Of a DNA stretch of 64,000 nucleotides, positions 1 to 64,000 are shown one piece after another. The translations under genes and the position numbers were made by a program. Numbering within the stretch: position 1 is the first letter of the stretch; each line of letters starts with the position of its first letter. This DNA comes from a virus, in IMG/VR virus record IMGVR_UViG_3300005098_000017, positions 1 to 64,000 of that record. One strand, given 5' to 3'. The notes beneath the pieces are model-generated. The model worked only from the letters and a program-made list of their open reading frames with translations. It did no database searches and was not told the origin of the DNA.

Positions 1-1
1 T

Positions 2-601
2 GATACCTGCATGGTAACACCATTTGTATATCATTATATTAGAACAGACACAACAGAGACGCTTATTAATATTTGTACCAATGGTTCTAATGATGTGATT
101 GTCAATGTTTATGGAGACGCTGTTTATTATGAAGCCCGCGCCTATCCATTTTTTAATGTTTTAAGAGATCATGCTCTCTTTCCCATAACATCATCATGGA
201 TTGAGTGGGTTAGTAGGAAGTTGATGCATAAGGATTCAATAAATGTTAGTGATTTTTTAGAGATTTATTTTACATCAGAAGCTATGGGACGTCTTGTTTT
301 GCCAGAAGAATATAAGTATGCGTTAATTTATACTGATAGCATAAATTATGGTTATGGACCGCCACGCTGCCCTGTCGTAGATGAATGTTATATTGATTAT
401 GGTTATCTATTTAGATGGGGTAAAAATAGTTATTTAAGCGGCTGGCTTACATATTTTAATCCTTACAAAATGTCTGGTATAAAGGATACTACAATTAAAG
501 AAGGCGTGTATTGGTTTACGACAAGGAGAAAAACAGATGGCAGAAACTCATTTCACAAGGGTTACATTCATCCTACTATTCCTTGGTCTTTCTATCATTA
601 A
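2..601 (+). CDS. 5'-truncated protein of unknown function
   Basis: The frame is open to the left edge of the window, so the true start is probably outside; the first internal Met is at base 11. The visible 199 residues are rich in aromatic residues and Asp, with no motif I recognise. Its last 65 bases overlap the signal-peptide region of the next gene, an arrangement repeated at the next two junctions, so it likely belongs to the same operon of exported proteins. Confidence 0.7.
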   Translation, partial: DTCMVTPFVYHYIRTDTTETLINICTNGSNDVIVNVYGDAVYYEARAYPFFNVLRDHALFPITSSWIEWVSRKLMHKDSINVSDFLEIYFTSEAMGRLVLPEEYKYALIYTDSINYGYGPPRCPVVDECYIDYGYLFRWGKNSYLSGWLTYFNPYKMSGIKDTTIKEGVYWFTTRRKTDGRNSFHKGYIHPTIPWSFYH

Positions 602-1025
602 TGCTCAATGTGTTCAGCAGGTTAATGCTGTTTCCAGAAGCGACGGTTTCCCTGATATATTACTATATATCAATGGTCTTTATGACCGCTCATATGCAAT
701 AAAAGTCGAATATGTCATGTGTGATTCTATTGATACCCTTGTCTACCGTGGTAGCGAGGCTTGTTTATTAATTGGTAGTGAGCACATACTTGTTTTTAAC
801 GATATTAACATCGCACATATAAGAGTCCCTGTTTTGCCTGGACATGACTATGATCTATATATATCTGCATTAGGTATAACAACATCGGGAAGTGATACAA
901 CAATAAGATATCACTTTTATTATAAAATAGAAAATGTGGAGGAATGGATATGCAAAGAATTATTAATAGATACGGTAGTTGTCGATACATTAGATACATT
1001 ACCGTCATTACCATCATCGCATTAG
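537..1025 (+). CDS. Exported protein with Sec-type signal peptide
   Basis: 162 residues. An AAGGAG ribosome site precedes the ATG at 537. The N-terminus (about 24 residues) has a short polar segment, a hydrophobic core and a SIINA-Q cleavage-like site, predicting Sec export. The mature part is short, with several Cys and repeated Asp-Thr pairs, like the two large downstream proteins. It overlaps its neighbours on both sides (65 and 76 bases), indicating translational coupling. Function unknown; a small member of the same exported complex is an inference. Confidence 0.75.
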   Translation: MAETHFTRVTFILLFLGLSIINAQCVQQVNAVSRSDGFPDILLYINGLYDRSYAIKVEYVMCDSIDTLVYRGSEACLLIGSEHILVFNDINIAHIRVPVLPGHDYDLYISALGITTSGSDTTIRYHFYYKIENVEEWICKELLIDTVVVDTLDTLPSLPSSH

Positions 1026-3484
1026 TTGGCCTTTTATCAGCTGATCCCATTATATGTGGGACAGAGTCTAATAGTAAGTATGAAGATGTTGATAGCATGG
1101 ATCTGATCTACATTATTAAGGGGGATACAAATCATGCACAGATAGGACGATGTGAGGATTCATATTTTAAGGCTATTTATTCGAAGGCTTTTTATCTAGT
1201 AACTGATACAGGTTGTGTCCCTGTTCAGAGTGCTGGAGGCTCGCCTCTTGAGTGTGATAGTTGCAAACTTTTCTCTACCTTCTGGAATATGTTCATCCAT
1301 ACCAATGGTGAGACATTATATGCGGAGCAACCGCATTTCAGGGAAAGCGATGATGGAGACACATTTATCTTTTATGATGCCTATTCTCCATTATCGCCGG
1401 GGAATAGAATGCTATGGATAAACGTTGAGGACATCTCACCTGATACGATAAGGATTAGTACTGACCAGAATAATAAAATTCTTAGTATTGGTAAGTTTAA
1501 AGAATTATTATTGTGTGATTCATCTCTTGGAGCAACTAATTTAAGAGTTGATACAATTTTGTCATGTAATGATAATCTGGTAATAAGCCCGCCGGTTCTT
1601 TTTATGGATTCTACAACACTTGTAAATGGTGATATACACTGGAACGAATTGGATTCTATCGTCCAGTATCGTATTGATGAATCTCTTGATAGCATCGGTA
1701 TTAGATATTTATGGATGTCTGGTGGTGAGCAATGCACACTTGATCTGATGATCAAGAACACCCCTATATTGTTCCAGTTCCTAAACAGTTACATCAATGT
1801 TGTTGTAGGTGATAGCGAGATGACCCCTAAAGATTTTGCCGAAGATTTTTGTCCTATCGAATGTACCAGTGCTCATCATTATAATGCTTGCCTTGCAGAT
1901 ACCGATACATTGATAATCTTTAGAATTGACCCGGGGGCTGCTGGCACAACGGCTGTCGATCAGATTATTGTGCACTATGAAGCCGACACCCTCTTCTCGC
2001 ATGATACAACCGATGATACATTAATCCTTAATGATGGTACTACAGAGCATATTTATGTACCTGTACCAACAGCAGGTAATGTTGGTTATGATTTGGTTGT
2101 TGGTGATACATGTGACTGGGGCAATCCTATAGGATTGCATTCAGGTGGTGGCAGCACGGATACATTGATATTTAGAGTAGGGCGCGGGCTTCGTGTCTAT
2201 AACGATAGGTTAGAATTATATTTGGATACAGAGAACCCCGGCTTAGAATTTAATGCTACTGAGGATGCATGTACTCTCTATACATTAAGGGTGGCTAATA
2301 TTGATTCAACACACATAGCAGATAGTTCTATATCATGGGTTGATCTCAGCATCGCTGTAATGGAGAGCATAAGGGCAGGTAGATTGCGTGTATTGTGGGA
2401 CCCAACCAATCAGGCATCTAGTTGTACTGACAATTTGACTGATACGGTCTCTCATGTAAGGACAGTAAGATTGATACCTCCCATACAAGCTCAATCAATA
2501 GGTGATACTGGTATATGTATCTATTTGGATTCAGTTGCTATAGGTCAGGCATGTGGGTGTAATGCTATGGTACCTCTCTATAAGGAAGGAAGAGCTATAG
2601 GATTACATGCAGATACATCACTCTTCACTGTTAGTGGCGGTTATTTAACATTGAAGCATCCTTTCATCTCTAAAGTATTTTTCAATTACAAATCAACATC
2701 CTGTGTTGATACAGGTGATAGCAGTCCCAAGGGATCGAAGAAGTATGATTATTTGGTTATTAATGTTGAGGAACCATTAGTTGCAGTAGGCAGCACCCCT
2801 GTTGATACCCTTGATACAACAAAGATACAACTTTCACTAGCATATGATGAAGATCTATTTACCATTGACACAACGGCACCTGATACATGCCAGCTTACTA
2901 TAAGGGATAGGAGCATAACATGGAGATATATTGACACAAGTGTTGCTGATACCATATGTAATCGTTGTGGAGGCGGCGCTTCACTCTCTGGATGGGATAC
3001 AATACAGATGTTTCCTCAGTATAGCAATTGTATTGTTCTTAACAGTACATCGTCTGATGGTGTGTTAGATGTAATGATTGATCCTGATAACGACATGAAT
3101 ATGCCTGTTTATAGGTGGCGATCTAACTATAATAGCTCCTTCCAGACGATTATTTTACATGTAGTACAACCATTGATTGCAACAGACTCAACATTGGATA
3201 CGATTAAGATATTGTTCAGGTATAGGAGGCCGAGCGCTCATGCAGATATAAAACTTGACTATAGGCTATTGGATAGTACACGCAGTACAATAGCTAGTGG
3301 TTCTAATATTACAATTGTAGGATCTCCATCCCCTACAGGACCACCGGTAACATATACATACAAAATAACATGTGATGATATAAACATAACAAGATACATC
3401 CAACTTGACATAAAGATGAGGAGCAAATATGGTGCGCCGATTTATCTGGGTGACATTAGTATTATTTATAAGCGCCGCTATTAA
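950..3484 (+). CDS. Large exported Asp/Thr-rich protein
   Basis: 844 residues from the ATG at 950, chosen because GGAGG lies 8 nt upstream; an in-frame ATG at 944 is too close to the ribosome site. A hydrophobic N-terminal segment (about residues 14-32) ending near LSADP is a signal peptide or anchor. The rest is beta-like sequence saturated with Asp-Thr and Asp-Ser pairs (GATACA codon pairs recur) and contains paired Cys (CDSC, CNRC). No enzyme motif is visible. Composition fits a secreted or surface fibrous structural protein or adhesin; that is inference. Its last 56 bases overlap the next gene. Confidence 0.8.
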   Translation: MQRIINRYGSCRYIRYITVITIIALVGLLSADPIICGTESNSKYEDVDSMDLIYIIKGDTNHAQIGRCEDSYFKAIYSKAFYLVTDTGCVPVQSAGGSPLECDSCKLFSTFWNMFIHTNGETLYAEQPHFRESDDGDTFIFYDAYSPLSPGNRMLWINVEDISPDTIRISTDQNNKILSIGKFKELLLCDSSLGATNLRVDTILSCNDNLVISPPVLFMDSTTLVNGDIHWNELDSIVQYRIDESLDSIGIRYLWMSGGEQCTLDLMIKNTPILFQFLNSYINVVVGDSEMTPKDFAEDFCPIECTSAHHYNACLADTDTLIIFRIDPGAAGTTAVDQIIVHYEADTLFSHDTTDDTLILNDGTTEHIYVPVPTAGNVGYDLVVGDTCDWGNPIGLHSGGGSTDTLIFRVGRGLRVYNDRLELYLDTENPGLEFNATEDACTLYTLRVANIDSTHIADSSISWVDLSIAVMESIRAGRLRVLWDPTNQASSCTDNLTDTVSHVRTVRLIPPIQAQSIGDTGICIYLDSVAIGQACGCNAMVPLYKEGRAIGLHADTSLFTVSGGYLTLKHPFISKVFFNYKSTSCVDTGDSSPKGSKKYDYLVINVEEPLVAVGSTPVDTLDTTKIQLSLAYDEDLFTIDTTAPDTCQLTIRDRSITWRYIDTSVADTICNRCGGGASLSGWDTIQMFPQYSNCIVLNSTSSDGVLDVMIDPDNDMNMPVYRWRSNYNSSFQTIILHVVQPLIATDSTLDTIKILFRYRRPSAHADIKLDYRLLDSTRSTIASGSNITIVGSPSPTGPPVTYTYKITCDDINITRYIQLDIKMRSKYGAPIYLGDISIIYKRRY

Positions 3485-6400
3485 TGCTTATCCTGTTACA
3501 GCAGTTAATAGTCTTCCTGATAGCTTTACTACATCTTTAAGGATTATTGATATCGAAGGCCGGCCTATTAAGGTTTCCTCTGTTGATACGATTGTTATTG
3601 AGACATTTTATGATACTATTAACACGCATGACACAATTTTATTTCTTACATCATATACGAGCATTTTCCAGTTTGTTGAGTGGATCAAATATTATAGTGG
3701 AAATTATTATGTGAGGTTGAAGCCCGGCTTCGGTAGTAAAGGGACAAGTACTGATTCAATAAGAGGGCCGTGGCCTCCAGTTATGCATGAGATTTATCAG
3801 GGGGATACATTATACTTGTATACCCGTATTTACTTACATATAAGGTGGGCACCATTTGAACATGCGTGGAATGATCAATTAAGTTACATACGACTATTAT
3901 ACATATGGAATTCAACAGCAAGCAAGTATGTCCTCCACAAGATATCTACAGTGCAATTCGATCCAATTACCATTGGAAGGACAAATAGACATGAACTTTA
4001 TAAAGAGGGATTGTTTTGGGGGCTTAACCTACGCAAGATTTACTTTCATTGTGATACATCAACGACTGATACAATATGCTACTTGCATTACCCCATTGAT
4101 CTAGAACTTATCCATAAGCGATTACCAACATATGATCGTTATTTCATCTTAAATAGTCTTAATATGTGTCGCTTTGTTGCTGATAGTGATAGCTCAGCAT
4201 CAAAAGCATCTCCCATAAAACACATAATAAACGCGGGCTTCATTGACGACATAGCATCAATTATCTCGCCAGATACATCATTAGATGGTATAGGTTATAT
4301 TAGCGATATTAGTACACATCAAGATACATATGTAATTGTTATAAATGGTATAACAAAGAGGAAATATCGTTTCTCTGGCATAACAGAAAGTGATTCACTT
4401 GATCCTATTGATTCTGTTGTTGTTTGCAAAGGTTATGGTGTTTCTGATAGCGTATTATATTTCCGTGCTCATAATGATACAGCTGTTGTTGTTCTTAAGG
4501 CGCTGGCTTCTGATTCTTTTTATATTGCACTTTGTGCAATTGTCAAGGTTGACACAACCATTGATAGCTCAAGGCATTTGACTTATATTGATTACTTACC
4601 AGTCGGGATTTTTAAGATCCCACGTCGAACAAGTGGCGGCGGTTTAATAACAAGATTCATATCATGTGATCACTCGGACTTTCATATCATGCAGCCCGGA
4701 TTAATGCCGATCATTTATGATACTCTGTCAGAGATGCCCGATACAATAGGCGCGCCTCTCTTCAGATGGGTTGCTCTTACAAAAGGGATTATAACACATA
4801 ATGATTCAACTAAGCTAGTAGCCATTGCCATAATTAAGGACACAGTGCTTGTGTGGGATGTAACGAATGATACAACCATTATGTTTGGTTTACCTATCAG
4901 TGTGGATACGACATACTATTATACTGAAATAGCATCCCAACCATATGATACATCCCTAATCGTATTCCTCCTTGATAATGATGATGAATTATTGTATATC
5001 CTTACCATCGACTATGATCTTTCATGGGATACTACAAGCATTCATTTACCATACTTAGGTCAAAGGAAATTTGTTTTTGCAACAACCTGTATTGATACAG
5101 GACCTTATTATGAGTATCCTATAGGGTGTAACTGTGATACATCTGATACAGTATGCGATTCACTAAAATGGGATTACGAACTTATAGAACCTATAACAAA
5201 ATATTCCTATCATACCGTTTACCCGCTCGTATATGATAAAAAAGGCAAGTATTATACATTACTTAACTTAAATGATTCAATCGATGTCAGATCTGATTCT
5301 GTGATATATTTCTGGTCCATGACAATAAGGGATCTCATAGAAGATGCCTTTGATAGCCTTCAATGGATCGATGTTAAACCAACATTAGCCGGTAGATCTA
5401 ATTTGCTCCATCAGCCTTTCATTTATTACAAACTTCCTGGTTCATGGCATTGGGATATAAGAGGTGGCACATATGGACCTGCCGTCGGTTGGAATAATAG
5501 TTCTGTTTATCATGAATTAAACTGTCGCTATGCGTACCTCTTATCACCGATACGTAACAACTTATCAGATGGGCGGCTTCGATATTGTTTGAAGGCATAC
5601 CGTAATTATCCTTTGCGTTTGGGATTTGTTTATACAGATCCCAGTGGTATTTCAAATCCATCAGGGGTATATCCATGTGTTTATAGAATAAGTTTAAAGG
5701 GGAAATATTTCTCTAGTACTCGTATGTCAAGTTCATGGTATTGGGCACACAGAACCTATCCGCGTTATTCATATGACTTCCAGATAGAGGTAGACCCCGG
5801 TACAGTGCCTGAAATGATTATAGGTACATGGACATATACATTTACAGAAAATACTACATATGTTGAGACATATACTGACACGATTTTTGTACGAAATCAG
5901 ATTAACCATACAGGTACTAGATATTACATAGAAGGATTTGATTTTGCTAATATTGATAGTCTATTTCTTGTTAATTGGTGGGAGCATGGCTATCCATGGT
6001 ATTCAACACTCCAATTTGACTTTTATTTTATTGATTATACACCGCCGCGAAGTGGTGCTAGCATTACTGTTCTTGGGTATCTTGATAAACACCAAGCCGA
6101 CACATTATTTAAAAATGATAGCATCTGTGGTAGATGCATCGATACACTAAATCCTTACTATATCAATGTAGTGCATAGAACAGCTAGTGGATTAATATCA
6201 TTGACTAACGGGTTTATAGGCTTGATTATGGACAGAGAATTTGATTTCCGCAATGATGGATGGTTACAGGGGATACCTACATATTATTGGGATAAAAATG
6301 CTGAAACATGGCATCCAACTGGCGTTGATAGCCATATTATTGATCTTCACATTTATTATGGAAGGCCGGGCTTCATCGATGCAACACCTAACTGTGTAGT

Positions 6401-6512
6401 TACCTACAATGGTTATCGATACCGCTCTCGCCATATTATTAATCCTAATGAATATGGGACGTGGGGGTTAAGAAGGCGGCGCTTCTGGAATGGTATTAAG
6501 CTCCCGCCGTGA
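3429..6512 (+). CDS. Very large exported Asp/Thr-rich protein
   Basis: 1027 residues. GAGGAG precedes the ATG at 3429. A typical signal peptide covers residues 1-20 (basic start, hydrophobic core, SAAINA-Y cleavage-like site). The mature protein is aromatic and Asp/Thr-rich with scattered Cys pairs (CNCD, CGRC), resembling the preceding protein in composition. A surface or secreted structural role is inferred. It converges on the - strand RecA-like gene and the two stops overlap by 17 bases, so no terminator separates them. Confidence 0.8.
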   Translation: MVRRFIWVTLVLFISAAINAYPVTAVNSLPDSFTTSLRIIDIEGRPIKVSSVDTIVIETFYDTINTHDTILFLTSYTSIFQFVEWIKYYSGNYYVRLKPGFGSKGTSTDSIRGPWPPVMHEIYQGDTLYLYTRIYLHIRWAPFEHAWNDQLSYIRLLYIWNSTASKYVLHKISTVQFDPITIGRTNRHELYKEGLFWGLNLRKIYFHCDTSTTDTICYLHYPIDLELIHKRLPTYDRYFILNSLNMCRFVADSDSSASKASPIKHIINAGFIDDIASIISPDTSLDGIGYISDISTHQDTYVIVINGITKRKYRFSGITESDSLDPIDSVVVCKGYGVSDSVLYFRAHNDTAVVVLKALASDSFYIALCAIVKVDTTIDSSRHLTYIDYLPVGIFKIPRRTSGGGLITRFISCDHSDFHIMQPGLMPIIYDTLSEMPDTIGAPLFRWVALTKGIITHNDSTKLVAIAIIKDTVLVWDVTNDTTIMFGLPISVDTTYYYTEIASQPYDTSLIVFLLDNDDELLYILTIDYDLSWDTTSIHLPYLGQRKFVFATTCIDTGPYYEYPIGCNCDTSDTVCDSLKWDYELIEPITKYSYHTVYPLVYDKKGKYYTLLNLNDSIDVRSDSVIYFWSMTIRDLIEDAFDSLQWIDVKPTLAGRSNLLHQPFIYYKLPGSWHWDIRGGTYGPAVGWNNSSVYHELNCRYAYLLSPIRNNLSDGRLRYCLKAYRNYPLRLGFVYTDPSGISNPSGVYPCVYRISLKGKYFSSTRMSSSWYWAHRTYPRYSYDFQIEVDPGTVPEMIIGTWTYTFTENTTYVETYTDTIFVRNQINHTGTRYYIEGFDFANIDSLFLVNWWEHGYPWYSTLQFDFYFIDYTPPRSGASITVLGYLDKHQADTLFKNDSICGRCIDTLNPYYINVVHRTASGLISLTNGFIGLIMDREFDFRNDGWLQGIPTYYWDKNAETWHPTGVDSHIIDLHIYYGRPGFIDATPNCVVTYNGYRYRSRHIINPNEYGTWGLRRRRFWNGIKLPP

Positions 6513-7374
6513 TGAACTTGGCAAGCGATTTATTATTAACGATGCTATCGAATGTAGCCTCGCCAGCAATGCGTCTTAATAAAGCATTTATCTTTACTAA
6601 CATCTTACGAGGGGTTTTATCGTAGCCAAGAAGCCGCGCGGCTTCCATGCTTACAAACATATTATCCACCAAATCATAAGCAATCTTTATCCCTTCTGTA
6701 GGTCGATCCTGTGTGTAAACATTGATAATATCAATATGTAATGAAGCCACGCTCGAAACCTTTTCGACCTTATATAGCGATTTAATCATCGTCTTTCTAA
6801 AATCCCCTCCGGGGCTGTCCTTCTTAACCTTCTTCGCCAGTTTCCTGCTCCAAGCGATATTAGAAACAAAGACAAATGGGATGCGACTGCTCAACCACCT
6901 GTAAAGACCCATCATGAATCTAGAGAAGCCCGCCCTATCGAATGCCTGTGGTGGCATATTAAATTCGTTTTCCGATATCAAAGCCGCTGCATTCAGAATA
7001 AAAACACCAACAAGTGCATCATAACCCGCAACAGCATCATAGATTTCCTTTTCGATGCTTTGTTTAAATGAATTCTGAAGAATTGTTATATTCCTCTTAA
7101 TCCTATCGGGTAAGGATTGTAATAACTTACTGTCAGATGTATGTCTTATAGGATCGATTATTAAAACAGGGAAGGATGATGCCAATGTTGTTGCATAATG
7201 GAGTATAAGATCTTCACAATGTGAATTAGGATACATTAGAAATTCATGGATGCCTATGGAAGGAAGAAAGATCCGATCAAGCTCTATTATGCCTGATGCA
7301 ATGAAAGGATTGTCGTTATTATATATCCTTTCCTCTTCTATGAGCTTTCTCACATCAAAATAATCAAGCTTCAT
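6496..7374 (-). CDS. RecA/RadA-like core protein lacking a P-loop
   Basis: 292 residues. Residues about 25-75 follow the RadA/KaiC pattern (GIIELDRIFLP, then a strand-turn, then a helix, then VLIIDP), but the Walker A GxxGxGKT is replaced by YPNSHCED. Later it has VFVSN followed by a basic SPGGDF segment like RadA, where VTNQV is followed by a GG-containing loop. This suggests a degenerate RecA-family paralogue, possibly a polymerase or recombination cofactor like RadB-type or accessory proteins. The family assignment is from pattern only. The start overlaps the polymerase stop (ATGA), so the two are co-translated. Confidence 0.6.
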   Translation of the reverse strand: MKLDYFDVRKLIEEERIYNNDNPFIASGIIELDRIFLPSIGIHEFLMYPNSHCEDLILHYATTLASSFPVLIIDPIRHTSDSKLLQSLPDRIKRNITILQNSFKQSIEKEIYDAVAGYDALVGVFILNAAALISENEFNMPPQAFDRAGFSRFMMGLYRWLSSRIPFVFVSNIAWSRKLAKKVKKDSPGGDFRKTMIKSLYKVEKVSSVASLHIDIINVYTQDRPTEGIKIAYDLVDNMFVSMEAARLLGYDKTPRKMLVKINALLRRIAGEATFDSIVNNKSLAKFITAGA

Positions 7375-9635
7375 ACTAATGCTCCCTCCTTTATATTGAA
7401 TCCAAACTTCTCCAGTAATTTAGATAATTTATCGGAATAATACTCATATGCAAGATCAATTTTATCCTTCCAATTCGGATCGTACTCTCTATCGACAAGA
7501 TGGTAATGTCTATTTTTATTTACGACATATTCAACCTTCGTGCCGTGTGTTATCTCACTTATCCCATGTCGTTCCATAAGCTGGCGGGCGAGGCGGGCTT
7601 CAACACTATTCTTATTCTTGTACTCATCAGGATGACTCTTTGATATCGATGTAGACATAATAAATTTTTCCACAGGAAACTTTGTAAGATCAAGATACTT
7701 ATGCAATAATGATTGATCCTCACCATAGAATATGACGCGAACAATATCCCATAAACACTCCTTATAGATAGGTGGCTGCTTCGGTGATGCTAAAGCCGAT
7801 CCCTTAAAGATAATGGTATCACCGTCCTTGAGAACATAACTCTTCATAGCTATTGAATACATGGCATCATATTCCTCTTGCTCCATGAATGTTGTGATGT
7901 TTTCTTTATCAATGCCATACTTCTCATGTATATAAGCCGCTACGGCTTCATTTATCTCATTTACATCAACATAATCCGATATATAAACACCATCAGTATC
8001 ATATTCTATGACACTATCTCCAAGCTTATTAATAACGAAACTTATAACATCACGGCAGAAGCCAACTACTGCAATAGCAATGGAAAGATCACCTACCTTG
8101 GAATTTTTGTTTCCATGTATCCCATAGATTGAGTTCATAACAACCTTACGCGCAACCTGAGCTGCTTGTGTCGCTTTATACTCAGGACTATCCTTTTTTA
8201 ACTTTGATAACTTTTTCTTAAGCGTTTTCCTATCGTTGTACATCTCCTTAAGGACAAGACGGTAAATGCTATCAGATGATTGATCTATCTCAACAACAAT
8301 CGTTTTATCAAGATTATCGTCAGGTACCTCTATGATTAAGGATGTATCCTTCCAGTACGCATTAATATTATCTTGGTAATCCTTAACCTCAATAATCTTT
8401 GTTGTATCAGGACCAGCATTTAGTGTTATGAGTGAGTTAGGATAGAAGGAGCTGAAATCGATTTTGTATACAGGTTTGAAGTAACCTTTCTTCTTGACAC
8501 CGATAAGCGCGCCTTGATATTTATTCCATATCTTCTTTGTATTAAATGATGCTATGCGTCCATCCAATCCATATTTCTGTGCATTGGAAAGAAGCCCGAT
8601 AACCTTTTTCTTAAATAAGCCGCGCAGCGTTACGATACGTGGTATAAAGGCAGGATATGAATTCATAATAGCATCAAGAGGTACCTGCATGTATTCAGCT
8701 AGTGCAATAATGTTATCAATGTAACGCATAGCAAGTTGATATGTTAAAATAATGTCATTCTGATGGTATCTTTCTAATTCCTTCGTGCCCACCCATTCAC
8801 TCATGTTCATATGTGGAAGGCGGATGGCTTCATATCCAAAATATTCACCTACCGTCTCCAGCTTTTTATTCTGTAATTTTCCCAGTAGTGATTGATCTTT
8901 GTCAACTGATTCCCATACATCATAATGGAGGAAGCCGCGCGGCTTAATCTCTATTGACGATCCTTCCTGTGTTGCAAGGAATAGACGCTCGAATTCATCT
9001 ATAAGGTCCAATCTTACACATCTTTCATAAATGTAACGCAGATCGAAGTGCTTGGAATAATAACCTGCTAAAACAGTAGGTTTCACCTCTGCAATAGTCC
9101 TAAGAAACCACAGTAATAGTTCCCTTTCCTCCTGTTCTGTGCCTGATGTATATCTTGCTAATAGCCGTTCTCCATCGTAGATACCCAATGCAATAATAGG
9201 GTCTGTATCGTAATTGGCAAATTCGCCTGCATGGCTAAGAACCTCGATATCGAATGATGCTACCCGTACGGTTGATTTACAGTTGAAAAGATGTGGTGCA
9301 AACACATAGAGTGCTTCGTTTGCAGCGAGGTGGAAGTATGGAAGCCGCCCGTTTTTTAAGCGATGCACCTTGCGTCGGAGGTAATTGCGGTCAATTTTGT
9401 TAATGGGAAAACCACATACATCTTCATCAACTCTTCTCGATGCAAAGACACAAATTGAAGCCGGCTCCAATGTTCCAATAACCCTGAAGCGTGTAAGCTC
9501 ATAACGCTGCGAGAATGATGGAACAAAAAGTAGCTCCCCTACCGGTAGTTTAATGTACTTACCATCCTTATAATCTGTGAGAAGGAAGCCTCGCCCTTTT
9601 GCGAAGTATAGCTTAAGTGGTACCGCTATTTGCAT
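7371..9635 (-). CDS. polB: Family B DNA polymerase with 3'-5' exonuclease
   Basis: 754 residues. The exonuclease motifs are FDIE (128-131), GYYSKHFDLRY (191-201) and YHQND (290-294). The polymerase motifs are DFSSFYPN (393-400, motif A), KVVMNSIYG (497-505, motif B) and EYDTDG (544-549, motif C). All expected carboxylates are present, so it should be an active proofreading replicase. The size matches compact archaeal/viral protein- or RNA-primed B polymerases. I see no large TPR1/TPR2-type insertion, so RNA priming is more likely (inference). The start at 9635 follows AAGGAGG by 7-8 nt. The 74-nt gap upstream has a small GCACC/GGTGC hairpin. Confidence 0.95.
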   Translation of the reverse strand: MQIAVPLKLYFAKGRGFLLTDYKDGKYIKLPVGELLFVPSFSQRYELTRFRVIGTLEPASICVFASRRVDEDVCGFPINKIDRNYLRRKVHRLKNGRLPYFHLAANEALYVFAPHLFNCKSTVRVASFDIEVLSHAGEFANYDTDPIIALGIYDGERLLARYTSGTEQEERELLLWFLRTIAEVKPTVLAGYYSKHFDLRYIYERCVRLDLIDEFERLFLATQEGSSIEIKPRGFLHYDVWESVDKDQSLLGKLQNKKLETVGEYFGYEAIRLPHMNMSEWVGTKELERYHQNDIILTYQLAMRYIDNIIALAEYMQVPLDAIMNSYPAFIPRIVTLRGLFKKKVIGLLSNAQKYGLDGRIASFNTKKIWNKYQGALIGVKKKGYFKPVYKIDFSSFYPNSLITLNAGPDTTKIIEVKDYQDNINAYWKDTSLIIEVPDDNLDKTIVVEIDQSSDSIYRLVLKEMYNDRKTLKKKLSKLKKDSPEYKATQAAQVARKVVMNSIYGIHGNKNSKVGDLSIAIAVVGFCRDVISFVINKLGDSVIEYDTDGVYISDYVDVNEINEAVAAYIHEKYGIDKENITTFMEQEEYDAMYSIAMKSYVLKDGDTIIFKGSALASPKQPPIYKECLWDIVRVIFYGEDQSLLHKYLDLTKFPVEKFIMSTSISKSHPDEYKNKNSVEARLARQLMERHGISEITHGTKVEYVVNKNRHYHLVDREYDPNWKDKIDLAYEYYSDKLSKLLEKFGFNIKEGALV

Positions 9636-9709
9636 ATCAACGCCTCCTTTTCAACTCCTTTACCACAGCGGGCAGAGGGGCACCTGTGCGGTGCAAAGAG
9701 GATTACTCA

Positions 9710-10357
9710 TTACATAATACCAAATGATAGTTCTCTTAAATACTCAATCCCCGTTGCTAGATTATCAAATCTTACATCAATCATTTCATCGATGAATGGA
9801 TGCATATGCTTATCATCTGTTATAACAGCCACTATATGCTTTCGTTGATTGTATGCCCATGCAAGCTCACATATGCATCCTATTGATATATCACTTGTGA
9901 AACCATCTTCGATGATAGCGAATAATATATCCGATTGTGAGATCATCCAGAAGTCGCGCCTCATATGATACTTCATTGAAAGAGCTACCTTGTCAGATCT
10001 TAATCTGATATAAGTATGATTATCTTTACCAACGGGTTGACCCGGAATAGCTGCCTCCTTTAACAGAATAGGTAGGAAAACTTTTAAGCCCGCCGATCTT
10101 AATTCATCAGCTATTGACGATAACCTGTGTTTCACTACATCCCAAGGAAGCCCTGTTATTGGATGCGAAATATAAACAGATAGCTGACGAGTTGCAAATG
10201 TTGGACTTGTATTAACAGTTGCGGGCAATGAGTCATTAATGCCATATGTTGAACCCGTGTTATCCATGTGTTTCCAACATTCCTCTTTACATGGCATCTC
10301 GTAAGGGTAATTAGGGATTATCTGAGGCCAACCGTCTTTTTCAGGATGTTTGCACAT
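9710..10357 (-). CDS. Nucleoside 2-deoxyribosyltransferase-like protein
   Basis: 215 residues from the ATG at 10357, preferred over the GTG at 10363 because AAGGAGG abuts the latter. After a Cys-containing N-terminus comes VYISHPITG, then a helix and GLKVFLP. Near the C-terminus SDILFAI, DGFTSDISIG and CELAWAY follow. This is the Rossmann-like layout of the nucleoside deoxyribosyltransferase/DUF4406 group, with the Glu of CELAWAY as candidate nucleophile. A role in nucleotide salvage or base modification next to the replicase is inferred. Confidence 0.65.
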   Translation of the reverse strand: MCKHPEKDGWPQIIPNYPYEMPCKEECWKHMDNTGSTYGINDSLPATVNTSPTFATRQLSVYISHPITGLPWDVVKHRLSSIADELRSAGLKVFLPILLKEAAIPGQPVGKDNHTYIRLRSDKVALSMKYHMRRDFWMISQSDILFAIIEDGFTSDISIGCICELAWAYNQRKHIVAVITDDKHMHPFIDEMIDVRFDNLATGIEYLRELSFGIM

Positions 10358-10730
10358 TCTCACCTCCTTTTGGTATTTCCAATCTCTCTAATATATAATG
10401 ATGTACATAATACTTGTCAAGGATATTTTTTATATTTATAGATACAGAATTTTTGTTAGATTTATTAAGCGCCCGCTTCAATATAAAAATATACATGTCC
10501 TCGTTAAAAAATATAATCAACAATGGAATTAAGCCCCGCACAACGGCATTATTCCATAGTTTGTCAAGGAGAGACTTCGTTACCCGAAAGCGCGGCTTCC
10601 CCGTACTCTTGACCTCGATAGCATACTCATCACTAATAACATCCACATCACCATGCGTAGAACCACTAGCTTTTGTAAATCTTCCTTTACATAAGGACCT
10701 AACTATTTCCTCGGCTTTTTTCCAGTTCAT
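10341..10730 (-). CDS. PD-(D/E)XK nuclease, possible resolvase
   Basis: 129 residues. The core HGDVDVI...YAIEVKST gives the Asp and Glu-Val-Lys of the PD-(D/E)XK active site, preceded by a helix with Glu7/Glu8. The size and motif order fit Hjc-type resolvases or small phage endonucleases. No strong ribosome site is seen before the ATG at 10730, and a stop lies 24 nt upstream in frame. The 3' end overlaps the next gene by 17 nt. Confidence 0.65.
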   Translation of the reverse strand: MNWKKAEEIVRSLCKGRFTKASGSTHGDVDVISDEYAIEVKSTGKPRFRVTKSLLDKLWNNAVVRGLIPLLIIFFNEDMYIFILKRALNKSNKNSVSINIKNILDKYYVHHYILERLEIPKGGENVQTS

Positions 10731-10785
10731 GATTATACGATTATGATATACTCACCCCTAATATTATTAAAAAAATAAATTTAAC

Positions 10786-11298
10786 TTAACAACACAAAGA
10801 TTTTATATATCTGAATTCCTTTGCATAAATATATATTAAAGCTCCATCTCTCAGAGCATTTTTCAAATCAATGAAGCACCACTGCTTATCACCTACATTA
10901 ATAAATCCATTACCACATATAAAATTACCACATTTAGGACACTTATTCACCAAGTATTGCACCTCCAATATCTCTTCTGGTGTTGCAGAATACTTTTGGT
11001 ATATAGGAATATAACAAGGCTCTATTTTATAAAAAACAAATGGTGATGCGATAAGATGTGGTGGTACAAAGTCAATATCTTCAATTGAGGCTGGCGCTTC
11101 AGAACCATCAAACGCATTAGTAGTTAATAAATAGATGTTAACTCCACCCATATTAAGAAAGGTGATCATATTATCAAAGAATTTATCATAATCAAAGTTA
11201 ACAGCAGATTCTATTATCCTGTTAACATTAGATGATATAGGCTTCAACTTTAGTTTTCTTGTATCCTTACTTTCAGAAAATATAATGTAGTAATACAT
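10786..11298 (-). CDS. Paralogue of the 13976-14677 protein; Cys-pair C-terminus
   Basis: 170 residues from the ATG at 11298, just after the methyltransferase stop at 11300; an upstream in-frame ATG at 11313 is an alternative. The start YYYIIFSES, the middle YLLT and the C-terminal block CPKCGNF...QWCFIDLKNALRDG align with the 13976-14677 protein (CPKCHIL...VWCIYDLQDAIEHG). The CPKC pair plus a later Cys may bind zinc. Function unknown. Confidence 0.7.
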   Translation of the reverse strand: MYYYIIFSESKDTRKLKLKPISSNVNRIIESAVNFDYDKFFDNMITFLNMGGVNIYLLTTNAFDGSEAPASIEDIDFVPPHLIASPFVFYKIEPCYIPIYQKYSATPEEILEVQYLVNKCPKCGNFICGNGFINVGDKQWCFIDLKNALRDGALIYIYAKEFRYIKSLCC

Positions 11299-11299
11299 A

Positions 11300-11890
11300 T
11301 TAATGTCTTTCATTCTTTTGAAATATCGAAACAACTCTGAATCGATGATTAGTTGAGCGCACAATACCTATCGTACCAACCAATTTGTACATATCTTTCC
11401 TATACATAGGAAGGATCTGATCAAGCCAACATAGGAAGCCACCGGGTTTCAACACAAACCACGCCTCCTTAACAACTTTGTTTCTATTTATCATAGGTGT
11501 GCCATAGTGTTCAGCATCCTCAGCTGTATACGGTGGATCGGCAAGAATCAAATCGAATTTTTCTGGCGGAAAGTACATAGATAATTCATGGGCATCACCC
11601 ACTATGTCTGGAAATAAATCAGGATTGATATCAAATGTTGTTTCGCGTTCATAATTCCATGTACCCTTCTCCACCTTCCCAGAAAACAGATGTAATATTT
11701 CTTTAGCATCGGGGAAAAGAGCATGGATCCTACGTAAGTACGATGGAGGATATTCGCCATAATATTTTGCCTTAGAACTATAATTGTTGCCAATCATCCA
11801 TATGCCATATAGCCAACCATGCGATACAACAACAGGTGGGTATTTCGGAAATTCTTTGGCATAGTTTTTTGCTCTTTCTTCTAGTGTCAT
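11300..11890 (-). CDS. DNA methyltransferase (DPPY type)
   Basis: 196 residues from the ATG at 11890 (GGAAAGGAG 4 nt upstream). LHLFSG is the SAM-binding motif I and ADPPYT (about residue 118) is catalytic motif IV of N6-adenine/N4-cytosine methyltransferases. VLKPGGFLCW is a typical later strand. No restriction partner is adjacent, so self-protection of phage DNA is the simplest inference. ATG overlaps the upstream stop (ATGA). Confidence 0.8.
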   Translation of the reverse strand: MTLEERAKNYAKEFPKYPPVVVSHGWLYGIWMIGNNYSSKAKYYGEYPPSYLRRIHALFPDAKEILHLFSGKVEKGTWNYERETTFDINPDLFPDIVGDAHELSMYFPPEKFDLILADPPYTAEDAEHYGTPMINRNKVVKEAWFVLKPGGFLCWLDQILPMYRKDMYKLVGTIGIVRSTNHRFRVVSIFQKNERH

Positions 11891-12381
11891 ATTTCTCCTT
11901 TCCATTTTAATTGTATCCACTCACATTTCTCTTCATCGAAATATTTCTTATACTTTAATAGCATGATAACCGCCAATAACAATTGTTCATGTGTTTTAAA
12001 CTGCTTCCAGTATGATGGAGATATAGCTGGATCATAGTCCGTGTATTCGACAGTACTACTTTTGATAACATCGTAAATAAGGTATAACTCATCAACAGGC
12101 GCGGCTTCATTATAAGGATAAATTGTCCTGAATATCTCCATAAGTTGTGCCCATGTAGGCAACCAGACAGGATGACGCGATGACCATGAGTGCCCATTTA
12201 TCGGGGAGATACCAACATAAGCCTCGCCCTCATTACCATCGGGGTAGGTAATATGTTGTGGTTTATCGCTAGTAAGGATCCCATAATAACCCTGCGAACA
12301 CACAACATGATCACCGATGCGCGGCTTCCACCTGTTCTGTATTTCCTTCACATTGCACATCTTATAATACTTATCATTCAC
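11887..12381 (-). CDS. Hypothetical phage protein
   Basis: 164 residues with a GTG start (GGAGG 9 nt upstream), overlapping the upstream stop as GTGAATGA. The N-terminus (MCNVKEIQNRWKPRIGDHVV) followed by a HPVWLPTWAQLMEI-like block resembles an uncharacterised protein common in phages. It is Trp/Tyr-rich with no catalytic motif. It is translationally coupled to the methyltransferase. Confidence 0.7.
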   Translation of the reverse strand: MNDKYYKMCNVKEIQNRWKPRIGDHVVCSQGYYGILTSDKPQHITYPDGNEGEAYVGISPINGHSWSSRHPVWLPTWAQLMEIFRTIYPYNEAAPVDELYLIYDVIKSSTVEYTDYDPAISPSYWKQFKTHEQLLLAVIMLLKYKKYFDEEKCEWIQLKWKGEI

Positions 12382-12565
12382 TCTCTATCTCCTCCTTCTC
12401 TTTTATAATAAAGCCAATATTATTACCGCTGACAACTAAACCAACAATTTCTTTGGTTTCTTCAACCTTCTTTATGAACTCCTCTATACCGTGGCATCTA
12501 TAATATGCCACAGCATCATATGCTTCACCTTCTTTTGAATTAATAAACCAGTAAACCTTTTCCAT
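12374..12565 (-). CDS. Small hypothetical protein
   Basis: 63 residues starting at MEKVYWFI, 7 nt after AAAGGAGG. Mixed alpha/beta composition, acidic C-terminus, no recognised motif. Confidence 0.6.
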   Translation of the reverse strand: MEKVYWFINSKEGEAYDAVAYYRCHGIEEFIKKVEETKEIVGLVVSGNNIGFIIKEKEEIESE

Positions 12566-12612
12566 TGTTACCTCCTTTCTGTCCATGACAACCGGGCATA
12601 AGCCCATTTCCT

Positions 12613-13017
12613 TTACCTTGTTACTTCCTTTCCACAGAACCTACATCTATACACATATACCTCCTGTTTATCCCAACCGCCTAATGTGAGAACCTTTTTA
12701 TAGCGGCCGGTAAATTCCTTTCTTTCCCAGTAGTGTATGCACTCGTCAATAGAGTCCTCATCTATTATACGAACGGTACCATCATTTAGCATTGTCTTAG
12801 TAATAAACCAAGGGCGGCCCAACTCATAGCCATCGATTTCATCACTATAAACAACACGCGCCTTTACTTCATCTGTATCTTCATCAATCTTAAAATATTC
12901 GATTCTACCTTTTAATACTTTATTCTTATGCTTAACTTCTACAGGTGTAAGTTCATCAAGACCCGTCTCCTCTTTAAATTCCTTTATCATCTGCTGTTTA
13001 AGCTCTGCTATTGTCAC
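12613..13017 (-). CDS. Hypothetical protein with Cys/His C-terminus
   Basis: 134 residues from a GTG placed 6 nt after AAGGAGGTG. A charged N-terminal helix is followed by a beta-rich middle. The end carries CxHYWER and CRFCGKE, a possible C-H/C-C zinc site. Function unknown. Confidence 0.65.
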   Translation of the reverse strand: MTIAELKQQMIKEFKEETGLDELTPVEVKHKNKVLKGRIEYFKIDEDTDEVKARVVYSDEIDGYELGRPWFITKTMLNDGTVRIIDEDSIDECIHYWERKEFTGRYKKVLTLGGWDKQEVYVYRCRFCGKEVTR

Positions 13018-13018
13018 A

Positions 13019-13201
13019 CTACACCTCCTTTTCTTCTTTGTTGATATCAAACAATTTCTCCAATGAGTATTTTTTCAAGATATTATTTACCATTTCCAAA
13101 AATCCAATGGTCAATCCTATCATTCCACTAATAGCTCTTGCTATGAACCAACAAGCTAATCCCAAGCCTGATAGTAATAAGATTCCTATCGCAAAATCCA
13201 T
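13019..13201 (-). CDS. Small single-pass membrane protein
   Basis: 60 residues (second ATG; the first, at 13204, is only 2 nt from AAGGAG). One long hydrophobic stretch covers residues 3-35, followed by a charged tail. The start overlaps the upstream stop. Confidence 0.6.
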   Translation of the reverse strand: MDFAIGILLLSGLGLACWFIARAISGMIGLTIGFLEMVNNILKKYSLEKLFDINKEEKEV

Positions 13202-13494
13202 CATTTCTCCTTATCGGAAAATGCATGATTTACATCCTCAACCCACGCATGAATAGCTTCCAATGCTTCCTTATATTCCTCATCAGGGATTTCTATATTA
13301 TAACCCAAGCACTCTTTCAGATCATTGATGGTCTTAATATTACACAAAGTATCATAAGTATATAGAACCTGTTGGTCCCTATCATGAACCTTTTTGTGCA
13401 ATATAAATAATAATTGATCATCCTTAGGCAAGCCATCATTCATGCCGTCCCAATAAATGTACCAGTTCGAATAACTCCACCTAAGATATGCCAT
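13201..13494 (-). CDS. Hypothetical protein
   Basis: 97 residues after AAAGGAGT. Trp/Tyr-rich N-terminus, acidic helical C-terminus. No recognised motif. Confidence 0.65.
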   Translation of the reverse strand: MAYLRWSYSNWYIYWDGMNDGLPKDDQLLFILHKKVHDRDQQVLYTYDTLCNIKTINDLKECLGYNIEIPDEEYKEALEAIHAWVEDVNHAFSDKEK

Positions 13495-13508
13495 ACTCCT
13501 TTCTCCCT

Positions 13509-13838
13509 TTAATCTGTATATGGTTCAACAATCTTCACATACCAATGAGAGCACTTGCCGGGCTTCCACTTAGGATGTGCTTGTTTTATCATTTCAGTCG
13601 TTGGTCCTACTGGTTCGCATACCTCCAATCTAGTCTCCCACCAACCTTCAAGTGATTCATTAAAATCCTCTACAAATAACTTAGCTAAAGACTTCACCTC
13701 TTCCTCCGTTAGATCAGGATAGAAAATGGCTCCATCAGTTAACATTCCTTCTGTCCTGCATGTTATATAGGCTTCATAAATCGTATCAGCATAACGCTTA
13801 TTGCTAGTATGAATATCAATTTCTATGATCCTTTTCAT
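13509..13838 (-). CDS. Hypothetical protein
   Basis: 109 residues from the ATG at 13838; a TTG five codons earlier is possible. The 5' end overlaps the upstream gene by 23 nt. Predicted alpha/beta with a WYVKIVEP end; no motif recognised. Confidence 0.55.
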   Translation of the reverse strand: MKRIIEIDIHTSNKRYADTIYEAYITCRTEGMLTDGAIFYPDLTEEEVKSLAKLFVEDFNESLEGWWETRLEVCEPVGPTTEMIKQAHPKWKPGKCSHWYVKIVEPYTD

Positions 13839-14022
13839 TCTTCTTTTCGTCAATGTTCAACAACTTTCTTAATTCCTCTATGGCCTCTTCTGCAAGTCTC
13901 TTCCCAAATAATTCAGGATCCTCTTCGATCTCCAATTCCTCCTCGTCATCAGGAAGGTATTCATTTTTAAACTCTTCAATAGACTTGAATACCTTCTCCT
14001 TTTTCTTTCTTCTTTTCGACAT
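13816..14022 (-). CDS. Small highly charged protein
   Basis: 68 residues after AAGGAGG. A basic N-terminus (SKRRKKKEKVF) is followed by a strongly acidic helical middle. It overlaps both neighbours (47 and 23 nt). A nucleic-acid or protein adaptor is conceivable, not shown. Confidence 0.6.
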   Translation of the reverse strand: MSKRRKKKEKVFKSIEEFKNEYLPDDEEELEIEEDPELFGKRLAEEAIEELRKLLNIDEKKNEKDHRN

Positions 14023-14677
14023 CCTCACCTCCTTGTCCAAGGACTGTTGACTCTAAACAAGATGGGCGTTCCGAAATTAAGAAAATGAAGTCGCCATGTT
14101 CTATGGCATCTTGAAGGTCATAAATGCACCAAACCTCTTTACCAATTTTAAAGAGTCCTCTTTCCATGGGTACCAATATATGACATTTTGGACACTCTAT
14201 AACACTCGGCATACCCGGTACATATATAATAAGATCATCTGAGGAATCAAAATCAATGGTCTGTGTGTCAGTTGAATCAGATGTGTATGTACCTGTGTCA
14301 TACCAAACATGGTAGTTAGTACCATCATCATTATAACTATTAAAGGGCACATAATCATCAAAAGGTACAAATGGCACAATAGGATATGCTCTTAGTGGAA
14401 AAGCTAGCATATGAGAGGGTAATTTAATATCTACCTCACCCTCAAAAACATCCCTTGTAAGTAAATATGCAGCAAATCCATTTTTATACCTATCAAGCGC
14501 ATTCCGTAGTGAATGCACAAATACAGACACATGCTCTCTGAAGCGGCATGTGAATTCTCGCATTAAGCCGCGCAGTTCAGGAACATTAGTATCAATAATT
14601 GCTATATGCTCTCTGGAAGGCGAGTTTTTGTTATAACCAATTATCACATAAGGCATAAGCGCGTCATCACTTTGCAT
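13976..14677 (-). CDS. Paralogue of the 10786-11298 protein; Cys-pair C-terminus
   Basis: 233 residues after GGGAGG. It aligns with the 10786-11298 protein at the N-terminus (PYVIIGYN against YYYIIFSES), the middle (YLLTRDVF against YLLTTNAF) and the C-terminal CPKC...VWCIYDLQDA. It has a low-complexity Asp/Thr/Tyr insertion around residues 130-155 and an extended charged tail. Function unknown. Confidence 0.7.
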   Translation of the reverse strand: MQSDDALMPYVIIGYNKNSPSREHIAIIDTNVPELRGLMREFTCRFREHVSVFVHSLRNALDRYKNGFAAYLLTRDVFEGEVDIKLPSHMLAFPLRAYPIVPFVPFDDYVPFNSYNDDGTNYHVWYDTGTYTSDSTDTQTIDFDSSDDLIIYVPGMPSVIECPKCHILVPMERGLFKIGKEVWCIYDLQDAIEHGDFIFLISERPSCLESTVLGQGGEDVEKKKEKGEGIQVY

Positions 14678-14692
14678 GTTTACCTCCCTTTG

Positions 14693-15406
14693 TTAGTAAT
14701 CTCCTATTTCAAGGTAATATGTTTGCCAGCGGTAATTAATGGTGTCATTATAGTCATTAATGAATTTTTTGATGGTGATATTAAGCCCGCCGACTTCACT
14801 TTTATTAACATCTGACACAAATATATACGGTGGATATATAACATTATCCGGTATTGAACCTTGCTTTGAAAAAGCACTAAGCGCGTGCTTAAAATAATTT
14901 CTTGCTACATTCGGTGTAACAATACCACCAGCATCTTCATAAGATGTAGGATGAGCATAATTTATATAGTCATATCCAAAATACATCATCTCCGATTCTA
15001 TCTGTACTCTGTAAGCAAGATCTAATAGAACCATATTTTCATAGAAGATATCCATAAGATAGATAACATCATTCACAAATTTCCCTTTATGATATGTTTC
15101 TATATGATGATCATGTATGTCTGGTGGCAATTCTAGCTCATATCGCCAACCCATAACACCACCAGCTATGATCCTTAATGATGGTAATACAGATTCATCG
15201 ATTAGGTATTCAATTACCTCTTTACCAAAGTTAATATCCTCTATTTTGGGTGGGTAGAAAACAACACATTCTGAGTAGGAAGAAAAAGGACTTTCTTTCA
15301 TTTCAACATCTATGGAATGGGGTTGGATTTCCTCTCCCTCGGATGTAGTAACTGATTCTATAATGAAGTGCCTCTTTTCTTTATTTATAGGAATCATAAT
15401 ATTCAT
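14693..15406 (-). CDS. Hypothetical protein
   Basis: 237 residues; AAAGGAGGG precedes the ATG, which overlaps the upstream stop. Possibly distantly related to the 27424/27948/30881 family, which it resembles in length and in a C-terminal beta strand ending. No catalytic motif. Confidence 0.6.
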   Translation of the reverse strand: MNIMIPINKEKRHFIIESVTTSEGEEIQPHSIDVEMKESPFSSYSECVVFYPPKIEDINFGKEVIEYLIDESVLPSLRIIAGGVMGWRYELELPPDIHDHHIETYHKGKFVNDVIYLMDIFYENMVLLDLAYRVQIESEMMYFGYDYINYAHPTSYEDAGGIVTPNVARNYFKHALSAFSKQGSIPDNVIYPPYIFVSDVNKSEVGGLNITIKKFINDYNDTINYRWQTYYLEIGDY

Positions 15407-15594
15407 TCACCCTCCTTTGTGTTTTGTTGAAGCATTCTCTTTACATCGCCCAATGTCAAGTTTTCGGAGATCCAGCGCACCTTTTTTCCTTTATTTATTA
15501 AATGAATTATTTCGGTTTTGTCAAGTAGAAGAAGCCGCGGCTTCTTCCCCTTCTCATATAAAATAGCCCAGCGCATACCTTTGCGAAAAAACAT
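15403..15594 (-). CDS. Small basic protein
   Basis: 63 residues; GGAGG lies 11 nt upstream of the ATG, a long spacing. A beta-rich basic start (KGKKPRLLLLDKTE) is followed by a helix. It contains the 14-bp palindrome at 15531-15544. Confidence 0.55.
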   Translation of the reverse strand: MFFRKGMRWAILYEKGKKPRLLLLDKTEIIHLINKGKKVRWISENLTLGDVKRMLQQNTKEGE

Positions 15595-15602
15595 TAGCGT
15601 CT

Positions 15603-15815
15603 CTACCTCCTAAATAGTCTTGCTATTGATAAAGCACGGCTAATCTTTCTTACTGTACTTGGCATATAGTTATAGCGTCCGATATTCGTCAAACCTATAT
15701 TAATAAGCACCGCACCGAAAAATATCAATAAGTAATCGAGAGGTTTTATTTTCATCGAATTATTACTACTTTGCCTGATCTTATAATGAGGCTTATACCT
15801 CCTTAATTCTCCCAT
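15603..15815 (-). CDS. Small membrane protein
   Basis: 70 residues after AAGGAGG. A single membrane segment spans about residues 28-46; both flanks are basic. Function unknown. Confidence 0.6.
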   Translation of the reverse strand: MGELRRYKPHYKIRQSSNNSMKIKPLDYLLIFFGAVLINIGLTNIGRYNYMPSTVRKISRALSIARLFRR

Positions 15816-15864
15816 TTCTCCTCCTTTTTATAGTTATATCAAGAGTATTAATAAGCCACTCCCT

Positions 15865-16137
15865 TCAAACTGACATATAACTTCCTATAAATAATTGTAT
15901 ATCATCAGGTAAATTTTCGATCGCATTCCACCGTACATCGGCCGCGCTACCACTTTCGGGCACATAAACAATGTACTTATTATCGACCCATATCTCAGGC
16001 AAGATTTCCTTACCATATGTGAAGTCGGTTGCAAGTCGTTCAACGGCTTCAGGGATTTCACCATTATCAAGATCCTTTGTTAGCTGAGTCTTAACTTCAT
16101 ACATCACAAGGGCAATAAGATCTGAAAAATCGTTCAT
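15865..16137 (-). CDS. Hypothetical protein
   Basis: 90 residues after AGGAGG; ATG overlaps the upstream stop (ATGA). Acidic, with an N-terminal helix and mixed C-terminus. No motif. Confidence 0.6.
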   Translation of the reverse strand: MNDFSDLIALVMYEVKTQLTKDLDNGEIPEAVERLATDFTYGKEILPEIWVDNKYIVYVPESGSAADVRWNAIENLPDDIQLFIGSYMSV

Positions 16138-16478
16138 TGTGCACCTCCTATGATATCAATCTCTTTGATCATATCCTTTTTAATTCTCATATAACCTCTT
16201 GTTGGTTCTCCATTAATACGACCATTTTCAACAATTGCATATGTCAATTTTCGCTCCGGATGTGAATCATATGGCTCAATAACATAATCTTCAAACTCGC
16301 AACATGCGTTTTCCTCAATGGTCTGGACGAGATCATTTGCATCTACTCCACATTCTTTAGTATAATATTCAATGTCTTCGCTACCAGTTTCCACTATAGC
16401 ATATCTAGCTTCCTCTATTATCCATTCAATCTTATCTGTTTCGATTATTGCACCATTATTCAATGTGATTCTAATCAT
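16134..16478 (-). CDS. Hypothetical protein
   Basis: 114 residues after AAAGGAGG. It begins with a beta hairpin-like IRITLNNGAIIETD and has a CC pair mid-protein. Translationally coupled to the next gene. Confidence 0.6.
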   Translation of the reverse strand: MIRITLNNGAIIETDKIEWIIEEARYAIVETGSEDIEYYTKECGVDANDLVQTIEENACCEFEDYVIEPYDSHPERKLTYAIVENGRINGEPTRGYMRIKKDMIKEIDIIGGAQ

Positions 16479-16489
16479 AATTACCTCCT

Positions 16490-16834
16490 TTACCTTTTTA
16501 ATGATTTGAACTCATTAGGATCAGGCTTCTCAAATGTTATTGACCATCCCTTCTGTGGTTTAACATTAGGCCAGCGCTTCCTATCAAGAACATGAATCCT
16601 CTTATGCACGAAATCAATAAATGCTATCCAGTTTCTCCTGTAACCAAGGTCCTCAAATAACCATACGATATCCTTCGACTGAACTGCACCAGCTCGCACA
16701 AGTGAAGCCCATATTGACTTTGTAAAAGGATTCTGCCGTGCAACAATCATTCTTCCATTCCGGACGGAGAGCTTCTTTGTATCGGTCCTAACCTCCTTTA
16801 TAGCTTTTCTTATCCATTCTGTTAACGATAACAT
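16490..16834 (-). CDS. Paralogue of the 49856-50221 protein
   Basis: 114 residues after AAAAAGGAGG. It shares the pattern W-LVRAG-DIVWLF-RNWIAF-I-VLDRKRW-PQKGW-KP with the 49856-50221 protein, so both are one family duplicated 33 kb apart. Basic and Trp-rich, consistent with but not proving nucleic-acid binding. Confidence 0.7.
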   Translation of the reverse strand: MLSLTEWIRKAIKEVRTDTKKLSVRNGRMIVARQNPFTKSIWASLVRAGAVQSKDIVWLFEDLGYRRNWIAFIDFVHKRIHVLDRKRWPNVKPQKGWSITFEKPDPNEFKSLKR

Positions 16835-16835
16835 T

Positions 16836-17051
16836 TTAAACCTCCTTTTTGCTCCCCATCAACTCATCAACAATGGTTTTTAAACTAATCCAATAAAGCG
16901 ACTCAAGATATACATTAGCCATTTTCTCTGCTATGTATTCGAGATCCGCTTCATCCAGTTTATCGATGAATTCAAGCGCGGCTTCATCACCTGCATATAT
17001 TTCACGTATGTCATCTTTGCATAGCCTTGTAATAACAACACAATCCTCCAT
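16836..17051 (-). CDS. Small acidic helical protein
   Basis: 71 residues after CAGGAGG. Predicted largely helical and acidic; no motif recognised. Confidence 0.6.
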   Translation of the reverse strand: MEDCVVITRLCKDDIREIYAGDEAALEFIDKLDEADLEYIAEKMANVYLESLYWISLKTIVDELMGSKKEV

Positions 17052-17088
17052 TTAGATCCTCCTGTTTACTCTTATTACATACTCTTTT

Positions 17089-17361
17089 TCATTGTAATTT
17101 AATCTTTTCTACTGTTTCTTCATTATTTATACTATTTATTATCTTAGCCAATTCTGGTTCTTTATTAATCGTTGCTTCAGCTTGTTCAACAAGATCATCA
17201 TCTACACCATAATGATGCGCTGTATATATGACACACAAGAGATCACCTAATTCTCTTCGTTCCATTCCAATACACTTTGCTATTTTCCATGCCACATCAA
17301 AGGCACTATCTCTATCATAATGCATGGCAATATATATACCTAAATACCCTACATATTTCAT
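17089..17361 (-). CDS. Hypothetical helical protein
   Basis: 90 residues from MKYVGYLG, preceded by AAAGGAG. Helical, with His/Asp/Cys in the middle (YTAHHYGVDDD). Upstream in-frame Met codons have no ribosome site. Confidence 0.6.
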   Translation of the reverse strand: MKYVGYLGIYIAMHYDRDSAFDVAWKIAKCIGMERRELGDLLCVIYTAHHYGVDDDLVEQAEATINKEPELAKIINSINNEETVEKIKLQ

Positions 17362-17453
17362 TTCATCTCCTTTGCTTCTCTCACTATCAAATAATGATGA
17401 TCTCTTAGAAATCATAGAAACATCATCTTTCTAGTTGCAACCTAATCTTTCAC

Positions 17454-17729
17454 TCATTTTTTTTTTAACCTAATAGCAAACCGCAACAATTGCTCAGCTA
17501 TGGTAAACACATCATCGTCCTCTTCAATCTTCACTATTGCATAGCCCTGTTCGGATAATAGATCCGTCATGCATTCACCGCATAAGCCCGCCTCTTCATT
17601 TTGTATAAGCCGGCGGGCTTCCTCCTCCGTATCAGCAATAACACATGCATGTGAAGCTGGCCACCGGCAGTAATTACATTTCCATCCCTCCTCCATCGGA
17701 ATCTTGAAGAGCTTCGAAATGTACATCAT
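17454..17729 (-). CDS. Small zinc-ribbon-like protein
   Basis: 91 residues after AAAGGAGG. CNYC near residue 20 and CGEC near residue 52 form a candidate four-Cys zinc site. Small four-Cys proteins recur throughout this window. Function unknown. Confidence 0.65.
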   Translation of the reverse strand: MMYISKLFKIPMEEGWKCNYCRWPASHACVIADTEEEARRLIQNEEAGLCGECMTDLLSEQGYAIVKIEEDDDVFTIAEQLLRFAIRLKKK

Positions 17730-17925
17730 CGACCTCCTTTAGATTGGGCTTTCCCTTTGATTCAACTATGATTATATGATCAGGAGGGTCCAGCCTTTTT
17801 AATCGCTCTTTATTTTTTCTATAGACAGATAGAGCCTTCGCCTTGGCTTCACTCCCATTTTTTGCTTCTACAGGAATCTCATAAGCATCCCTTACCTCAA
17901 TTACATATACTATATGTTTTGACAT
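17674..17925 (-). CDS. Hypothetical protein
   Basis: 83 residues from MSKHIVYVIEV, with GTGAGG upstream. Overlaps the next gene by 56 nt. The beta-alpha start and SEAKAKAL helix resemble small phage proteins of unknown role. Confidence 0.55.
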   Translation of the reverse strand: MSKHIVYVIEVRDAYEIPVEAKNGSEAKAKALSVYRKNKERLKRLDPPDHIIIVESKGKPNLKEVDDVHFEALQDSDGGGMEM

Positions 17926-17933
17926 TATTAACC

Positions 17934-18209
17934 TCACATGTTCCGTAGTGCTCTGCAAACAGATATGACAATACCTCTTTCTACATCGACCTTATCAATA
18001 GGATTGCGTTTTGCTACTCCTATAGCCGATGCATTTCGACCTCGCCTCTTAAGCCGCGCCACAGTAAAGTTACCTTGGATGTTGATCTCGCAGCTGCTAT
18101 AATTACTTAGTTTCTTAAGCAGGCGGCTTTTCTTATGCTGCTTTCTCACTCTCTCCTGGATAAGTCTTTTCACATCATCGACTGAAAGGATTATTCTTGT
18201 TACCTTCAT
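17934..18209 (-). CDS. Small basic protein
   Basis: 91 residues after AAAGGAGGG. Very basic (QERVRKQHKKSRLLKKL; LKRRGRN), suggesting nucleic-acid binding. A variant of the GTCAAT box lies 32 nt upstream of the start at 18241-18252. Confidence 0.6.
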   Translation of the reverse strand: MKVTRIILSVDDVKRLIQERVRKQHKKSRLLKKLSNYSSCEINIQGNFTVARLKRRGRNASAIGVAKRNPIDKVDVERGIVISVCRALRNM

Positions 18210-18257
18210 AATCCCTCCTTTCTCTTTTGTTTTTTTTGTTCATTAAATTGACGGCTA

Positions 18258-18446
18258 CTATTTTTCTTTTCCGTTAATCACTTTAATCTCGGTTTCATCA
18301 TTATGAAGAACCATCATTAACTCATCCCAATAATCTGGACGTGATTCTGGGTTTTCATATCCTTGTATTAATTCTTTAAAGCTAAAACCGATAAAACCTG
18401 TATTAGTAGCAACAAGAAACACCATGTCATCGGGTTTGATATACAT
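18258..18446 (-). CDS. Small hypothetical protein
   Basis: 62 residues after GGGAGG. A hydrophobic beta-like start (DMVFLVATNTGFIGF) is followed by an acidic helix. No motif. Confidence 0.55.
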   Translation of the reverse strand: MYIKPDDMVFLVATNTGFIGFSFKELIQGYENPESRPDYWDELMMVLHNDETEIKVINGKEK

Positions 18447-18461
18447 TACTTACCTCCCGTA

Positions 18462-18791
18462 TTATTGTTTAATTCTCACTAATTTCTTACAATCTTTTGG
18501 TAGCATTATGATAAGTGGATATTTGAAGCCCGCACCCGTAACATTACCTCTTAGCACCTTACATTCATAATTTCCATCAGGCATAATTACAGCACATACG
18601 ACTAATTCAGTTCCCTTTTTTAGTTTTATTGAACCAGATGCAGAACCACTAATCTTTAATATAAGCTCATTTTTAAGAAGTAATCTTGTTCCTATATCGA
18701 TAGGCGCCGGCTTCTTCTTACTAGCCTTCTTCACTGTCTCTACTATATGAGCCGTCCTTTTCTTTGCTTTTGCCTTCTTTGGGCGCCTCAT
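18462..18791 (-). CDS. Small basic beta-rich protein
   Basis: 109 residues from the ATG at 18791, after TTGGAGG. Lys/Arg-rich first 35 residues, then a beta-barrel-like domain. The basic tail suggests nucleic-acid contact. ATG overlaps the upstream stop. Confidence 0.55.
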   Translation of the reverse strand: MRRPKKAKAKKRTAHIVETVKKASKKKPAPIDIGTRLLLKNELILKISGSASGSIKLKKGTELVVCAVIMPDGNYECKVLRGNVTGAGFKYPLIIMLPKDCKKLVRIKQ

Positions 18792-19126
18792 GCTTTCCTC
18801 CAACCTAAATATTTAATAATATAATCAACAATATCAGTTAATAGAACATTAAATTCATCTGCCTCCTCATCGGCACTTATTATAGAAATTATATCCTTTA
18901 TTGGAATATAGACATATTCCACCCTCAATACACCACCACCAGTATACTCATCGGGGTCATAGTACATAAACATATAGCTATCATAACTTAAGGGATATGT
19001 GGAAACGTTACTAGATGGTGTGTAATCCATAGCCAAGTTCGCCACAATATGCCGCTCCAGATGCTCATCAGGAAATACATAAATGCCATTTTCTGTCCAC
19101 GCAATTGTTAAGTTTGATGCTTTCAT
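18788..19126 (-). CDS. Hypothetical acidic protein
   Basis: 112 residues after AAGGAGG. Beta-rich, Tyr-rich middle, acidic C-terminus; no motif. Translationally coupled to the next gene. Confidence 0.6.
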   Translation of the reverse strand: MKASNLTIAWTENGIYVFPDEHLERHIVANLAMDYTPSSNVSTYPLSYDSYMFMYYDPDEYTGGGVLRVEYVYIPIKDIISIISADEEADEFNVLLTDIVDYIIKYLGWRKA

Positions 19127-19127
19127 G

Positions 19128-19475
19128 TTACACCTCCTTTATGCCAAGTGCAAATGTTAACGTATCTGTTTTATCATCAACCTTATAAAACCCAGTTCTC
19201 ACATTAAAGTCAATAATCCCATTTACAACCTCACGGAGATACTCCATAATAAGATCTTTATCAATGTCCTGAGATATATCAGCAACAACAAGCTCATCAC
19301 AGTTTTTACAATAACTCTCGCAGGCTTCCCTTATATCATTTCGTGTAATCACCGCTACTATAGGATTAGTTGAGCTATTCAGATATATTTCTGTGACATT
19401 ACCATCTGTATCCATAAGGTGCGCCTTACCATTACCATCTTCGTATATTTTAACTACTCGCCACTTATCACTCAT
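19128..19475 (-). CDS. Tandem paralogue family member 1 (DxWxVVKI start)
   Basis: 115 residues after AAGGAGG. First of four adjacent genes whose products start (M)(S/D)xxWxVVKI, then a short beta hairpin and a longer helical half. Sequence identity beyond the first ~30 residues is low, implying old duplication and divergence. No catalytic motif. Confidence 0.7.
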   Translation of the reverse strand: MSDKWRVVKIYEDGNGKAHLMDTDGNVTEIYLNSSTNPIVAVITRNDIREACESYCKNCDELVVADISQDIDKDLIMEYLREVVNGIIDFNVRTGFYKVDDKTDTLTFALGIKEV

Positions 19476-19815
19476 TATGATCCTCCTTCTTTAATTCACT
19501 TCTTAAATAATAACAACCATCATCATATACAATATTTTCATCACCAAATAGTCGTGATTCAACGAAACTACCGAATGAATCATATATATTTCCATCATTC
19601 AAACATTCTGTAAGCAAATATTTCAACAACTTTTCACTACATTCAGGATAAAATCTCTTTAATGCTTTAAGAGTAATTGCGATACCAACAACTTCTTCAT
19701 CGTCAGTATCAAAATTATCCACAACCTTTGCATATGCTACACGGTGTCCTTGTATATCCTCGATAACAATTAAATCATTTACCTCTTTAACCTTCACTAC
19801 TTTCCACTCATCCAC
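19468..19815 (-). CDS. Tandem paralogue family member 2
   Basis: 115 residues from a GTG 8 nt after GGGAGG. Starts MDEWKVVKVK; same layout as its three neighbours. It overlaps the next gene as ATGAGTGA. Confidence 0.7.
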   Translation of the reverse strand: MDEWKVVKVKEVNDLIVIEDIQGHRVAYAKVVDNFDTDDEEVVGIAITLKALKRFYPECSEKLLKYLLTECLNDGNIYDSFGSFVESRLFGDENIVYDDGCYYLRSELKKEDHNE

Positions 19816-19830
19816 TTTTAACCTCCCTCT

Positions 19831-20139
19831 TCATCCTTTTTTGGCCTCCTCACATGCAATATGGTATGTATAACTTACCATATGCTCCCATAAGTCGTGC
19901 CACATATCACTAAGAAGCCGCGCCGCTATATGCCGAAGGAACATGTCTGTTTCCTTATCTGTTAGCTCTCTATCGAGAAGACTATTGCTATTCAATTCAT
20001 CCTTACCGATAGCAAGAAGATTAACAACATGACCGCCGCGCTTCAATATAGCACATTCATACTTATTACCATTAACATCTTCAAGTTCAAATTTCGTACC
20101 ACTCCTCCATTTTATTTTGACAACATTCCATCCATCCAT
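19831..20139 (-). CDS. Tandem paralogue family member 3
   Basis: 102 residues; starts MDGWNVVKIKW. The ribosome site is weak (GGGGT) and lies in the stop region of the preceding gene, so translation may depend on coupling. Confidence 0.65.
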   Translation of the reverse strand: MDGWNVVKIKWRSGTKFELEDVNGNKYECAILKRGGHVVNLLAIGKDELNSNSLLDRELTDKETDMFLRHIAARLLSDMWHDLWEHMVSYTYHIACEEAKKG

Positions 20140-20144
20140 TTTGA

Positions 20145-20462
20145 TTACCCCGGTAGTTCAATATTATATTTTTCTGCAGCATCTTCAATGCCAGCCCATA
20201 ATACATGCTCTAAATTCTTATATATTGGATTTAATATGTCATCTAATATATCACCAACATATTCTAATACGTAATCCGCAAAATCATCACTAATATCCAT
20301 ATCTACTGTCTCTCTTATATACTCCTTATTAACAAGTGTCAATCCTACAGTCCTGTCATTACGTTTGATTATTTGACACAGACACCTCTCTCCATCGATG
20401 AACTCTATCCTAAATACCGTATCAGAAATCTTCTTTATTTTTGCTATCTTCCACTCATCCAT
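20145..20462 (-). CDS. Tandem paralogue family member 4
   Basis: 105 residues from MDEWKIAKIKK (GGAGG 6 nt upstream of the ATG at 20462). Same family signature as the three downstream genes. Confidence 0.7.
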   Translation of the reverse strand: MDEWKIAKIKKISDTVFRIEFIDGERCLCQIIKRNDRTVGLTLVNKEYIRETVDMDISDDFADYVLEYVGDILDDILNPIYKNLEHVLWAGIEDAAEKYNIELPG

Positions 20463-20463
20463 T

Positions 20464-20631
20464 TTAATCCTCCACCTTCTCAGGTTCACCTATGGCAATA
20501 TGAGCGAAGATCCAATCAGCTGCCTGCTCTATGGCAAGCATTTCGTTGGCGGCTTCAACCTCTAAATATCCCTTTACTTCGATGTCATCTATTGCATTTG
20601 TAGCTATACCCCAAGGGATCTTAAACTTCAT
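20464..20631 (-). CDS. Small hypothetical protein
   Basis: 55 residues (MKFKIPWGIA start). GGAGGTGAGTC precedes the ATG; the stop is directly followed by the next gene's start region. Acidic helical C-terminus. Coding status rests on ribosome site, frame and spacing. Confidence 0.6.
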   Translation of the reverse strand: MKFKIPWGIATNAIDDIEVKGYLEVEAANEMLAIEQAADWIFAHIAIGEPEKVED

Positions 20632-20899
20632 GACTCACCTCCTTAAATTTTGATTCAAGCCATTCGAGACATTTCTGAGAATGAAAATAATTCCATACAC
20701 AATTGGGGATTCTATCAAATTGAGTTGTTGGTTCTAAACTTATAATCTTATGCTCAGGGTTGTACCATATAAGAAAGACTTCACGGTCAAGAAGTTTCCA
20801 TATGCATTTATCAATTTTTCTGTTGCTGCTTTCTAACTTATCATAAAATAATTTATTAACAAGGTAATAGTAATTACTCCCATCTTTCACCTTCATCAT
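20621..20899 (-). CDS. Hypothetical protein
   Basis: 92 residues after GGAGGAG. Aromatic-rich with CIW, CVW and KCLEWLESKF segments. No motif. Overlaps both neighbours. Confidence 0.6.
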   Translation of the reverse strand: MMKVKDGSNYYYLVNKLFYDKLESSNRKIDKCIWKLLDREVFLIWYNPEHKIISLEPTTQFDRIPNCVWNYFHSQKCLEWLESKFKEVSHEV

Positions 20900-21146
20900 T
20901 ACACTTCTCCTCCTTTTTATTCAGCTCTTCAACACAAAAAACTGCCGCCGAACCAAGTACGAAGATAAGCATTGCTATATTGTGAAGCTTCTGCATGTCA
21001 ACTTTATTTCTATCCTTTCTATCACGAATATAACTATCTATAGCAACAAACAGTGCTTCTACAGGTTCAACATTGTTGCGGCAAGCTGTTTTAAATAGGT
21101 CAATGGACGGATTATCTAAATAACGCTCCCAATCTCTCCATGACAT
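20874..21146 (-). CDS. Hypothetical protein with one membrane segment
   Basis: 90 residues after AAAAGGAGG. Soluble N-terminal half, then a hydrophobic segment (about 57-71) and an acidic tail. Possible membrane anchor. Confidence 0.6.
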   Translation of the reverse strand: MSWRDWERYLDNPSIDLFKTACRNNVEPVEALFVAIDSYIRDRKDRNKVDMQKLHNIAMLIFVLGSAAVFCVEELNKKEEKCNDEGERWE

Positions 21147-21158
21147 AATGTCCTCCTT

Positions 21159-21668
21159 TTAAACCGTTACGAATTGCGAAACTAACTCTTTTAATGATCC
21201 CTCTTCTATTATGTACCCATTATAATTAGCAACTATGACATACCAATTCATGGGGTCACTTCGATCGCGTGATGGATACGCGTGTGGTGGATACACAAAA
21301 TATAAATACTCTACATCTCCATGCAAATAGGGCTCTAGTTTTCCAAGTGGTACATACCTCGAACCATCATTATCAGTAGTTGGTGGATCGGCATCAAAAA
21401 CAACAGCCGTAAATCCATATCCCAATGTTAATTCTGATCCTATTCCTTTTTCTTGCTTACACCAATAAACCCAGTTTGCAGCCATATATTCACCATTAAA
21501 TCGCTTACACCAATACTTATCTTCATCTAACCATTTATTAAATCGAAGAAGCCGCGATACTATTCCATATTCCCCTTCTGGGTACCCATCTGAATGTACA
21601 TATGTTATATATGCATTATCGTACTCTCCTATTCTATCGACAAAAACTACATGACATCTTGTGGACAT
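21159..21668 (-). CDS. Phage protein of the MSTRxxVxF family
   Basis: 169 residues after AAAAGGAGG. Starts MSTRCHVVFVD and has YVHSDGYPEGEYG, a pattern seen in uncharacterised phage proteins that begin MSTRANI and carry HYDGYP. No catalytic assignment. Its leader carries the hairpin element at 21673-21741. Confidence 0.65.
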   Translation of the reverse strand: MSTRCHVVFVDRIGEYDNAYITYVHSDGYPEGEYGIVSRLLRFNKWLDEDKYWCKRFNGEYMAANWVYWCKQEKGIGSELTLGYGFTAVVFDADPPTTDNDGSRYVPLGKLEPYLHGDVEYLYFVYPPHAYPSRDRSDPMNWYVIVANYNGYIIEEGSLKELVSQFVTV

Positions 21669-21672
21669 TATT

Positions 21673-21741
21673 ACCTCCTTTTTTCGATGGGGCAGCCCCG
21701 AAGGACTGCCCCTGCACGAAAGGAGCCATCATGAGGATGGA
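21673..21741 (-). promoter_or_regulatory. Structured intergenic element with anti-SD segment, copy 1
   Basis: On the - strand: hairpin CCATC/GATGG, then GGCTCCTTTCG, then a stable GGGGCAG/CTGCCCC hairpin with a UUCG-type loop, then the ribosome site. CTCCTTT can pair with the AAAGGAG of the downstream gene, so it may gate translation of 21159-21668. A related element lies at 22077-22135. Confidence 0.5.
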
Positions 21742-21744
21742 CAC

Positions 21745-22056
21745 TTAAGGACTATGTAATCTAGATAAACTATACAATTTAAGCTTTACACTTGCCTCAT
21801 CAATAATCCATAATGGCTCCTCCATCTCACCATAATCAGGATTAACAATAATCCTAAAATGAAGCTCGCCTATTTTATTGCCTGCTTCATCCTTCAAAAT
21901 AGCAATAAGATTCTTCCTAGCATAATATGCTGGATCCCAATTCCAATTATCAGACCAAGGAAAAACAATGACATCAAGAACAGATTCCAACCTAGGTTCC
22001 ATATCCAGAGCTCTGTTCCATATCTCTTCCTCTATCAACTCATATATATGTCCCAT
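21745..22056 (-). CDS. Hypothetical protein
   Basis: 103 residues from MGHIYELIEE (AAAGGAGG 6 nt upstream). A helical start is followed by a beta-rich domain with ILKDEAGNKIGELHF. Function unknown. Preceded by the second copy of the hairpin element. Confidence 0.6.
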   Translation of the reverse strand: MGHIYELIEEEIWNRALDMEPRLESVLDVIVFPWSDNWNWDPAYYARKNLIAILKDEAGNKIGELHFRIIVNPDYGEMEEPLWIIDEASVKLKLYSLSRLHSP

Positions 22057-22076
22057 TATCACCTCCTTTGCAAAAT

Positions 22077-22135
22077 CAGCTGAGGTGACCCACGAAGGGC
22101 CACCCCAGCCTGTACGGAGCTGCCATGAGGAGTGC
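22077..22135 (-). promoter_or_regulatory. Structured intergenic element, copy 2
   Basis: On the - strand: CTCATGGCAGCTCC, then a 9-bp hairpin (GGGTGGCCC/GGGTCACCT with wobbles) and closing CAGCT/AGCTG arms, just before the ribosome site. It shares the CTCATG-GG-GCTCC-GT-CAGG order with copy 1 at 21673-21741. Confidence 0.5.
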
Positions 22136-22681
22136 TTAGAAGCCTACATCATCATCCATATCCTTCGGAAACGGAGGTTCTTCATCAAATTCCTCTTCGT
22201 CCTCCTCACCCACAGGAAGCTCATCCTTCTCTTCATCCTCGATATCCTCATCTGCGCTCGCGCTTGTACGCCCATTATACGGTCTCTCACGGATAAGATC
22301 CCTTATTGTCTCATCGAGATACAGATAGAGTAAATAGAGCTCATGTGAATCAAGAGGGAAGGCCAGCTTCTTCGCTTTCTTCTTGCCTGTCTTCTTGCTG
22401 ATCGTCAGGAAGAAGGTATCTTTATAGAGACCAAAGGATAGCACGCTACTTCCCTTACCGCCAGCAAGAGATGCATCGTGTATGAAGCGGACCTTCTTAC
22501 CTTTTCGGACGCCAAGAGCCAGCTGGGCGGCTTCTGTTAACCCAAGCTTCATCGTTAATCCGTCATCCATGTTGAAGCCGTCGCCCTCCTCATCAGCAGG
22601 GTACAGAGACAGGTAAATACTGCGGTCCTCCACTCTAGCATTGGCTCTGAGATACACAGACTTTTTGAAAAGACTCAACAT
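22136..22681 (-). CDS. Candidate single-stranded DNA-binding protein with SSB-like acidic tail
   Basis: 181 residues after GGAGGTG. Residues 1-130 are beta-rich and basic, ending with a helix (LLYLYLDETIRDLI). Residues 140-181 are highly acidic and terminate KDMDDDVGF, closely mimicking the bacterial SSB tip DDDIPF that recruits replication proteins. The N-terminal part may have a PC4/whirly-like fold (inference from strand-helix order). A second protein with an acidic tail ending in Phe is encoded at 45980-46363. Confidence 0.6.
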   Translation of the reverse strand: MLSLFKKSVYLRANARVEDRSIYLSLYPADEEGDGFNMDDGLTMKLGLTEAAQLALGVRKGKKVRFIHDASLAGGKGSSVLSFGLYKDTFFLTISKKTGKKKAKKLAFPLDSHELYLLYLYLDETIRDLIRERPYNGRTSASADEDIEDEEKDELPVGEEDEEEFDEEPPFPKDMDDDVGF

Positions 22682-22699
22682 AATAACACCTCCTTTAGG

Positions 22700-23110
22700 T
22701 TAATTATTATTCTTTTGATTCAAAAATGCAAGTGCTTTTTCCTCTGTTTCTGCTATTGTTCTTCCACAATGTGGACATACCCACTTGTTCAATCCGTCTG
22801 TGGAAGTGATATCATATGGCCAATCATCATATGTTCCATCTGGATTAAGTTTCCAGCTTACAAAACACTCTTGGACGTTCTCTAAATATCTTATTTCCTT
22901 ATTGCAATGTGGGCATATTGGATAATTCTCCTCCTTGCAAGCGCGAAGTTCAATACGGCAGTTGTACCCTCGCCTTTTCAATTCTGCTATGATATCTTCA
23001 TATTTCCTCAGCCTTTCTATTACTTCATCTTTATCAACCTCATAAATGTTTGCCAACAATCGATCAACCATATTTATCAACTTGGTATCTGACATATCCT
23101 TAAAATTCAT
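22700..23110 (-). CDS. Zinc-ribbon protein
   Basis: 136 residues after AAAGGAG. A helical N-terminus resembling the 24130-24339 protein (ELKRRGYNCRIEL) is followed by CPHC...CPHC, a four-Cys zinc ribbon. Function unknown. A remnant-like echo of its C-terminus (KEALEFLKG) is encoded just upstream of its start. Confidence 0.65.
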   Translation of the reverse strand: MNFKDMSDTKLINMVDRLLANIYEVDKDEVIERLRKYEDIIAELKRRGYNCRIELRACKEENYPICPHCNKEIRYLENVQECFVSWKLNPDGTYDDWPYDITSTDGLNKWVCPHCGRTIAETEEKALAFLNQKNNN

Positions 23111-23149
23111 GTTCGATCTCCTTTCAGGAATTCAAGCGCTTCTTTCTCG

Positions 23150-23422
23150 TTATGCGTTAGTTACCTCCTGTGAATTGACTTTTATAAGAAGCCCGCCGTT
23201 CTCCTGCAACTCCTCTGGATCAAATTCCTCAACCTCCATGGCGTGACCGCAAGCAAATGCCACCTTTCTCACATTCTTAACATAGTCGTCGGGATCTGTC
23301 ATATAGAGAAAAACAGCACCGTCTTCGATAAGCGCGTGCACAATAACCTGATTCTTATCATTGTAACATTTTATTTCATTACTTATTTCTCCGCACTCTG
23401 GACAGAGCCATCCCTTGTACAT
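23150..23422 (-). CDS. Small zinc-ribbon-like protein
   Basis: 90 residues after AAAGGAGG. CPECGE near the start plus a later Cys pair (CY, CGH) may coordinate zinc. Function unknown. Confidence 0.6.
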   Translation of the reverse strand: MYKGWLCPECGEISNEIKCYNDKNQVIVHALIEDGAVFLYMTDPDDYVKNVRKVAFACGHAMEVEEFDPEELQENGGLLIKVNSQEVTNA

Positions 23423-23589
23423 GGAGCAACCTCCTTTCTTGCGAATGGGTTTATAAATCTTTCAAATTTCTCTCTTATGAGAAGCTCGGCACACCTTTTA
23501 CATAAAGGGTAATTTGCTTTGAGGATTTCTATGAGAGCATATGAAGGCGGGGCTTCTTTTATCTCCTTTCCGCATATCGTGCAACGCAT
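23383..23589 (-). CDS. Small four-Cys protein
   Basis: 68 residues after AAAAGGAG. CTICGKE and CKRCAEL form a zinc-ribbon-like pair of knuckles. Overlaps the next gene by 40 nt. Confidence 0.6.
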   Translation of the reverse strand: MRCTICGKEIKEAPPSYALIEILKANYPLCKRCAELLIREKFERFINPFARKEVAPCTRDGSVQSAEK

Positions 23590-23634
23590 AACGATCTCCT
23601 TTTTTTTATTTGTTTGTGTTCTTTCAGAATCAAG

Positions 23635-23949
23635 TCAAAACAGGTTACTTAACCACTTCAAAATTTTCCCTTCTTGTCTACCTATCTTTATGCCAAATGT
23701 GTCACTAAGCTCCAATAGTATCTGCGCTCTACCCGCTTCCATTGCCCACCAATCCCGTTCTGGGATGTCTGCTTCATGTATGTAATCATACAGTCTACTG
23801 AGGAAATCGTTTAACCACTCTTTATCCTCAGATAGATCCCTACCATCATCGTCGTATATTGATATGTCAAGCGTCTCTGCGCCCTCATTGATAACGGTTA
23901 TTGCAAGGTCATGTATTTTATTTTCTATAATTTCTACTACTTCACTCAT
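23635..23949 (-). CDS. Hypothetical protein
   Basis: 104 residues from MSEVVEIIEN, after AAAGGAGG. Acidic, helical C-terminal half; no motif. Confidence 0.6.
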   Translation of the reverse strand: MSEVVEIIENKIHDLAITVINEGAETLDISIYDDDGRDLSEDKEWLNDFLSRLYDYIHEADIPERDWWAMEAGRAQILLELSDTFGIKIGRQEGKILKWLSNLF

Positions 23950-23963
23950 ACAGCCTCCTTTCC

Positions 23964-24143
23964 TTACCATATTAATATTTCACCAAAATTAATTGCAGAC
24001 CAATATTCCTCCATTTCATAAAGCTTTGTTTCCAAGAACTTCCTGCTCTTCTCACTTAGTTTGTCACCATATTCCTCGAGGATCCTACTCAACATGCTCC
24101 TCCATTCCTTTAAATCCTCATAGTCACTTCTATGTATTACCAT
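23964..24143 (-). CDS. Small helical protein
   Basis: 59 residues starting MVIHRSDYED, 6-7 nt after AAAAGGAGG. Predicted helical, charged and Trp-containing. Coding is supported by the ribosome site and by filling an otherwise empty gap in step with neighbours. Confidence 0.6.
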   Translation of the reverse strand: MVIHRSDYEDLKEWRSMLSRILEEYGDKLSEKSRKFLETKLYEMEEYWSAINFGEILIW

Positions 24144-24339
24144 TTATTTCCTCCTTTTCAAAACACAACTCAAGATGTGACCTATAACCTCTACTCTCCA
24201 GTTCATCCATTATAAGTGAGAATTCATCCCACTCATCATCAGAAATATTGGCATCACGAACCATAATAGCATAATGCAATTCCTTCGCCCTCTTTATGAG
24301 GTCCTCATCTGTTGCTCTTATGATACTTGCAATCTTCAT
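24130..24339 (-). CDS. Small helical protein related to 22700-23110 N-terminus
   Basis: 69 residues after AAAGGAGG. DELESRGYRSHLEL parallels AELKRRGYNCRIEL in the 22700-23110 protein, so it looks like that protein without the zinc ribbon. Confidence 0.6.
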   Translation of the reverse strand: MKIASIIRATDEDLIKRAKELHYAIMVRDANISDDEWDEFSLIMDELESRGYRSHLELCFEKEEINGNT

Positions 24340-24382
24340 TCTTCTTACCTCCTTTACCTTTAATAATATTTCTTATTTTTGA

Positions 24383-24616
24383 TTAATCAATAATTTTTTG
24401 TCCATTAAATTGACTTTTGTAGTTGTCGTCATCTGACACAGCTAATGGTAAAACGCTTATGTGGCCTTTGTTAGCCTCCTTACATTTATCTAGGAATGAG
24501 AGAAATGAATATTCATCCATTATGAGGTGGAAGCCGGCGGCCTCATCACTTGCCCGTACCGTTCTGAAAAAGACAAATAACTCACCATTGTCAACACTAA
24601 AGTTAATCCCTATCAT
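24383..24616 (-). CDS. Hypothetical protein
   Basis: 77 residues from MIGINFSVDN, after AAGGAG. Beta-rich start. The last codons contain an exact copy of the GTCAAT-N4-TGG box (24402-24414), so the box here doubles as coding sequence. Confidence 0.55.
   Translation of the reverse strand: MIGINFSVDNGELFVFFRTVRASDEAAGFHLIMDEYSFLSFLDKCKEANKGHISVLPLAVSDDDNYKSQFNGQKIID
24402..24414 (-). promoter_or_regulatory. GTCAAT-N4-TGG box
   Basis: Exact copy with TTAA as the N4, inside the last codons of 24383-24616 and 63 nt upstream of the next start (24339). Confidence 0.45.
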
Positions 24617-24740
24617 TGTTACTCTCCTTCTCAAGCAACTTATCAATCAATCTCTTTATATTTTCTATTTCCTTTTGCAGATCATATATCTGCTTCGTTA
24701 CTATGCTTAGGCATATTTCTAGATCTTTCAGCCTGCTCAT
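24603..24740 (-). CDS. Small coiled-coil protein
   Basis: 45 residues from MSRLKDLEI (CAGGAAG upstream). Heptad-like pattern (ICLSIVTKQIYDLQKEIENI) suggests a coiled coil. Overlaps both neighbours. Confidence 0.5.
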   Translation of the reverse strand: MSRLKDLEICLSIVTKQIYDLQKEIENIKRLIDKLLEKESNNDRD

Positions 24741-24876
24741 ATTGCTTCCTGGTTTTGATTTTATAGACCATACCAAATTTATAATTCTCCGGATCGATCC
24801 ATTCATGAAAATGTTTTGGTAGAACCCTACGGCCCTTACGTTTGTAGAATGCTACCTTCTTTCTCTGCTCCTTCAT
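24682..24876 (-). CDS. Small basic protein
   Basis: 64 residues from MKEQRKKVAF, after AAGGAGG. Strongly basic (YKRKGRRVLPKHF). Overlaps the next gene by 59 nt. Leader contains the structured RNA at 24900-24992. Confidence 0.55.
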   Translation of the reverse strand: MKEQRKKVAFYKRKGRRVLPKHFHEWIDPENYKFGMVYKIKTRKQYEQAERSRNMPKHSNEADI

Positions 24877-24899
24877 TACTGATCCTCCTTCATAAGAGG

Positions 24900-24992
24900 A
24901 AGAAGTGAGACCCGGTTGCTCGAAAGGGGGTTGTTTCATGGACCGCGCCAGGCATGCTACGCGGAGGAAGGCCGGGCCTCACCATACTTCTT
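24900..24992 (-). ncRNA. Structured leader RNA with three helices
   Basis: Closing stem AAGAA/TTCTT, then an 11-bp stem GTGAGGCCCGG/CCGGGTCTCAC (one wobble), enclosing a CCGCG/CGCGG hairpin and a GAAA/TTTC hairpin. It sits between a stop (24991) and the ribosome site of 24682-24876, so it could be a regulatory leader. It matches no riboswitch I know. Confidence 0.5.
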
Positions 24993-25227
24993 ATGTCTCC
25001 CTCAATAATCTTTCCTTCACATAAACCTCGAGAAGCGATCTGAATACTTTACTACTGCAGAAATGCTTATCCATTACGAACACATGATCTCCTTCGGTTC
25101 TTACTCGTTTGTCCCGTGTGTGACCGGCTTCAAGAATACTAAATACATCATCATCAGAGAGGCGGACCTCATTACCATTATCATCAATCCTCAAAACAAA
25201 TGCATCGGGCGAGATTCTTATTAGCAT
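24991..25227 (-). CDS. Hypothetical protein
   Basis: 78 residues after AAAAGGAGG. Beta-rich acidic start, basic helical end. No motif. Confidence 0.6.
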   Translation of the reverse strand: MLIRISPDAFVLRIDDNGNEVRLSDDDVFSILEAGHTRDKRVRTEGDHVFVMDKHFCSSKVFRSLLEVYVKERLLRET

Positions 25228-26419
25228 AATTACCTCCTTTTAGATTTATATCTACTAGTAAACGATTTGTCTCCTCAAATTTCTCTCCATATTCTATTCC
25301 CATAATATCCGCATATTCCTGTATCAATATTGGTGCAAAGAAATAAAGATGCTTATAATGTCTATCATTTTTTCTATATCTATGTTCGACAGACAGGTAT
25401 AAAGAAGTAAGTAATTTCGTATGACCCTTTGTTATCAGCAAGTCATATAAGTTGTCATTAATAACAAGATGAGTTTCATCAGAAGAAAATAGTTTTGGGA
25501 AAATGCTGGATTTAGAATGATACACCGATGCATAACGGTAATAATATTTATCACTCATGACAATCCATGGCATATCAACTGGCATCCTCACAAGATTAAC
25601 ATTATGATACGGCTTATGCTCATGACCAGTATCCAACTTCACTTCTACACCGCTATTAAACAGCGGCTTCATTGTTTGGATAAGGAACAATCCACCTATG
25701 TCTATCACATTCACTTCATCAGATGACAAGGATTTCTTAATAGTATCAGCATCCTTATAGACTGTAGTTAATAATCCATCCGGCACTTTGATCATATAGT
25801 TGATCGAGTCGCCTCGGATAACCAACTCATTATCTGCAACCACTTCTATATCACCTCGGATAACTAACCCATTATCTGTAACTTCTTCCGTAGTATTTGA
25901 GCTAATATATTTCTTCCATCTACCAGTATAATTTCCATAGAGACCGTATGGTTTACTCTGATCAGCTGACCATTTACCATACAACATTACATTGCCTAGT
26001 GATATAGGATCATCCACATCAAAGTGTAATAAAAGAATGGGTATGTCGTATTTAGCTGAAGCTGTATAAATATGCCCTATATGTGCCGTCGTAGTTTTAC
26101 TATGATGAAGATAGTATGACCTTATGAAGCACACGGATCTCTGGTAATCAGATTCACCACTACAGCGATCATACTTGTACTCATGGAAAACATATCCAAT
26201 AGCAGAACTGTATGAATAAATTTTCATTCCAACAACTCTTTTGCAAGAGTTATAATTCCTGCAAAATATCCTATCATAATATTGATGAAACCAGAAAGAG
26301 CCCTTGCCATTGCTACAACCCTCACAATGCGAGAAGTCAAAATGGGGGTTAAGCGCGGCTTCCGCTACATCACTATTCTTCATACGCTTCAGACGGATGT
26401 TTCTTACTGAAGAAGACAT
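25184..26419 (-). CDS. Hypothetical protein with Cys cluster
   Basis: 411 residues from the ATG at 26419 (AAAGGAGG upstream). The N-terminus has CEGCSNGKG and CRNYNSC, a possible four-Cys zinc site within the first 70 residues. A short internal repeat (NGLVIRGD, NELVIRGD) lies near residue 200. Tyr/His-rich, no catalytic motif recognised. The 3' end overlaps the next gene by 44 nt. Confidence 0.6.
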   Translation of the reverse strand: MSSSVRNIRLKRMKNSDVAEAALNPHFDFSHCEGCSNGKGSFWFHQYYDRIFCRNYNSCKRVVGMKIYSYSSAIGYVFHEYKYDRCSGESDYQRSVCFIRSYYLHHSKTTTAHIGHIYTASAKYDIPILLLHFDVDDPISLGNVMLYGKWSADQSKPYGLYGNYTGRWKKYISSNTTEEVTDNGLVIRGDIEVVADNELVIRGDSINYMIKVPDGLLTTVYKDADTIKKSLSSDEVNVIDIGGLFLIQTMKPLFNSGVEVKLDTGHEHKPYHNVNLVRMPVDMPWIVMSDKYYYRYASVYHSKSSIFPKLFSSDETHLVINDNLYDLLITKGHTKLLTSLYLSVEHRYRKNDRHYKHLYFFAPILIQEYADIMGIEYGEKFEETNRLLVDINLKGGNYANKNLARCICFED

Positions 26420-26437
26420 CAGCAACCTCCTTTCTCC

Positions 26438-27187
26438 CTATATATCCTTTTGCTCCCAAGATCTCCTTATGTCAATACAATTATTGATAAAATATTCCTC
26501 AAACTCATCCTCCGTTTCATCAACAAGTGCGAACATGTCATTAATATCCTTCGCTTTTAGCGTGTCCATAAGAATCTTATACCGGTGCTGTGCCTTCTTC
26601 TCATCGCCCTGCTTGATAAGGTTTATAACAAAATTCTTTACCTCTTCCACCAGCTTTTCATTCCTTTTCACGGCTTCATATAGATCCTTGACCTTTATTG
26701 TAAACTCAGTATCATTGTCATCTATCTGTACCACATCGTTAAGCTCGCCTTTATTCAGAAGCTCCATAAATACTATTTCGGCAACCATTTCCTTATATGC
26801 ATTATCGATAATCATCTGCCTCTTTTTCCTGTATAATACATCACCATAGAATCGACCTATGTCACGAGCCGGCATATAAATGATTTTATTCGATACAAGA
26901 AATGGTGCTAAGGCAAGCGCATTGAACTGATGGAGATTCATTACCTCAACGGCTACGAATGGTTCATTGCTGAATAAGCCGCGGCGGTAGCCATTCCAGT
27001 GCAGCCTGATGAACTTATAGTAGATTATCTTTGCATCTCTATTTTCCTTTATATCTCTATCGATATCAATGTCATCCTCCAGTAGGTATTCGTCATTATG
27101 AATTATAAGAATGTACTTCGTCACATCCTTATCTGTCATGCTTTCGACATCTCTTATAAGTTTTTCCTTATCGAATGTAAACATCAT
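26438..27187 (-). CDS. Hypothetical protein
   Basis: 249 residues after AAAGGAGGAGG (either of two adjacent ATGs). Alpha/beta start (YILIIHNDEYLL), helical acidic C-terminal half (VKNEKLVEEVKN-type). ATG overlaps the upstream stop. No motif. Confidence 0.6.
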   Translation of the reverse strand: MMFTFDKEKLIRDVESMTDKDVTKYILIIHNDEYLLEDDIDIDRDIKENRDAKIIYYKFIRLHWNGYRRGLFSNEPFVAVEVMNLHQFNALALAPFLVSNKIIYMPARDIGRFYGDVLYRKKRQMIIDNAYKEMVAEIVFMELLNKGELNDVVQIDDNDTEFTIKVKDLYEAVKRNEKLVEEVKNFVINLIKQGDEKKAQHRYKILMDTLKAKDINDMFALVDETEDEFEEYFINNCIDIRRSWEQKDI

Positions 27188-27405
27188 GCACCTCCTCCTT
27201 TCAATATTTCCTCTAATTCATCTATGTCTCCATCCCATAATTCAATTGCATTTTTATATACATCTCCGATCTGCCTAATTACTTCATACTCAAAGTATTC
27301 ACCTAATATCTTAGCAACCTTTCTTCTACCATACTTTTTAATCAATTCTTCTAATCTTTTACCAACTATCACCCTTGACGGGATTTTGATTTTTAGCATT
27401 TCCAT
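27184..27405 (-). CDS. Small helical protein
   Basis: 73 residues after AAAAAGGAGG. KKYGRRKVAKILGEYFEYEVI could be a helix-turn-helix-like DNA-binding region, but this is weak. Coupled to the next gene. Confidence 0.55.
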   Translation of the reverse strand: MEMLKIKIPSRVIVGKRLEELIKKYGRRKVAKILGEYFEYEVIRQIGDVYKNAIELWDGDIDELEEILKGGGA

Positions 27406-27423
27406 TTGATACCTCCTTTTTTC

Positions 27424-27948
27424 TTAGTTACTTCTTAAGTCAAGCAATAATGTAGTTATGTAGTATTTTCCGATATCATTATAATGTAATCTACTGTTCA
27501 CATTATTGACCTTCAGATAGACACATGGATAATTACGCGTATAAATATATGTAGACCTGATATTTGATATGTGAAAACCTTTCAATCTATAGCATATCTT
27601 TGATGTTAAGATAAGCGTTCGCATTTTCTCATTTATAATACATTTAAATACCTCCTTTCTTATTCTATCCATAAAGTCGCTGCGGAAACGAACTGGTACA
27701 TAATCACTCATATGCACATAGACAACTTTCTCCATGTCATTCATATTACACTTATAACTCTCACATAAGAGGTTATATAGTTCTGTTCCATATGTAGTTA
27801 TATTGAAGTTATTAAACCTCTTCTTTATGCTTGAGATTGTTATTAAGCCCGCCTTCATTTTCTTTGTTATAGTTGAGATAGCATAAGCCGGCGCTTCCTC
27901 AATCCTCACCCTTTTCCTAGGGACCAATGCATAAACAATTAATTTCAT
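27424..27948 (-). CDS. Paralogue family B member 1 (VPRxxV)
   Basis: 174 residues after AAGGAGG; start overlaps the upstream stop (TAATG). Shares YALVPRKRV...KKMKAGLITI...KRRF near the N-terminus and YLKVNNVN...LHYNDIGKYYIT at the C-terminus with the 27948-28493 protein, and the C-terminal part with 30881-31450. Function unknown. Confidence 0.7.
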   Translation of the reverse strand: MKLIVYALVPRKRVRIEEAPAYAISTITKKMKAGLITISSIKKRFNNFNITTYGTELYNLLCESYKCNMNDMEKVVYVHMSDYVPVRFRSDFMDRIRKEVFKCIINEKMRTLILTSKICYRLKGFHISNIRSTYIYTRNYPCVYLKVNNVNSRLHYNDIGKYYITTLLLDLRSN

Positions 27949-28493
27949 TATTCCTCCTTAATTAGATCATCAAGTTGTGTTATCAATAATGCTGTTATCC
28001 AATACTTGCCGATATCACTTTCATGAAGTAATTTATTAACATTGTTAACCTTAACATATACACAATTATAAACAACACCATCCCAATAGAGAGTAACGTT
28101 ATAATTATGAGAAATATGAGGATGATACCTTACATACCAATATGACCTCCTTGTTAATGGAATTGGAATGCACCCTCCAGTAAGCCATTTGTATATTTCC
28201 ATCTCCGCCCTATTACAATAGGATACTTCTGATGCACCATACATCACACTTATAAGATTCTTAATGTCTCCACAAACATCAGGCATCACATCCTCATAAA
28301 ATATTGTAAACATCCTGCAAAGCTCATCTTTATCTATTTTTATATTGATCTGCTTGTACTTGCGTTTTACTCTGTGGACAGTTATGAAGCCCGCCTTCAA
28401 CTTCTTCTCTAGCATCTCTTTGGCATATGCTGATACTTTATTGAATTCTACTTTCCCTCTTGGGACAAGTGCATACACCAGAATACCATCCAT
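27948..28493 (-). CDS. Paralogue family B member 2
   Basis: 181 residues after AAAGGTGG. Same domain as the adjacent downstream gene (YALVPRGKV, KKLKAGFITV, YVKVNNVNKLLHESDIGKYW). Tandem duplication. Confidence 0.7.
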   Translation of the reverse strand: MDGILVYALVPRGKVEFNKVSAYAKEMLEKKLKAGFITVHRVKRKYKQINIKIDKDELCRMFTIFYEDVMPDVCGDIKNLISVMYGASEVSYCNRAEMEIYKWLTGGCIPIPLTRRSYWYVRYHPHISHNYNVTLYWDGVVYNCVYVKVNNVNKLLHESDIGKYWITALLITQLDDLIKEE

Positions 28494-28511
28494 GTTAAAC
28501 CACCTTTATAT

Positions 28512-29804
28512 CTAATCAATCAATCCCTTTATCTTGTATACCTTGAATCCATCGAATAATCTTATATTCTCTTCATCCGATAGAGCAAACACCCATGTTC
28601 TATCTCCTTTTATCATCTCCAAGCTATCCTGATCACATGGATATCCATCAGTAGCCATGATTTTAACGTCATACTGCTTCCTAGCCGCCTCCTCGAATAC
28701 CGGACGATAGAGAGTACCTCCCGACTTTATATCCATCGCCTCAGGTACCTTTTCATTACCACTTATCCGCAACCATATGTCATCAGAGAAGAATACGATA
28801 TCCAAGTTGCATCTGTTCTTTAGCGGCTTTAGCATGCTGATGAAATACCTAACTTCCTCGTCCGTTATAGATAGAGATGTATCTACAGCAATGAATACAG
28901 ATAGGATAAGTTTCTTGCTTTTCTTTATGAAGCCACGCCTATCCTCTCTATTTAGCCGTATTTTCCTTGTGAACTTCAAGCTATTCATGCCGATAAGATA
29001 TTTTATCAAGTGAACCAGATCCCATTTTTCATCAAGATCAAATGCACCTCTGTTCAATAGATTTCCCACTAAGCCGGCGCCTCTTGACGCCTGGCTCTTA
29101 ATAATCTCTCTATCAGATTTACCTATGCCCGCTTTAGGACAGGATCTGTAGGTATAAGGATAGAGCACAACCGCAGCCGGCCACTCAAAGACGATGTATC
29201 TATCAGACACAACAGCTATTTTATCTTCTATCACATCTATACCAACACTAAATAACCGCTTACCCGATGAAAGAAGATCTTTAAACTTCTTCTGATCGCT
29301 ATCCTTGTTCAGATCAAGCACATAACGATCCTTTAGACTGTCAATTAATTCCTTTGCAACAGTCTTATATTCAATATTATAATCAGGTATCCCGAATGAA
29401 TCAGCATTCACCCCTATCTGCTTATAGTATAATCCGACATAGTAATTAACAACCACATCGAAGACGATATTCCTGAATGCTTGAGCCTCCACTTTATCCT
29501 TCAATCCTGATATCTCATCAACCTTTGCCGCTATCGTTGAATCGAAATGTCCCAGCAAGATGTGCAGTAATTCGTGCACTAATATTGATGCAATATAATC
29601 AGGATCCTTCGACTCTACCGTAACAGGATTCAATACGATTTTCATCTCATCGGTAGCAAACCCTTCGTACCCTATAATGAGATCCCCTTCTTCGCGACTG
29701 CTTGATACCACAATAGGATACTTAGCAAGAAGCATAAGGAGCGCGGGATCCCGGCTCCCTATGCTCATACGCGCATAAGTTAATTTTTTATTTTTATCTA
29801 TCAT
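28512..29804 (-). CDS. VWA-like metallopeptidase (DUF2201 type)
   Basis: 430 residues. Residues 77-86 are HELLHILLGH, an HExxHxxxxH zinc-peptidase site in the N-terminal domain. The C-terminal domain has a MIDAS: DTSLS (308-312), then SGGT (about 369) and ATDG (about 386). This is the architecture of the putative metallopeptidase plus VWA family usually encoded beside MoxR ATPases, as here (TAATG overlap with 29804-30859). Such pairs act in complex assembly or remodelling; the phage role is unknown. Confidence 0.85.
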   Translation of the reverse strand: MIDKNKKLTYARMSIGSRDPALLMLLAKYPIVVSSSREEGDLIIGYEGFATDEMKIVLNPVTVESKDPDYIASILVHELLHILLGHFDSTIAAKVDEISGLKDKVEAQAFRNIVFDVVVNYYVGLYYKQIGVNADSFGIPDYNIEYKTVAKELIDSLKDRYVLDLNKDSDQKKFKDLLSSGKRLFSVGIDVIEDKIAVVSDRYIVFEWPAAVVLYPYTYRSCPKAGIGKSDREIIKSQASRGAGLVGNLLNRGAFDLDEKWDLVHLIKYLIGMNSLKFTRKIRLNREDRRGFIKKSKKLILSVFIAVDTSLSITDEEVRYFISMLKPLKNRCNLDIVFFSDDIWLRISGNEKVPEAMDIKSGGTLYRPVFEEAARKQYDVKIMATDGYPCDQDSLEMIKGDRTWVFALSDEENIRLFDGFKVYKIKGLID

Positions 29805-30859
29805 TATGACCTCTTTTGTTTACGAGATGACTTTCTATACTCCTCGACGACCTCTTTTATTACCTCAAAGTTATCCGGATCCTCCTTCTTAAACCGTGAG
29901 AGGAAGTTATGTATATCAACATTATCGTGTATTGCTAGAGTTCCCGTAAAAATGTCCGGATACTTATCAGCAAGAAATGCTGCCATGTGCCCAGCAAGAG
30001 GGTGATATGTCTGATTATCCATACATTCACTTATAATTCTTGATGTATAGAAGTATAGGAGACCATACTGATCCTTGGGCAATTGTTTCACAAGCGTTGG
30101 ATTCTTCTTCAGCTCATCATACTTCGGGATTTTCTTGTAATCCGACTCGACGAAGCCCTTGATGGCCGCCGCTACCTCAGCACCTACATAGACATCTATG
30201 TGGTCGATAGGAAGCCCCGCCTTCATCATCTCAGAGCAATCCTCTATAGCTCTTGGAGGCACACCCGTCGTATCCGTATCAAGCTTCATGTGCTGGTTAT
30301 AGATCGAGAAGAACATGAGGAGCCTTTCATCCCAGCCTTGTTTAACTCCATATTCAAGGACCTCTTCTACTTTCGGTACCAGCTTTACCTTCGCGCTTCT
30401 CTCTATGAATGCGTCATCCATCTCTATAACAATGTAATTATCTTTGCCCTCTTGGATATTAGCCGTCATAACGATAAATGTGCCTTCTGGAAGCGGGCGT
30501 CCATTGAATGTCTTGTACTGTATAACTTCAAATAATGCCTGCTGTATGAACGGATTACACCTATTTACCTCGTCAATAAGAAACACTGTATTTTCTTTCT
30601 CAGGAAACCAATCAGTATATGTGAATTGAGATTTACCATCTTTCACAATGATTTTTCCAAGCAGATCACCAACATCCTCCATATCGCCGGGCTTAAACTT
30701 CTTGAATGGCAGGCCGTGCTCATCAGCAAATTCTTTAACTATGGCAGTCTTGCCGACTCCTGTTGCACCGACAATAAGCACCGGCTTCCCTGCCTTTCTC
30801 GCAGCAGGTAGAATCATATCTTTTACTTCCTTTATGTTCTTTACTGCATATTCTACCAT
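29804..30859 (-). CDS. MoxR-family AAA+ ATPase
   Basis: 351 residues after AAAAGGAGG. Walker A GATGVGKT (31-38), Walker B VFLIDEVNR (92-100), sensor 1 MTAN and an arginine-rich second region are present. The family remodels protein partners, typically a VWA protein; the adjacent translationally coupled VWA metallopeptidase is the obvious partner. Basic tail (RKSSRKQKRS). Confidence 0.9.
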   Translation of the reverse strand: MVEYAVKNIKEVKDMILPAARKAGKPVLIVGATGVGKTAIVKEFADEHGLPFKKFKPGDMEDVGDLLGKIIVKDGKSQFTYTDWFPEKENTVFLIDEVNRCNPFIQQALFEVIQYKTFNGRPLPEGTFIVMTANIQEGKDNYIVIEMDDAFIERSAKVKLVPKVEEVLEYGVKQGWDERLLMFFSIYNQHMKLDTDTTGVPPRAIEDCSEMMKAGLPIDHIDVYVGAEVAAAIKGFVESDYKKIPKYDELKKNPTLVKQLPKDQYGLLYFYTSRIISECMDNQTYHPLAGHMAAFLADKYPDIFTGTLAIHDNVDIHNFLSRFKKEDPDNFEVIKEVVEEYRKSSRKQKRS

Positions 30860-30880
30860 CTTGGCCTCCTTTTTGTTTAA

Positions 30881-31450
30881 TTAATAGTGACAGTCAAAAT
30901 AAACAACCCAATAATTATTGATGTCCCTTTCACTTAATAGTTTGTCATCATATTTGATATATTCACCACCTTCTGGTATATGTTTATGATATATGCAGCC
31001 CGCACTTGCTAAATCTTCATACAAGCTTCGCCTCAAATTCTGGACAACAATATGATTATATACATTCTGCCATTCACCATAATTATTTGTGTGAGGGTAA
31101 AATTGTTCATTTTCATACATCAGCATAAATTTAATGAACTTTTTTATATTCTTATTAAATGCAAGTATAAGCGCTTCGTACCATATCCTCATTGAGTACA
31201 TGTATTCATTGATAGCATCAGATAGCTTTAATATCGTTCTGCTAACATGGAGCATCTGATAAGGATAATGTGGAGAATCATAGATAAGGTCATTGAATGC
31301 TATATTAATGAAACGGCCGCACGGCAAACAATAATCAAACCCTAGTTCTTCAATATCTACATTATACATGAAATCATCAGCCTTACGCAAAGCTTCTGCC
31401 CTTGTTTTTGCTACCTCTTTTGGTACAAGAACATGTAACAGCGTGTGCAT
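30881..31450 (-). CDS. Paralogue family B member 3
   Basis: 189 residues from MHTLLHVLVPKEV (AAAGGAGG upstream). The N-terminal LVPKEV and C-terminal KLLSERDINNYWVV match the 27424 and 27948 proteins; the middle is diverged. Function unknown. Confidence 0.65.
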   Translation of the reverse strand: MHTLLHVLVPKEVAKTRAEALRKADDFMYNVDIEELGFDYCLPCGRFINIAFNDLIYDSPHYPYQMLHVSRTILKLSDAINEYMYSMRIWYEALILAFNKNIKKFIKFMLMYENEQFYPHTNNYGEWQNVYNHIVVQNLRRSLYEDLASAGCIYHKHIPEGGEYIKYDDKLLSERDINNYWVVYFDCHY

Positions 31451-31463
31451 GGTATCACCTCCT

Positions 31464-31718
31464 TTACATGTCACTCTCCTTTTCCATATTTATTATAGCT
31501 TGTTCAACAAAAATTGCAATAATATCCTCCGGAAAGTAGTCATATGGAATTGACTCATCGTATTCTTTAGTAAGCGCGCCGCCTAATGTCAAAGCTTCTA
31601 CGGTAACATTATCAGTATTACCATAAGGATCCTCTACTACTAGTGGAACATCAAGATAAATCTCACCAAATTTACACTGTCCTAAAACTGCCAACAACTG
31701 CAACCTTTGCATTGTCAT
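31464..31718 (-). CDS. Hypothetical acidic protein
   Basis: 84 residues after AAGGAGAG. Beta-rich start, acidic helical end (EDIIAIFVEQAIINMEKE). No motif. Confidence 0.6.
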   Translation of the reverse strand: MTMQRLQLLAVLGQCKFGEIYLDVPLVVEDPYGNTDNVTVEALTLGGALTKEYDESIPYDYFPEDIIAIFVEQAIINMEKESDM

Positions 31719-31759
31719 TCTTAACTCTCCTTATGATTGTTCTACTATTAATTGTAATT

Positions 31760-31954
31760 CTAATTATCATAAGTTTTTATGTGCCAATAAATTGACTTTA
31801 TCATAAGGAAAGGTAAACAGTTACAAGAATAGGCAGAAATAGGGCAAAGCCCGCCGGCCTCTCCATTCCCAAAAAGTGTTGCTAACTCATTGATTTTCAA
31901 AGAGCTAACGAGGCCTGCCGCGGGCTTCCCCATCAACCCTAATAATAGTCCCAT
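31760..31954 (-). CDS. Doubtful small hydrophobic ORF
   Basis: 64 codons starting at an ATG that overlaps the stop of 31954-32046 (TGATG), so coupling is possible. The DNA contains a long inverted repeat (AAGCCCGC and GGCCTC paired with GAGGCC and GCGGGCTT, about 31846-31928) and a GTCAAT box before its stop, which argues for intergenic RNA instead. Either reading is possible. Confidence 0.3.
   Translation of the reverse strand: MGLLLGLMGKPAAGLVSSLKINELATLFGNGEAGGLCPISAYSCNCLPFLMIKSIYWHIKTYDN
31784..31796 (-). promoter_or_regulatory. GTCAAT-N4-TGG box
   Basis: Exact copy (N4 is TTAT), 66 nt upstream of the 31718 start, followed by an A-rich stretch. Confidence 0.5.
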
Positions 31955-32046
31955 CACCACTTGCCTTTCCTCACCATATAGAATGTCAGACCGATCATCA
32001 TTACATATAACAATGTTATTATAATAGCAAAAGGATCCGCATTCAT
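31954..32046 (-). CDS. Tiny single-pass membrane protein
   Basis: 30 residues after AGAGGAAAG. MNADPF then a 19-residue hydrophobic segment and a basic VRKGKW end: a classic small membrane peptide. Fills the gap between two genes in frame with a ribosome site. Confidence 0.5.
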   Translation of the reverse strand: MNADPFAIIITLLYVMMIGLTFYMVRKGKW

Positions 32047-32057
32047 GATCTTTCCTC

Positions 32058-32318
32058 TTATATTTCTTTCAATTTCTTAAGAATCCATCTCTTCAAACTA
32101 TCTGGTACCTCTTCCCATGCAACTCGCCGCCCTAATGATGATAGATTAACATCAGATTTCTTACCGATATAGTATAGAACACCAAGAGGATGCTCTGGAT
32201 CCTTTGAAGCACCATATACATCTCTATTATTTATTATTACCGTATAACAATCCATAACACCGGGATTATAATAGATTTTCACTTCAGATGGCTTCGGATA
32301 TTGCTTATATGAAAACAT
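32058..32318 (-). CDS. Hypothetical protein
   Basis: 86 residues after TAGGAGG. Beta-rich; basic C-terminus (SLKRWILKKLKEI). No motif. Confidence 0.6.
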   Translation of the reverse strand: MFSYKQYPKPSEVKIYYNPGVMDCYTVIINNRDVYGASKDPEHPLGVLYYIGKKSDVNLSSLGRRVAWEEVPDSLKRWILKKLKEI

Positions 32319-32339
32319 TTATCCTCCTATGGTATTTAC

Positions 32340-32681
32340 TTAATCCTCCTCTTTTTTATTCAATGCTCTCATATAAAGATATGAAAGCCGATCCATATTA
32401 AGCTCCGCGCAATGCTCACATATTGGGATGGGATTACAAAGATATCCTAATTCGCTATGTATCACTAGCTTCTCATCATAATATGAGGTGCCTATATACA
32501 TGTCTCTGGTAAGAATCCTACCACAAATACCACATCTTTTTTGTTCTTCAGGCGGTTTTCTCAAAGTATCAATCATATCGGCTAATTCATAGAGGCGGGC
32601 TTCAATTTCTTTGATACTTTTTTCAACTTCTTTCCGCATTTCATTATGATATTCACTATGGTCAATTTTGTAGCTCCTCAT
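32340..32681 (-). CDS. Zinc-ribbon-like protein with helical N-terminus
   Basis: 113 residues. Helical first half, then CGICGR and CEHC, a four-Cys zinc site. No ribosome site is evident before the ATG at 32681, so the start is uncertain. Confidence 0.55.
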   Translation of the reverse strand: MRSYKIDHSEYHNEMRKEVEKSIKEIEARLYELADMIDTLRKPPEEQKRCGICGRILTRDMYIGTSYYDEKLVIHSELGYLCNPIPICEHCAELNMDRLSYLYMRALNKKEED

Positions 32682-32720
32682 GTCGCGAAATAAACCATTG
32701 ATCTTCGTTTCAATACTTTC

Positions 32721-32834
32721 CTAGATGTTATTAAGATCCTCTTTTAGTCTTCTAATGTCTAATTCTAATGTATGAATCCAATTATGCACCATGGAAATAT
32801 TTTCTATTTCCTTCCTTTTCTTTCTACCAAACAT
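32721..32834 (-). CDS. Tiny basic helical protein
   Basis: 37 residues (FGRKKRKEIENI start) 6 nt after AAGGAGG, ending in a heptad-like helix. A variant GTCAAT box lies 22 nt upstream. Confidence 0.5.
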   Translation of the reverse strand: MFGRKKRKEIENISMVHNWIHTLELDIRRLKEDLNNI

Positions 32835-32867
32835 TTTATACCTCCTTATTTTTGTTCATCAAACTGA

Positions 32868-33314
32868 CTATAAATCATTAGATTCAAGAAACTGGTGGAC
32901 CTCTTCCACTATCCGCCTTATTATGTCGTATTTCCTTATCGAATTCAATAATATTACTTCATCCATTGTTAAATACCTTCCATACAATGCTCTTACCTGC
33001 CCATTTTCTAACTTATAGCCGTACAATGATCCGTCTTCAGCAACAAATTCAACTTGCGCTTTCTCAAGGTAAGGCGAGAGGGCTTCAAGCAGAACATCAA
33101 AGTCGTTCCATTTATCAAAGAAATCGCAGTCCTCGATCACCAGAAAATTACTGCCGGTAAGCTCATTACTAATTATGGATATATCACAGTCTTGTAGAAT
33201 CCACGCAGATCTAGATATCGGAGTAGCCTTCTTTATGGCTTCTTTTATGTCGCAAGCTGTAACACCATCCTTTACCTTTATCACATACAAAATGAGTGTA
33301 CTATACTGAGACAT
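32868..33314 (-). CDS. Paralogue family C member 1
   Basis: 148 residues from MSQYSTLIL (AAAGGAGG upstream). It parallels the adjacent upstream gene product: VEFVAEDGSLYGYKLENGQV against VEMLRDDDNLVGYWVEDGQI, then an aliphatic helix and RRIVEEV/RRLIKEV. Tandem duplication; function unknown. Confidence 0.65.
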   Translation of the reverse strand: MSQYSTLILYVIKVKDGVTACDIKEAIKKATPISRSAWILQDCDISIISNELTGSNFLVIEDCDFFDKWNDFDVLLEALSPYLEKAQVEFVAEDGSLYGYKLENGQVRALYGRYLTMDEVILLNSIRKYDIIRRIVEEVHQFLESNDL

Positions 33315-33315
33315 C

Positions 33316-33753
33316 TTATTCCTCCTTTGCAATCATGGAAGCCACCTCCTTTATTAGTCTCCTTGCTATCTTTCCAGACTTGCTTCCAAACAGTGCGCTT
33401 ATTAGTTGCGCGTCATCCACTGGTACGAATATGCCTCTTGTCTCTATAATCTGTCCATCCTCTACCCAATACCCTACGAGGTTATCATCATCACGAAGCA
33501 TTTCAACATTTGCAAGATCAACCTTATCCTTAATAGCATCTAGTATTTCCTTTGCATCTTCTACAGGAAGCCACACATCGGGATCAAATCTCGCAAGGTG
33601 TGCATAATCATCATCATTACTAACAATACAACGCGCGTAGGTTATATAACTAGAAACCTCATTACCAATATCCTCTATAATATTAATGATCTCATCAGCC
33701 TTCCCTTTATCTACAGAGAATTCAAAATTTAGTAGTATAGCCTTATCACCCAT
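33316..33753 (-). CDS. Paralogue family C member 2
   Basis: 145 residues from MGDKAILLNF (AAAGGAAGG upstream). Same domain order as 32868-33314, with which it is nearly contiguous. Confidence 0.65.
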   Translation of the reverse strand: MGDKAILLNFEFSVDKGKADEIINIIEDIGNEVSSYITYARCIVSNDDDYAHLARFDPDVWLPVEDAKEILDAIKDKVDLANVEMLRDDDNLVGYWVEDGQIIETRGIFVPVDDAQLISALFGSKSGKIARRLIKEVASMIAKEE

Positions 33754-34030
33754 TTTTATCACCTTCCTTTCTTGGAGGCGGCGGCTTCACCCCTGCATGC
33801 AATGCTAAAATAAACCATCGTCTCCTAGCTTCATCTAAGCCTGCCAGCGCGGCCTCCCTTGTCTCACCCATACTCATGCATCCCGGTAGATCCTCTATCT
33901 CCGCAACCCACTCATCATTCCACTTCCATACCTTAATCGCATAGCTGCGCTTCATATACTTCTCTATTTCATCCTTGTACTTTATCGCTACGTCCTCAAG
34001 TTCCTTATTACTTATGTATCTACCTTTCAA
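33746..34030 (-). CDS. hicB-like: HicB-like antitoxin domain protein
   Basis: 94 residues from a TTG 5 nt after AAAGGAGGA. A 28-residue helical lead is followed by the HicB fold signature: YAIKVWKWNDEWVAEIEDLPGCMSMG, ETREAALAGL, then GVKPPPP. HicB normally neutralises a HicA mRNA interferase, but no HicA-like ORF is adjacent and no DNA-binding C-terminus follows, so it may be an orphan used to counter host toxins (inference). Confidence 0.75.
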   Translation of the reverse strand: MKGRYISNKELEDVAIKYKDEIEKYMKRSYAIKVWKWNDEWVAEIEDLPGCMSMGETREAALAGLDEARRRWFILALHAGVKPPPPRKEGDKNG

Positions 34031-34042
34031 GACAATCCTCCT

Positions 34043-34294
34043 TTACTGACAATCCAATTCAAATATTTCAAACCAGTCGTGGGCTTCATTATAGATTATA
34101 ATATATGTCCCGGGTACATCATTCAATAAAGCTTCCATCATCTCTTCATCCGTCGTATCTTTGTAAGACTCACGATCATCCCATTTCTCAATAGACATAC
34201 CTGTCAGCTTGTGAAACTCCTTCTCAAGTGAGAATGTACGAACAAACTCACACAAATCAGAAACCACCCAATAGCCCTTGACATTTGCTAACAC
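34043..34294 (-). CDS. Hypothetical protein
   Basis: 83 residues from a GTG after AAGGAGG. Acidic, mixed fold; no motif. Confidence 0.55.
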   Translation of the reverse strand: MLANVKGYWVVSDLCEFVRTFSLEKEFHKLTGMSIEKWDDRESYKDTTDEEMMEALLNDVPGTYIIIYNEAHDWFEIFELDCQ

Positions 34295-34332
34295 AATATC
34301 ACCTCCTTCATCAAATATAAATAATGTAACGA

Positions 34333-34566
34333 TTAGTTAGATCCATCATAAATCATATAATACTCATAGAATCCTGATTCACCTAGATAAAACTCATCAC
34401 CAGATTCCAGTTCATCCAGATCACATCCTATTATATCTTCTATTTCATCCCGTGTTAAACCGACAAGTTCTGACACCTCATCAAGCGTAAGCCCATGGTG
34501 CTCTGTGCTTTTATTTGTCTGGATATTAAACACCTCAAGTGTGAAGAATCTCTTCTTTTTAGCCAT
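34333..34566 (-). CDS. Hypothetical acidic protein
   Basis: 77 residues after TAGGAGG. Basic beta start, then a helix-turn-helix-like LTLDEVSELVGLTRDEIEDIIG, then an acidic beta end. A DNA-binding role is possible but unproven. Confidence 0.55.
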   Translation of the reverse strand: MAKKKRFFTLEVFNIQTNKSTEHHGLTLDEVSELVGLTRDEIEDIIGCDLDELESGDEFYLGESGFYEYYMIYDGSN

Positions 34567-34603
34567 AATAAACCTCCTAATGTGTAATAAAGGTATTACA
34601 ATA

Positions 34604-34795
34604 TTACTGTTTCTTCATATGAGGTTTGGCAGCTTTAACTAATGTACTCATCATCTTCTTGCAGAACTTCTCCCATTTACAACCTTTGCAGGTCGGGCGC
34701 TTCACATTACAAGACCTGTATATATGTTCTACAAGGACATCACCATCCTTGCCTCTGAGAGGCCTGCACTTTATGCTAAATTCTACTTCTAACAT
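34604..34795 (-). CDS. Small four-Cys protein
   Basis: 63 residues after ATGGAGG. Cys at CNV, TCKGC and FC are spaced like a compact zinc or Fe-S site. Lys-rich end. Confidence 0.6.
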   Translation of the reverse strand: MLEVEFSIKCRPLRGKDGDVLVEHIYRSCNVKRPTCKGCKWEKFCKKMMSTLVKAAKPHMKKQ

Positions 34796-35106
34796 TTATC
34801 ACCTCCATGTAATTCTTTCAAATCCTTCTCCATTTCATCAAGACATTTTTCACATCCATCATATCCTCGCGGAAACCATCTTTTGTGTCTCTCACACCAT
34901 TCAAGGCCCGGTTCCCACAAGGGACATTGGTGGTCTTCATCTGTTCCTACTTCTCCATTAATACCGAGTCTTTCAAGCTCTTCCTCTTTCATACAACCAG
35001 CATCTAACATGCTGCCACTAGACAATGCTACACCTGATGGAGACGGATCGAACCATTCCTCATAATAATGCTTACATGTTTTACATACCCCCACTTTTAT
35101 ATCCAT
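34789..35106 (-). CDS. Cys-rich hypothetical protein
   Basis: 105 residues after AAAAAGGAG. CKTCKHY at the start, CPLWEPG, CERHKRW and CEKC later: several possible metal knuckles. Overlaps both neighbours slightly. Confidence 0.6.
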   Translation of the reverse strand: MDIKVGVCKTCKHYYEEWFDPSPSGVALSSGSMLDAGCMKEEELERLGINGEVGTDEDHQCPLWEPGLEWCERHKRWFPRGYDGCEKCLDEMEKDLKELHGGDKC

Positions 35107-35545
35107 TTGAATTCTCCTTTTTGCAAAGTCTACTTTCTATAACATAATTCCTTACTACAAGCATTGCTGACACTATTACTACAAAAATGCCTGTGGTTAG
35201 GGTGAACATTCTGTCAGAACCAACACATGTATTCCATGGTAGCAAAAAGAGACCAGAAAGCAAGTACAAGATGTTAAGTATTAATAGTTTTGCCTCCTTA
35301 TATGGGCTTTTCTTTATATTTGGAAGAAAAAGGTATAAACTCATTATTCCTTGTAAGATTACATAGAGTCCAAGAAAAGTTCGCATTTGATTGATATGCC
35401 ATGTAGCTAATAACATAAAGATATAAGCAACAACACCTGCCTCATGAATGCAAAAATATGACCTACTTTCTTTTGTAAAGGCCTCATGTAACGCATAACA
35501 CATTAATGTAATCGTTGCTATTCCTAATAAACATAGAGTTAACAT
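35081..35545 (-). CDS. Multi-pass membrane protein
   Basis: 154 residues after AAAAGGAGG. About five hydrophobic segments (near 1-17, 35-50, 57-73, 85-103, 115-132) and a short basic tail. No family recognised. Confidence 0.65.
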   Translation of the reverse strand: MLTLCLLGIATITLMCYALHEAFTKESRSYFCIHEAGVVAYIFMLLATWHINQMRTFLGLYVILQGIMSLYLFLPNIKKSPYKEAKLLILNILYLLSGLFLLPWNTCVGSDRMFTLTTGIFVVIVSAMLVVRNYVIESRLCKKENSNGYKSGGM

Positions 35546-35549
35546 ATAT

Positions 35550-36647
35550 CTACCTCCTTTTAATCTCTTCTATCATTCTGACTCTCCTAGCTCTGATCCG
35601 TCCTTTCATGCATGTTAAAATATCTTTAACATCAACCTCAACTGCTATAAGAGCATCACCCTCAATCTCGTTCTCATCAAACGGCATGTAGCAATAGATG
35701 CCCTCCACACCATCTTCCGGAAATTCATCTGGTCCTTCATGAAAACACGTATTCGGTCTGGGGGCTTCTGTTACTCTTCCGGGCTCATAGAACAGGTTTC
35801 CATCAGTATAAGTGGTACTGCGATATGCTTCATCCGGTGTATCTAGTTGATATATTCTGCGTATCAAGTGTTCCATATCCAGATCACTCGTTCTCTCCAT
35901 TTTATCAACCCGCTTGTACAAAATATACTTACCACCTACGGGATATATATTCAGACTGCAAGCAATGTACTGTATGATATCATCCTTTATATCCTTAGTT
36001 AAATCACCATGTCGTATCACAGCAGTACTATAAGCCTCTGCATTTCCATGCAACCTTGCTGTCCCCATTATAGCTGCATGACCATATACCCTAGCATTAT
36101 CACAAACCTCGGCACACTCTTGGATACGTGCATTACCGTATATTTCAGCATTCCCATATACTCGAGCATAATTCCATACGGATGCATAATCATGCACTCG
36201 TGCATTTCCACCTATTACGGCTTGGTTCATTATCTTCGCATAACCATACACACGAGCATTACCATATAATCTAACATTACCACATATGCGAGCATTATCG
36301 TACACTTTCACATTATCGTACATCGTAATGCATTGACCCTCCACAATAGCATTACCAGCTATTTCAACATTGTCAGTTATCATAACAACGCCATATATAC
36401 AAGCATTGTCCCTCACTTTGGCATTCCCGATTATTCTGACATCACCATAAACCATTGCATCATCATAAACCCAACAATCCCCTTCATGCGAGAGGTTACT
36501 TTCCTTTTCGATAAAACCACCAACATCCCCGGCTTTTACATCACTGAAATCTCTTAATGCTTTTATCCGGTAAAGCCTTACTCCATTGAATGTTATTGTG
36601 TCGTTATGCATCAGCTTGTATTTCCTCTTATTATTTATGTCCGACAT
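35550..36647 (-). CDS. Left-handed beta-helix (hexapeptide-repeat) phage protein
   Basis: 365 residues after AAAAGGAGG. The start KYKLMHNDTITFNGVRLYRIKAL and GDVGGFIEKESNLSHEGDCWVYDDA are followed by ~25 hexapeptide-like rungs (VYGNARV, IYGNARI, VYGHAAI) over residues 60-225. The C-terminal ~110 residues (YEPGRV...CYMPFDENEIEGDALIAVEV) form a separate domain. This is a common phage protein of unknown biochemical role. Confidence 0.75.
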   Translation of the reverse strand: MSDINNKRKYKLMHNDTITFNGVRLYRIKALRDFSDVKAGDVGGFIEKESNLSHEGDCWVYDDAMVYGDVRIIGNAKVRDNACIYGVVMITDNVEIAGNAIVEGQCITMYDNVKVYDNARICGNVRLYGNARVYGYAKIMNQAVIGGNARVHDYASVWNYARVYGNAEIYGNARIQECAEVCDNARVYGHAAIMGTARLHGNAEAYSTAVIRHGDLTKDIKDDIIQYIACSLNIYPVGGKYILYKRVDKMERTSDLDMEHLIRRIYQLDTPDEAYRSTTYTDGNLFYEPGRVTEAPRPNTCFHEGPDEFPEDGVEGIYCYMPFDENEIEGDALIAVEVDVKDILTCMKGRIRARRVRMIEEIKRR

Positions 36648-36730
36648 ATTACCTCCTTTTTGTGATTTGCATATTTTAACACCTTCTTATCAATAATAAT
36701 AAAAACCATAATGACAATGAAGCCGCGGCT

Positions 36731-37150
36731 TCACACATAGTGCTTCCTATAATAATATACACCTAACCTATAAGCATCCTTAATACAGTCAGGCATATCA
36801 GGAAATTTTTCATCCATTTTCTCAACCTTATCGGTCCATGATGCATCAATCAAACTTAGAATCCGAATTTTATCTCCATAAAAATTCTGTGCGATGGCTG
36901 TATAAAGACAATGATGTATCCGATCTTTATCCTCGCTATAAGCATCGCCTATTGCAACAGCATCAAAATCTTTAAACTTTTTTATTACATGGTCAACAAC
37001 CTTCTTTATATAATTGACACAATCATGTGGTTCCACTCCCGCGAAAGACATTGATCCAAGCTCGCGGGCTTCCCCTGTCTTTTCATCCATAACAGCATAA
37101 CCTATCACAGGATATCCATGATATATGTCTACAACAAATGAAAGTAACAC
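36731..37150 (-). CDS. Hypothetical protein, possible RNase H-like fold
   Basis: 139 residues from a GTG after AAGGAGG. SFVVDIYHGYPVIGYAVMD, then VAIGDAYS and later CIKDAYRLGVYYY place Asp residues where RuvC/RNase H-fold proteins carry theirs. Suggestive only. The stop overlaps a GAAGCCGCGGCTTC palindrome. Confidence 0.55.
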   Translation of the reverse strand: MLLSFVVDIYHGYPVIGYAVMDEKTGEARELGSMSFAGVEPHDCVNYIKKVVDHVIKKFKDFDAVAIGDAYSEDKDRIHHCLYTAIAQNFYGDKIRILSLIDASWTDKVEKMDEKFPDMPDCIKDAYRLGVYYYRKHYV

Positions 37151-37177
37151 TTCTGATCCTCCTTACCTTATTTGAGA

Positions 37178-37286
37178 AGGCGGCGGTTTTTACGGGTCTG
37201 CACCTAGACCCTATTAAACTACCGACCTGACAGCCCGGTGCGAGGCCTTCAACAGTCGGGTGGGATTGATACCCACATCGCCGCCT
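37178..37286 (-). ncRNA. Structured RNA with four helices and a kissing interaction
   Basis: On the - strand an 8-bp closing stem (AGGCGGCG/CGCCGCCT) encloses three hairpins: GTGGG/CCCAC; CCGAC/GTCGG with an inner GCC/GGC; and GGGTCT/AGACCC. The loop of the third (AGGTGC) is complementary to GCACC in the loop of the second, so the two can kiss. It lies upstream of 36731-37150, 28 nt before its start codon. Confidence 0.55.
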
Positions 37287-37349
37287 GCTTATAATATCAC
37301 TCATCCTTTTGTTTTGTTGCCTTATAATTGACAATAACTTATTCGTCAA

Positions 37350-37592
37350 TCAAAGAAGTGCGTCTTCCTTCTTCAAGAAAGCGCGGCTCTTTCCTAAAAA
37401 CACTACCCTTACAAGATCCATAAATGCATCTACATAGACTCTACCTCTTACCTTCCATGGTAGCGAGCTCCACCTCTCATCATATTCCAATCTGCCTATC
37501 AATGACATTGCACAACATAAGAATATGATCTTGTACAAAAGACCATCAATAAAATTATTAAACTTCTGCTCCATTCTTCGCATTAATCTCAT
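37350..37592 (-). CDS. Small membrane-associated protein
   Basis: 80 residues after ATGGAGG; ATG overlaps the upstream stop. One hydrophobic segment (LLYKIIFLCCAMSLIG). No motif. Confidence 0.55.
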   Translation of the reverse strand: MRLMRRMEQKFNNFIDGLLYKIIFLCCAMSLIGRLEYDERWSSLPWKVRGRVYVDAFMDLVRVVFLGKSRAFLKKEDALL

Positions 37593-38050
37593 TGTGGTTC
37601 CTCCATCATCTTACTACAGGGCGCGGGCTTCACCCTCTTTACCCACATATAAATCTTCGCCAATAACTCAGCGAGGCCGCCGGCTTCATACATCACCACA
37701 TAACTATTACTATCCCATCCGTGGTCGACATAGCCACCACACAACTTACTACCATCTAATCCTTCTATACCAAGACATACTCTTATCCTACCACCTACTT
37801 CTATTTCGTCATCTACCATAACACAATGAGGACACTCAGAGATTATTTCATCAGCGACAGGCGCCTTAATAGCCACACCTTGCATAATAAGCCGCCGCAG
37901 TTCTGCATTATTAAAGTGGTACTCGAGCTCCCACTTATCACCCTTATGCTTCCGCCAGTAAAAGCCGCCGCCTCCCTGAGGGAAGCCGGCTTCCTTCAAC
38001 TTCCTACATAACTCCAAACTAGGAACAAGCTTTTCAATGTTACTCATCAT
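37589..38050 (-). CDS. Paralogue family D member 1 (LVPSLELCRKLKEAG)
   Basis: 153 residues after AAAAGGAGG. The LVPSLELCRKLKEAGFPQ start, YW motif and terminal YEAGGLAELL helix match 38040-38423 and an uncharacterised protein group frequent in phages. A central CPHC insertion may bind zinc. Confidence 0.7.
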   Translation of the reverse strand: MMSNIEKLVPSLELCRKLKEAGFPQGGGGFYWRKHKGDKWELEYHFNNAELRRLIMQGVAIKAPVADEIISECPHCVMVDDEIEVGGRIRVCLGIEGLDGSKLCGGYVDHGWDSNSYVVMYEAGGLAELLAKIYMWVKRVKPAPCSKMMEEPQ

Positions 38051-38423
38051 CTGCCTCCTTTTTCTTTATTTCTATTAACTGCTCCGCCACCTTATTTGTA
38101 AGCAACCCTATTACCTCTCTTACAAAATCACTCCTTTCCATTAGTACATACAACAGGCGACATATGAGCACATCAAGGGTCGGGGCTTCATACATACACA
38201 CAACCCTATCATGTTCAATAAAATTCCTATGAACTAGGTAAAATGCATCCCTTATATCCGTTGTATAATCACGACGGATGCTATGGTCCTTACCACTATC
38301 ATCCTCATATAGCACCCAATAATATTCGGTATCCTTATGATGAATTCCCAGCTTCTCAAGTTGCATACATAGGTCAACACTTGGTACAAGACACTCGAAT
38401 GTTGGTGATAAACGCTCAAACAC
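38040..38423 (-). CDS. Paralogue family D member 2
   Basis: 127 residues from a GTG after AAGGAGG. LVPSVDLCMQLEKLGI, YYW and MYEAPTLDVLI parallel the adjacent 37589-38050 protein but without the CPHC insertion. Confidence 0.7.
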   Translation of the reverse strand: MFERLSPTFECLVPSVDLCMQLEKLGIHHKDTEYYWVLYEDDSGKDHSIRRDYTTDIRDAFYLVHRNFIEHDRVVCMYEAPTLDVLICRLLYVLMERSDFVREVIGLLTNKVAEQLIEIKKKEADDE

Positions 38424-39115
38424 TATTTATCCTCCTTATTACTTCTATTACTTTTTATCTTTTGAGGACGGAGCGCTTCCATTTTCCTACTAAGACACAA
38501 CGGACACAGAACCTTGCCATTGTACAGACCCCATTTCGCCCGCTTAACCACATCCCTTAGCTCATCTAGGTCGGCGGCTTCAACCTCCCTACTACATTCA
38601 TCACACTCCAACACCCATACCTCAATACCCGCCGGCTCCCTATCCACACTAAACGAACCCTGACGCTCCCAATGAAAAGCGCGGGCTTCAACCTCCTCTA
38701 CCAATCCACTAACATAACCAACAGCCAAAACATCAGCATTGTCATACACATTACCCACAACTTCTATATTATGTAACTCATCAATAAAATAACAATTACC
38801 ATCCAATGTAACAACAACCCAGCAGTCATCCACAGACCTAACAATACCTCTTATTCTTTTATCACTCCCTTCACAATGTAAATCAGCCTCAACTATATCA
38901 TCTTCATAAATTTTCCTATCTCTCACATCCACAACATCTATATACCGACCTACAGTCTCAGGATAAACCATTCTTAATGATCCGTCCTCCCTATCACGAA
39001 TGAATACACCACCAATACCTTCCTCTATCTCACCATATATCCACGCGCCACCTCTTCTGCTACCATCCGCAAAGTACCCATTATGACACATACCACGATA
39101 CTCACTACATCCCAT
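38423..39115 (-). CDS. YopX-family protein with zinc-ribbon extension
   Basis: 230 residues after TAGGAGG. Residues 20-135 follow the YopX layout: WIYGEI, ETVGRYIDVVDVRDRKIYEDDIV, a beta-barrel, then NIEVVGNVYDNADVL. The C-terminus adds CDEC and CPLC, a four-Cys module. YopX proteins are common in phages; function unknown. Confidence 0.8.
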   Translation of the reverse strand: MGCSEYRGMCHNGYFADGSRRGGAWIYGEIEEGIGGVFIRDREDGSLRMVYPETVGRYIDVVDVRDRKIYEDDIVEADLHCEGSDKRIRGIVRSVDDCWVVVTLDGNCYFIDELHNIEVVGNVYDNADVLAVGYVSGLVEEVEARAFHWERQGSFSVDREPAGIEVWVLECDECSREVEAADLDELRDVVKRAKWGLYNGKVLCPLCLSRKMEALRPQKIKSNRSNKEDK

Positions 39116-39133
39116 GATGGGCCTCCTATCATT

Positions 39134-39370
39134 TTACACATAAATTGATACCTGCTCAACATCAATAATCTTAACTAATCCACTTCTCTCAAGTTCCTCC
39201 ATAACAGCATCATAACTCCACTCAATATCTTCGGGCCTCAAACGGGCAATGATATTACCTATGATTCTTCTTAAATCCTCCCAATCCAACGAGGTCTTTA
39301 CAAGATAAACATCCTGCCGCTCTCCATTGTATGAATCCTGTATTTTGATTATCTTCAAATCTTCCTTCAT
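39134..39370 (-). CDS. Hypothetical protein
   Basis: 78 residues from MKEDLKIIKI (GAGAGG upstream). Beta start, helical middle; no motif. Confidence 0.55.
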   Translation of the reverse strand: MKEDLKIIKIQDSYNGERQDVYLVKTSLDWEDLRRIIGNIIARLRPEDIEWSYDAVMEELERSGLVKIIDVEQVSIYV

Positions 39371-39399
39371 GTTATACCTCTCTCCCAAGGGCGCGGGCT

Positions 39400-39897
39400 T
39401 CACAACAAATACTCCCGCTTAATCCTCTCTATTTTTGCATCAATCTCCTCTACACGCCTCCTTACATCCTTCAACCGATCCCAGTCCTCACCCGATACCA
39501 AAAAATCATCCAAAATAACCACCTCACTCCAAGGAGTAGACGTAGCCTCACGCGGTAACACACGAACCTCCACAGGCTCATTAGATAAACGCCGCCTCTC
39601 CTCAGCTAACTCCCTCACCTTCTCACGCATCCGCTCCCTCACATGCAAAAATCCCTTTGCAATACTTACAATATACTTCACCCTAAAGAAATCAACCTCA
39701 CCTCGTACCTCCAACGGCATCTCCTCAATGAGAGACTCTTCTACCTTCTTGCCATGAATACAACGAACCCTGTCAAGCAAACACATTATAACATCCGGTG
39801 TCGTAGTAACATACGATAACGACTCAAAATCACGCTCAATGTCACGCGATATCGAAGCTATACGCCTCGCATTGATCAACGACTTAAACATCGCCAT
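39400..39897 (-). CDS. Hypothetical helical protein
   Basis: 165 residues after AAGGAGG. Helical and Arg/Glu-rich with a coiled-coil-like centre (REKVRELAEERRRL) and end. Its codons are more GC-rich in Arg (CGC, AGG) than upstream genes. Confidence 0.6.
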   Translation of the reverse strand: MAMFKSLINARRIASISRDIERDFESLSYVTTTPDVIMCLLDRVRCIHGKKVEESLIEEMPLEVRGEVDFFRVKYIVSIAKGFLHVRERMREKVRELAEERRRLSNEPVEVRVLPREATSTPWSEVVILDDFLVSGEDWDRLKDVRRRVEEIDAKIERIKREYLL

Positions 39898-39933
39898 GAC
39901 AACACCTCCTTATATTAACATCTATAATATCAT

Positions 39934-40155
39934 TCAATCCCCATCACCCACAACCGGACAATAATACTTGTGATAACAATCAGGACATATAAATAAATCA
40001 TCCTTATAACTGTACCTCCATCCCTCACGAAGAGCCCTATCAGCTAACTTGCGTGGTGTGTCATCAGACATTATAACACCACACTCAAAACACTTAATAT
40101 AATACGGCGACCTATAATACACATCTAAATAACTGAATTTTGTGAATCTACTCAT
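39934..40155 (-). CDS. Small zinc-ribbon-like protein
   Basis: 73 residues after AAAGGAGG. CFECGV and CPDC are zinc knuckles separated by ~30 residues with a helix. Function unknown. Confidence 0.65.
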   Translation of the reverse strand: MSRFTKFSYLDVYYRSPYYIKCFECGVIMSDDTPRKLADRALREGWRYSYKDDLFICPDCYHKYYCPVVGDGD

Positions 40156-40158
40156 TAC

Positions 40159-40536
40159 TTAACCTCCTTTCCTATTCATAATATCCATGGCATACTGCGC
40201 GGCTTCCTCTATATCACCAAACTCCTTATACCTAACATTCCACTTCGACGGCTTCCTCCCACGCCCAACCTCCCTCCCCGTCCTCGCATCTACCACAATA
40301 ATCTCACCAGGAATAAAAACATCCCTCATAATACGATGAATATGCCACCTCCTTCCCTCATGCTCAATATCAAACTCATGAAGCTGCGAAAACAACACCT
40401 TCTCACCAGCACAAGAATCAACAAACATATACCCATCATCCGTCAACGATATACACATATCCGCACAACAACGCTCACCATGCTCAGATGTAGGATCCGA
40501 AATTACACCCTCAATAACAATAAACTTCAAATCCAT
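40159..40536 (-). CDS. Hypothetical protein
   Basis: 125 residues after CAGGAGG. Beta-rich with CC and HIHR; no family recognised. It is followed upstream by the gene-free 436-nt stretch 40537-40972. Confidence 0.6.
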   Translation of the reverse strand: MDLKFIVIEGVISDPTSEHGERCCADMCISLTDDGYMFVDSCAGEKVLFSQLHEFDIEHEGRRWHIHRIMRDVFIPGEIIVVDARTGREVGRGRKPSKWNVRYKEFGDIEEAAQYAMDIMNRKGG

Positions 40537-40653
40537 GTTATTACCTCCTGTTAATGTTGTTAATACCCCATTACATCCAATGCATAACCTCTATGTCAAT
40601 CCATTACCCAACCATAACCAAGCCAAACCATGCAGGCCAGCACTGAGTCTACG

Positions 40654-40800
40654 AAGTCCACCAAGGTCCACCAACCCTCCACAAACCCTCTACAAACTAC
40701 TCTACTTCTACAAATGGTTCTACAAAGTCTACAAGCGGTCCTACAAACGGTCCTATACATGGCCCTACACATGGTCCTACAACGGTCCTACAAACTGAAG
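40654..40800. repeat. Degenerate ~11-nt direct repeat array
   Basis: Read on the - strand, about 13 imperfect units of the type TTGTAGGACCN follow each other with 10-13 nt spacing. They lie in the 436-nt gene-free gap 40537-40972. The period does not keep a reading frame. The rest of the gap shows only a GTCAAT box near 40958. Confidence 0.6.
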
Positions 40801-40957
40801 AGGCCTATGGCGCCTGCTGGCTTCGTCGGGCTTCGCTCGACCTCTGATGGGTTTCGTTAGGTATCCTGACCTCGCTGGCTGGTTTTCGGCGGAAATTTGG
40901 CATTGTTGCAGCATGTTTGGCTCCTTGCTTGGTTATGTTTGGTTGTTGTTTTTTGTG

Positions 40958-40970
40958 CCAGTAGATTGAC
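40958..40970 (-). promoter_or_regulatory. GTCAAT-N4-TGG box
   Basis: Exact copy (N4 is CTAC) a few bases after the stop of 40973-41251, followed by an A-rich run; the next start is 422 nt away, beyond the repeat array. Confidence 0.55.
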
Positions 40971-40972
40971 TA

Positions 40973-41251
40973 TTATGTAGGTACATGTGCACCTCTTATG
41001 AATTCTTTTAATCTTATGGGTTCATCGTGTAATATGAGGATGCTTGCGTTGTTGCGTGCTATGATATCGCGCCAGAATTCATCCGGTGTGACATATGTAT
41101 TACTTATTATGATGATGCCTTTGATTTGAGCTACTTTCATCCATAGAGGGATGTGCTGCTGAACATATAGGCATGGTATATCTTGTGGTGCTATTATGCT
41201 ATAGATACGGCGGAAGGAGAAGGGGAAGCCGCCACCTCTGCTGGCAGCCAT
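40973..41251 (-). CDS. Hypothetical protein, start uncertain
   Basis: 92 residues from an ATG without a clear ribosome site; it overlaps the upstream gene by 58 nt. IYSIIAPQD near the start and FWRDIIARNNASILIL recall the beta-strand pattern of the YYYII proteins at 10786 and 13976, so it may be a diverged relative. A frameshift relationship with the overlapping upstream gene is possible. Confidence 0.5.
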   Translation of the reverse strand: MAASRGGGFPFSFRRIYSIIAPQDIPCLYVQQHIPLWMKVAQIKGIIIISNTYVTPDEFWRDIIARNNASILILHDEPIRLKEFIRGAHVPT

Positions 41252-41508
41252 GGTGGTTCATCGGGTTCGTTGTTAGTTGGAGGTTGATCTACTCGTGGTA
41301 GTGGATGTATCTCCTTGCGTGAGAAGATGAAGGAAGCCCCGCCTTCTTTATATATATCATATAAATTACTAATAACATCACTTTTATTAAATATATAATT
41401 CCACACGAGTAGGTTATCTTGGTTCGTAAATGCTGGTTCTAAATACAACTTAGGAGGGATACCTATTTTAGTTGGACTGAGTATGACATAGTAGTAATCG
41501 TCTGTCAT
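41194..41508 (-). CDS. Hypothetical protein (YYYVIL start)
   Basis: 104 residues from MTDDYYYVILSPTK; AAAGGAGG lies 10 nt upstream. The N-terminal strand resembles the 10786/13976 family. A Pro-rich tail (DQPPTNNEPDEPPWLP) ends over the start of the next gene. Confidence 0.55.
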   Translation of the reverse strand: MTDDYYYVILSPTKIGIPPKLYLEPAFTNQDNLLVWNYIFNKSDVISNLYDIYKEGGASFIFSRKEIHPLPRVDQPPTNNEPDEPPWLPAEVAASPSPSAVSIA

Positions 41509-41726
41509 GAAGCCCGCGCCTCCTTTTTTTATCACCTCTCTTTCTCTTCGCCGCCCCTCCCTTGCCCCACCGCCCCGCTTCATCGCCCTGCCTATGGTTA
41601 TGATATATTTTACCACATTATAATGAAAATTTTATTATCTTCAAGATTTTCTTTTCTTTCTTTCCTCATTGCGATGCCGACAGTTATGGTTTAGTTACCG
41701 CAAAATTGACCAAAAAAATTTACGGT

Positions 41727-43703
41727 CTACTTATTAGGCCGCCAGCCTGACGCTGTCTTGAATGCGTAGAACAAGCTCTTCGCCTCCTCTTTACTTATAC
41801 CGTTCTTTATCGCGATCTGCTCGATGACCAGATCCTCGTTAGCAGGAAGAGGAACGATATCAATCTCGGATGGATCCTTATCGTCTCTGAATCTGATGAA
41901 GCGCGGCGCCCTTAGTGCTTCCTTGCCAAGATCCATCGCGCGGACTTCGATGACTCTTCCTTTATATTTCTCAGGATGGAGCCACATGTCATCCCTTATT
42001 TCATCTGTGAAGCCGGAGCCGACCATCGCGACTACTTTACCCGTAGCATCAGCTGCTGCTACCTTCCCTGCGGAGTTAGATAATCTTCCTGTACCGGGCA
42101 GAATATCAACGATCTTCAGATCATAGGTATCGAATCTTTTTATCTTGTACCACTTATCCTCTCTTGGCAATCCGTTAGGATCCTTTATAACGATGCCTTC
42201 ACCCAGTGGCAGATCGTCATCGATCATATCGCGGAAGAAGTCGGCGGCCTTATCAGGATCACTGGACTTGAAGTGTATCATCTTTGGCACCGTGAACATC
42301 CTCTTGGTCGCGGCTTCAGGTATTTGGTATTTACCATAATAACTCTCATTAAGAAGCCCGACGATATCCTCGTATATGGTTCTTCTTTCCATGTATGAAG
42401 CCGGCGCTGGTATCAGTACTCCGTCCTCTGTAGCCCATCCGATCCAGTCGAATACCATTAGTCGGATTAAGCCGCGCTCCTTCTGTGCAAGGACGGCATT
42501 CTCGGGACTCGCGTTGAGCATCCCGCTGAGGACATTAGCTCCATCAGGATGCCACAGCTCACCCCGCAGGACCATCCCCACCGCTCGCTCCGGTAGCCAT
42601 AAGCCCGCGCTCATGTGAGGAACATTACCCTCTCTGTGGATCGGATATCCCTCAACGGAATACCTTCTACTTACTACAGTAAGAGTAACAGGCACTCCAT
42701 CAGGCAGATAACCCTCATATTTGAGGAAGGCGCGCTTCAGTGCGTTAATCGCGGCTCTATCTAAGACTGGTTTGACTATAGCTGGCTGGCTTACTTTGAA
42801 CGACGGACCGGGATCCTGACCTCTCTTGGCAGCGGTGAAGACCTTGAGGACCCCGCCGATGGTCCCCACCGCCCGCCCCGCTTCTTCCCGCGGGCTTACT
42901 ATGATTTGATCCTCCGCCTTAAGAACCTCATACTCTCCTGTCTCGAAGAACGGTGCGTTTATTCTTATTATGAAGTTGGCACCATCGACCTTCCGCTCTG
43001 CGATAAGCTCCTTACCTTCCTCGACTCTCTTGGTGACATCCTCCGCTGTTTCGAGGGCTTCATACACTCGCCTCGGGAACCATAATTCCGTAAATCCAGA
43101 ATGACGGATCGCGATATAATTTTTATCTGACACCTTGATGAACTCCCACCAGCCGGACCACGGCTGGTCTGTTCTATATGGTGTGAATACCTCAACAGAT
43201 TTCAGGTTGGATCTTACTACGCCCGGACTTTGGTATTCGATGGTCATTAAGCCGGCGCCGTATTGCCCTTCGGGGATTTCACCTTCGAAGTCCTCTGCTA
43301 GGATTTTATGATCCTGGGATCTTATCACATTTGTTTTCCATCCGCTTGGTTTCTTAGGATTATCGTCAGCATGAAGCGGCGGCTTCTTCTTGAACACGAA
43401 CGATATCAGTCTTTCGCTAGCACTTTTGAGGAGGCGCTGGCTCCGTGTCACAGGATATCTGAACCGGAAGTCCCAGTGAAGCCCCGCCGCCCGCGCCTCA
43501 TGCCTATGCACCGTTACCCTAGTAGGATATGGTTTCAGAGGTCGCAGCTCCATGTTCTTCTTATAGAGCGCCCGCTTAGTGGACCCTTTAATAACACGCT
43601 TTGCGGCTATCTGCGTATACGCTTTAATGAGACCGTTAGTAACAGCCTTATGCAGGAGAGCACCGGTTATCTTCGTACCAAGGGTTGCTGCTATGTGCCA
43701 CAT
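41727..43703 (-). CDS. ATP-dependent DNA ligase with LigD-type phosphoesterase domain
   Basis: 658 residues after AAGGAGG. Residues ~60-165 match the LigD 3'-phosphoesterase domain (HRHEARAAGLHWDFR with His68, His76, Asp78; EDFEGEIPEGQYGAG). The ligase core has AERKVDGANF (nucleophile Lys238), EGIVIKDPNG and KWYKIKR, then an OB-fold ending RAPRFIRFRDDK. It can thus clean 3' ends and seal nicks. No Ku or LigD polymerase domain is nearby, so replication/repair of phage DNA is more likely than NHEJ (inference). Confidence 0.9.
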   Translation of the reverse strand: MWHIAATLGTKITGALLHKAVTNGLIKAYTQIAAKRVIKGSTKRALYKKNMELRPLKPYPTRVTVHRHEARAAGLHWDFRFRYPVTRSQRLLKSASERLISFVFKKKPPLHADDNPKKPSGWKTNVIRSQDHKILAEDFEGEIPEGQYGAGLMTIEYQSPGVVRSNLKSVEVFTPYRTDQPWSGWWEFIKVSDKNYIAIRHSGFTELWFPRRVYEALETAEDVTKRVEEGKELIAERKVDGANFIIRINAPFFETGEYEVLKAEDQIIVSPREEAGRAVGTIGGVLKVFTAAKRGQDPGPSFKVSQPAIVKPVLDRAAINALKRAFLKYEGYLPDGVPVTLTVVSRRYSVEGYPIHREGNVPHMSAGLWLPERAVGMVLRGELWHPDGANVLSGMLNASPENAVLAQKERGLIRLMVFDWIGWATEDGVLIPAPASYMERRTIYEDIVGLLNESYYGKYQIPEAATKRMFTVPKMIHFKSSDPDKAADFFRDMIDDDLPLGEGIVIKDPNGLPREDKWYKIKRFDTYDLKIVDILPGTGRLSNSAGKVAAADATGKVVAMVGSGFTDEIRDDMWLHPEKYKGRVIEVRAMDLGKEALRAPRFIRFRDDKDPSEIDIVPLPANEDLVIEQIAIKNGISKEEAKSLFYAFKTASGWRPNK

Positions 43704-43704
43704 A

Positions 43705-43914
43705 TTATGACCTCCTTGCTAGATCTTCTATATCATCACGGATCATCGCGAGGAACCTATACAGGTCGTCTGCAGATGCTTCGCCTCTTTCGTACTTATC
43801 CAGAAGTGTGACGATTGACTTTCTTAGTTCTATCAGGAAATCGGCGGCTTCATTATCAAACGAGACGGATGTGGCAGCTAGCTCTAACGCCCTATTTATA
43901 TCTATTTTACTCAC
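43705..43914 (-). CDS. Small helical protein
   Basis: 69 residues from a GTG overlapping the upstream stop (GTGA), GGGGAG upstream. Fully helical, acidic; no motif. Confidence 0.6.
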   Translation of the reverse strand: MSKIDINRALELAATSVSFDNEAADFLIELRKSIVTLLDKYERGEASADDLYRFLAMIRDDIEDLARRS

Positions 43915-44126
43915 TTCGTTCTCCCCGTGAGTTTATCAGCCATCTTCGCGGCACATTTTATACAGTACGGCCCGAAGGTTTTTTCGGTCTGAAACGCTCG
44001 ATAGTCATCCTCATCATCGCTGGTTTTTCTTATGTTACCAGCAACGATGAGGAATGCGAGGTCCTTCGGACCATAATTTTTACCACATATTTTACATTTC
44101 CATTTTTTGTTTTTCTTGAATAGCAT
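43911..44126 (-). CDS. Small four-Cys protein
   Basis: 71 residues from the second ATG (AAAGGAGG upstream). CKICGKN and CIKC suggest a zinc ribbon. Confidence 0.65.
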   Translation of the reverse strand: MLFKKNKKWKCKICGKNYGPKDLAFLIVAGNIRKTSDDEDDYRAFQTEKTFGPYCIKCAAKMADKLTGRTK

Positions 44127-44188
44127 ACTCATCCTCCTTTTCAGGTGAGGCCCCGCTCCTGCCCCACCCCGCCGCCCCCATCAGCTTA

Positions 44189-44626
44189 TTAAGCTTCTTG
44201 GGCGGCCTTCTTCATCGCATAAAATTCCTTGAGCTCTTTTGCGCTCAAGCCCAGCTTAACAGCACCAGTCATAATAACAGGCACCGATACCACAGGTGGC
44301 GCCATCGTTGCGATGATAGCACCAGTTATAGCTCTTCCTACATTCAGCATGGATTTCAGCGTGTAATGTTTTATGTCTTTACATTCCTCAGGTCTTATAT
44401 CCTTGGTTAACGCCGTACTTCCGAGGACGACCTTGGCAACGGGCCCAACGATCGGCAGCAATGTCAGGCCAGCGCCGATAGCCATGGTTGGCTTATCGGC
44501 CTCTATGATCGCGTTTCTTGCCGTTTGATATTTTTCCTTTATGAAGCCGCGGCTTCTTTCTGCTATATCCTTTATCTTTTCGCGCGGCTTCACCTTCTTT
44601 ACTTTCATAGCGAGTTTCTTTACCAC
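44189..44626 (-). CDS. Hypothetical protein with hydrophobic segments
   Basis: 145 residues from a GTG after AAGGAGG. Basic N-terminus, then two hydrophobic Gly/Ala-rich segments (about 50-70 and 95-127), Lys-rich end. Possibly membrane-inserting. A GC-rich hairpin lies between its stop and the next start (44135-44188). Confidence 0.6.
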   Translation of the reverse strand: MVKKLAMKVKKVKPREKIKDIAERSRGFIKEKYQTARNAIIEADKPTMAIGAGLTLLPIVGPVAKVVLGSTALTKDIRPEECKDIKHYTLKSMLNVGRAITGAIIATMAPPVVSVPVIMTGAVKLGLSAKELKEFYAMKKAAQEA

Positions 44627-44627
44627 A

Positions 44628-44972
44628 TTACACCTCCTTGCTTCTGATTTTTATTAGCTCCTCCTCTATTTTTATATCAGGATCCATCACAAAGAAGATG
44701 AGGCGCGCGTACCTGTTAACAGGATAATCAGGATAACCACCGATTGTTTCCCATGTGTGCAGACATATTATATATGTATCGCTTTTATACACGACCTCAA
44801 GCTCATCATATGTGCAACAGTCTCTTAGCATGTTACCAGAATTAGCTATCCATCTCTGTCCTACTTCTGCTTTTTCTAGGTCACTCCATGTAATCGTAAT
44901 CTCATCGCCCTCTCCATTATAGTCGAGGGCCGCGAGTCTGAATGCAATGTTCTGCTGCACTGTTTCTACCAT
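44628..44972 (-). CDS. Hypothetical protein
   Basis: 114 residues after AAGGAGG; a GTCAAT box lies 29 nt upstream of the start. Beta-rich with CC and HTWETIGGYPDYPVNRYARL; no family recognised. Confidence 0.6.
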   Translation of the reverse strand: MVETVQQNIAFRLAALDYNGEGDEITITWSDLEKAEVGQRWIANSGNMLRDCCTYDELEVVYKSDTYIICLHTWETIGGYPDYPVNRYARLIFFVMDPDIKIEEELIKIRSKEV

Positions 44973-45000
44973 CCTAATACCTCCTTGTTTGTTTTAGTTA

Positions 45001-45013
45001 CCACTAAATTGAC
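45001..45013 (-). promoter_or_regulatory. GTCAAT-N4-TGG box
   Basis: Exact copy (N4 is TTAG), 12 nt after the stop of 45026-45217, followed by TAACTAAAAC and the ribosome site; 29 nt upstream of the 44972 start. Confidence 0.65.
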
Positions 45014-45025
45014 ACCCGCCGGGCT

Positions 45026-45217
45026 TCACTCCTCCTCATATTCCTCCTTGTAGTATTTTTCCTGATCCGGTAACAATTCTACCAATGTCCCGCAGTATAC
45101 GCATTCATATGGAGGGTTGTCGATCCTGGCATTTTTTCCCGTCCACATTCCACACACAGGACATATCACATTGCCTGTAACGCTTACATCACCTATAACG
45201 GCGATTTTTTCACACAT
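45026..45217 (-). CDS. Small zinc-ribbon protein
   Basis: 63 residues from MCEKIAVIGD (AAGGAGG upstream). CPVCG and CVYCG separated by ~18 residues form a rubredoxin-like zinc ribbon; very acidic tail. Confidence 0.65.
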   Translation of the reverse strand: MCEKIAVIGDVSVTGNVICPVCGMWTGKNARIDNPPYECVYCGTLVELLPDQEKYYKEEYEEE

Positions 45218-45291
45218 TTTTACCTCCTTCCTGCCTTTTTCCTTACTGTTAAACATTATCCTGCGGGGCTTCCGCCCCCACCGCCCGCCCC

Positions 45292-45378
45292 TTAAAGGCG
45301 GCGGCTTCTTATGTCCTCTGACCCTATGATACACAATATAAACGATGCTGCTAATAATGGTAACACAGCGAGTAACAT
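45292..45378 (-). CDS. Tiny membrane protein
   Basis: 28 residues after AAAAGGAGG: a single hydrophobic helix followed by SEDIRSRRL. A GC-rich fold-back (GGGGC/GCCCC crossing CCGCC/GGCGG) follows the stop before the next gene. Confidence 0.5.
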   Translation of the reverse strand: MLLAVLPLLAASFILCIIGSEDIRSRRL

Positions 45379-45396
45379 CTTGATCCTCCTTTTGTG

Positions 45397-45669
45397 TCAG
45401 ATCGATTCCTTTTTCTTCCCAAGCAGTGCACTCAGTTGGATGTATATGCTTATAAGAACGCTCGCGATTAACCCTATTATCATGCCGGTTACCCCGACGA
45501 ACAGGGTAACCCCAACAGCTACCAGAATGCAGCTGATAGCGAAGTCTCTTAAGTAGCGATTATCCTTGAGTCCCTTTATCAGCCCTCGTTTCTTTATCTG
45601 TTTCAGTCCTTTCGTCAGACTTATATACATCCATACTAAGCCCGCGGCTGCTATCAAATATAACAGCAT
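45397..45669 (-). CDS. Membrane protein
   Basis: 90 residues from MLLYLIAAAG (AAGGAGG upstream; GTCAAT box 28 nt upstream). Hydrophobic segments near residues 1-17 and 45-80, separated by a basic loop. Function unknown. Confidence 0.6.
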   Translation of the reverse strand: MLLYLIAAAGLVWMYISLTKGLKQIKKRGLIKGLKDNRYLRDFAISCILVAVGVTLFVGVTGMIIGLIASVLISIYIQLSALLGKKKESI

Positions 45670-45696
45670 GATCACACCTCCTTGCTTTTTTATTCG

Positions 45697-45709
45697 CCAT
45701 TTGATTGAC
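45697..45709 (-). promoter_or_regulatory. GTCAAT-N4-TGG box
   Basis: Exact copy (N4 is CAAA) 28 nt upstream of the 45669 start, followed by CGAATAAAAAA and AAGGAGG. Confidence 0.65.
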
Positions 45710-45724
45710 CGAGCGGTTATGATA

Positions 45725-45895
45725 TCATGGCCGCCAATGCTTCGGTGGCTTCCGGCGGCCCTTCTTTTTCTTTCTCTTGTCCTCAAACACCCTGCCCGGC
45801 TTAATGGGACCGATTACCTCCCTTGATAGGTATTTAATCATTTTCAGCACTTCGCTGCCGGGCTTCTTTCCTTTGCGGCGCTTCCTCTTGCTCAT
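45725..45895 (-). CDS. Small very basic protein
   Basis: 56 residues from MSKRKRRKGKK (AAAGGCGGTGG upstream). About half Lys/Arg with a DKRKKKKGRRKPPKHW end; likely binds nucleic acid. Confidence 0.55.
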   Translation of the reverse strand: MSKRKRRKGKKPGSEVLKMIKYLSREVIGPIKPGRVFEDKRKKKKGRRKPPKHWRP

Positions 45896-45979
45896 TACCC
45901 ACCGCCTTTGCGAAAAGGGGGGAGGGGGCCCCAAACATCAGGACCTCCTCCCATCTGCTCTGGCTACCCTCAGCTATTC

Positions 45980-46363
45980 TTAAAACGGCGCTTCCTCGTT
46001 ATCTTCCTCCTCAACTGGCTCAGGTGTGGATGCAGGCCTGCTCCGATGCCAGCTCGGACGCATGAACTCACCGATCGCTACTTTACATATCATTTGGAAC
46101 ACTGGAAGGGTGCAGATCTTGGTCTTGCCAAGCTTCACAACCTTACCATCGGATGTGAGGGTCTTGATGGTACCATCGTTTCTTTCATGCATAATTTTCC
46201 ACTCAGGTTTCGCTGCGCACATGGCAACCTCGGTACCATTTAGGCTGATAGAATTTCTGATAGCGTTATTGCTTGTTGAGCGGAGCATGATGAACAACCT
46301 GTTAGGACGTCTTTGAACACTAATACCACAATACGTCTTGTCAGTAATACGGAAGGTAAACAC
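45980..46363 (-). CDS. Second candidate ssDNA-binding protein with acidic Phe tail
   Basis: 127 residues from a GTG after AAAGGAGG. A beta-rich basic core is followed by a Pro-containing linker and an acidic terminus VEEEDNEEAPF, again like an SSB tip. Same tail logic as 22136-22681, but the cores are not obviously similar. A GTCAAT box lies 27 nt upstream of the start. Confidence 0.55.
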   Translation of the reverse strand: MFTFRITDKTYCGISVQRRPNRLFIMLRSTSNNAIRNSISLNGTEVAMCAAKPEWKIMHERNDGTIKTLTSDGKVVKLGKTKICTLPVFQMICKVAIGEFMRPSWHRSRPASTPEPVEEEDNEEAPF

Positions 46364-46389
46364 GCTACACCTCCTTTCTTTTTGGTTTT

Positions 46390-46402
46390 CCAGTTGATTG
46401 AC
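46390..46402 (-). promoter_or_regulatory. GTCAAT-N4-TGG box
   Basis: Exact copy (N4 is CAAC), 5 nt after the stop of 46408-46788 and 27 nt upstream of the 46363 start. Confidence 0.65.
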
Positions 46403-46407
46403 TATGC

Positions 46408-46788
46408 TTAATTTTGGTTTCCATCTCCCTCGTGTGGACAGTAATATATTTTTACATAGTCGTAGATTCTGCCAAGGCTGTCGCCATAGTCTTTTCTGAA
46501 GATCAGCATTCCGCCTCTGCCGAGCTTGAACCTGACTGTCCTCTTCTTACATTGCGCAAGCCCCGAACTCCAGGAGCGTTCGTGTTTCTCTACGATTTTA
46601 TAGTTTCCTGCTAGGATTCTGGAGTCGGCGCTGAAATTAGCGCCCATTCCGTCCAATTCCTCGACCTCGTGCTCCTCTTCTTTTCCGCATATTTCAATTA
46701 TTATCTCTACGTTCCCCTTTTCCCAGGATTCCCAAGGAAGATCTGGGTACCTTGTCTTGGCTTTTTCTATTACCTTTTTCCTTTCCAT
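46408..46788 (-). CDS. Hypothetical protein
   Basis: 126 residues after AAAGGAGG; GTCAAT box 28 nt upstream of the start. Mixed fold with GGMLIFRKDYGDSLGRIYDYVKI; no family recognised. Confidence 0.6.
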   Translation of the reverse strand: MERKKVIEKAKTRYPDLPWESWEKGNVEIIIEICGKEEEHEVEELDGMGANFSADSRILAGNYKIVEKHERSWSSGLAQCKKRTVRFKLGRGGMLIFRKDYGDSLGRIYDYVKIYYCPHEGDGNQN

Positions 46789-46815
46789 TTTACCTCCTTT
46801 CTTTGTTTTTTAATA

Positions 46816-46828
46816 CCATTAAATTGAC
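46816..46828 (-). promoter_or_regulatory. GTCAAT-N4-TGG box
   Basis: Exact copy (N4 is TTAA) overlapping the TAA stop of 46819-46989, followed by TATTAAAAAAC and AAAGGAGG; 28 nt upstream of the 46788 start. Confidence 0.65.
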
Positions 46829-46989
46829 TTTTTGAGGTAGAATGGTAGCGCTATTAGTCCAGCAATGAGGCCGCCGCATTGGGCAGCTGTTACATTGCCA
46901 GTTAAGATCGCAATGAGAAGTGATGTTGGGAATGCAACCGCGAAGCCGACGGCTGCTCCCCTTAATGAGGCTCTTAATACTCTCTTCAT
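46819..46989 (-). CDS. Small two-helix membrane protein
   Basis: 56 residues after AAGGAGGGG; ATG overlaps the upstream stop. Two hydrophobic Gly/Ala-rich helices with basic ends (MKRVLRASLRG; YLKKSI). Part of a run of tiny membrane proteins 45292-47537. Confidence 0.6.
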   Translation of the reverse strand: MKRVLRASLRGAAVGFAVAFPTSLLIAILTGNVTAAQCGGLIAGLIALPFYLKKSI

Positions 46990-47255
46990 TTCCCCTCCTT
47001 GTTGATAAACGAGCGCACTGTGGTTATCAATCTCTCCTTAGCCTCCTCGGCGCGCTCCTTAATCTCTTTCTGTCCTATCCTTTTCAATCTCAGGAATCGG
47101 AAGAATCCTATGACTCCAACCGCTGCTAACACGGCACCCACTGTGCCGCCTAACAACAACGCCAATATAGCGGTAACCCAGCATGCAAAGTCGGGCTCAT
47201 CGCTGATTATGTATGGTGCGAAGTAAGCAGGGATGGCCAATATGATCCTATGCAT
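46986..47255 (-). CDS. Small membrane protein
   Basis: 89 residues after AAGGAGG. Hydrophobic segments at about 3-17 and 24-52, then a charged helix (RIGQKEIKERAEEAKERL). Coupled to the next gene. Confidence 0.6.
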   Translation of the reverse strand: MHRIILAIPAYFAPYIISDEPDFACWVTAILALLLGGTVGAVLAAVGVIGFFRFLRLKRIGQKEIKERAEEAKERLITTVRSFINKEGK

Positions 47256-47349
47256 TTTTACCTCCTTCTGATGAGAACATCATAGCTATTATCGTGCCTA
47301 GACAAAAGCCTAGCAAAAAGCTAATATATCCTATATATTCCGGGATCAT
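47248..47349 (-). CDS. Tiny membrane protein
   Basis: 33 residues; GGAGGTAAGAGAACT precedes the ATG, which overlaps the upstream stop, and its 3' end overlaps the next start. Single hydrophobic helix with Gly/Cys. Confidence 0.5.
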   Translation of the reverse strand: MIPEYIGYISFLLGFCLGTIIAMMFSSEGGKNA

Positions 47350-47537
47350 AGTTCTCTTACCTCCGCTTTTATGTTTTCGAGTCCCTCCTTCTCAATCTTT
47401 TTTACCATGTTTCTGAGGCGGGTTATCATTACCCACCTCCGTATTTCATTGATGATTATGCCGATTCCGATGGCTATGAGGAACAACCCAGCAACTACCA
47501 TTGTGCTTTTTGCAGCTATATCCATTAGAACTACCAT
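47346..47537 (-). CDS. Small membrane protein
   Basis: 63 residues after AAAGGAGG. One hydrophobic segment (about 12-30) and a charged C-terminal helix. Coupled to the tiny downstream gene. Confidence 0.6.
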   Translation of the reverse strand: MVVLMDIAAKSTMVVAGLFLIAIGIGIIINEIRRWVMITRLRNMVKKIEKEGLENIKAEVREL

Positions 47538-47729
47538 TTATACCTCCTTTGACTCCAATAATGCTTTCTGAAGCGCGTCTATGATGAATTGCGCTTCGTG
47601 ATTCCATAACTTCTGGACGAAGATAGCACCGTCCCGATAGTTGATAAACGAGATCATGATCTTCCGAGGGTCATACTTGTCATTAACCGTTTGCACCGAT
47701 ATCTCGAGATCTTCTGATTTATACTCCAT
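47538..47729 (-). CDS. Hypothetical protein
   Basis: 63 residues after AAAAGGAGG; GTCAAT box 25 nt upstream. Beta start and a C-terminal helix (NHEAQFIIDALQKALLE). Followed by the tiny membrane-protein run. Confidence 0.6.
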   Translation of the reverse strand: MEYKSEDLEISVQTVNDKYDPRKIMISFINYRDGAIFVQKLWNHEAQFIIDALQKALLESKEV

Positions 47730-47753
47730 TATTATTACCTCCTTTTTTTTATT

Positions 47754-47766
47754 CCATCAGATTGAC
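47754..47766 (-). promoter_or_regulatory. GTCAAT-N4-TGG box
   Basis: Exact copy (N4 is CTGA), 25 nt upstream of the 47729 start, followed by AATAAAAAAAAGGAGG. Upstream (47770-47870) is a long inverted repeat CTCCTCCCCT/AGGGGAGGAG. Confidence 0.65.
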
Positions 47767-47883
47767 CCTCCTCCCCTCCTTGGTATGGCGGGGCTTATGG
47801 TGGGACAAGGGGAGAGAGCTTGGTGAGGGAGACCTTTTAAGGGATCAAGGTGGGAGAGGGGAGGAGAGCCGTGTTAATCCCTC

Positions 47884-48123
47884 TTACTTATAATGTATTT
47901 TGATTAGAGCCTGCTTTCCATACTTCCATCTAAGCCTCCGCTTCAGTTCACTAACGTCCGCAGCAAAAACCTCGTGGAGGCCGTCAGTTCTGGTAAACTT
48001 CCAGCATTTTATGTTACCAACCTGTGTCGGTTTCCCGTGTGGAACATAAGCATGTACTGTCTCCTTCGTCCTCACGGAGATTATATCTATGTTTTTTACT
48101 AACGGATAAAATTTCAACGACAT
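47884..48123 (-). CDS. Hypothetical protein
   Basis: 79 residues from MSLKFYPLVK (AAAGGAGG upstream). Basic, beta-rich (VHAYVPHGKPTQVG), ends LIKIHYK. Leader contains pseudoknot PK1. Confidence 0.6.
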   Translation of the reverse strand: MSLKFYPLVKNIDIISVRTKETVHAYVPHGKPTQVGNIKCWKFTRTDGLHEVFAADVSELKRRLRWKYGKQALIKIHYK

Positions 48124-48148
48124 AGAATACCTCCTTTTTTTTAATGTG

Positions 48149-48201
48149 AAGCCCGCCATTAAATCGAAGCGCGCAACCCGGCGGGCTTAGGTCGCGCGCT
48201 T
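48149..48201 (-). promoter_or_regulatory. H-type pseudoknot PK1
   Basis: On the - strand: S1 AAGCGCGC (pairs GCGCGCTT), S2 AAGCCCGCC (pairs GGCGGGCTT), interleaved as S1-S2-S1'-S2' with a 9-nt A/T-rich third loop. It ends 26 nt before the start at 48123. Confidence 0.65.
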
Positions 48202-48214
48202 ATTTTTTATTCCA

Positions 48215-48227
48215 CCATTTTATTGAC
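48215..48227 (-). promoter_or_regulatory. GTCAAT-N4-TGG box
   Basis: Exact copy (N4 is AAAA) at the RNase H stop, 92 nt upstream of the 48123 start with PK1 in between. Confidence 0.6.
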
Positions 48228-48886
48228 TATAGCCAGTCGACTTTAGCATATGGCTTGCCGTTTACATACCACCTCTTCTCGGACGTTATGAGCACGGTTT
48301 CATAGCGCTCAAGTGGGTAATCGTTACGCTCCCTCACCACGACAGCTTTAGGCTCAGGGATGATGGCATCGGTACCATGTGGAGGTGTGGGAGGGAAAAT
48401 TGAAACGAGCTGACGTGGAAGGATGACAAGAGAAAGGTGTTTGCCTTTCTGTTTGATGCGACTCCTGATGGTCTTCTCGAGACCCTTCTCGACGATTACG
48501 TAGCCATACGAATCCGCAGCCTCCTGGGCGAGTGTGTTCGCCATTTTATTCCCTGTTCTGGCTGTGTGTTTTACAATAACCTCCTTATGCTGGTTATCAG
48601 CGTAGTACCTAGCCAGCTCATATAATTCCATAAGCTCAGGCTTCTTAATATCATATTCTTGGTTAAACTGCTTCACCACTAACTGTGAGTCGCTGTGTAT
48701 TGTGGTATCACCCTGGATGTACTGGCTAATGTATGTCGCAAGAACTAGTGCTGCCCATTCAGCCTCGTTGTTTGTTGCCTCCCCAATGGGTATTGATAGT
48801 GATATACCAACCTCCGGAATATATATCCCAATCCCAGCGGGACCGGGATTGCCTTTTGATGAGCCATCAATGTAAATGTTAGTCAT
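48227..48886 (-). CDS. rnhA: Ribonuclease HI with C-terminal extension
   Basis: 219 residues after [23 protein letters not shown] (Asp7), [10 protein letters not shown] (Glu43) and [10 protein letters not shown] (Asp66) are the RNase HI catalytic positions. The fourth carboxylate, normally in NxxADxLA, reads NKMANTLA, so Asp is Asn117. That position is known to tolerate Asn in E. coli RNase HI, so activity may be retained. The last ~75 residues are an extra domain rich in Arg/Pro. Expected role: removing RNA from RNA-DNA hybrids during phage replication. Confidence 0.85.
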
Positions 48887-48900
48887 AATACCTCCTTTAT

Positions 48901-49323
48901 TTATGGTTTAACTTTTCGTAAGCCGAGGCAACCTATCGGTCGTATGCTTCCACTGCTGGTCTTTTCATATACAGGATGAGCAATCGTGTATAACTTGTCT
49001 ACGTTAGGTAGGTTGAGAGCAACTGCTGCAGAAGCATATTGATTACTAACAATTATTATATCAGCATCATCAGGGATGGGATCAATATCCTGCACCCTCT
49101 GTGTTATAACTGGGATCATAACCTCATCGTTCACTGGACATTCGTAAAAGATGCTCGGAAGTAATTCAGTTTCATGATGGACGTTCAGAAGGGTTCCAGA
49201 GGGTGGAATTATGATAACTAGCTTGGTTTTTCCAGGTTCTATGAAGTATTTCCTGTGTTCACTTATGTAAACAGCATCCTCAAAAATACATATCTCGTGA
49301 GGAGTGCAGTTTAAGATTTTCAT
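48901..49323 (-). CDS. Conserved phage protein (MKILNxTPHE family)
   Basis: 140 residues after [48 protein letters not shown] and a terminal [11 protein letters not shown] follow an uncharacterised family widespread in phages and actinobacteria. Function unknown. Leader contains PK2. Confidence 0.7.
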
Positions 49324-49345
49324 TACATACCTCCTTTTATTAGGC

Positions 49346-49404
49346 GGGCCTCATTACACCCCATGCAGAGCAGCAGGGCGAGGCCCTTAACCCTGAAGCT
49401 CTGC
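49346..49404 (-). promoter_or_regulatory. H-type pseudoknot PK2
   Basis: S1 GCAGAGCTTCAGGG pairs CCCTGCTGCTCTGC (with an internal mismatch) and S2 GGGCCTC pairs GAGGCCC, interleaved. The third loop is 12 nt. It ends 23 nt before the 49323 start. Confidence 0.6.
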
Positions 49405-49419
49405 GAAGAAAGAGAGCTA

Positions 49420-49752
49420 TTAGGACAAGCGTTCTGCTTCCTGTCTAATCCGAACGGCATCCCTTACTACCTCTAACAGCGAAGGCGGTATAACCCTATT
49501 GTTCGAGGTTTTCCCAGTGCGCAAATCAACTGCGACAGCACAATCATGCTCGTAAAAGTATACTATATCCCCATCCGGGAAGAATGTTCCATTAGCAGTA
49601 GCAACATTATAAATCAGATCGTTGGTGTATTCGCCGGGATCGCGATATGGTGTATAATGATCCTGAGCGTCCGGTGTTTCACAACCGGTAGTGCTTCTCA
49701 CACATACATCACACCTGCCACTTCTACACAGACGGCACTTATCAAATAACAT
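49420..49752 (-). CDS. Hypothetical protein with N-terminal Cys cluster
   Basis: 110 residues after AAGGAGG. CRLCRSGRCDVC in the first 18 residues is a four-Cys motif; then a beta domain with FYEHDCAVAVDLRTGK. Function unknown. Leader contains PK3. Confidence 0.65.
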   Translation of the reverse strand: MLFDKCRLCRSGRCDVCVRSTTGCETPDAQDHYTPYRDPGEYTNDLIYNVATANGTFFPDGDIVYFYEHDCAVAVDLRTGKTSNNRVIPPSLLEVVRDAVRIRQEAERLS

Positions 49753-49778
49753 AATACCTCCTTATTTTAATGTTTTAT

Positions 49779-49832
49779 GCCCGCCATTAGAACCAAGCCA
49801 GGTGAGGCCGGCGGGCTTAGCCCTACCCGGCT
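49779..49832 (-). promoter_or_regulatory. H-type pseudoknot PK3
   Basis: S1 AGCCGGGT/ACCTGGCT-type arm (one A-C mismatch) and S2 GCCCGCC/GGCGGGC, interleaved; ends 27 nt before the 49752 start. Confidence 0.5.
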
Positions 49833-49842
49833 TTTTTAATTT

Positions 49843-49855
49843 CCAGCTGATTGAC
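49843..49855 (-). promoter_or_regulatory. GTCAAT-N4-TGG box
   Basis: Exact copy (N4 is CAGC) immediately at the stop of 49856-50221 and 91 nt upstream of the 49752 start, with PK3 in between. Confidence 0.6.
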
Positions 49856-50221
49856 CTATACAAGAGATGGTCCAACTGCATCCTGAACCTGAGGCTTTCC
49901 ATACTCAAGCTTCCACCCATTCTTCGGTCGTAAATTTCTCTTGAACCATTCGAACCATGCACGATCCATGACAACGATCTTCTTACTTCTTCTGAATGCA
50001 ACTGCAATCCACTTGCGGTTACCAGTCCTGTTAATCCTGAAGAACCATACGATATCATTAGCATGTAGTTTACCACTGCGTACTAGCCTGGCCCACTGGC
50101 TGCTCTTCTCAGGATTCTGAGCAGCCAATACAAATGTGTAACTATTTTTCCACCTCGCTATAGAGGTGGTGCCTCCCAGAATCTTGGGGAGGTTGATTTT
50201 TAGAAACTGAGTCAATGACAT
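49856..50221 (-). CDS. Paralogue of the 16490-16834 protein
   Basis: 121 residues from MSLTQFLKI. Shares WARLVRSG, DIVWFF, RKWIAVAF, VVMDRAWF, PKNGW and KP with the 16490 protein. Basic. Its ribosome site lies in a hairpin (ACCTCC/GGAGGT, about 50227-50244), so translation may be gated. Confidence 0.65.
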   Translation of the reverse strand: MSLTQFLKINLPKILGGTTSIARWKNSYTFVLAAQNPEKSSQWARLVRSGKLHANDIVWFFRINRTGNRKWIAVAFRRSKKIVVMDRAWFEWFKRNLRPKNGWKLEYGKPQVQDAVGPSLV

Positions 50222-50245
50222 AATACACCTCCTCTTTTGGAGGTT

Positions 50246-50303
50246 GCCTGCCACTTTTACCCACAGATAAGGCGAGGCCGGCAGGCTTTACCCCGCCTTA
50301 TCT
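50246..50303 (-). promoter_or_regulatory. H-type pseudoknot PK4
   Basis: S1 AGATAAGGCG/CGCCTTATCT (10 bp) and S2 GCCTGCC/GGCAGGC (7 bp), interleaved, third loop GTGGGTAAAAGT. Followed by the SD-sequestering hairpin of 49856-50221. Confidence 0.65.
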
Positions 50304-50310
50304 TATCACT

Positions 50311-50323
50311 CCAGCTCATTGAC
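50311..50323 (-). promoter_or_regulatory. GTCAAT-N4-TGG box
   Basis: Exact copy (N4 is GAGC), 90 nt upstream of the 50221 start with PK4 in between; 4 nt after the stop of ORF 50328-50504. Confidence 0.6.
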
Positions 50324-50327
50324 TCCA

Positions 50328-50504
50328 TCACGAGCCAACAAGCCGGCCAAACCCTCCGGCACTCTTGCGGCACCGCTCCTCGCAGGCCGCACACAGGGGA
50401 GGAGAGGCTTGGGGAGGCCTCTTAGACCCTCTATGAGGGAGCTCCAGCGCCACGTCAAGGCGGGCCTCCAGTGCTGGAGTAGCCCCCCGGTGCGGGGGCT
50501 TCAT
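50328..50504 (-). CDS. Possible 58-residue ORF overlapping RNA element E4
   Basis: AAAGGAGG lies 9 nt before the ATG, giving a 58-codon frame (MKPPHRGATP start, LCAACEERC near the end), and a GTCAAT box follows its stop like a real gene. But the frame is mostly element E4 and GC-rich fold-backs, and the other E copies are not open in the same frame. Coding is uncertain. Confidence 0.35.
   Translation of the reverse strand: MKPPHRGATPALEARLDVALELPHRGSKRPPQASPPLCAACEERCRKSAGGFGRLVGS
50413..50479 (-). ncRNA. HDV-topology RNA element E4
   Basis: On the - strand: P1 CTCCAGC, P2 GGAGGCC, P3 loop block CGCCTTGACGTGG, P1' GCTGGAG, CT, P4 CCCTC-ATA-GAGGG, TCTAAGA, P2' GGCCTCC. Preceded by an AGCCCCCG/CGGGGGGCT hairpin and GCTA. 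Lies between the polymerase-like gene and 49856-50221. Confidence 0.7.
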
Positions 50505-50577
50505 TTTTTTCACCTCCTTTCTAGCGGGATGAACTAGCCCGGCCATCTAGCCCATCCCGCGGTTTAAGGTTTAACCT

Positions 50578-52980
50578 TTAATCAAGTTTCCAGAAGTTGA
50601 GCCAGAATTCGCGATCGGCAGTAGCAAGAGGATGAAGACCAACAGGGGTTTTGATTCCAAGAATCCGCGCGAGCTGCCAGTTGCGCTTCTTACCAGTATG
50701 CAGTTCTACAAGAAAGCGTACATGTGCTTCAAGATCAGATTCAGTACCGGCAACAATAGCCAAGAAATCGCTCTCAGCGACAGTAAGAGATTTCCAAGTG
50801 GTAAGAATCGCCTGAGGTTCAAATCTAGCAAGAAGCCTGCGGAAACGCCTGTTTAGCCTCCGGAAGTTCCTAGTAAGAAGTACACGAAGTTCAGATACTT
50901 TACTCGCAAGGAAGCGCCGACGCCTGTCGAGCTCTCTGCGCCGCCTGCCAAGGGTAGCCAGAGCATCAGAAAGGTGATCAAGCCTAGGTAGCAGCCACTT
51001 TTCCATTTTTCGCCTCAGAACTTCGTTTCTGATCCCAGATGCTAGGAACCTGACTTTAGTTTCAGGTCTCGCATTAGCGAAGAGTCTACGGCTCCGATTA
51101 ACTACCGTATCAATCGCCGTTACTTTCTCTGCAAGAGCATTCACTTCATTCTCTATCTTCCGTATTCGAGAGAGCGTCCGTCCGAACATGCGCCTCCTTA
51201 TGCGATCCCACTTGAGGAACAATGCCTTAACTTCTGGATCAATGGTGCCATCAGGAATAAGATCCTTAAGAGACCTAACCTCTGGCTCAGCAAACTCAAC
51301 TTCAGGAATAAATTCAGCAAGAGGACCTGTTGGAGTTATTGCTACTGGATCCGCCTTCGCAGTCCTATTAGCGATCATTTGAGTAACAGTATCAAGCCTG
51401 GCAGTCGTACTCGCGAGTAGATGCAGTCCCGCTTCTACCTCATGACGAAGCTCCGGTTCTTTACCATTAGCAAGATTCACTGCAGCTTGGAGTAGCGCTC
51501 CAGTTCTCGCAACAAGATCCATATTAAGTTCAGTATCAGAAAGAAGCATTCGGGTAAAACCAGCATCAGCTCTCGCAATCATTTCCTTACCCAGCTCAAT
51601 ATTTTCCACTTCGGTACTAGGATCCATTCTCCACTCTCCGAAAGATATCTCCTTTATCCGGCTTCGTACGCTATCGAAGAATTCCTTAGCAACGAGAGGT
51701 TCCTTGAAGACCTTGGATGCCGCGGCGAGAGCCACTTTGTCGCCATCGGCATCCCATCCGCTAGGCATATCTGCAGGGTGTACCAGAATCGCATGCGCAC
51801 GATGGTCAACAATAATAGGAAGGATAAGAGTATCACCAGGCAAGATGGGCGACTTCTGTATGAGTAGGAGTTCTCCATCTTTCAGACCAAGCATCCGTGC
51901 AATCACAGGAGGAATAACAGCAGTGCCGGGATGTGCATTCTGAAATCCCAGATAGAAGCCCGGGCCTAGTCTCAACTTCCGAAGTGCAATCTTTAAGTGG
52001 TCCAGAAGCACTCTCCGCAGGAAGCCTGCCTCCTTTATGAGGCCGAATTTCCGCAGAATATCAGCAGTCAGAGTCAGCACTGCACTAGGTTCATTGATCG
52101 GATCAGCGTTTTTAACAAGGATATCAGCCGCTACCTCAGGATCAGAAAAACCATTAATAGCTTCAGCAATCTGCTCCTGAATCCGTTCAACAAACTCAGG
52201 CGCTGGATTAACATTCCATCCGAGTTTCCTTGGTAGAAGGAACCAGCGCGGCAGAGCTTGGCTGAGACTGATGCCGCCCGCGAATACGGCACCAACCTCA
52301 TGCAGCATGATGGTTCGCCCGAGTTCGAGTACGAAGCGCCGCCTCTTGATGAGTTTTGCGGTGTCAGCATCAGCAACGATATCAGTCCCTGTTTCCAGCT
52401 CCGTGAGGACCTCATCTGCAAGAGCTTCATTTCCAAGATACAACATCAGCCTCTGGAACCCAACTCTGCCGGGAAGAACTGGTACCGCTATCCCTTTCAG
52501 ACCAATAGCAGTCACTTTAAATCCATTCTTCACAAGAGCACGGGTAACCTTAGAAACCTCAGCCTCTGTAGGAGCATATGCTGCTGCCACAAGTTTTGTA
52601 AACCGTTCGCTAACGAAGAAGATCCCATCCACATTCATTTTCATATTGAGCTTGAGACCACGGATGCGAAGATCCATACCAGCCACACGTTCCGGCTTGA
52701 AATCCCAGCCTTTATTCGGAATTTCCGGCGTTGTCATCATCTGGATGCGCTTTCCAGGAAGAGATCTCAGATCAAATTCAGGATCACCGAGAATATTCGC
52801 AATCACTCTATTAACAGTCTCTATAGCAGAAGTAGGAACCACCTTGAAGATCCTACAATCTGGAATCATAGTAGGCTTCATTGGAAGATCAGAGTTCAGA
52901 TCAGGATCAAATGCGAAGAAGACACTAGCACCAGCTTCAGTAAATAACGCTTGCAGAGGAGACCTCGGTATTCTTTCCAT
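50578..52980 (-). CDS. RNA polymerase-like protein with DxDGD metal motif
   Basis: 800 residues; AAAGGAGG is 7 nt before the ATG at 52980 (an ATG at 52983 is also possible). Residues ~365-420 read GTAVIPPVIARMLGL, LIQKSPILPGD, LVHPADMPSGWDADGDKVALAA. This matches the double-psi beta-barrel of RNA polymerase beta' (RxPxLH, then NADFDGDxMAVH), with Asp410, 412 and 414 as metal ligands. GLKGIAVPVL (160-169) may be the partner Lys barrel (GNKGxxS in beta); this is weaker. A ~230-residue Arg/Lys-rich coiled-coil region ends the protein. Length and single chain recall YonO-like phage polymerases. Codons are more GC-rich than in neighbours. Confidence 0.65.
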   Translation of the reverse strand: MERIPRSPLQALFTEAGASVFFAFDPDLNSDLPMKPTMIPDCRIFKVVPTSAIETVNRVIANILGDPEFDLRSLPGKRIQMMTTPEIPNKGWDFKPERVAGMDLRIRGLKLNMKMNVDGIFFVSERFTKLVAAAYAPTEAEVSKVTRALVKNGFKVTAIGLKGIAVPVLPGRVGFQRLMLYLGNEALADEVLTELETGTDIVADADTAKLIKRRRFVLELGRTIMLHEVGAVFAGGISLSQALPRWFLLPRKLGWNVNPAPEFVERIQEQIAEAINGFSDPEVAADILVKNADPINEPSAVLTLTADILRKFGLIKEAGFLRRVLLDHLKIALRKLRLGPGFYLGFQNAHPGTAVIPPVIARMLGLKDGELLLIQKSPILPGDTLILPIIVDHRAHAILVHPADMPSGWDADGDKVALAAASKVFKEPLVAKEFFDSVRSRIKEISFGEWRMDPSTEVENIELGKEMIARADAGFTRMLLSDTELNMDLVARTGALLQAAVNLANGKEPELRHEVEAGLHLLASTTARLDTVTQMIANRTAKADPVAITPTGPLAEFIPEVEFAEPEVRSLKDLIPDGTIDPEVKALFLKWDRIRRRMFGRTLSRIRKIENEVNALAEKVTAIDTVVNRSRRLFANARPETKVRFLASGIRNEVLRRKMEKWLLPRLDHLSDALATLGRRRRELDRRRRFLASKVSELRVLLTRNFRRLNRRFRRLLARFEPQAILTTWKSLTVAESDFLAIVAGTESDLEAHVRFLVELHTGKKRNWQLARILGIKTPVGLHPLATADREFWLNFWKLD

Positions 52981-52997
52981 CATATCACCTCCTTTCC

Positions 52998-53124
52998 GCC
53001 GCGGATTTCGTTGCCCTCGGTGCGGCACTCCGAGGGTCGCCGGGCTTCGAGCGTCATTGGTGCCAAGGCTGGCCATAGAATGAAGCCCGGAAATTCTATG
53101 GCCATGGCCGGGCGCCTTGACACC
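52998..53124 (-). promoter_or_regulatory. Double pseudoknot leader PK5 of the polymerase-like gene
   Basis: PK5a (53040-53124): GGCCATAGAAT/ATTCTATGGCC interleaved with CCGGGCTTC/GAAGCCCGG, and an outer GGTGTCAAGGC/GCCTTGGCACC arm. PK5b (52998-53036): CCCTCGG/CCGAGGG interleaved with GCCGC/GCGGC, third loop CAACGAAATCC. It ends 18 nt before the start codon. Confidence 0.6.
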
Positions 53125-53155
53125 TCTGCTCTTTCGCGCATTTTATTTAACCTTA

Positions 53156-53596
53156 TTATCGATTAAATTCTCCATCCAATACAGCAAGCAGTAATCTTTG
53201 GAGTCTTCTTGGATCGGGTAAACCATATGCAATTCCATAGATTGGGGACCATGAATCCACATTCACCCTAACTGTTGTTCCCAAAATTTTGAATTCGAAA
53301 GCATAATCATCGATAGTATAGCTACCCTCCATTACCGATTGGAAAATGAGTGCGTCTACTAGATCCTCACAAGCCCACTCCGGATGTTGCTCAAGAATAA
53401 CTCTCTGGATCTCTAAAGTATCACACCAACCCACAATAACTCTACGTTCATCATCCATAACGTACCCCGACCGCAGATGCAAATTGTACCATTTCTCACC
53501 CACCTTGGCAGTTACCCAAGGCGGTGAGAAGTAGTAGTCGCCGACTTTAACTTTGTCGGCGATCCAGTCACCGATTACGTCCCACAACCATGACAT
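53156..53596 (-). CDS. Hypothetical protein
   Basis: 146 residues after AAAGGAGG. Trp-rich start, beta-rich middle, helical C-terminus (RRLQRLLLAVLDGEF). No family recognised. Directly preceded by RNA element E5. Confidence 0.6.
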   Translation of the reverse strand: MSWLWDVIGDWIADKVKVGDYYFSPPWVTAKVGEKWYNLHLRSGYVMDDERRVIVGWCDTLEIQRVILEQHPEWACEDLVDALIFQSVMEGSYTIDDYAFEFKILGTTVRVNVDSWSPIYGIAYGLPDPRRLQRLLLAVLDGEFNR

Positions 53597-53627
53597 TTTA
53601 CACCTCCTTTAGTTTGACTTTCTTCTC

Positions 53628-53699
53628 GAGGGACTCTTAGATCCCGCATAAGCGGGAAGCCCCGGCGCCACGACAAGGCGGTCCCTCAAAAAGCCGGGG
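53628..53699 (-). ncRNA. HDV-topology RNA element E5
   Basis: P1 CCCCGGC, J TTTTT, P2 GAGGGAC, CGCCTTGTCGTGG, P1' GCCGGGG, CT, P4 TCCCGC-TTAT-GCGGGA, TCTAAGA, P2' GTCCCTC. P1 begins on the base right after the TAA stop of 53700-54170. The A-to-T change in the P3 loop is the only deviation in that block. Confidence 0.7.
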
Positions 53700-54170
53700 T
53701 TAACTCAATTTGACATCATTATTATCCTTCTCTTTCTTTATCCACTCTATCAATTCATCCACTAGGCGCTCCACATTATAATCATCAATAATAAGAAGCG
53801 CCCTCCTGACCTTGTAGCCGAGCACCTCATGCGCTTTTAGCACATGCCTCGGCATCCAAGGCCAGGTCTCATTGTATCCCCCATTATATTTGATTTGGAG
53901 AAGGATTACCTCCTTCTTATGGGGGATACCAATGCTGACGTCGATTTTAAATACGACGTCAGCTTTACTCCCGACAGGATAGTCTATTAATTTCCATCCC
54001 GCCGGAAGCTTGGAGGATAGTTCTTCAATGAATCTATCCTCCGCTTCGAAGCCAGCTCTATGCGCCTCATGTGCGATAGAGCTAACCTCGAAATCCGGGC
54101 GGATTATTTCATGACATTCCGCCCAGAATTTTCGCGCTATAGTGCGGGCCTTCTCCATTTCATTTCTCAT
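53700..54170 (-). CDS. PD-(D/E)XK-like nuclease, possibly inactive
   Basis: 156 residues after TGGAGGAG. AGFEAEDRFIEEL, then GSKADVVFKIDV and ILLQIKYNG follow the PD-(D/E)XK core, but the Glu of ExK is Gln (QIK). An alternative carboxylate may substitute. Assignment is by pattern. Confidence 0.5.
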   Translation of the reverse strand: MRNEMEKARTIARKFWAECHEIIRPDFEVSSIAHEAHRAGFEAEDRFIEELSSKLPAGWKLIDYPVGSKADVVFKIDVSIGIPHKKEVILLQIKYNGGYNETWPWMPRHVLKAHEVLGYKVRRALLIIDDYNVERLVDELIEWIKKEKDNNDVKLS

Positions 54171-54237
54171 TTATTACTCCTCCATATGCATTCCGCCAAG
54201 GAAGTGACAAGTCCCCAAGGTCTTCTACCGTTGTCAT
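54160..54237 (-). CDS. Possible 25-residue coupled ORF
   Basis: ATG overlaps the stop of 54234-55070 (ATGA) and follows GGGAGGTG; its 3' end overlaps the start of 53700-54170. It may serve to couple translation. Confidence 0.45.
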   Translation of the reverse strand: MTTVEDLGDLSLPWRNAYGGVINEK

Positions 54238-55070
54238 AATATCACCTCCCTTACTTTGATAACAGGGTTAACCCAATCAACAAAATGATAGATTTTGTTT
54301 ATACGAGGGGGACAACCTTGGTCTCCCTTTATTTCGATATCATTATGATCAGCTATCCATACCTCATGAAACTGATTAAACAGTTTCTTAAATATAGGCG
54401 CCGCCTCCATCTCATATCCCGGCTTAACCTCTATATTATTCGCCAGAAGAACATTATCGTTACCGGTCACCGCTACCATAAGCGCACGAATCTTATTGTT
54501 TTCCACATCTTCCATCACATATGTGATGGCATCACCAAACGTCATGGTGTGCCATCCGTCATGGAAGATGTGTGCGCAGCAATGTACATGGAACCCTAAG
54601 AACGGAAATCTTGGATCTTTACGCGATAGTGGACGAAGTAACCAGCGTTCCGTTCTAATTACAGGTAAATCTGTTATGTCCACAGCCGGTAATGAGATCC
54701 ATTCCCGAAATAATTTCTGAATTTTACCACTATGAAGGTCTATTTTTGTATACCTTGGATGCCACCGCCAAAATTCTTTCCAAAATTCGCGGTGGCCATA
54801 TCGTCTAGCCCAAGATGTCACCAAGTTTTCCCTCGGTGACATCCTCTCATCGAGGCCTGTTTCATTAGCGGCCTCAATGAGATGGGGGCTTAGTGGCCCC
54901 CTAAACTTAAAGATATACCCTGCAAATTCTGGCCGCAAAAGTGGCGTTAGAAGCCACAAGGCATCGCGGCCGATTTTATTTAAATTATCACGGCCGTATG
55001 CCCTTATGGCTATCTCGATAAGAGGTTGCAATGTCTTATTCTTCATCAAGCCTTCCAAATATGCATTCAT
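54234..55070 (-). CDS. Hypothetical protein with His/Cys cluster
   Basis: 278 residues after AAAGGAGG. Helical, Arg-rich first half; a HVHCCAHIFHDGWH cluster near residue 165 may bind metal; beta-rich C-terminus. Not similar to any family I recognise. Long structured leader (PK6, hairpin, E1) upstream. Confidence 0.6.
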   Translation of the reverse strand: MNAYLEGLMKNKTLQPLIEIAIRAYGRDNLNKIGRDALWLLTPLLRPEFAGYIFKFRGPLSPHLIEAANETGLDERMSPRENLVTSWARRYGHREFWKEFWRWHPRYTKIDLHSGKIQKLFREWISLPAVDITDLPVIRTERWLLRPLSRKDPRFPFLGFHVHCCAHIFHDGWHTMTFGDAITYVMEDVENNKIRALMVAVTGNDNVLLANNIEVKPGYEMEAAPIFKKLFNQFHEVWIADHNDIEIKGDQGCPPRINKIYHFVDWVNPVIKVREVIL

Positions 55071-55108
55071 TTTTACCTCCTTTATTTTTATACATATTCT
55101 CCATTTTT

Positions 55109-55166
55109 GCCCGCATTAGTTTACCAAGGGCACCATCTGACCTGCGGGCATTGATCAGATGGCGCC
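55109..55166 (-). promoter_or_regulatory. H-type pseudoknot PK6
   Basis: S1 GGCGCCATCTGA/TCAGATGGTGCC (12 bp, one wobble) and S2 GCCCGCA/TGCGGGC (7 bp), interleaved; third loop CTTGGTAAACTAA. 39 nt before the 55070 start. Confidence 0.7.
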
Positions 55167-55178
55167 TATATACAAAAT

Positions 55179-55213
55179 GGGCACCGTATAGTCATGGTAA
55201 CAATACGGTGCCC
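55179..55213 (-). other. Perfect 11-bp hairpin
   Basis: GGGCACCGTAT/ATACGGTGCCC with a 13-nt loop, between E1 and PK6. Not followed by a T-run, so not an obvious terminator. Confidence 0.6.
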
Positions 55214-55234
55214 TCACAACATCCCCTTTTATTA

Positions 55235-55310
55235 GGGTGCTCTTAGACCCTTAGGGATTGGACCTAAGGGAGCCCCTCCACCACGTCAAGGTGGCACCCT
55301 ATCGGAGGGG
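55235..55310 (-). ncRNA. HDV-topology RNA element E1
   Basis: P1 CCCCTCC, P2 GGGTGC, CACCTTGACGTGG, P1' GGAGGGG, CT, P4 CCCTTAGG/CCTAAGGG, TCTAAGA, P2' GCACCC. Preceded by an AGCGGGGT/ACCCCGCT hairpin (55312-55332) ending GCT-A. Between 55364-55570 and 54234-55070. Confidence 0.75.
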
Positions 55311-55363
55311 TAGCGGGGTCTTGGACCCCGCTCTTGACTCTTGAGGCCGGCCGGTTTATTTTT

Positions 55364-55570
55364 TTAATATTTCCTGTAATCATGATACAAATGGATTATA
55401 CTTTCATACCTGCCAAATATTTTGACAGGCATAGCATGCAAATCTGTTACTTTCATGCCTTCATAGAAGAATTGACCTTCTCCAAAATACTTATGGAGAA
55501 GGTCTGTTTCCTTTATAGGATGATCTAGCAAGAACAAAACTCCTTCTTTTATAAACCCAATCACCGGCAT
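55364..55570 (-). CDS. Small hypothetical protein
   Basis: 68 residues from MPVIGFIKEG, 6 nt after GAGGAGG. Beta start, then EGQFFYEGMKVTDLHAMPVKIFGRY; no family recognised. Flanked by E1 downstream and PK7 upstream. Confidence 0.6.
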   Translation of the reverse strand: MPVIGFIKEGVLFLLDHPIKETDLLHKYFGEGQFFYEGMKVTDLHAMPVKIFGRYESIIHLYHDYRKY

Positions 55571-55583
55571 GATAAACCTCCTC

Positions 55584-55642
55584 GCCGCACCTTGGTTCAA
55601 CTCCCAGTATGCATACGGTGCGGCACTTATATGCATACTGGG
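55584..55642 (-). promoter_or_regulatory. H-type pseudoknot PK7
   Basis: S1 CCCAGTATGCATA/TATGCATACTGGG (13 bp) and S2 GCCGCACC/GGTGCGGC (8 bp), interleaved; third loop AGTTGAACCAA. It abuts GAGGAGG, 14 nt before the start. Confidence 0.75.
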
Positions 55643-55659
55643 ATACCGGCCGGCCTTAT

Positions 55660-55734
55660 GGACACTCTTAGACCCTTAGGGATTGGACCTAAGGGAGCCC
55701 TCCAGCCACGTCAAGGCGGTGTCCTTCTGGAGGG
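55660..55734 (-). ncRNA. HDV-topology RNA element E2
   Basis: P1 CCCTCCAG, P2 GGACAC, CGCCTTGACGTGG, P1' CTGGAGGG, CT, P4 CCCTTAGG/CCTAAGGG, TCTAAGA, P2' GTGTCC. Preceded by an AGCAAGG/CCTTGCT hairpin ending GCT-A. Confidence 0.75.
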
Positions 55735-55786
55735 TAGCAAGGCCATCATGTGAGACCTTGCTTTGGCTTGGGCGGCAAATCCTTCC

Positions 55787-55993
55787 TTAAAATTCGTAAT
55801 ACCAGACTTTTTTTCCAATTCTTTCAATATATTTGGCAAGTTTCCTTACTTTTCTAGTAGGTCTACCACCTGTGTAAGCCATACCTGATACCAAAGGCCT
55901 AAGAAGACTGACTCTGCCATCTGGAAATAATTCCCCAACAAACCTGATCAAATCCTTGCCTATCCAGAGATCAACTATAACTGTCCTTGTCAT
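55787..55993 (-). CDS. Small basic hypothetical protein
   Basis: 68 residues after AAAGGAGG. Beta start (TRTVIVDLWIG), basic C-terminus (RPTRKVRKLAKYIERIGKK). Leader contains PK8. Confidence 0.6.
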   Translation of the reverse strand: MTRTVIVDLWIGKDLIRFVGELFPDGRVSLLRPLVSGMAYTGGRPTRKVRKLAKYIERIGKKVWYYEF

Positions 55994-56007
55994 TTTTTCC
56001 TCCTTTC

Positions 56008-56066
56008 GCCGCGGTCAGTTTTAACCACCAGTGGGCCCACACCGCGGCATTTATGGTACCCACTGG
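56008..56066 (-). promoter_or_regulatory. H-type pseudoknot PK8
   Basis: S1 CCAGTGGG/CCCACTGG and S2 GCCGCGGT/ACCGCGGC, interleaved; third loop about TGGTTAAAACTG. 15 nt before the start codon. Confidence 0.7.
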
Positions 56067-56084
56067 CTTGCCGCCCAAGCCATC

Positions 56085-56154
56085 GGACGCTCTTAGACCT
56101 AGCCACAAGGCTAGGAGCCCCTCCACCACGTCAAGGTGGCGTCCGTCGGAGGGG
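56085..56154 (-). ncRNA. HDV-topology RNA element E3
   Basis: P1 CCCCTCC, P2 GGACGC, CACCTTGACGTGG, P1' GGAGGGG, CT, P4 CCTAGCC-TTGT-GGCTAGG, TCTAAGA, P2' GCGTCC. Preceded by a GCAAGGCC/GGTCTTGC hairpin ending GCT-A. Confidence 0.75.
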
Positions 56155-56207
56155 TAGCAAGACCCCAAGGGGCCTTGCCTCGTCTACGGGGGCGCCAATA
56201 GACCGTA

Positions 56208-56492
56208 TCAATAAACATCAACTAAGCACTTGATATACGGCCTGATTAAATACACATAATCTCCAATCCTCTTTATATTGTGGCTCGAAACAAGTTGCGA
56301 TTTAACACATACTTTCGCATGACTCGGAACTCTTATAACGTACCCAAAGTATAATCTTTGGCCAAGGAGGATCAAATCCTCCTTGTCCAAAACGATGACC
56401 CTGTGTGTGTAACCTTCATAGCGATCATCAGGGTATATTACTGCTGCAAATTCTTGCTCATGTATTCTCACATCTTCAATCCACACTATCAT
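56208..56492 (-). CDS. Hypothetical beta-rich protein
   Basis: 94 residues after AAAAGGAGG. Beta-rich with CVKSQLVSSHNIKRIGDYVYL; no family recognised. Leader contains PK9. Confidence 0.6.
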   Translation of the reverse strand: MIVWIEDVRIHEQEFAAVIYPDDRYEGYTHRVIVLDKEDLILLGQRLYFGYVIRVPSHAKVCVKSQLVSSHNIKRIGDYVYLIRPYIKCLVDVY

Positions 56493-56508
56493 TTTATCCT
56501 CCTTTTTC

Positions 56509-56568
56509 GCCGCGCCTTGGTTCTACGCCCAGCATGTACGCGGCGCGGCATTTACGCACATGCTGGGC
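56509..56568 (-). promoter_or_regulatory. H-type pseudoknot PK9
   Basis: S1 GCCCAGCATGT/ACATGCTGGGC (11 bp) and S2 GCCGCGCC/GGCGCGGC (8 bp), interleaved; third loop GTAGAACCAA. 17 nt before the start codon. Confidence 0.75.
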
Positions 56569-56662
56569 TGGCGCCCCCGCAATCCCCTATTAGCCGAGGA
56601 AGCAAATCAAAAATCAAGGGGGCAGGGGGGTCGAAATACAATCCGACCCCCTCAAAATCCAC
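56552..56662 (-). CDS. Possible 36-residue ORF
   Basis: GTG 7 nt after AGGAGGT opens 36 codons running into PK9; its 5' part is a GGGGGTCG/CGACCCCC hairpin. Could be a leader peptide or chance. The rest of the 56493-56810 gap holds PK9 and the + strand promoter below. Confidence 0.3.
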   Translation of the reverse strand: MDFEGVGLYFDPPAPLIFDLLPRLIGDCGGASPACA

Positions 56663-56743
56663 AATAGAGACCTCCTGAATTTTTTGCCGGTTTTTTGACC
56701 CTTATAGGCCTACGATTGACTCCATCAAATGGGGAATTACCTC

Positions 56744-56771
56744 TTGACATGTGCATTCAAATATTTAATAT
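56744..56771 (+). promoter_or_regulatory. Sigma70-like promoter
   Basis: TTGACA, 16-nt spacer, TAATAT, 40 nt upstream of the + strand microgene with AAGGAGG. Confidence 0.6.
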
Positions 56772-56810
56772 TTAGTATGTAGGTATTAAATTATAACAAG
56801 GAGGTTGGAT

Positions 56811-56969
56811 ATGTTGGTATTTAGGAGGTATACGCATCCTAGGGAGGTTCGCTGGTTGGGCTGGATAGAGACTCATGATGGTTGTTGTGTTGGGTTTATT
56901 AGGCTTGATGGTAGGGTTGTATTTGATTGGGATTCTGGGTTCTCTGGTAGTAATAGTAGTGTTAATTGA
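56811..56969 (+). CDS. Isolated + strand microprotein
   Basis: 52 residues starting at the ATG 6 nt after AAGGAGG (MLVFRRYTHP start). Beta-rich with Trp/Cys and a Gly/Ser tail. It is a monocistronic unit on the strand opposite to its neighbours, with its own promoter (56744-56771) and terminator (56997-57028). Function unknown; early expression is plausible. Confidence 0.65.
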   Translation: MLVFRRYTHPREVRWLGWIETHDGCCVGFIRLDGRVVFDWDSGFSGSNSSVN

Positions 56970-56996
56970 AGCATAGGGTATATGTTGGTATGTTAA

Positions 56997-57028
56997 GCCG
57001 GCCGCTTTTGAGGCCGGTTTTTTTATTT
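56997..57028 (+). terminator. Rho-independent terminator
   Basis: CCGGCC-GCTTTTGA-GGCCGG followed by seven T and further T-rich DNA, 28 nt after the microgene stop. Confidence 0.85.
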
Positions 57029-57212
57029 TCTCTTATAAGTACTATCTAAGTAACTATGTGATCAGTCTACTGACACATGGCAGACTTGGGGTTAGTGAAA
57101 AATGGACCTCTTGTAGCTTGTTTGTGACTATGTGGGTTGGTGGAACATTCTCATCCGTATGCACCATGGTTAGCGAAAGTGTTAAGGTTGGTGCATGTGA
57201 TTGAGAGTGTTG

Positions 57213-57242
57213 TTGGTAGGTATTAGTCCGTTGATATATAAT
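57213..57242 (+). promoter_or_regulatory. Sigma70-like promoter
   Basis: TTGGTA, 18-nt spacer, perfect TATAAT; predicted start near 57249, exactly at the 5' arm of the small-RNA-like structure. Confidence 0.5.
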
Positions 57243-57248
57243 ATAATG

Positions 57249-57324
57249 GGTAGCCCATGGGAAATATATCTTAACTGTGGGCTGCCTTTATGACAATTTG
57301 GACACCAGTGGGCTGCCCTTTTTT
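57249..57324 (+). ncRNA. Candidate small RNA or attenuator
   Basis: The 5' arm GGTAGCCCA (57249-57257) can pair with either of two near-identical TGGGCTGCC segments (57278-57286, 57309-57317); the second is followed by six T. Promoter upstream, no ORF inside. The surrounding 56970-57356 stretch shows nothing else convincing. Confidence 0.45.
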
Positions 57325-57356
57325 AAGTGTGTGGGCTAACCGTAAGGCTTCCTGTT

Positions 57357-57560
57357 TCAGCGAGGGGTGGCTAGGCTTGTGTGAAGCCCCGCCAGAGCCC
57401 TCTCCGCAGGCGTAAGTTCGGGCCGCCCCGGCCCTACCACCCGTGAGGTGGGTGAGCCCGTTTTATCTGTTTTAATACTCATATTCCTTAACATGGCAAG
57501 CAAGATCTTTGACTTATTTAGTGACTTGATCGATTTACTTGTCTGTCCCTTATTATCCAC
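57357..57560 (-). CDS. Doubtful small basic ORF
   Basis: 67 codons from a GTG without ribosome site, just downstream of 57570-57722. GPGRPELTPAERALAG looks protein-like, but the 3' half is an unusually GC-rich fold-back (CCACC/GGGTGG; GGGCC/GGCCC). Coding is possible through coupling. Confidence 0.35.
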   Translation of the reverse strand: MDNKGQTSKSIKSLNKSKILLAMLRNMSIKTDKTGSPTSRVVGPGRPELTPAERALAGLHTSLATPR

Positions 57561-57569
57561 ATTAACTTA

Positions 57570-57722
57570 TTAATCCTCTCTCAGAGATAAGAGGATAGAT
57601 CCCAACAACACTCCTGCGATACCACATAGGGCAACAAACCAGTTATTTACCTGGCAAGCGGTTATCGAGCTTATAATCCCAGAAGCATACATCATATAAC
57701 CAATGAATCTACCTTTGTTCAT
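57570..57722 (-). CDS. Small membrane protein
   Basis: 50 residues (MNKGRFIGYMMYASG start) after GGGGAGG. Two hydrophobic helices. Upstream (57747-57790) the motif TTCTTTAAAGC occurs twice, 30 bp apart, possibly an operator. Confidence 0.6.
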   Translation of the reverse strand: MNKGRFIGYMMYASGIISSITACQVNNWFVALCGIAGVLLGSILLSLRED

Positions 57723-57905
57723 AGGTTACCTCCCCATATTAATTCTTTAAAGCTTTAATCTTTTCACTTTATACATTCTTTAAAGCCTTTTGAATGGGTT
57801 TTGACCAACGCCCTACCCAATTTCAAAGAGCATAGTATTATCAATAGCCTGATAAAATACTGGTATTGAAAGATGCCCTATACCCGTACTTCCAAATCTA
57901 CATGA

Positions 57906-58136
57906 TTATGTGTCGTTGCTATAGGCATCATTATTATTGTGATTAATAGGTTTGATGCCTAGTGTCCACTGGGCACCGCATTCACATATTAGTGTCATCC
58001 TTTTATACCCTTGCGTATCGGATGCTGTGAATACGATGGACACCGATTGGCCGTCTTTTAGGTTCCATCCTTCTATTATGTTTGTTTTACCGCATACGGG
58101 GCATGTGAAGAAGCCCGCCCATTTTTGTTCCTTCAT
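57906..58136 (-). CDS. Small zinc-ribbon protein
   Basis: 76 residues after AAGGAG. CPVCGKT and CECGAQW form a zinc ribbon. ATG overlaps the stop of the holin-like gene. Confidence 0.65.
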   Translation of the reverse strand: MKEQKWAGFFTCPVCGKTNIIEGWNLKDGQSVSIVFTASDTQGYKRMTLICECGAQWTLGIKPINHNNNDAYSNDT

Positions 58137-58528
58137 TTTATCTCCTTATTATTTTTATCGTTGAAATATGTTTTTCTAAATTCCTCTAGGATAGGTTCAT
58201 CACCTGTACCATAGAGGACGGCGTGCATCCATTCAGTTACCTGATCTGCTGTATGGTGTGGAAATACATCCTTCATGCATCCGAAGTATTTTTGCCAGTT
58301 GGTTGGTTTAGGTTTTTTATGTTCTTTTATAGTCCATTTTTTGGTAGCTGTGGCGGATCCGTAGGTTGTGAGGATGAGGCCTATAATTATTATTATTATG
58401 GTGTATGTAGTGGGATTATTGGTGTAGTGGTGGAGGAGGAAGCCGGCCGCAGTGGTAAGTAGGCCCCAGAATCGTTTGCTCCTCCAGAAGGGTTTGGTGT
58501 TATTATTGTTATTATCGTGTGTGTTCAT
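58133..58528 (-). CDS. Holin-like two-helix membrane protein
   Basis: 131 residues after AAAGGAG. An Asn-rich start, then KPFWRSKRFWGLLTTAAGFLL and an Ile-rich second helix (to ~65), then a soluble domain. The KPFWxSKxFWG lead is typical of small phage membrane proteins next to lysis genes, but no lysin is adjacent. Its ATG lies inside the last codons of tnpB. Confidence 0.55.
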   Translation of the reverse strand: MNTHDNNNNNTKPFWRSKRFWGLLTTAAGFLLHHYTNNPTTYTIIIIIIGLILTTYGSATATKKWTIKEHKKPKPTNWQKYFGCMKDVFPHHTADQVTEWMHAVLYGTGDEPILEEFRKTYFNDKNNKEIK

Positions 58529-59756
58529 TTTGGGTCTCCTTTATGTTATGAAGCCCGCGCTTCAGTATATTAATACTTGCATTATAATCTCTATCGAGGG
58601 TTGCACCACAGAACGGGCATTTATGTATACGATCGTGGAGTGCCTTAGGTACCTTATGTCCACATGAGGAGCATGTCTGCGTAGTATATGCTGGGTTAAC
58701 CTTGATGACTTGTGAGCCGTGAAGCCGCGCCTTGTAGGATGTTAGATTGATAAGTGTGTTCCATCCTGCGTCGTAGATGTATTTAGAGAGGTGAAGCCGG
58801 CGGCGCTTGCTTACAAGATCATGTATTTTTATATCCTCGAATATAATAACATCATAGTTAGTAGCGAGCTGATGTGAGATATGATGGAGGAAGCCGCGCC
58901 GCATGTTAGCTAATCGTTCATGAAGTCTGGCTAGTTTACGCCTCTGTTTCATATAATTAGCACTCCCTCGCTGCTTGCGCGAGAGCTGTTTTTGTACACG
59001 CTTTATACGTTTTTCGAGTTTGGAGATGAAGCGCGGGTTAGATACAATATTACCATCACTTGATACGATGAGATTCGTAAGCCCGAGATCTATACCGATG
59101 ACGCGCTGCTTACTATTAATATCGGTAACGATAGTAGTGTCATTATTATTGGGTACTTCAACTGTTACATATGCATACCATCTACCACTGGGATGTCTCT
59201 TTATAGTAACATTTTTGGCTTTAGTCCATTCGATAGGTCGGTGAAGGCGGATTTTTAAGCCGCCGAGTTTGGGTAAATGAATATATGCGAACTTATCATT
59301 CAGTTTCTCAAATTTAATGACAGGATACCCATCCGGATAGTTTTTATGAGTCATCCAAACTTGTGGATATGTAAGTGATAAGTATTGATCAGGGTTTTTG
59401 GGTTTAGGCGGACTTATATGTCCTTCTTTATTCCTGATGGCTACAAAGAAACGCTTATATGCCCAGTCAATCTTATCAATTATAGCCTTTAAGACACCTG
59501 AATAAACGAGCCTTAAGGCAGGTTCCTCTCTTTTAAATGCGGTTAGGTTACGTTGCCTCTCAAATTTTGTAGGGGTTCTATGTTCTTCATCCCATATACG
59601 TCTGTATTCATTTATTTCGTAATTATAGAACCAGCAGAGGATGGACAGCCAGTTTTCTAGTTTATATTCCTGTAGTGTTGTTGGATAGGCTCTGAATTTG
59701 TAGGTGAGGTAGGAAGCCGCCGCCTTATCAGTATTTTTTGATCCTTGTTTATTCAT
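58512..59756 (-). CDS. tnpB: TnpB-family RNA-guided nuclease (IS200/IS605 type)
   Basis: 414 residues. RuvC residues: Asp223 (GIDLGLTNL), Glu307 (IIFEDIKI), Asp388/390 (DRDYNASINIL). Zinc finger: Cys362, 365, 380, 383. All catalytic positions are intact. No TnpA and no clear element ends are visible, so it is a lone TnpB. TnpB guides derive from the 3' end of the gene and flanking DNA, so a guide RNA would overlap the 58133-58528 start region. No ribosome site is seen at the ATG. Confidence 0.9.
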   Translation of the reverse strand: MNKQGSKNTDKAAASYLTYKFRAYPTTLQEYKLENWLSILCWFYNYEINEYRRIWDEEHRTPTKFERQRNLTAFKREEPALRLVYSGVLKAIIDKIDWAYKRFFVAIRNKEGHISPPKPKNPDQYLSLTYPQVWMTHKNYPDGYPVIKFEKLNDKFAYIHLPKLGGLKIRLHRPIEWTKAKNVTIKRHPSGRWYAYVTVEVPNNNDTTIVTDINSKQRVIGIDLGLTNLIVSSDGNIVSNPRFISKLEKRIKRVQKQLSRKQRGSANYMKQRRKLARLHERLANMRRGFLHHISHQLATNYDVIIFEDIKIHDLVSKRRRLHLSKYIYDAGWNTLINLTSYKARLHGSQVIKVNPAYTTQTCSSCGHKVPKALHDRIHKCPFCGATLDRDYNASINILKRGLHNIKETQNEHTR

Positions 59757-59804
59757 TTCATTATGTTACCATATAATGGAACATTTTATATTGGATATGT
59801 TACA

Positions 59805-60095
59805 CTATGGTATAACATCTCTCTCCTCTGTCTCTATGGACATATTGATCATATCTATTATGTCCTCAGGTAGGGAGTGAAGAATCTCTCTGAACTCGTC
59901 CTCACCATCGAATACATAAACAGATAAGCGCCCGCATTTTTCATAGTCACCACACGGATGAATGCGTCTTATATCCCATGCGACCTTATCTTTTGATGTT
60001 ATCACCTTTATGTTGAACTCAGCATTGACTATCGTTGACTCTCCCTTCCATATGTTAACGCAAGGATTAACGCAATAGTTAACGCATAGGTACAT
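59805..60095 (-). CDS. Hypothetical protein with repeat-encoded N-terminus
   Basis: 96 residues; GGAG of the upstream gene's end serves as ribosome site and TGA-ATG abut. Residues 4-14 read CVNYCVNPCVN because three 12-bp repeats lie inside the coding start. Later CGDYEKCG may bind metal. Function unknown. Confidence 0.55.
   Translation of the reverse strand: MYLCVNYCVNPCVNIWKGESTIVNAEFNIKVITSKDKVAWDIRRIHPCGDYEKCGRLSVYVFDGEDEFREILHSLPEDIIDMINMSIETEERDVIP
60054..60089. repeat. Triple 12-bp direct repeat, array i
   Basis: Three units starting 60054, 60066 and 60078 on the + strand (GTTAACGCA, ATTAACGCA, GTTAACGCA), exactly 12 bp apart. Related arrays are at 61748 and 63499. Confidence 0.75.
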
Positions 60096-60548
60096 TCATG
60101 CATCTCCAAACCGTTGCATCAACCGTTCCATGCTTTTTCTAAAGAGCTTCACCGATGCGTACAATAGATTGGCAGCAATAGCAAGATAAAGCACACCTAT
60201 AGGAGGCTTTGAGAGGAACGGTACGACACTTGATACAATAAATGCAATACTCATGTTAGCAGCAAACTGATGATAACGAAAATAATGATTCAGTATTCCT
60301 TCGTAGACACTAACATCATCACTTGATAGATTTTCAAATGTTATGTGAGTTTTTGATGAAATACCACATATGAAATTATAACGAATCGTATCAATAATAA
60401 GCCCCAGCATGAAGGATGATACAGCAAATGCACATGCCCATAAGCCCCACGGTATAGTTGGACCAAAAAGTCCTATCTTATATATATGGAGAAGAAGGAA
60501 GAAGCCCGGCAGAAAATGAGCAATAAAAACACCATATAAGAAACTCAT
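60096..60548 (-). CDS. Multi-pass membrane protein
   Basis: 150 residues after AAGGAGGG. Four hydrophobic segments (about 1-20, 33-53, 98-112, 117-132). Basic C-terminus. No family recognised. Confidence 0.65.
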   Translation of the reverse strand: MSFLYGVFIAHFLPGFFLLLHIYKIGLFGPTIPWGLWACAFAVSSFMLGLIIDTIRYNFICGISSKTHITFENLSSDDVSVYEGILNHYFRYHQFAANMSIAFIVSSVVPFLSKPPIGVLYLAIAANLLYASVKLFRKSMERLMQRFGDA

Positions 60549-60574
60549 TAAGGTCCCTCCTTATTTTGATAACC

Positions 60575-61117
60575 TTAGAATAAACTGAATCCTACATAAA
60601 GATCCCAACCACGATCAAATGATTCATTAGAATTAACGAACTGGCTATTATCGTAGGAAGCCCCGACATAGAAGGTGGGTGATAATATAATAATGCCCTG
60701 ACAGAATGATTCAGAAAGAAGAAACGGATTCATAAGCGCCACAATGATTGATAGATCTATACCTACAGACCCAGAAAGACGCATGTTGGTGTAGTCGAAG
60801 CCGCCGCCCCTTCCGTAGCCAAGCCGGCCGCCTAAACGTATGAAGGATAACTCCTTAATAAGTGGTATATCAACATCCATTGATGCAAAAAGACCATTAC
60901 CAGATCCCTTGGGGGTTCTTATGTGTTCATACCCGAGGCCGGCGTAAAGAAGTGGATATGATTCCTCATCATGGTTGAGTAGATATTTGAAGCCCCCGCT
61001 CCAGTCCTTGTTGTAAACATTTTTGTCAATTTCAATATTGATCGGGAGAATATGAGGCAGGGCATTTGATATAGCAAGAGCAGAGAGGATTAATAAAACA
61101 GTGAATATTTTACGCAT
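60575..61117 (-). CDS. Outer-membrane beta-barrel-like protein
   Basis: 180 residues after AAAGGAGG. Signal peptide (residues 1-19, ending SNA-L), then alternating amphipathic strands with Gly/aromatic turns, ending GWDLYVGFSLF with the C-terminal Phe of outer-membrane barrels. It implies a diderm host and may alter the cell surface (for example superinfection exclusion), which is inference. Confidence 0.7.
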   Translation of the reverse strand: MRKIFTVLLILSALAISNALPHILPINIEIDKNVYNKDWSGGFKYLLNHDEESYPLLYAGLGYEHIRTPKGSGNGLFASMDVDIPLIKELSFIRLGGRLGYGRGGGFDYTNMRLSGSVGIDLSIIVALMNPFLLSESFCQGIIILSPTFYVGASYDNSQFVNSNESFDRGWDLYVGFSLF

Positions 61118-61272
61118 GTTATCACCTCCTTTAATAGTATGTTACAGTATTATATGTATGGTCATATTATAGTCAAGCAGAAATTTTTGGGGTAAATCGT
61201 TCTGTATATAGAACAGTTTTTGGGTAATTTTGTTCTGTAGACATTACAAAAAGACCCTAATTTTTGATGTGG

Positions 61273-61452
61273 TTATTCAGTAAGAATATCTTCTCTTTTT
61301 TCTAATACCCATTCTAATGCTTCGATTTTACCAAGGTGACTAAAATATGCAGGTAGAGAATTAAATCCTTTATCTCCAGTTATTTCCCACAGCTCACTTG
61401 CCTGCGTATTCAACTCTTCTAAAGCTATCTTAATTTCCTTTTTACTTCTCAT
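61273..61452 (-). CDS. Small helical protein
   Basis: 59 residues (MRSKKEIKIA start) after GGGAGG. Fully helical, charged. Lies downstream of the 61536-61646 hairpins in a transcript that would start between it and phoH. Confidence 0.6.
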   Translation of the reverse strand: MRSKKEIKIALEELNTQASELWEITGDKGFNSLPAYFSHLGKIEALEWVLEKREDILTE

Positions 61453-61535
61453 GTTAACCTCCCTTTTTTAATAATATGCAACTATTATATTGATAGATAC
61501 TGCTATGTCAAGTCCAAAATGAAGCCGGCAGGACT

Positions 61536-61591
61536 CAAATAAAACCCGCCGTGCCAATCCTAGATCCTTATAGGCCTAGGGGGACGGCGGG
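61536..61591 (-). terminator. Terminator or attenuator hairpin
   Basis: On the - strand CCCGCCGT/ACGGCGGG arms enclose an inner CCTAGG/CCTAG-type hairpin and are followed by TTTTATTT. It precedes 61273-61452, so it could attenuate that gene. The + strand side lacks a good T-run. Confidence 0.5.
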
Positions 61592-61606
61592 GAGTTTAAT
61601 TTATAC

Positions 61607-61646
61607 GGTGCGAAGCGGCGCGCCTTACGGACCCATACCTCGCACC
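61607..61646. other. GC-rich hairpin
   Basis: GGTGCG/CGCACC arms around a GC-rich loop, next to the attenuator-like hairpin in the 394-nt gene-free gap 61453-61846. Confidence 0.45.
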
Positions 61647-61694
61647 ATCTATAATATACCACGATAATAAATCATGTCAAGAAATTAATCATAC

Positions 61695-61740
61695 AGTAGG
61701 GATAATCAGTCAACCATACTGATCAAATAGTAGGGATAAT
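61695..61740. repeat. Two AGTAGGGATAAT repeats
   Basis: Identical 12-mers at 61695-61706 and 61729-61740, 34 bp apart, just upstream of the triple 12-bp array; candidate regulator sites of the phoH promoter region. Confidence 0.6.
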
Positions 61741-61747
61741 TCATCAA

Positions 61748-61783
61748 GTTGACGGATATGTTGACGATAAAGTTGACGGAACC
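61748..61783 (+). repeat. Triple 12-bp direct repeat, array ii
   Basis: Units starting 61748, 61760 and 61772 (GTTGACGGA, GTTGACGAT, GTTGACGGA), exactly 12 bp apart, 64 nt upstream of phoH. Confidence 0.75.
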
Positions 61784-61846
61784 AACTATTCTGGAAGGTG
61801 CTGATGGTATGATAAGAGAAGCAAACCCAACCAATGGAGACCCCAG

Positions 61847-62779
61847 ATGAGCAAAAAACACAAGAATGGCCGTTCATTCTATTCCATCACAATCCCAACA
61901 TCTCTTAAGGTCAACTGGGACATTATGTCTAGGTTCATTGAAGATGAGTTCAACATAGTACTTAAGATTGAGGATGATACACTATACTTATCGGGACGTA
62001 ACAAGAAACTTATGAAGGAGGTTGGTAATGTCATTATAGAACTATCCTTATCAGGAGTTACGTATAAGAGCGTCGAGGAACTGGCGGCTATATGGGGAGA
62101 TTATCTAAGCGCGCGCCATATAATAACATATGATAAAGCCGGCCGGCCTATAACGCCTCTATCAGAGAACCAGAAGCACTTTATCAAAGCTGTACAGGAA
62201 AATGATATTACGTTTGTAATAGGCCCCGCCGGAACTGGTAAGACATATCTTGCTGTTGCACAGGCTGTGGGGATGTTAAGAAGCCGCCAGATAAACAAGA
62301 TTGTAATAACGAGGCCTCTCGTTGAGGTTAATGAGAAGTTGGGGTTCCTGCCAGGGGATATAAAGAACAAGGTAATGCCATTCCTTATACCAATATATGA
62401 TGTACTTGGGGAACTCTTCACCAAAAGTGAGCTTGAAAATTTAGAGAAGAATGGTGTTATCGAAATTATTCCTATTGCATTCATGCGTGGGAGGACTATA
62501 AAAAACAGCATCGTTATTGCTGATGAGGCACAAAACCTTACGATTTCACAGATGAAAATGTTGCTTACTAGGATTGGGTTAGGTACTAAATATATCATTA
62601 TAGGAGATGTAACACAGAGTGACATACATAATGGTAAAAAGAATGGGCTTCTTTATGTTGTTGAGCGCATAAAGAGGGCGGGAAGCCGTGGCTTCGGCAT
62701 CGTTAAAATGACAGATGCCGACATAAGACGGCACCCTATTATAACAGAGGTGCTCAAATTGTTTGATAATTTGACTTGA
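61847..62779 (+). CDS. phoH: PhoH-family ATPase
   Basis: 310 residues; GGAG lies 8 nt upstream. Residues 10-80 form an N-terminal KH-like domain, then Walker A GPAGTGKT (126-133), TRPLVEVNEKLGFLPGD and Walker B IVIADEAQN. PhoH proteins are ATPases with RNA helicase/RNase links common in phages; exact role unknown. It is the first + strand gene after the operator-like repeats. Confidence 0.9.
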   Translation: MSKKHKNGRSFYSITIPTSLKVNWDIMSRFIEDEFNIVLKIEDDTLYLSGRNKKLMKEVGNVIIELSLSGVTYKSVEELAAIWGDYLSARHIITYDKAGRPITPLSENQKHFIKAVQENDITFVIGPAGTGKTYLAVAQAVGMLRSRQINKIVITRPLVEVNEKLGFLPGDIKNKVMPFLIPIYDVLGELFTKSELENLEKNGVIEIIPIAFMRGRTIKNSIVIADEAQNLTISQMKMLLTRIGLGTKYIIIGDVTQSDIHNGKKNGLLYVVERIKRAGSRGFGIVKMTDADIRRHPIITEVLKLFDNLT

Positions 62780-62803
62780 CATATATCAATATATCTATAT
62801 ACT
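62776..62803 (+). promoter_or_regulatory. Sigma70-like promoter for the HNH gene
   Basis: TTGACA, 16-nt spacer, TATACT; the -10 ends 9 nt before the ATG at 62813 and there is no ribosome site, so the mRNA would be nearly leaderless. It overlaps the end of phoH. Confidence 0.6.
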
Positions 62804-62812
62804 AACAGTCAT

Positions 62813-63316
62813 ATGTGGATAGAAAATAAATATCCATATAAAGATTATAGGGTTTATGGTATCTACGAAACTCATGAAGGGCGTCAGTTTGTTATAGTTA
62901 TATCACCACAAGGTAAGAGAACAACAGTATCATATGCGAAATATCTTATAGAAATTAAATATGGTAGAAAGCTTGCCCCTGATGAAACAGTCCATCATAT
63001 TGATGGAAATCCAAAGAATAATGATTATAGCAATCTACAAGTTATAACAAGGTCAGAGCATGCAAAACGGGATGTACATCGTTTAAAGCCAAAAACTTTC
63101 AGATGCCCTATGTGTGGAAAAACATTTAGTTTATCTGGCAAGAAATTACATGATGCAATACTGAACCGAAAATACGGTCGGGCGGGACCATTCTGTTCTA
63201 AGAAATGTGCTGGTAGATATAGCCGTTTAGTACAACTTAAACGCATATTACCATTACCTGTTAAACGTATTAAAGCTGAATATTACAAACTATCTGAACA
63301 TCCACCATCCAAATAA
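62813..63316 (+). CDS. HNH endonuclease with zinc finger
   Basis: 167 residues. VHHIDGNPKNNDYSNLQVITRSEHAKRD is read in two parts: VHHIDGNP (His-His-Asp) and the Asn/His part SNLQV...SEH of the HNH-3 fold. CPMCGKT and FCSKKC give a zinc finger. Free-standing, like phage homing endonucleases. The start rests on the close promoter. Overlaps the convergent gene by 27 nt. Confidence 0.85.
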   Translation: MWIENKYPYKDYRVYGIYETHEGRQFVIVISPQGKRTTVSYAKYLIEIKYGRKLAPDETVHHIDGNPKNNDYSNLQVITRSEHAKRDVHRLKPKTFRCPMCGKTFSLSGKKLHDAILNRKYGRAGPFCSKKCAGRYSRLVQLKRILPLPVKRIKAEYYKLSEHPPSK

Positions 63317-63496
63317 GAGAAAGACTCCAAGAATAACCAATATGAAAATCAATAATCCACCACAAATACAAAATATAATATCTGATACGCCATTAAACGG
63401 TAAAAACCACTGCACATATGGAGGTATAAATAAAAGACAGAGGAAACCAATAAGGCCCGCTAACAAAAGAATGAAGATTAATTTAATAATAGACAT
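63290..63496 (-). CDS. Small two-helix membrane protein
   Basis: 68 residues; ATG sits right after array iii with only AAAGG as a weak ribosome site. Two long hydrophobic helices. Expression may be controlled by the array. Confidence 0.6.
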   Translation of the reverse strand: MSIIKLIFILLLAGLIGFLCLLFIPPYVQWFLPFNGVSDIIFCICGGLLIFILVILGVFLLFGWWMFR

Positions 63497-63498
63497 TT

Positions 63499-63531
63499 TG
63501 CATTAACCTTTGTGTCAACTTTTGCGTCAAC
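63499..63531 (-). repeat. Triple 12-bp direct repeat, array iii
   Basis: On the - strand GTTGACGCA, GTTGACACA and GTTAATGCA start 12 bp apart (63531, 63519, 63507), directly upstream of the 63496 start. Confidence 0.75.
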
Positions 63532-63713
63532 TACTCACTAGCACGTAATTCACTTGGATATTCCTCCTCCACACGGAATATATCCATGATTGGATACTTA
63601 AGTACTTTCTCTTTCCTCAATAGACAGTAAAACCCTGCTTTCACATATGTCTGTGAGACATTTTCATAAACGATCGGATATGATGTACCTTTTAACCACA
63701 GTACAACCTTCAT
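63531..63713 (-). CDS. Small hypothetical protein
   Basis: 60 residues from MKVVLWLKGT (AAGGAGG upstream). Beta-rich, acidic end. No motif. Confidence 0.6.
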   Translation of the reverse strand: MKVVLWLKGTSYPIVYENVSQTYVKAGFYCLLRKEKVLKYPIMDIFRVEEEYPSELRASE

Positions 63714-63724
63714 AAATACCTCCT

Positions 63725-63997
63725 TCACAATATAAATTGTTTCATAATTACATTCTTTGGTACATGTATAATATAAAGTCCGATACGAGGCTGCCCTATA
63801 GCTATAACTTTCCACCGAGGGAAGCGGGGCTTCTTCTTATATATCTCAACACTACCATGATATGTACTATCCTCCATTATAATAGCTTTATCAGCAGGGA
63901 TCTGAACCAATTGGAAATGATCATTATTTTTCCTATAAGCTATGTAAACCAAATTCCCATTAGTATTACCGGTACCCAAAAGAAACTTACCTTTCAT
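63725..63997 (-). CDS. Hypothetical protein at window edge
   Basis: 90 residues; the ATG at 63997 is 3 nt from the window end, so its ribosome site cannot be seen and the start may lie further upstream. Beta-rich and basic. Confidence 0.55.
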   Translation of the reverse strand: MKGKFLLGTGNTNGNLVYIAYRKNNDHFQLVQIPADKAIIMEDSTYHGSVEIYKKKPRFPRWKVIAIGQPRIGLYIIHVPKNVIMKQFIL

Positions 63998-64000
63998 GCC

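Follow-up and report, generated by a model that had tools for sequence, protein, structure and literature searches.

A probable C1-type HDV-like ribozyme subclass proposed to form mRNA and tRNA 3′ ends in phages

The DNA under study belongs to a 147,433-base virus record of an uncultured phage, and the window, i.e., the whole stretch that was analysed, corresponds to its positions 1-64,000 (64,000 nucleotides). Five elements of about 70 nt lie there in intergenic position, all on the − strand, which carries nearly all genes of this stretch. A preliminary description had placed them at the coordinates given below and reported that they share CCTTG(A/T)CGTGG, CT and TCTAAGA; these blocks are indeed identical in all five, and the first one is found in exactly five copies in the whole record, every one corresponding to an element (E1 to E5). 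The features are as follows (positions of the window; C1 is the C at position +1 of an element, P0 a hairpin preceding it).

50413..50479, − strand: E1, predicted to be a C1-type HDV-like ribozyme, P4 included; C1 at 50479, with the cut predicted on its 5′ side, and predicted catalytic C at 50425
50481..50500, − strand: P0 hairpin of E1, ending 1 nt before E1; fold −16.2 kcal/mol, z −2.7
53628..53699, − strand: E2, predicted C1-type HDV-like ribozyme; C1 at 53699, predicted catalytic C at 53640
53700..54170, − strand: 156-aa ORF, function unknown; its stop codon is immediately adjacent to the predicted E2 cut
55235..55310, − strand: E3, predicted C1-type HDV-like ribozyme; C1 at 55310, predicted catalytic C at 55246
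55312..55332, − strand: P0 hairpin of E3, ending 1 nt before E3; −17.6 kcal/mol, z −6.0
55660..55734, − strand: E4, predicted C1-type HDV-like ribozyme; C1 at 55734, predicted catalytic C at 55671
55736..55762, − strand: P0 hairpin of E4, ending 1 nt before E4; −15.0 kcal/mol, z −4.8
56085..56154, − strand: E5, predicted C1-type HDV-like ribozyme; C1 at 56154, predicted catalytic C at 56096
56156..56179, − strand: P0 hairpin of E5, ending 1 nt before E5; −17.1 kcal/mol, z −3.1

Four of the five elements are thus preceded by a P0 hairpin (E1, E3, E4 and E5), and the one of E1 is predicted to become the new mRNA 3′ end of an ORF of about 800 aa. The exception is E2, whose C1 comes immediately after the TAA stop of the 156-aa ORF, as is also the case for its orthologue in the related 175-kb phage L043. 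Neither this ORF nor the other proteins encoded beside the elements match any Pfam or PHROG family, and no tRNA gene was found in the window. E3 and E4 have an identical P4, and L043 carries, near 10367, a single element that combines the body of E3 with the upstream hairpin of E4, as if the intervening gene had been lost by recombination. The gene of an IS605-type OrfB/TnpB-like transposase (414 aa) lies at 58512-59756 on the − strand.

Read 5′ to 3′, each element successively presents P1 (7 nt), J1/2 (2-4 nt), P2, 1 nt, P3 (RCC), L3 (UUGNCGU), P3′ (GGY), P1′ (7 nt), CU, a P4 hairpin (14-24 nt between CU and J4/2), CUAAGA (J4/2) and P2′. This is the complete layout of an HDV ribozyme, with its nested double pseudoknot, and the strand order P1-P2-P3-P1′-P4-P2′ proposed in the preliminary description is confirmed. 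P1 (7 bp) and P3 (3 bp) have the HDV lengths, and, since a 3-bp P3 here closes a 7-nt loop, the conserved CCTTGWCGTGG is simply P3 plus L3. The other expected features are U20 and G25 in L3, a P1.1 and a catalytic C as first base of J4/2. U20 and G25 are found in the UUGNCGU loop of all five window elements, where the search did not impose them; P1.1 is present as a G22-C38 pair; and a C indeed heads J4/2. In E5, for instance, L3 occupies 56134-56128, G22 is 56132 and C38 is 56117. Two expected features are lacking. The G at +1 (G1-U37) is replaced by C1 in all 78 core members listed (see below), and no ribozyme model of Rfam, HDV included, detects any element at gathering or permissive thresholds, a search that had been proposed beforehand. 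We did not treat the missing G1 as excluding the HDV family because C1 members are documented: in trypanosomatid HDV-like ribozymes (L1Tc/SIDER), +1 is a C and cleavage was mapped 5′ of C1 (PMC4035085). Hence, the two objections initially raised, i.e., that P1 starts with C rather than G and that no clear P1.1 exists, both fall, since P1.1 was found (G22-C38, covarying with U-A and A-U) and C1 cleavage is documented. We conclude that the five elements almost certainly fold like the HDV self-cutting ribozyme, in a flipped form having C for G.

We then fetched relatives by pattern scans of IMG/VR; all counts derived from them are lower bounds. As the matches listed for the first viral scan were mostly due to chance, a structural filter was needed. 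The resulting structural descriptor gave at least 105 matches in 3.64 Mb of fetched sequence; more than 100 relatives were identified, and at least 78 distinct core members remained after removal of duplicates, versus no descriptor match in 3.6 Mb of dinucleotide-shuffled control. The search anchors contain L3 and, for most of them, G37-C38-U39 (positions 37-39 were left free in the first scan), so the conservation of these positions among relatives is partly imposed. P4 is optional: some relatives carry it and others have about 5 nt instead (L4 is 5 nt in 36 of the 78 core members listed). When P4-bearing forms were sought in genome contigs, all the matches listed failed the descriptor. Only one of the 78 core members listed lies inside a same-strand ORF of at least 100 aa; the elements are therefore not coding.

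The preliminary description also stated that P1, P2 and P4 vary in sequence while staying paired, and this extends well beyond the five copies. Circularity was avoided by selecting 122 distinct relatives, among the matches listed, by anchor letters only. In this set, P1 is paired over 7/7 positions in 82 sequences (mean of 7.2 and maximum of 15 with random partner strands, 200 trials) and P2 over 5/5 positions in 64 (mean of 4.4 and maximum of 11 with randomly dealt partners). Across core members, every P1 pair except the first is found as four or five pair types. As for P4, its sequence is changed and its pairing kept in the L043 orthologues of E1 and E2. P1.1 covaries as well: scanning each combination, we found, among the matches listed, structured members with G22-C38 (69), U22-A38 (7) and A22-U38 (4), whereas none of 55 anchored sequences with a non-pairing combination was structured. 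Likewise, a dedicated 22-38 mismatch scan gave 39 distinct sequences among the matches listed, none with P1. These counts are not independent events, since the sequences are related; nonetheless, the contexts in which the three pair types are found differ. The C22-G38 swap inside the C1 frame was sought, and only two odd elements were found, L296 (10546) and L299 (4396). Both are covarying HDV-like elements with a UUCNCGU L3 and UU after P1′, and neither has a clear P1.1 in the G1 or the C1 register.

The first base of J4/2 is conserved as well. Scanning with a C at this place retrieved more than 20 fully structured matches, and scanning with A, G or U retrieved no fully structured match in that register. 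Among the P1-bearing anchored sequences listed, a full P2 in register is found in 65 of 87, and the C can serve as head of J4/2 in all 65 (8 of them also permit a non-C head through an alternative register). The resemblance of this C-N-A-A to the region of C75, already pointed out from the five copies, is thereby upheld; the catalytic role of the C itself is inferred.

Compared with known families, the elements share with canonical HDV and CPEB3 ribozymes (Rfam HDV family) the strand order, the 7-bp P1, the 3-bp P3, the 7-nt L3 with U20 and G25, and the C-N-A-A of J4/2. However, G1-U37 and C22-G38 there become C1-G37 and G22-C38 here. They resemble the L1Tc/SIDER ribozymes by C1, the flipped G-C orientation in P1 and an altered P1.1 (PMC4035085, PMC4748587). 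Indeed, L1Tc of Trypanosoma cruzi has CCACC at 16-20, TCAA at 21-24 and CGTG at 25-28 (PMC4748587), and E5, counted from C1, has exactly the same CCACC and CGTG at these positions. On the other hand, these ribozymes occupy the 5′ ends of eukaryotic retrotransposons, and their TCAA contrasts with UUGN here.

HDV ribozymes cut 5′ of P1. The genomic position of the relatives places the predicted cut at the same point: five members start 0-2 nt past a tRNA 3′ end, which puts it 5′ of C1. Two of them (Lys and Leu, both in L395) start right after the discriminator base, two (L339 Leu and L381 Asn) 1 nt past the encoded CCA, and one (L354 Ile) 2 nt past it. A further element (L388), which overlaps a long tRNA match unreported by ARAGORN, was excluded from this set. 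In the 78 core members listed, the base before C1 is A (41), U (27) or C (10), and never G. Among the matches listed, 47 of the 71 members without adjoining tRNA (66%) follow a P0 hairpin, here meaning one with a folding energy of −6 kcal/mol or lower that ends 0-4 nt before P1. Such a hairpin was seen in 3.9% of upstream windows taken at random and in 3.2% of shuffled sequences; in the members, it is usually separated from P1 by 1 nt. In one phage lineage, the element follows, at a distance of 62-124 nt, a gene with a match to the PHROG major head protein family. A conserved protein of 337-339 aa and unknown function is encoded just after this ribozyme in L121, L332, L340 and relatives. In cultured phages, neither a relative of the 339-aa form nor a convincing DNA match to the elements was found.

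Taken together, these data led us to consider it very probable that self-cleavage 5′ of C1 is what best explains the anatomy, the conserved C, the P1.1 covariation and the tRNA-end positions, even though cleavage is here inferred and not measured. This reading is supported by the P1, P2 and P1.1 covariation, the invariant C of J4/2, U20 and G25 in L3, the dispensable P4 and the starts at tRNA ends; against it stand the lack of measured cleavage, of the signature G1 and of any detection by Rfam. Activity being unmeasured, the HDV fold could have been kept and cleavage lost, leaving rigid 3′-end or nuclease-blocking structures, and very stable nested pseudoknots adjoining stop codons and hairpins would suit such a function. 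A mere block, however, needs neither the conserved first C of J4/2 nor P1.1, and its starts would not have to coincide with tRNA 3′ ends, so that we regard this possibility as improbable. It is still less probable that the elements, often 20-60 nt ahead of a start codon, are riboswitches or protein-binding leaders of the downstream gene that became HDV-like by convergence, since downstream genes vary widely and the upstream side is better fixed (a hairpin at 1 nt or a tRNA end at 0-2 nt). Finally, although a G+C-rich hairpin just past several genes recalls an intrinsic terminator in which P0 and the element would stop transcription, this is hardly tenable: the − strand has no U-tract after P0, scans for terminators and promoters gave a − strand terminator-like match at none of the elements, and the P1/P2/P1.1 covariation and invariant C would stay unexplained.

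Of the two options initially left open, a new kind of structured RNA or a divergent class of self-cleaving RNAs, the second is thus strongly supported, and the elements most likely represent a self-cleaving C1-type HDV-like ribozyme subclass, with cleavage inferred, forming phage mRNA and tRNA 3′ ends. In this proposed mechanism, the − strand transcript would fold as P1-P2-P3-P1′-P1.1-P4-P2′, with C1-G37 as cleavage-site pair and P1.1 made by G22-C38, instead of the canonical G1-U37 and C22-G38. The first C of CUAAGA would play the role of C75, and the 2′-OH of the nucleotide before C1 would attack the phosphate that links −1 to C1. This would leave the upstream product with a 2′,3′-cyclic phosphate end, 1 nt past a stable hairpin (E1, E3, E4 and E5) or, for E2, at the stop codon, while the downstream product would begin with the 5′-OH ribozyme, followed by the leader of the next gene. 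By this way, the elements would split the messages of one transcript and make hairpin-protected mRNA 3′ ends, relatives treating tRNAs alike; the benefit to the mRNA is inferred. That the elements cut multigene transcripts and leave an upstream message ending in a short hairpin rests on position only, without RNA data, and we hold it to be rather probable. In T7-like phages, RNase III processing sites divide multigene messages in the intervals between genes, and the upstream 3′ end is left with a hairpin. The intergenic cutting and the hairpin are alike, but there a host protein cuts, whereas here the RNA itself is proposed to do so.

The HDV fold, C1 cleavage in trypanosomatid retrotransposons (PMC4035085) and phage HDV-like ribozymes at tRNA ends (PMC10879173) are already known. 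The latter, the theta ribozymes, are minimal HDV-like ribozymes of gut phages located at tRNA 3′ ends, with G1 given as cleavage site; 526 non-tRNA matches without a known role, most of them intergenic and in sense orientation, were also reported (Kienbeck et al. 2024, PMC10879173). The phage-borne HDV fold, the catalytic C first in J4/2, the frequent absence of P4 and, in relatives, the starts at tRNA 3′ ends are common to both. Unlike theta ribozymes, ours have C1-G37 with G22-C38, and the window elements keep P4 (not the minimal form, many relatives being without P4) and follow mRNA hairpins. The theta requirement that the cut lie no more than 5 nt from a tRNA 3′ end is fulfilled by the five tRNA-linked relatives and, in the absence of tRNA, not in the window; maturation of tRNA 3′ ends, as by theta ribozymes, is a role that fits the former, not the latter. 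We found neither a phage C1/G22-C38 subclass nor its place behind mRNA 3′ hairpins in the literature consulted or in Rfam, the supplementary lists of the theta paper not being covered. We lean towards a widespread, unrecorded C1-type subclass that forms many phage mRNA 3′ ends (gene, protective hairpin, ribozyme, next gene), with somewhat less assurance than for the cutting of multigene transcripts. If true, phage HDV-like ribozymes would extend from tRNA to mRNA 3′ ends, the non-tRNA phage ribozymes reported without a role would have a possible one, and C1-type ends would need no host nucleases or terminators, including behind the major capsid gene in one lineage. A gap would also be indicated in Rfam and in searches demanding G1.

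Both forms can coexist. Contig G003 (42 kb) contains at least seven C1-type elements and one canonical element in the same intergenic role; the latter (L691 7352-7408; L116 near 3434) has G1-U37, a UCCCCGU L3 and C22-G38, and a hairpin precedes it. The cleavage-site pair and P1.1 are flipped jointly when canonical and C1 forms are compared, both being present in one contig, which would provide a natural experiment for the active site. Further canonical G1-U37/C22-G38 HDV-like elements lie in L405 (near 1207) and L298 (near 1857).

A second recurrent structured RNA is found near the elements of the window. H-type pseudoknots lie on the − strand just upstream of Shine-Dalgarno sites at about 56502, 56003, 55581, 50232, 49761 and 49334, and one more precedes the ORF at 55070. 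They have a stem 1 of 7-15 bp, a stem 2 of 8-9 bp, often TGCCGC, and an A-rich third loop, and end near the ribosome-binding site. Seven matches were obtained among 103 − strand Shine-Dalgarno sites, six of the seven clustered here, compared with 0.6% of positions drawn at random. The related phage L692 has conserved two of them, and several come directly after a ribozyme element.

Follow-up and report, generated by a model that had tools for sequence, protein, structure and literature searches.

Results

The window analyzed here, 64,000 nucleotides long, forms the start of a virus record of 147,433 bases (G000) that encodes a terminase, a portal, a capsid-like protein, a family B DNA polymerase (PolB) and a ribonucleotide reductase, and therefore belongs to a tailed virus. 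The candidate RNA polymerase (RNAP), P0001, is encoded on its minus strand by a stop-terminated ORF of 800 aa (50578..52980). Two in-frame ATGs lie upstream, one only 3 nt away at 52983, which is an alternative start, and another at 53076; since a strong Shine-Dalgarno sequence, AAAGGAGGTGAT, lies immediately 5′ of the ATGATG, we place the start at 52983/52980. P0001 is encoded by a stand-alone gene within a leftward non-structural block that also contains small ORFs, an RNase H gene and a DNA ligase gene; the head and tail genes lie far away, and the structural genes downstream have the opposite orientation. The GC content of the ORF is 48%, that of its flanks about 45–46% and that of its leader 62%, so that the higher GC attributed to this gene in an earlier note holds as a slight difference and is not marked for the ORF.

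Side observations concern other genes of the window. The ATP-dependent DNA ligase (41727-43703, minus strand) has a LigD-type 3′-phosphoesterase-like N-terminal domain, which falls below the Pfam cut-off for LigD_N, and a MoxR-like AAA ATPase adjoins a DUF2201/VWA metallopeptidase-like gene at 28512-30859 (minus strand), here in a phage. Farther along the record, the terminase large subunit (L004:1842-4388, corresponding to G000 85842-88388) contains an insertion of about 220 residues that splits its phage matches (41-218 and 437-802) and is possibly an intein.

The sole relative of P0001 in IMG/VR, L001, is encoded on a 175,796-base contig, G006. This contig and the record are largely colinear, with about 96% nucleotide identity, and following PolB and the portal led to relatives within the same phage species complex (96–100%). 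The metagenome of this relative (IMG 3300014911) belongs to a study of Guaymas Basin sediment, a hydrothermal site (PMC6478937). The two proteins share 90% of their amino acids, and the codon changes between them comprise 134 synonymous and 76 non-synonymous ones, from which we conclude that the gene is coding. At the DNA level, identity to L001 (10001-12397) is 98–100% over codons 201–400, 70% over codons 101–150 and 70–85% near both gene ends, a mosaic that suggests recent recombination between phages. Because codons 201–400 are near-identical as part of this mosaic, conservation of the catalytic barrel described below cannot serve as evidence. As to the host, the viral PolB is, among solved structures, closest to archaeal PolB, the best matches of the terminase are to a Moorella phage, other bacterial phages and a haloarchaeal virus, and a search through TnpB gave no assignment.

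Upstream of the gene lies a leader (52984..53130, minus strand) that is structured (z = −2.0) and near-invariant relative to L001 across about 130 nt, the first 50 codons of P0001 being 84.7% identical. An upstream ORF of 53 aa (52980..53141, minus strand) covers the same region, and its TGA overlaps the P0001 start in the ATGATG, a possible case of translational coupling. Its counterpart at L001 9837-10001 is nearly identical (53-54 aa in the two copies), and neither phages nor plasmids contain a match to it. The leader, via which P0001 expression appears to be controlled, could owe its conservation either to RNA structure or to translational coupling.

The same neighbourhood contains a repeated structured RNA element, found on the minus strand of the window at 50413-50483, 53628-53703, 55234-55314, 55660-55739 and 56084-56160, and in L001 at 7943-8018, 8455-8535, 9730-9812 and 12498-12569. 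It has the core CCRCCTTGACGTGG and the tail CTAAGAG, and clusters only around the candidate RNAP gene. Its 6-bp outer helix shows two-sided compensatory changes at 6/6 pairs with 100% pairing, and the covariation score is reached by 0/500 shuffles. Together with a further helix recognized by eye, the element has a double-pseudoknot layout like that of HDV-type ribozymes, with C-U-A-A at J4/2; a G at +1 is absent, and Rfam returned no match.

Searches with the whole protein found no match for P0001 in Pfam, PHROGs, NCBIfam, PDB sequences, phage records, plasmids, or bacterial and archaeal genomes; weak Pfam matches (DUF1259 and a MazE/AbrB-like domain) were under threshold and were rejected. 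Established enzymes meet with the same blindness. The proteins gp64 and gp96 of Thermus phage P23-45 are RNAPs proven biochemically and structurally (PMC10770324), and YonO of Bacillus phage SPbeta is a proven DNA-dependent RNAP (PMC5467207). Pfam and NCBIfam nonetheless return nothing for YonO or gp64, and several proven members of the superfamily have a mutual local similarity that does not rise above shuffles, in keeping with the report that many RNAP families lack significant similarity outside a small region around DxDxD (PMC10770324). The proven RNAP gp64 is itself labelled “head protein” in PHROGs (phrog_25317) and in the RefSeq records NC_009803 and NC_009804. Comparison by hhalign with 2-3 sequences was uninformative for P0001, and no further relative emerged when IMG/VR was scanned by motif for intermediates. 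AlphaFold models were unusable because the alignments were too shallow, with a mean pLDDT of 36 when the 90% homolog was included and 34 when a gp96 row was added.

In BLASTP of P0001 against gp96 (E=0.004) and gp64 (E=0.05), each E-value being that of a single pairwise comparison, the top segment coincides with the catalytic barrel and aligns the aspartates. This segment lies within a putative DPBB-A, or β′-like catalytic barrel, at residues 340-420 (51721..51963, minus strand), a placement that also draws on the anchored test and the profile ranking given below. It contains LGLKDGE at residues 364-370 (51871..51891, minus strand), followed after 7 more residues by P378, in a pattern common with gp96, and DADGD at residues 410-414 (51739..51753, minus strand), whose putative metal-binding triad D410/D412/D414 is aligned to DFDGD of gp96 and DYDGD of gp64. 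The three aspartates had been correctly placed in the earlier note, WDADGD being found at residues 409-414; the segment LIQKSPIL, which it put within residues 385-420, is actually at 373-380. An EF-hand, considered for the DADGD loop, was rejected, as there is no Gly at position 6 and no acidic residue at 12.

Because DADGD had drawn attention to P0001, the motif was left out of an anchored extension test in which the 75 residues upstream of it were scored. The flank of P0001 scored 41 against gp96 and 31 against gp64, and 0/4000 random anchors from other proteins of the same genome reached these values (background maxima 29 and 23, respectively). The two proven homologs gp96 and gp64 score 28 against each other, below the 41 of P0001 and gp96. 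Against seven other references (a gp64 relative, YonO types and gp66), the flank was at background. The block common to P0001 and gp96 can be written LGLK[DE]G[DE]x7P...SGxDxDGD and is loosely seen in the crAss-type RNAP. When 2.9 million viral contigs of IMG/VR were scanned for the upstream barrel pattern without DxDGD, 77 stretches were found, containing 70 coding matches; among these, only the P0001 family, gp96 and L061/L085/L104 had DxDGD within the next 70 residues. The last three, all of one kind, are giant proteins of phages, up to 3713 aa long, with an apparent crAss-type RNAP barrel carrying DMDGD. Finally, an HMM profile of known barrels from which P0001 was left out, searched against 3144 ORFs, ranked the P0001 family directly behind the training enzymes and one YonO-type RNAP, ahead of YonO itself and of decoys preselected for PxGxDxDGD-like motifs; its E of about 0.3 is weak alone, and the useful part is the rank relative to the decoys. 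P0001 was absent from the top 22 of a second barrel profile that included YonO types.

In proven enzymes a second barrel lies upstream, with DG...KG and a catalytic lysine. A corresponding block is present in P0001, with VDG at residues 117-119 and GLKG at 160-163 (52492..52503, minus strand), its gp96 counterpart being GDG...AGLKG. The four residues GLKG are identical in gp96, and K162 is the putative catalytic lysine. We assign this block to a putative DPBB-B, or β-like barrel, at residues 105-190 (VDGIFFVS...FKVTAIGLKGIAVPVLPG; 52411..52668, minus strand), on the strength of a KG-anchored test and a MAFFT alignment. The KG-anchored score summed over gp96, gp64, PMBT24 and YonO was 42, a value reached by 0/2474 fragments (background maximum 34). 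Against YonO alone it was 19 (background maximum 11), and against gp96, gp64 and PMBT24 taken singly it was unexceptional. An unguided MAFFT alignment placed DG, GLKG, LGLK[DE]G[DE] and DxDGD in register between P0001 and gp96. The KG is invariant within the YonO alignment; the YonO family also has an invariant Arg ahead of KG, where P0001 has T157, with K155 two positions earlier. Hence two hallmarks of the two-barrel superfamily, the DxDGD triad and a DPBB-B upstream in the same chain (DG...KG, residues 118-163), are found in P0001 at the level of sequence, and its DG, KG, [RK]xP and DxDGD have the same order and spacing as in proven RNAPs. The single-chain RNAP proposed in the earlier note thereby gains support from flank statistics in which DADGD played no part and from a second block that its author had not seen. 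Of the kinship suggested there, the two-barrel RNAP part stands, and the nearest enzymes by BLASTP and anchored scores are gp96 and gp64 rather than β′ or YonO.

With soft gaps, semi-global alignment of the P0001 core (residues 70-445) to gp64 beat 800/800 controls (z 5.1-5.4); with stiff gaps, it beat nearly all of them (z 3.9-4.1). Against gp96, the core beat 400/400 genome fragments with soft gaps (z 2.7) and was not above controls with stiff gaps, the likeness to gp96 being weak beyond the barrels. Among the ORFs of at least 300 aa in its own genome, P0001 is the top-scoring one against both enzymes. A plain local alignment of P0001 and gp96 falls off-motif, in helical regions, and was excluded as evidence. 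With regard to known families, the full-length YonO profile (A3) gives P0001 an E of 330 at rank 232, P0001 is not among the best matches of the full-length profile (A2) of the gp64 family (phrog_25317), no PHROG matches it, and for cellular β′, a search of the record with PF04997 gives no Rpb1-type subunit and no PDB sequence matches.

Beyond the barrels, no motif match by eye to a bridge helix or to the N-terminal part of a trigger loop was seen within residues 425-540, where they are expected. The C-terminal region (residues 580-735; 50776..51243, minus strand) is Arg-rich and predicted to be long-helical. As the earlier note had stated, it is basic, with a pI of 12.0 and 42 K+R (33 of them Arg) vs 16 D+E. 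Its helices in the AF2 model are of low confidence, the best blocks reaching a pLDDT of 50-67.

Discussion

Taken together, these comparisons make it very likely that P0001 is a highly divergent single-chain two-barrel RNAP, and most likely a non-virion one, transcribing phage genes. We infer its fold, Mg2+ binding, DNA-dependent transcription and non-virion role from sequence and gene context. In the model that we propose, residues about 105-190 would form a β-like barrel with the catalytic lysine K162, and residues about 340-420 a β′-like barrel whose loop carries D410/D412/D414. These aspartates would bind the Mg2+ ions that catalyze phosphodiester bond formation, and, together with K162, would support DNA-templated RNA synthesis as for gp64, gp96 and YonO. 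The Arg-rich helical C terminus (580-735) probably takes over from the clamp, as a clamp-like arm, or binds nucleic acid. The enzyme would be made early or in mid infection and, like P23-45 gp64, would transcribe a class of phage genes.

Among known systems, this non-virion RNAP gp64 (PDB 8f72/8f5m) is, like P0001, a stand-alone single chain encoded in a non-structural gene block, in a similar size range (616 vs 800 aa) and with the same motif order; identity is at motif level only, and full-length similarity is undetectable. The virion RNAP gp96 (PDB 8h2m/8h2n) shares with P0001 the LGLK[DE]G[DE]x7P...SGxDxDGD-type barrel, the DG...GLKG block and a DPBB-B preceding DPBB-A in one chain. It differs in being fused to a 5002-aa tape measure protein, in being without a clamp and in having DFDGD, whereas P0001 has a separate gene, an Arg-rich helical C terminus and DADGD. 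YonO is likewise a single chain, of about 840 aa, with the motifs TDGxG...KG and RSP...DNDGDK; compared with it, the second block of P0001 is above background and the DPBB-A flank at background. The same single-chain superfamily also includes gp66 of the crAss-like phage phi14:2 and the crAss-type giants L061/L085/L104, and the L085 group has LGFKEGDx7P with DMDGD 35 residues on, akin to the P0001 pattern. Unlike P0001, the crAss-type systems are giant virion proteins, and gp66 itself carries DFDID. QDE-1 and cellular RNA-dependent RNAPs belong to the same two-barrel single-chain fold class; QDE-1, which unlike P0001 is eukaryotic and acts in RNA silencing, presumably resembles it in the motifs of both barrels.

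In a variant that differs in role, P0001 would be injected together with the DNA as a virion RNAP, like gp96 or crAss gp66. Its DPBB-A is indeed closest to gp96, and the record yielded no second DxDGD polymerase candidate; the colinear G006 has a single additional DxDGD ORF (1098 aa), which is not conserved as such in G000. The gene, however, is neither fused to nor adjoining structural genes. Because it stands alone in a leftward non-structural block, opposite to them, we favor the non-virion role and regard injection with the virion as unlikely. Alternatively, a two-barrel protein descended from RNAPs might do another job, as a primase-like or RNA-templated polymerase, or as an inactive DNA-binding or regulatory derivative. 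The superfamily does include RNA-dependent RNAPs (QDE-1) and DNA polymerase D (PMC10770324; PMC4996933), the C terminus is strongly basic, and a non-exhaustive search identified no primase; yet P0001 retains all three of the aspartates together with the KG lysine, the genome has its own family B DNA polymerase, and the nearest barrels are those of DNA-dependent phage RNAPs, so that we judge such a job quite unlikely.

That DADGD arose by chance in an unrelated structural or regulatory phage protein would agree with the lack of database matches, the marginal E-values and the unusable structure models. It is nevertheless highly improbable, given a similarity beyond the motif that is unmatched by 4000 anchors for one barrel and 2474 for the other, an upstream-pattern scan that proved RNAP-specific, and DG, KG, [RK]xP and DxDGD arranged as in proven RNAPs. 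An ordinary β′ fragment or msRNAP subunit partnering a separate β subunit, which the β′ DxDGD motif might bring to mind, is scarcely credible with both barrel blocks within one chain, no Rpb1-type subunit found by PF04997 in the record and no cellular-RNAP match among PDB sequences.

Returning to P0001 as a single-chain two-barrel RNAP, the superfamily hallmarks in its sequence, combined with the failed assignments to YonO, gp64 and β′, make it a probable new family of this known superfamily, and its ancestry looks to be shared with the transcription machine of all cells. A bolder possibility, which we put forward tentatively and consider doubtful, is that it is a deeply diverged new RNAP family, apart from the solved families compared here, and that the tailed virus carrying it is thermophilic and may infect an archaeon. 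The hint at an archaeal host comes from the hydrothermal Guaymas sediment in which the relative was found and from a PolB closest, among solved structures, to archaeal PolB. We know of no archaeal virus with its own RNAP, and if the host is archaeal, P0001 would be the first.

Single-chain two-barrel RNAPs are few and barely recognizable by sequence, and they are central to the question of whether such enzymes arose by reduction from cellular RNAP or are relics predating it. P0001 would add a further orphan lineage, and a small, probably thermostable and tractable enzyme with which to approach their origin. It also illustrates that such polymerases escape sequence searches, and the anchored-flank approach used here could reveal others.

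Follow-up and report, generated by a model that had tools for sequence, protein, structure and literature searches.

Self-cleaving HDV-class ribozyme candidates between the protein genes of an uncultured bacteriophage, with gene-specific closing arms and pseudoknot leaders

An RNA element repeated at the gene boundaries of a large uncultured phage, here called E, quite likely belongs to the HDV class of self-cleaving ribozymes. C-G as the cleavage-site pair and one additional C would make it a variant type, which would cut the phage transcript between genes. Judged from sequence, one long transcript probably yields single-gene messages in this way, with no need of a protein enzyme.

The window analysed here covers the first 64 kb of an uncultured virus record of 147,433 bases. 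Phage-type genes in the record include DNA polymerase B and ribonucleotide reductase, and the proteins of this phage have distant relatives or none. Between 48 and 57 kb the genes have the minus-strand orientation, and the G+C content of this segment is about 44-50%, as against 35-42% in most of the remaining window. A TnpB/Cas12f-like RNA-guided nuclease gene of the IS605 type (58512-59756, minus strand) adjoins this segment. A tRNA search within the 64-kb window found none. At 56.1, 55.7 and 55.2 kb on the minus strand a stop codon is followed by about 20-30 bases, a hairpin, a single A, E, an H-type pseudoknot, AGGAGG and ATG. An earlier note on this DNA had described such a common order at three boundaries, and all of its parts were found on the minus strand where the note had placed them. 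Two further E copies, E4 and E5, lie outside the region that it covered. The genes, the hairpins and the copies of E are as follows.

56208..56492, minus strand: gene A, 94 aa, no match in the family search
55787..55993, minus strand: gene B, 68 aa, no match in the family search
55364..55570, minus strand: gene C, 68 aa, counted from the ATG after AGGAGG
54234..55070, minus strand: gene D, 278 aa, no match in the family search
56156..56179, minus strand: hairpin, ends 1 nt before P1 of E1
55736..55762, minus strand: hairpin, ends 1 nt before P1 of E2
55312..55332, minus strand: hairpin, ends 1 nt before P1 of E3, z -5.1
50481..50500, minus strand: hairpin, ends 1 nt before P1 of E5
56084..56155, minus strand: E1, HDV-topology element, predicted cut between A56155 and C56154, core identical in the relative G001 (L005)
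55660..55735, minus strand: E2, HDV-topology element, predicted cut after A55735
55234..55311, minus strand: E3, HDV-topology element, predicted cut after A55311, identical in G001
53628..53700, minus strand: E4, HDV-topology element without an upstream hairpin and without a pseudoknot
50413..50480, minus strand: E5, HDV-topology element, preceded by an AGGAGG-ATG-AAG remnant and a hairpin

All five copies have the orientation of the genes and flank single genes, as clustered phage ribozymes do. The gap between hairpin and P1 is exactly one A in four of the five; the exception is E4 at 53.7 kb, which has no hairpin and whose first base is also the final A of a UAA stop codon, that of a 156-aa gene. 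The same spacing of one A holds for every hairpin-bearing copy in the three phages in which E was found. The hairpins at the three boundaries were rejected as terminators, since they are without a U-tract and no intrinsic terminator is predicted there. Around E5 (50328-50600, minus strand) a hairpin, AGGAGG and ATG-AAG run directly into hairpin, A and E5, and this unit looks like one whose gene was deleted.

The fold of E rests on an alignment of nine distinct sequences from three phages. These are the window phage, its relative G001 (175,796 bases, four E copies) and G002 (39,376 bases, about 61% G+C, two E copies), in which the core is kept and the helix sequences are unrelated; both G001 and G002 come from metagenome 3300014911. 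The nine copies form a nested double pseudoknot in the order P1-P2-P3-P1'-P4-P2', which is that of the HDV class. All 14 pairs of P1 and P2 are Watson-Crick in 9/9 sequences, with at least two pair types at five of the seven positions of P1 and at all seven of P2. When the 3' strands were permuted among copies, the observed pairing was reached once in 10000 trials for P1 and never in 10000 for P2. P4, a plain hairpin of 5-8 bp in all copies, covaries too. P3 consists of three pairs, RCC/GGY, in which the R-Y pair covaries throughout the nine (A-U in three, G-C in six). This covariation overturned another assignment, with P3 as CRC/GUG and a six-base L3, which hides the HDV signature. The nested minimum-energy fold of some copies differs from this HDV-type set of helices.

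The unpaired positions also correspond to an HDV-class core. P3' abuts P1' with no nucleotide between them, as in the class. L3 reads UUGNCGU in all nine copies and so includes U20 and G25, an HDV-class signature (PMC3386971). J1.1/4 is CU in 9/9, and J4/2 is [U/C]CNAAGA in 9/9, where N is U or C, thus giving the C followed by N-A-A that marks the class; the J4/2 C is its catalytic position (PMC10879173, PMC9901934). A G22-C38 pair of P1.1 is possible in every copy, with U21 facing U39, a pattern that covariation cannot judge because all four bases are invariant. If formed, it would resemble the two-pair T1/P1.1 of CPEB3, which has a U-U pair and in which G:C and C:G are tolerated (PMC9901934). 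Conservation outside the helices is concentrated at U20, G25, the C-N-A-A of J4/2 and the A at position -1, a base to which the fold gives no structural role. The cleavage-site pair departs from the HDV consensus of R-Y or G.U, being C-G in 9/9, and one extra C stands between P2 and P3 in 9/9. In CPEB3, a G1A change nearly abolishes activity (PMC8233481). A minor alternative for E moves the cut upstream by one base, to an A+.C wobble, but this register makes P1 8 bp, longer than usual. We place E among the HDV-class ribozymes, as a variant type that is presumably active.

How often would such an element be met by chance? A structure-only descriptor, encoding HDV topology and no sequence, gave six matches in 50-57 kb, namely the five E copies and a chance-like one inside a gene. 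Its background was 0.02 matches per dinucleotide shuffle. Rfam gave no HDV or other convincing match to E, either at the gathering score or at E<=10, and blastn of E3 against a phage collection gave no match. Relaxed pattern scans of viral contigs (IMG/VR) found true copies only in G001 and G002 besides the window phage; the remaining matches were discarded because they lack P1/P2/P4. One of the candidates, L046, has P1 and P4 with inconsistent P2/P3 and was treated as chance. A pattern scan of genomes had no true copy among the matches listed. E is known from three phage contigs only, and no fewer than two of these derive from a single metagenome.

Among the nearest counterparts are HDV variants from fungi, reported in 2017, whose hallmarks include C-G as the cleavage-site pair and a C inserted between P2 and P3 (PMC5640933). 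Compared by description, E shares both in 9/9 copies, together with the nested double pseudoknot. Two of the fungal variants were shown to self-cleave at the base of P1, and mass spectrometry gave evidence for 2',3'-cyclic-phosphate and 5'-OH ends (PMC5640933). The fungal variants carry a loop-E motif in P4 (PMC5640933), whereas P4 of E is a plain hairpin, and E, unlike them, occurs in phages and is repeated at gene boundaries. Phages do have HDV-like ribozymes, the theta ribozymes, which are minimal, have a cleavage site described as G1 and lie mostly at tRNA 3' ends, for the processing of which they have been proposed (PMC10879173). E resembles them as an HDV-class element of tailed phages whose predicted cut comes where a folded RNA upstream ends. 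However, a theta ribozyme would be expected to have its cleavage site no more than 5 nt from the 3' end of a tRNA, and E, in a window that has no tRNA, lies between protein genes.

A further regularity concerns the two ends of each message. In cistrons A, B and C the stretch just 5' of the pseudoknot is complementary to the stretch just after the stop codon, in the following arms.

56569..56579, minus strand: 5' arm of cistron A, end-to-end complementarity
56187..56197, minus strand: 3' arm of cistron A, 11 bp
56068..56082, minus strand: 5' arm of cistron B, between E1 and the pseudoknot
55764..55778, minus strand: 3' arm of cistron B, 15 bp
55645..55656, minus strand: 5' arm of cistron C, between E2 and the pseudoknot
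55344..55355, minus strand: 3' arm of cistron C, 12 bp

Complementarity within a cistron extends over 11, 15 and 12 bp (A, B and C), compared with 3-7 for mismatched pairs of cistrons, and was matched by 2, 0 and 0 of 2000 shuffles, respectively. The hairpin, the A and E sit in the linker between neighbouring arm-closed units. After E1 and E2 the closing arm and pseudoknot of the next cistron adjoin E almost without a spacer. From the placement of the arms, cleavage would free single-gene mRNAs with closed ends. This gene-specific complementarity is absent from the earlier note, as are the two outlying E copies and the occurrence of the pseudoknot independently of E.

The steps of the proposed mechanism are these. 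The cut by E would fall one nucleotide past the hairpin, with the single A on one side and the first C of P1 on the other. This would leave the upstream mRNA ending in the hairpin, the A and a 2',3'-cyclic phosphate, while the message downstream would start with the folded ribozyme and a 5'-OH. Pairing of leader with trailer over 11-15 bp would close each message of cistrons A, B and C on itself, and the cut in the hairpin-A-E linker would separate neighbouring closed units. The pseudoknot before the ribosome site would act as a leader for stability or translation control, and would do so for genes without E as well.

Nine such leaders are found in the row.

56509..56568, minus strand: pseudoknot leader of gene A, H-type
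56008..56067, minus strand: pseudoknot leader of gene B, H-type
55584..55643, minus strand: pseudoknot leader of gene C, H-type
55109..55166, minus strand: pseudoknot leader of gene D, H-type, after an extra hairpin
52998..53036, minus strand: pseudoknot leader of an 801-aa gene, small H-type, weaker score, no E nearby
50246..50303, minus strand: pseudoknot leader of a 121-aa gene, H-type, downstream of E5
49779..49833, minus strand: pseudoknot leader of a 110-aa gene, H-type, without E
49346..49404, minus strand: pseudoknot leader of a 140-aa gene, H-type, without E
48151..48201, minus strand: pseudoknot leader of a 79-aa gene, H-type, without E

These H-type pseudoknots, all before ribosome sites at 48-56.5 kb, have an S1 of 7-14 bp, an S2 of 5-8 bp and A-containing loops. 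UAA-type sequences stand at the ends of the loops, and the usual start of S2 is GCC. The eight strongest score 40-62, and no gene leader elsewhere in the genome exceeds 38 in the same scan. At a score of at least 45 there are six leaders in the 147-kb genome, all within 48-56.5 kb, and none in the shuffled sets. In phage T4 the mRNA leader of gene 32 is likewise an H-type pseudoknot, and its protein ligand is known. That case concerns a single gene, whereas here nine leaders of unrelated genes have a common fold. It is possible that they form a regulon or leader family of their own. For five of the nine the gene boundary lacks an E (at 48.1, 49.3, 49.75 and 53.0 kb and before the row's first gene), and E4 (53.7 kb) and the G002 copies have no pseudoknot; the two parts are therefore separable.

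Comparison with G001 bears on the movement of these units. When 55.0-56.7 kb of the window is set against 71.9-73.3 kb of G001, the modules align at 76-99%, and the gene bodies between them have no blastn match. The arms still pair in G001 around different genes, over 14 bp including G.U for A and over 14 Watson-Crick pairs for B. Conserved modules around unrelated small genes suggest the exchange of gene cassettes at the modules. The ribozyme copies may exchange parts too. Compared with E4, its counterpart in G001 (L005 9036-9113) keeps P1-P3 and has P4 swapped for one like that of E2 and E3, a difference that would reflect helix exchange between copies. In the leader region upstream of the row's first gene (56600-56700, minus strand) there is a hairpin, GGGGGTCG...CGACCCCC, that is 99% kept in G001. 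It is possibly an attenuator or a promoter-proximal element. Downstream of the second E of G002 comes a terminator-like hairpin, and no gene is adjacent. The structure directly after it (L018 8286-8410, plus strand) is very stable (z -5.0), ends in a long hairpin and UUUUGUUUU, and is a probable terminator.

What if E acts for the upstream message only? It might form the 3' end of that mRNA at the hairpin and A, much as theta ribozymes act at tRNA 3' trailers, with the downstream order incidental. The constant spacing of one A between hairpin and P1 would fit, as would the pseudoknots that occur without E. So would the second E of G002, where the useful product would be an upstream mRNA 3' end, given the terminator-like hairpin and the lack of an adjacent gene. 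However, E1 and E2 adjoin the next closing arm and pseudoknot almost directly, and the arms persist in G001 around other genes. As an account of everything that E does, 3'-end formation seems to us rather unlikely; as a function, upstream 3'-end formation is at least as likely as protection of the downstream 5' end. That protection had been assigned by the earlier note to the pseudoknot, as a cap placed behind a cleaving element that splits the transcript. The proposed splitting finds good support in the covariation, the HDV-class core and the cistron layout. The capping is weakened by the separability of the two parts, although E, pseudoknot and ribosome site do follow one another in that order at the three boundaries and close to E5. 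Moreover, an HDV-class ribozyme stays on its downstream product, so that E and not the pseudoknot would be the new 5' structure. A cleaving E with a pseudoknot whose function is capping is likewise doubtful.

Two further readings depart more from that of a ribozyme. E could be a non-cleaving double pseudoknot that shares only the HDV topology and serves as a protein-binding site, an exonuclease block or a structural spacer. The unusual cleavage-site pair and the failure to match Rfam are in its favour, and counting against the ribozyme reading itself is E4, where a cut directly after the stop codon would leave the upstream message without a 3' UTR. Nevertheless, the unpaired conservation falls on HDV active-site positions and on a structurally idle -1 A, and active variants from fungi have both odd features too (PMC5640933). 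We hold a non-cleaving E to be improbable. Less probable still is that the repeats mark cassette boundaries at the level of DNA, as recombination homology or inverted repeats, with RNA folding secondary. The genes between conserved modules do differ between the window phage and G001, and the arms are indeed inverted repeats around single genes. Homology in DNA would, however, preserve sequence and not pairing, so the helices that vary while their pairing stays speak against it, as does the G002 core with its unrelated helices.

The preferred reading thus remains that of an HDV-class ribozyme between genes. The earlier note called the processing system undescribed, which goes too far. A 2011 report already describes clustered hammerheads in prophages, in one orientation and flanking single genes, which were seen to cleave both in vitro and in E. 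coli and for which a role in single-gene mRNA processing was proposed (PMC3088659). The processing idea itself is therefore not new. The E array resembles that arrangement in having several ribozymes of the same orientation around single genes. The prophage elements belong to another ribozyme class, and the part of the report at hand notes no end-to-end complementarity or pseudoknot leaders (PMC3088659). In the literature searched, outside of which most subscription journals fall, no description was found of this ribozyme variant in this phage context and module architecture. What appears to differ from the earlier cases, as far as sequence can tell, is the type of ribozyme, its action between protein genes, the closing arms and the common leaders.

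Perhaps this phage builds portable single-gene RNA units, each with a 5' ribozyme, closing arms specific to its gene, a leader with a pseudoknot and a hairpin at the 3' end, that cleave themselves from a common transcript and are exchanged as cassettes. We put this forward tentatively, with a little less than even confidence. If it holds, the message's own end-to-end pairing would keep it closed, and this would be a route made of RNA alone to defined, protected monocistronic mRNAs. The phage would then have an HDV-class ribozyme system dedicated to the processing of protein-coding transcripts, and a variant type reported from fungi would be brought into bacteriophages. The parts are short, are repeated in one operon and can be synthesized, which makes the system directly testable. 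With its closing arms and common leaders, it would open the purpose of small ribozymes in phages, a long-standing question, to direct test.
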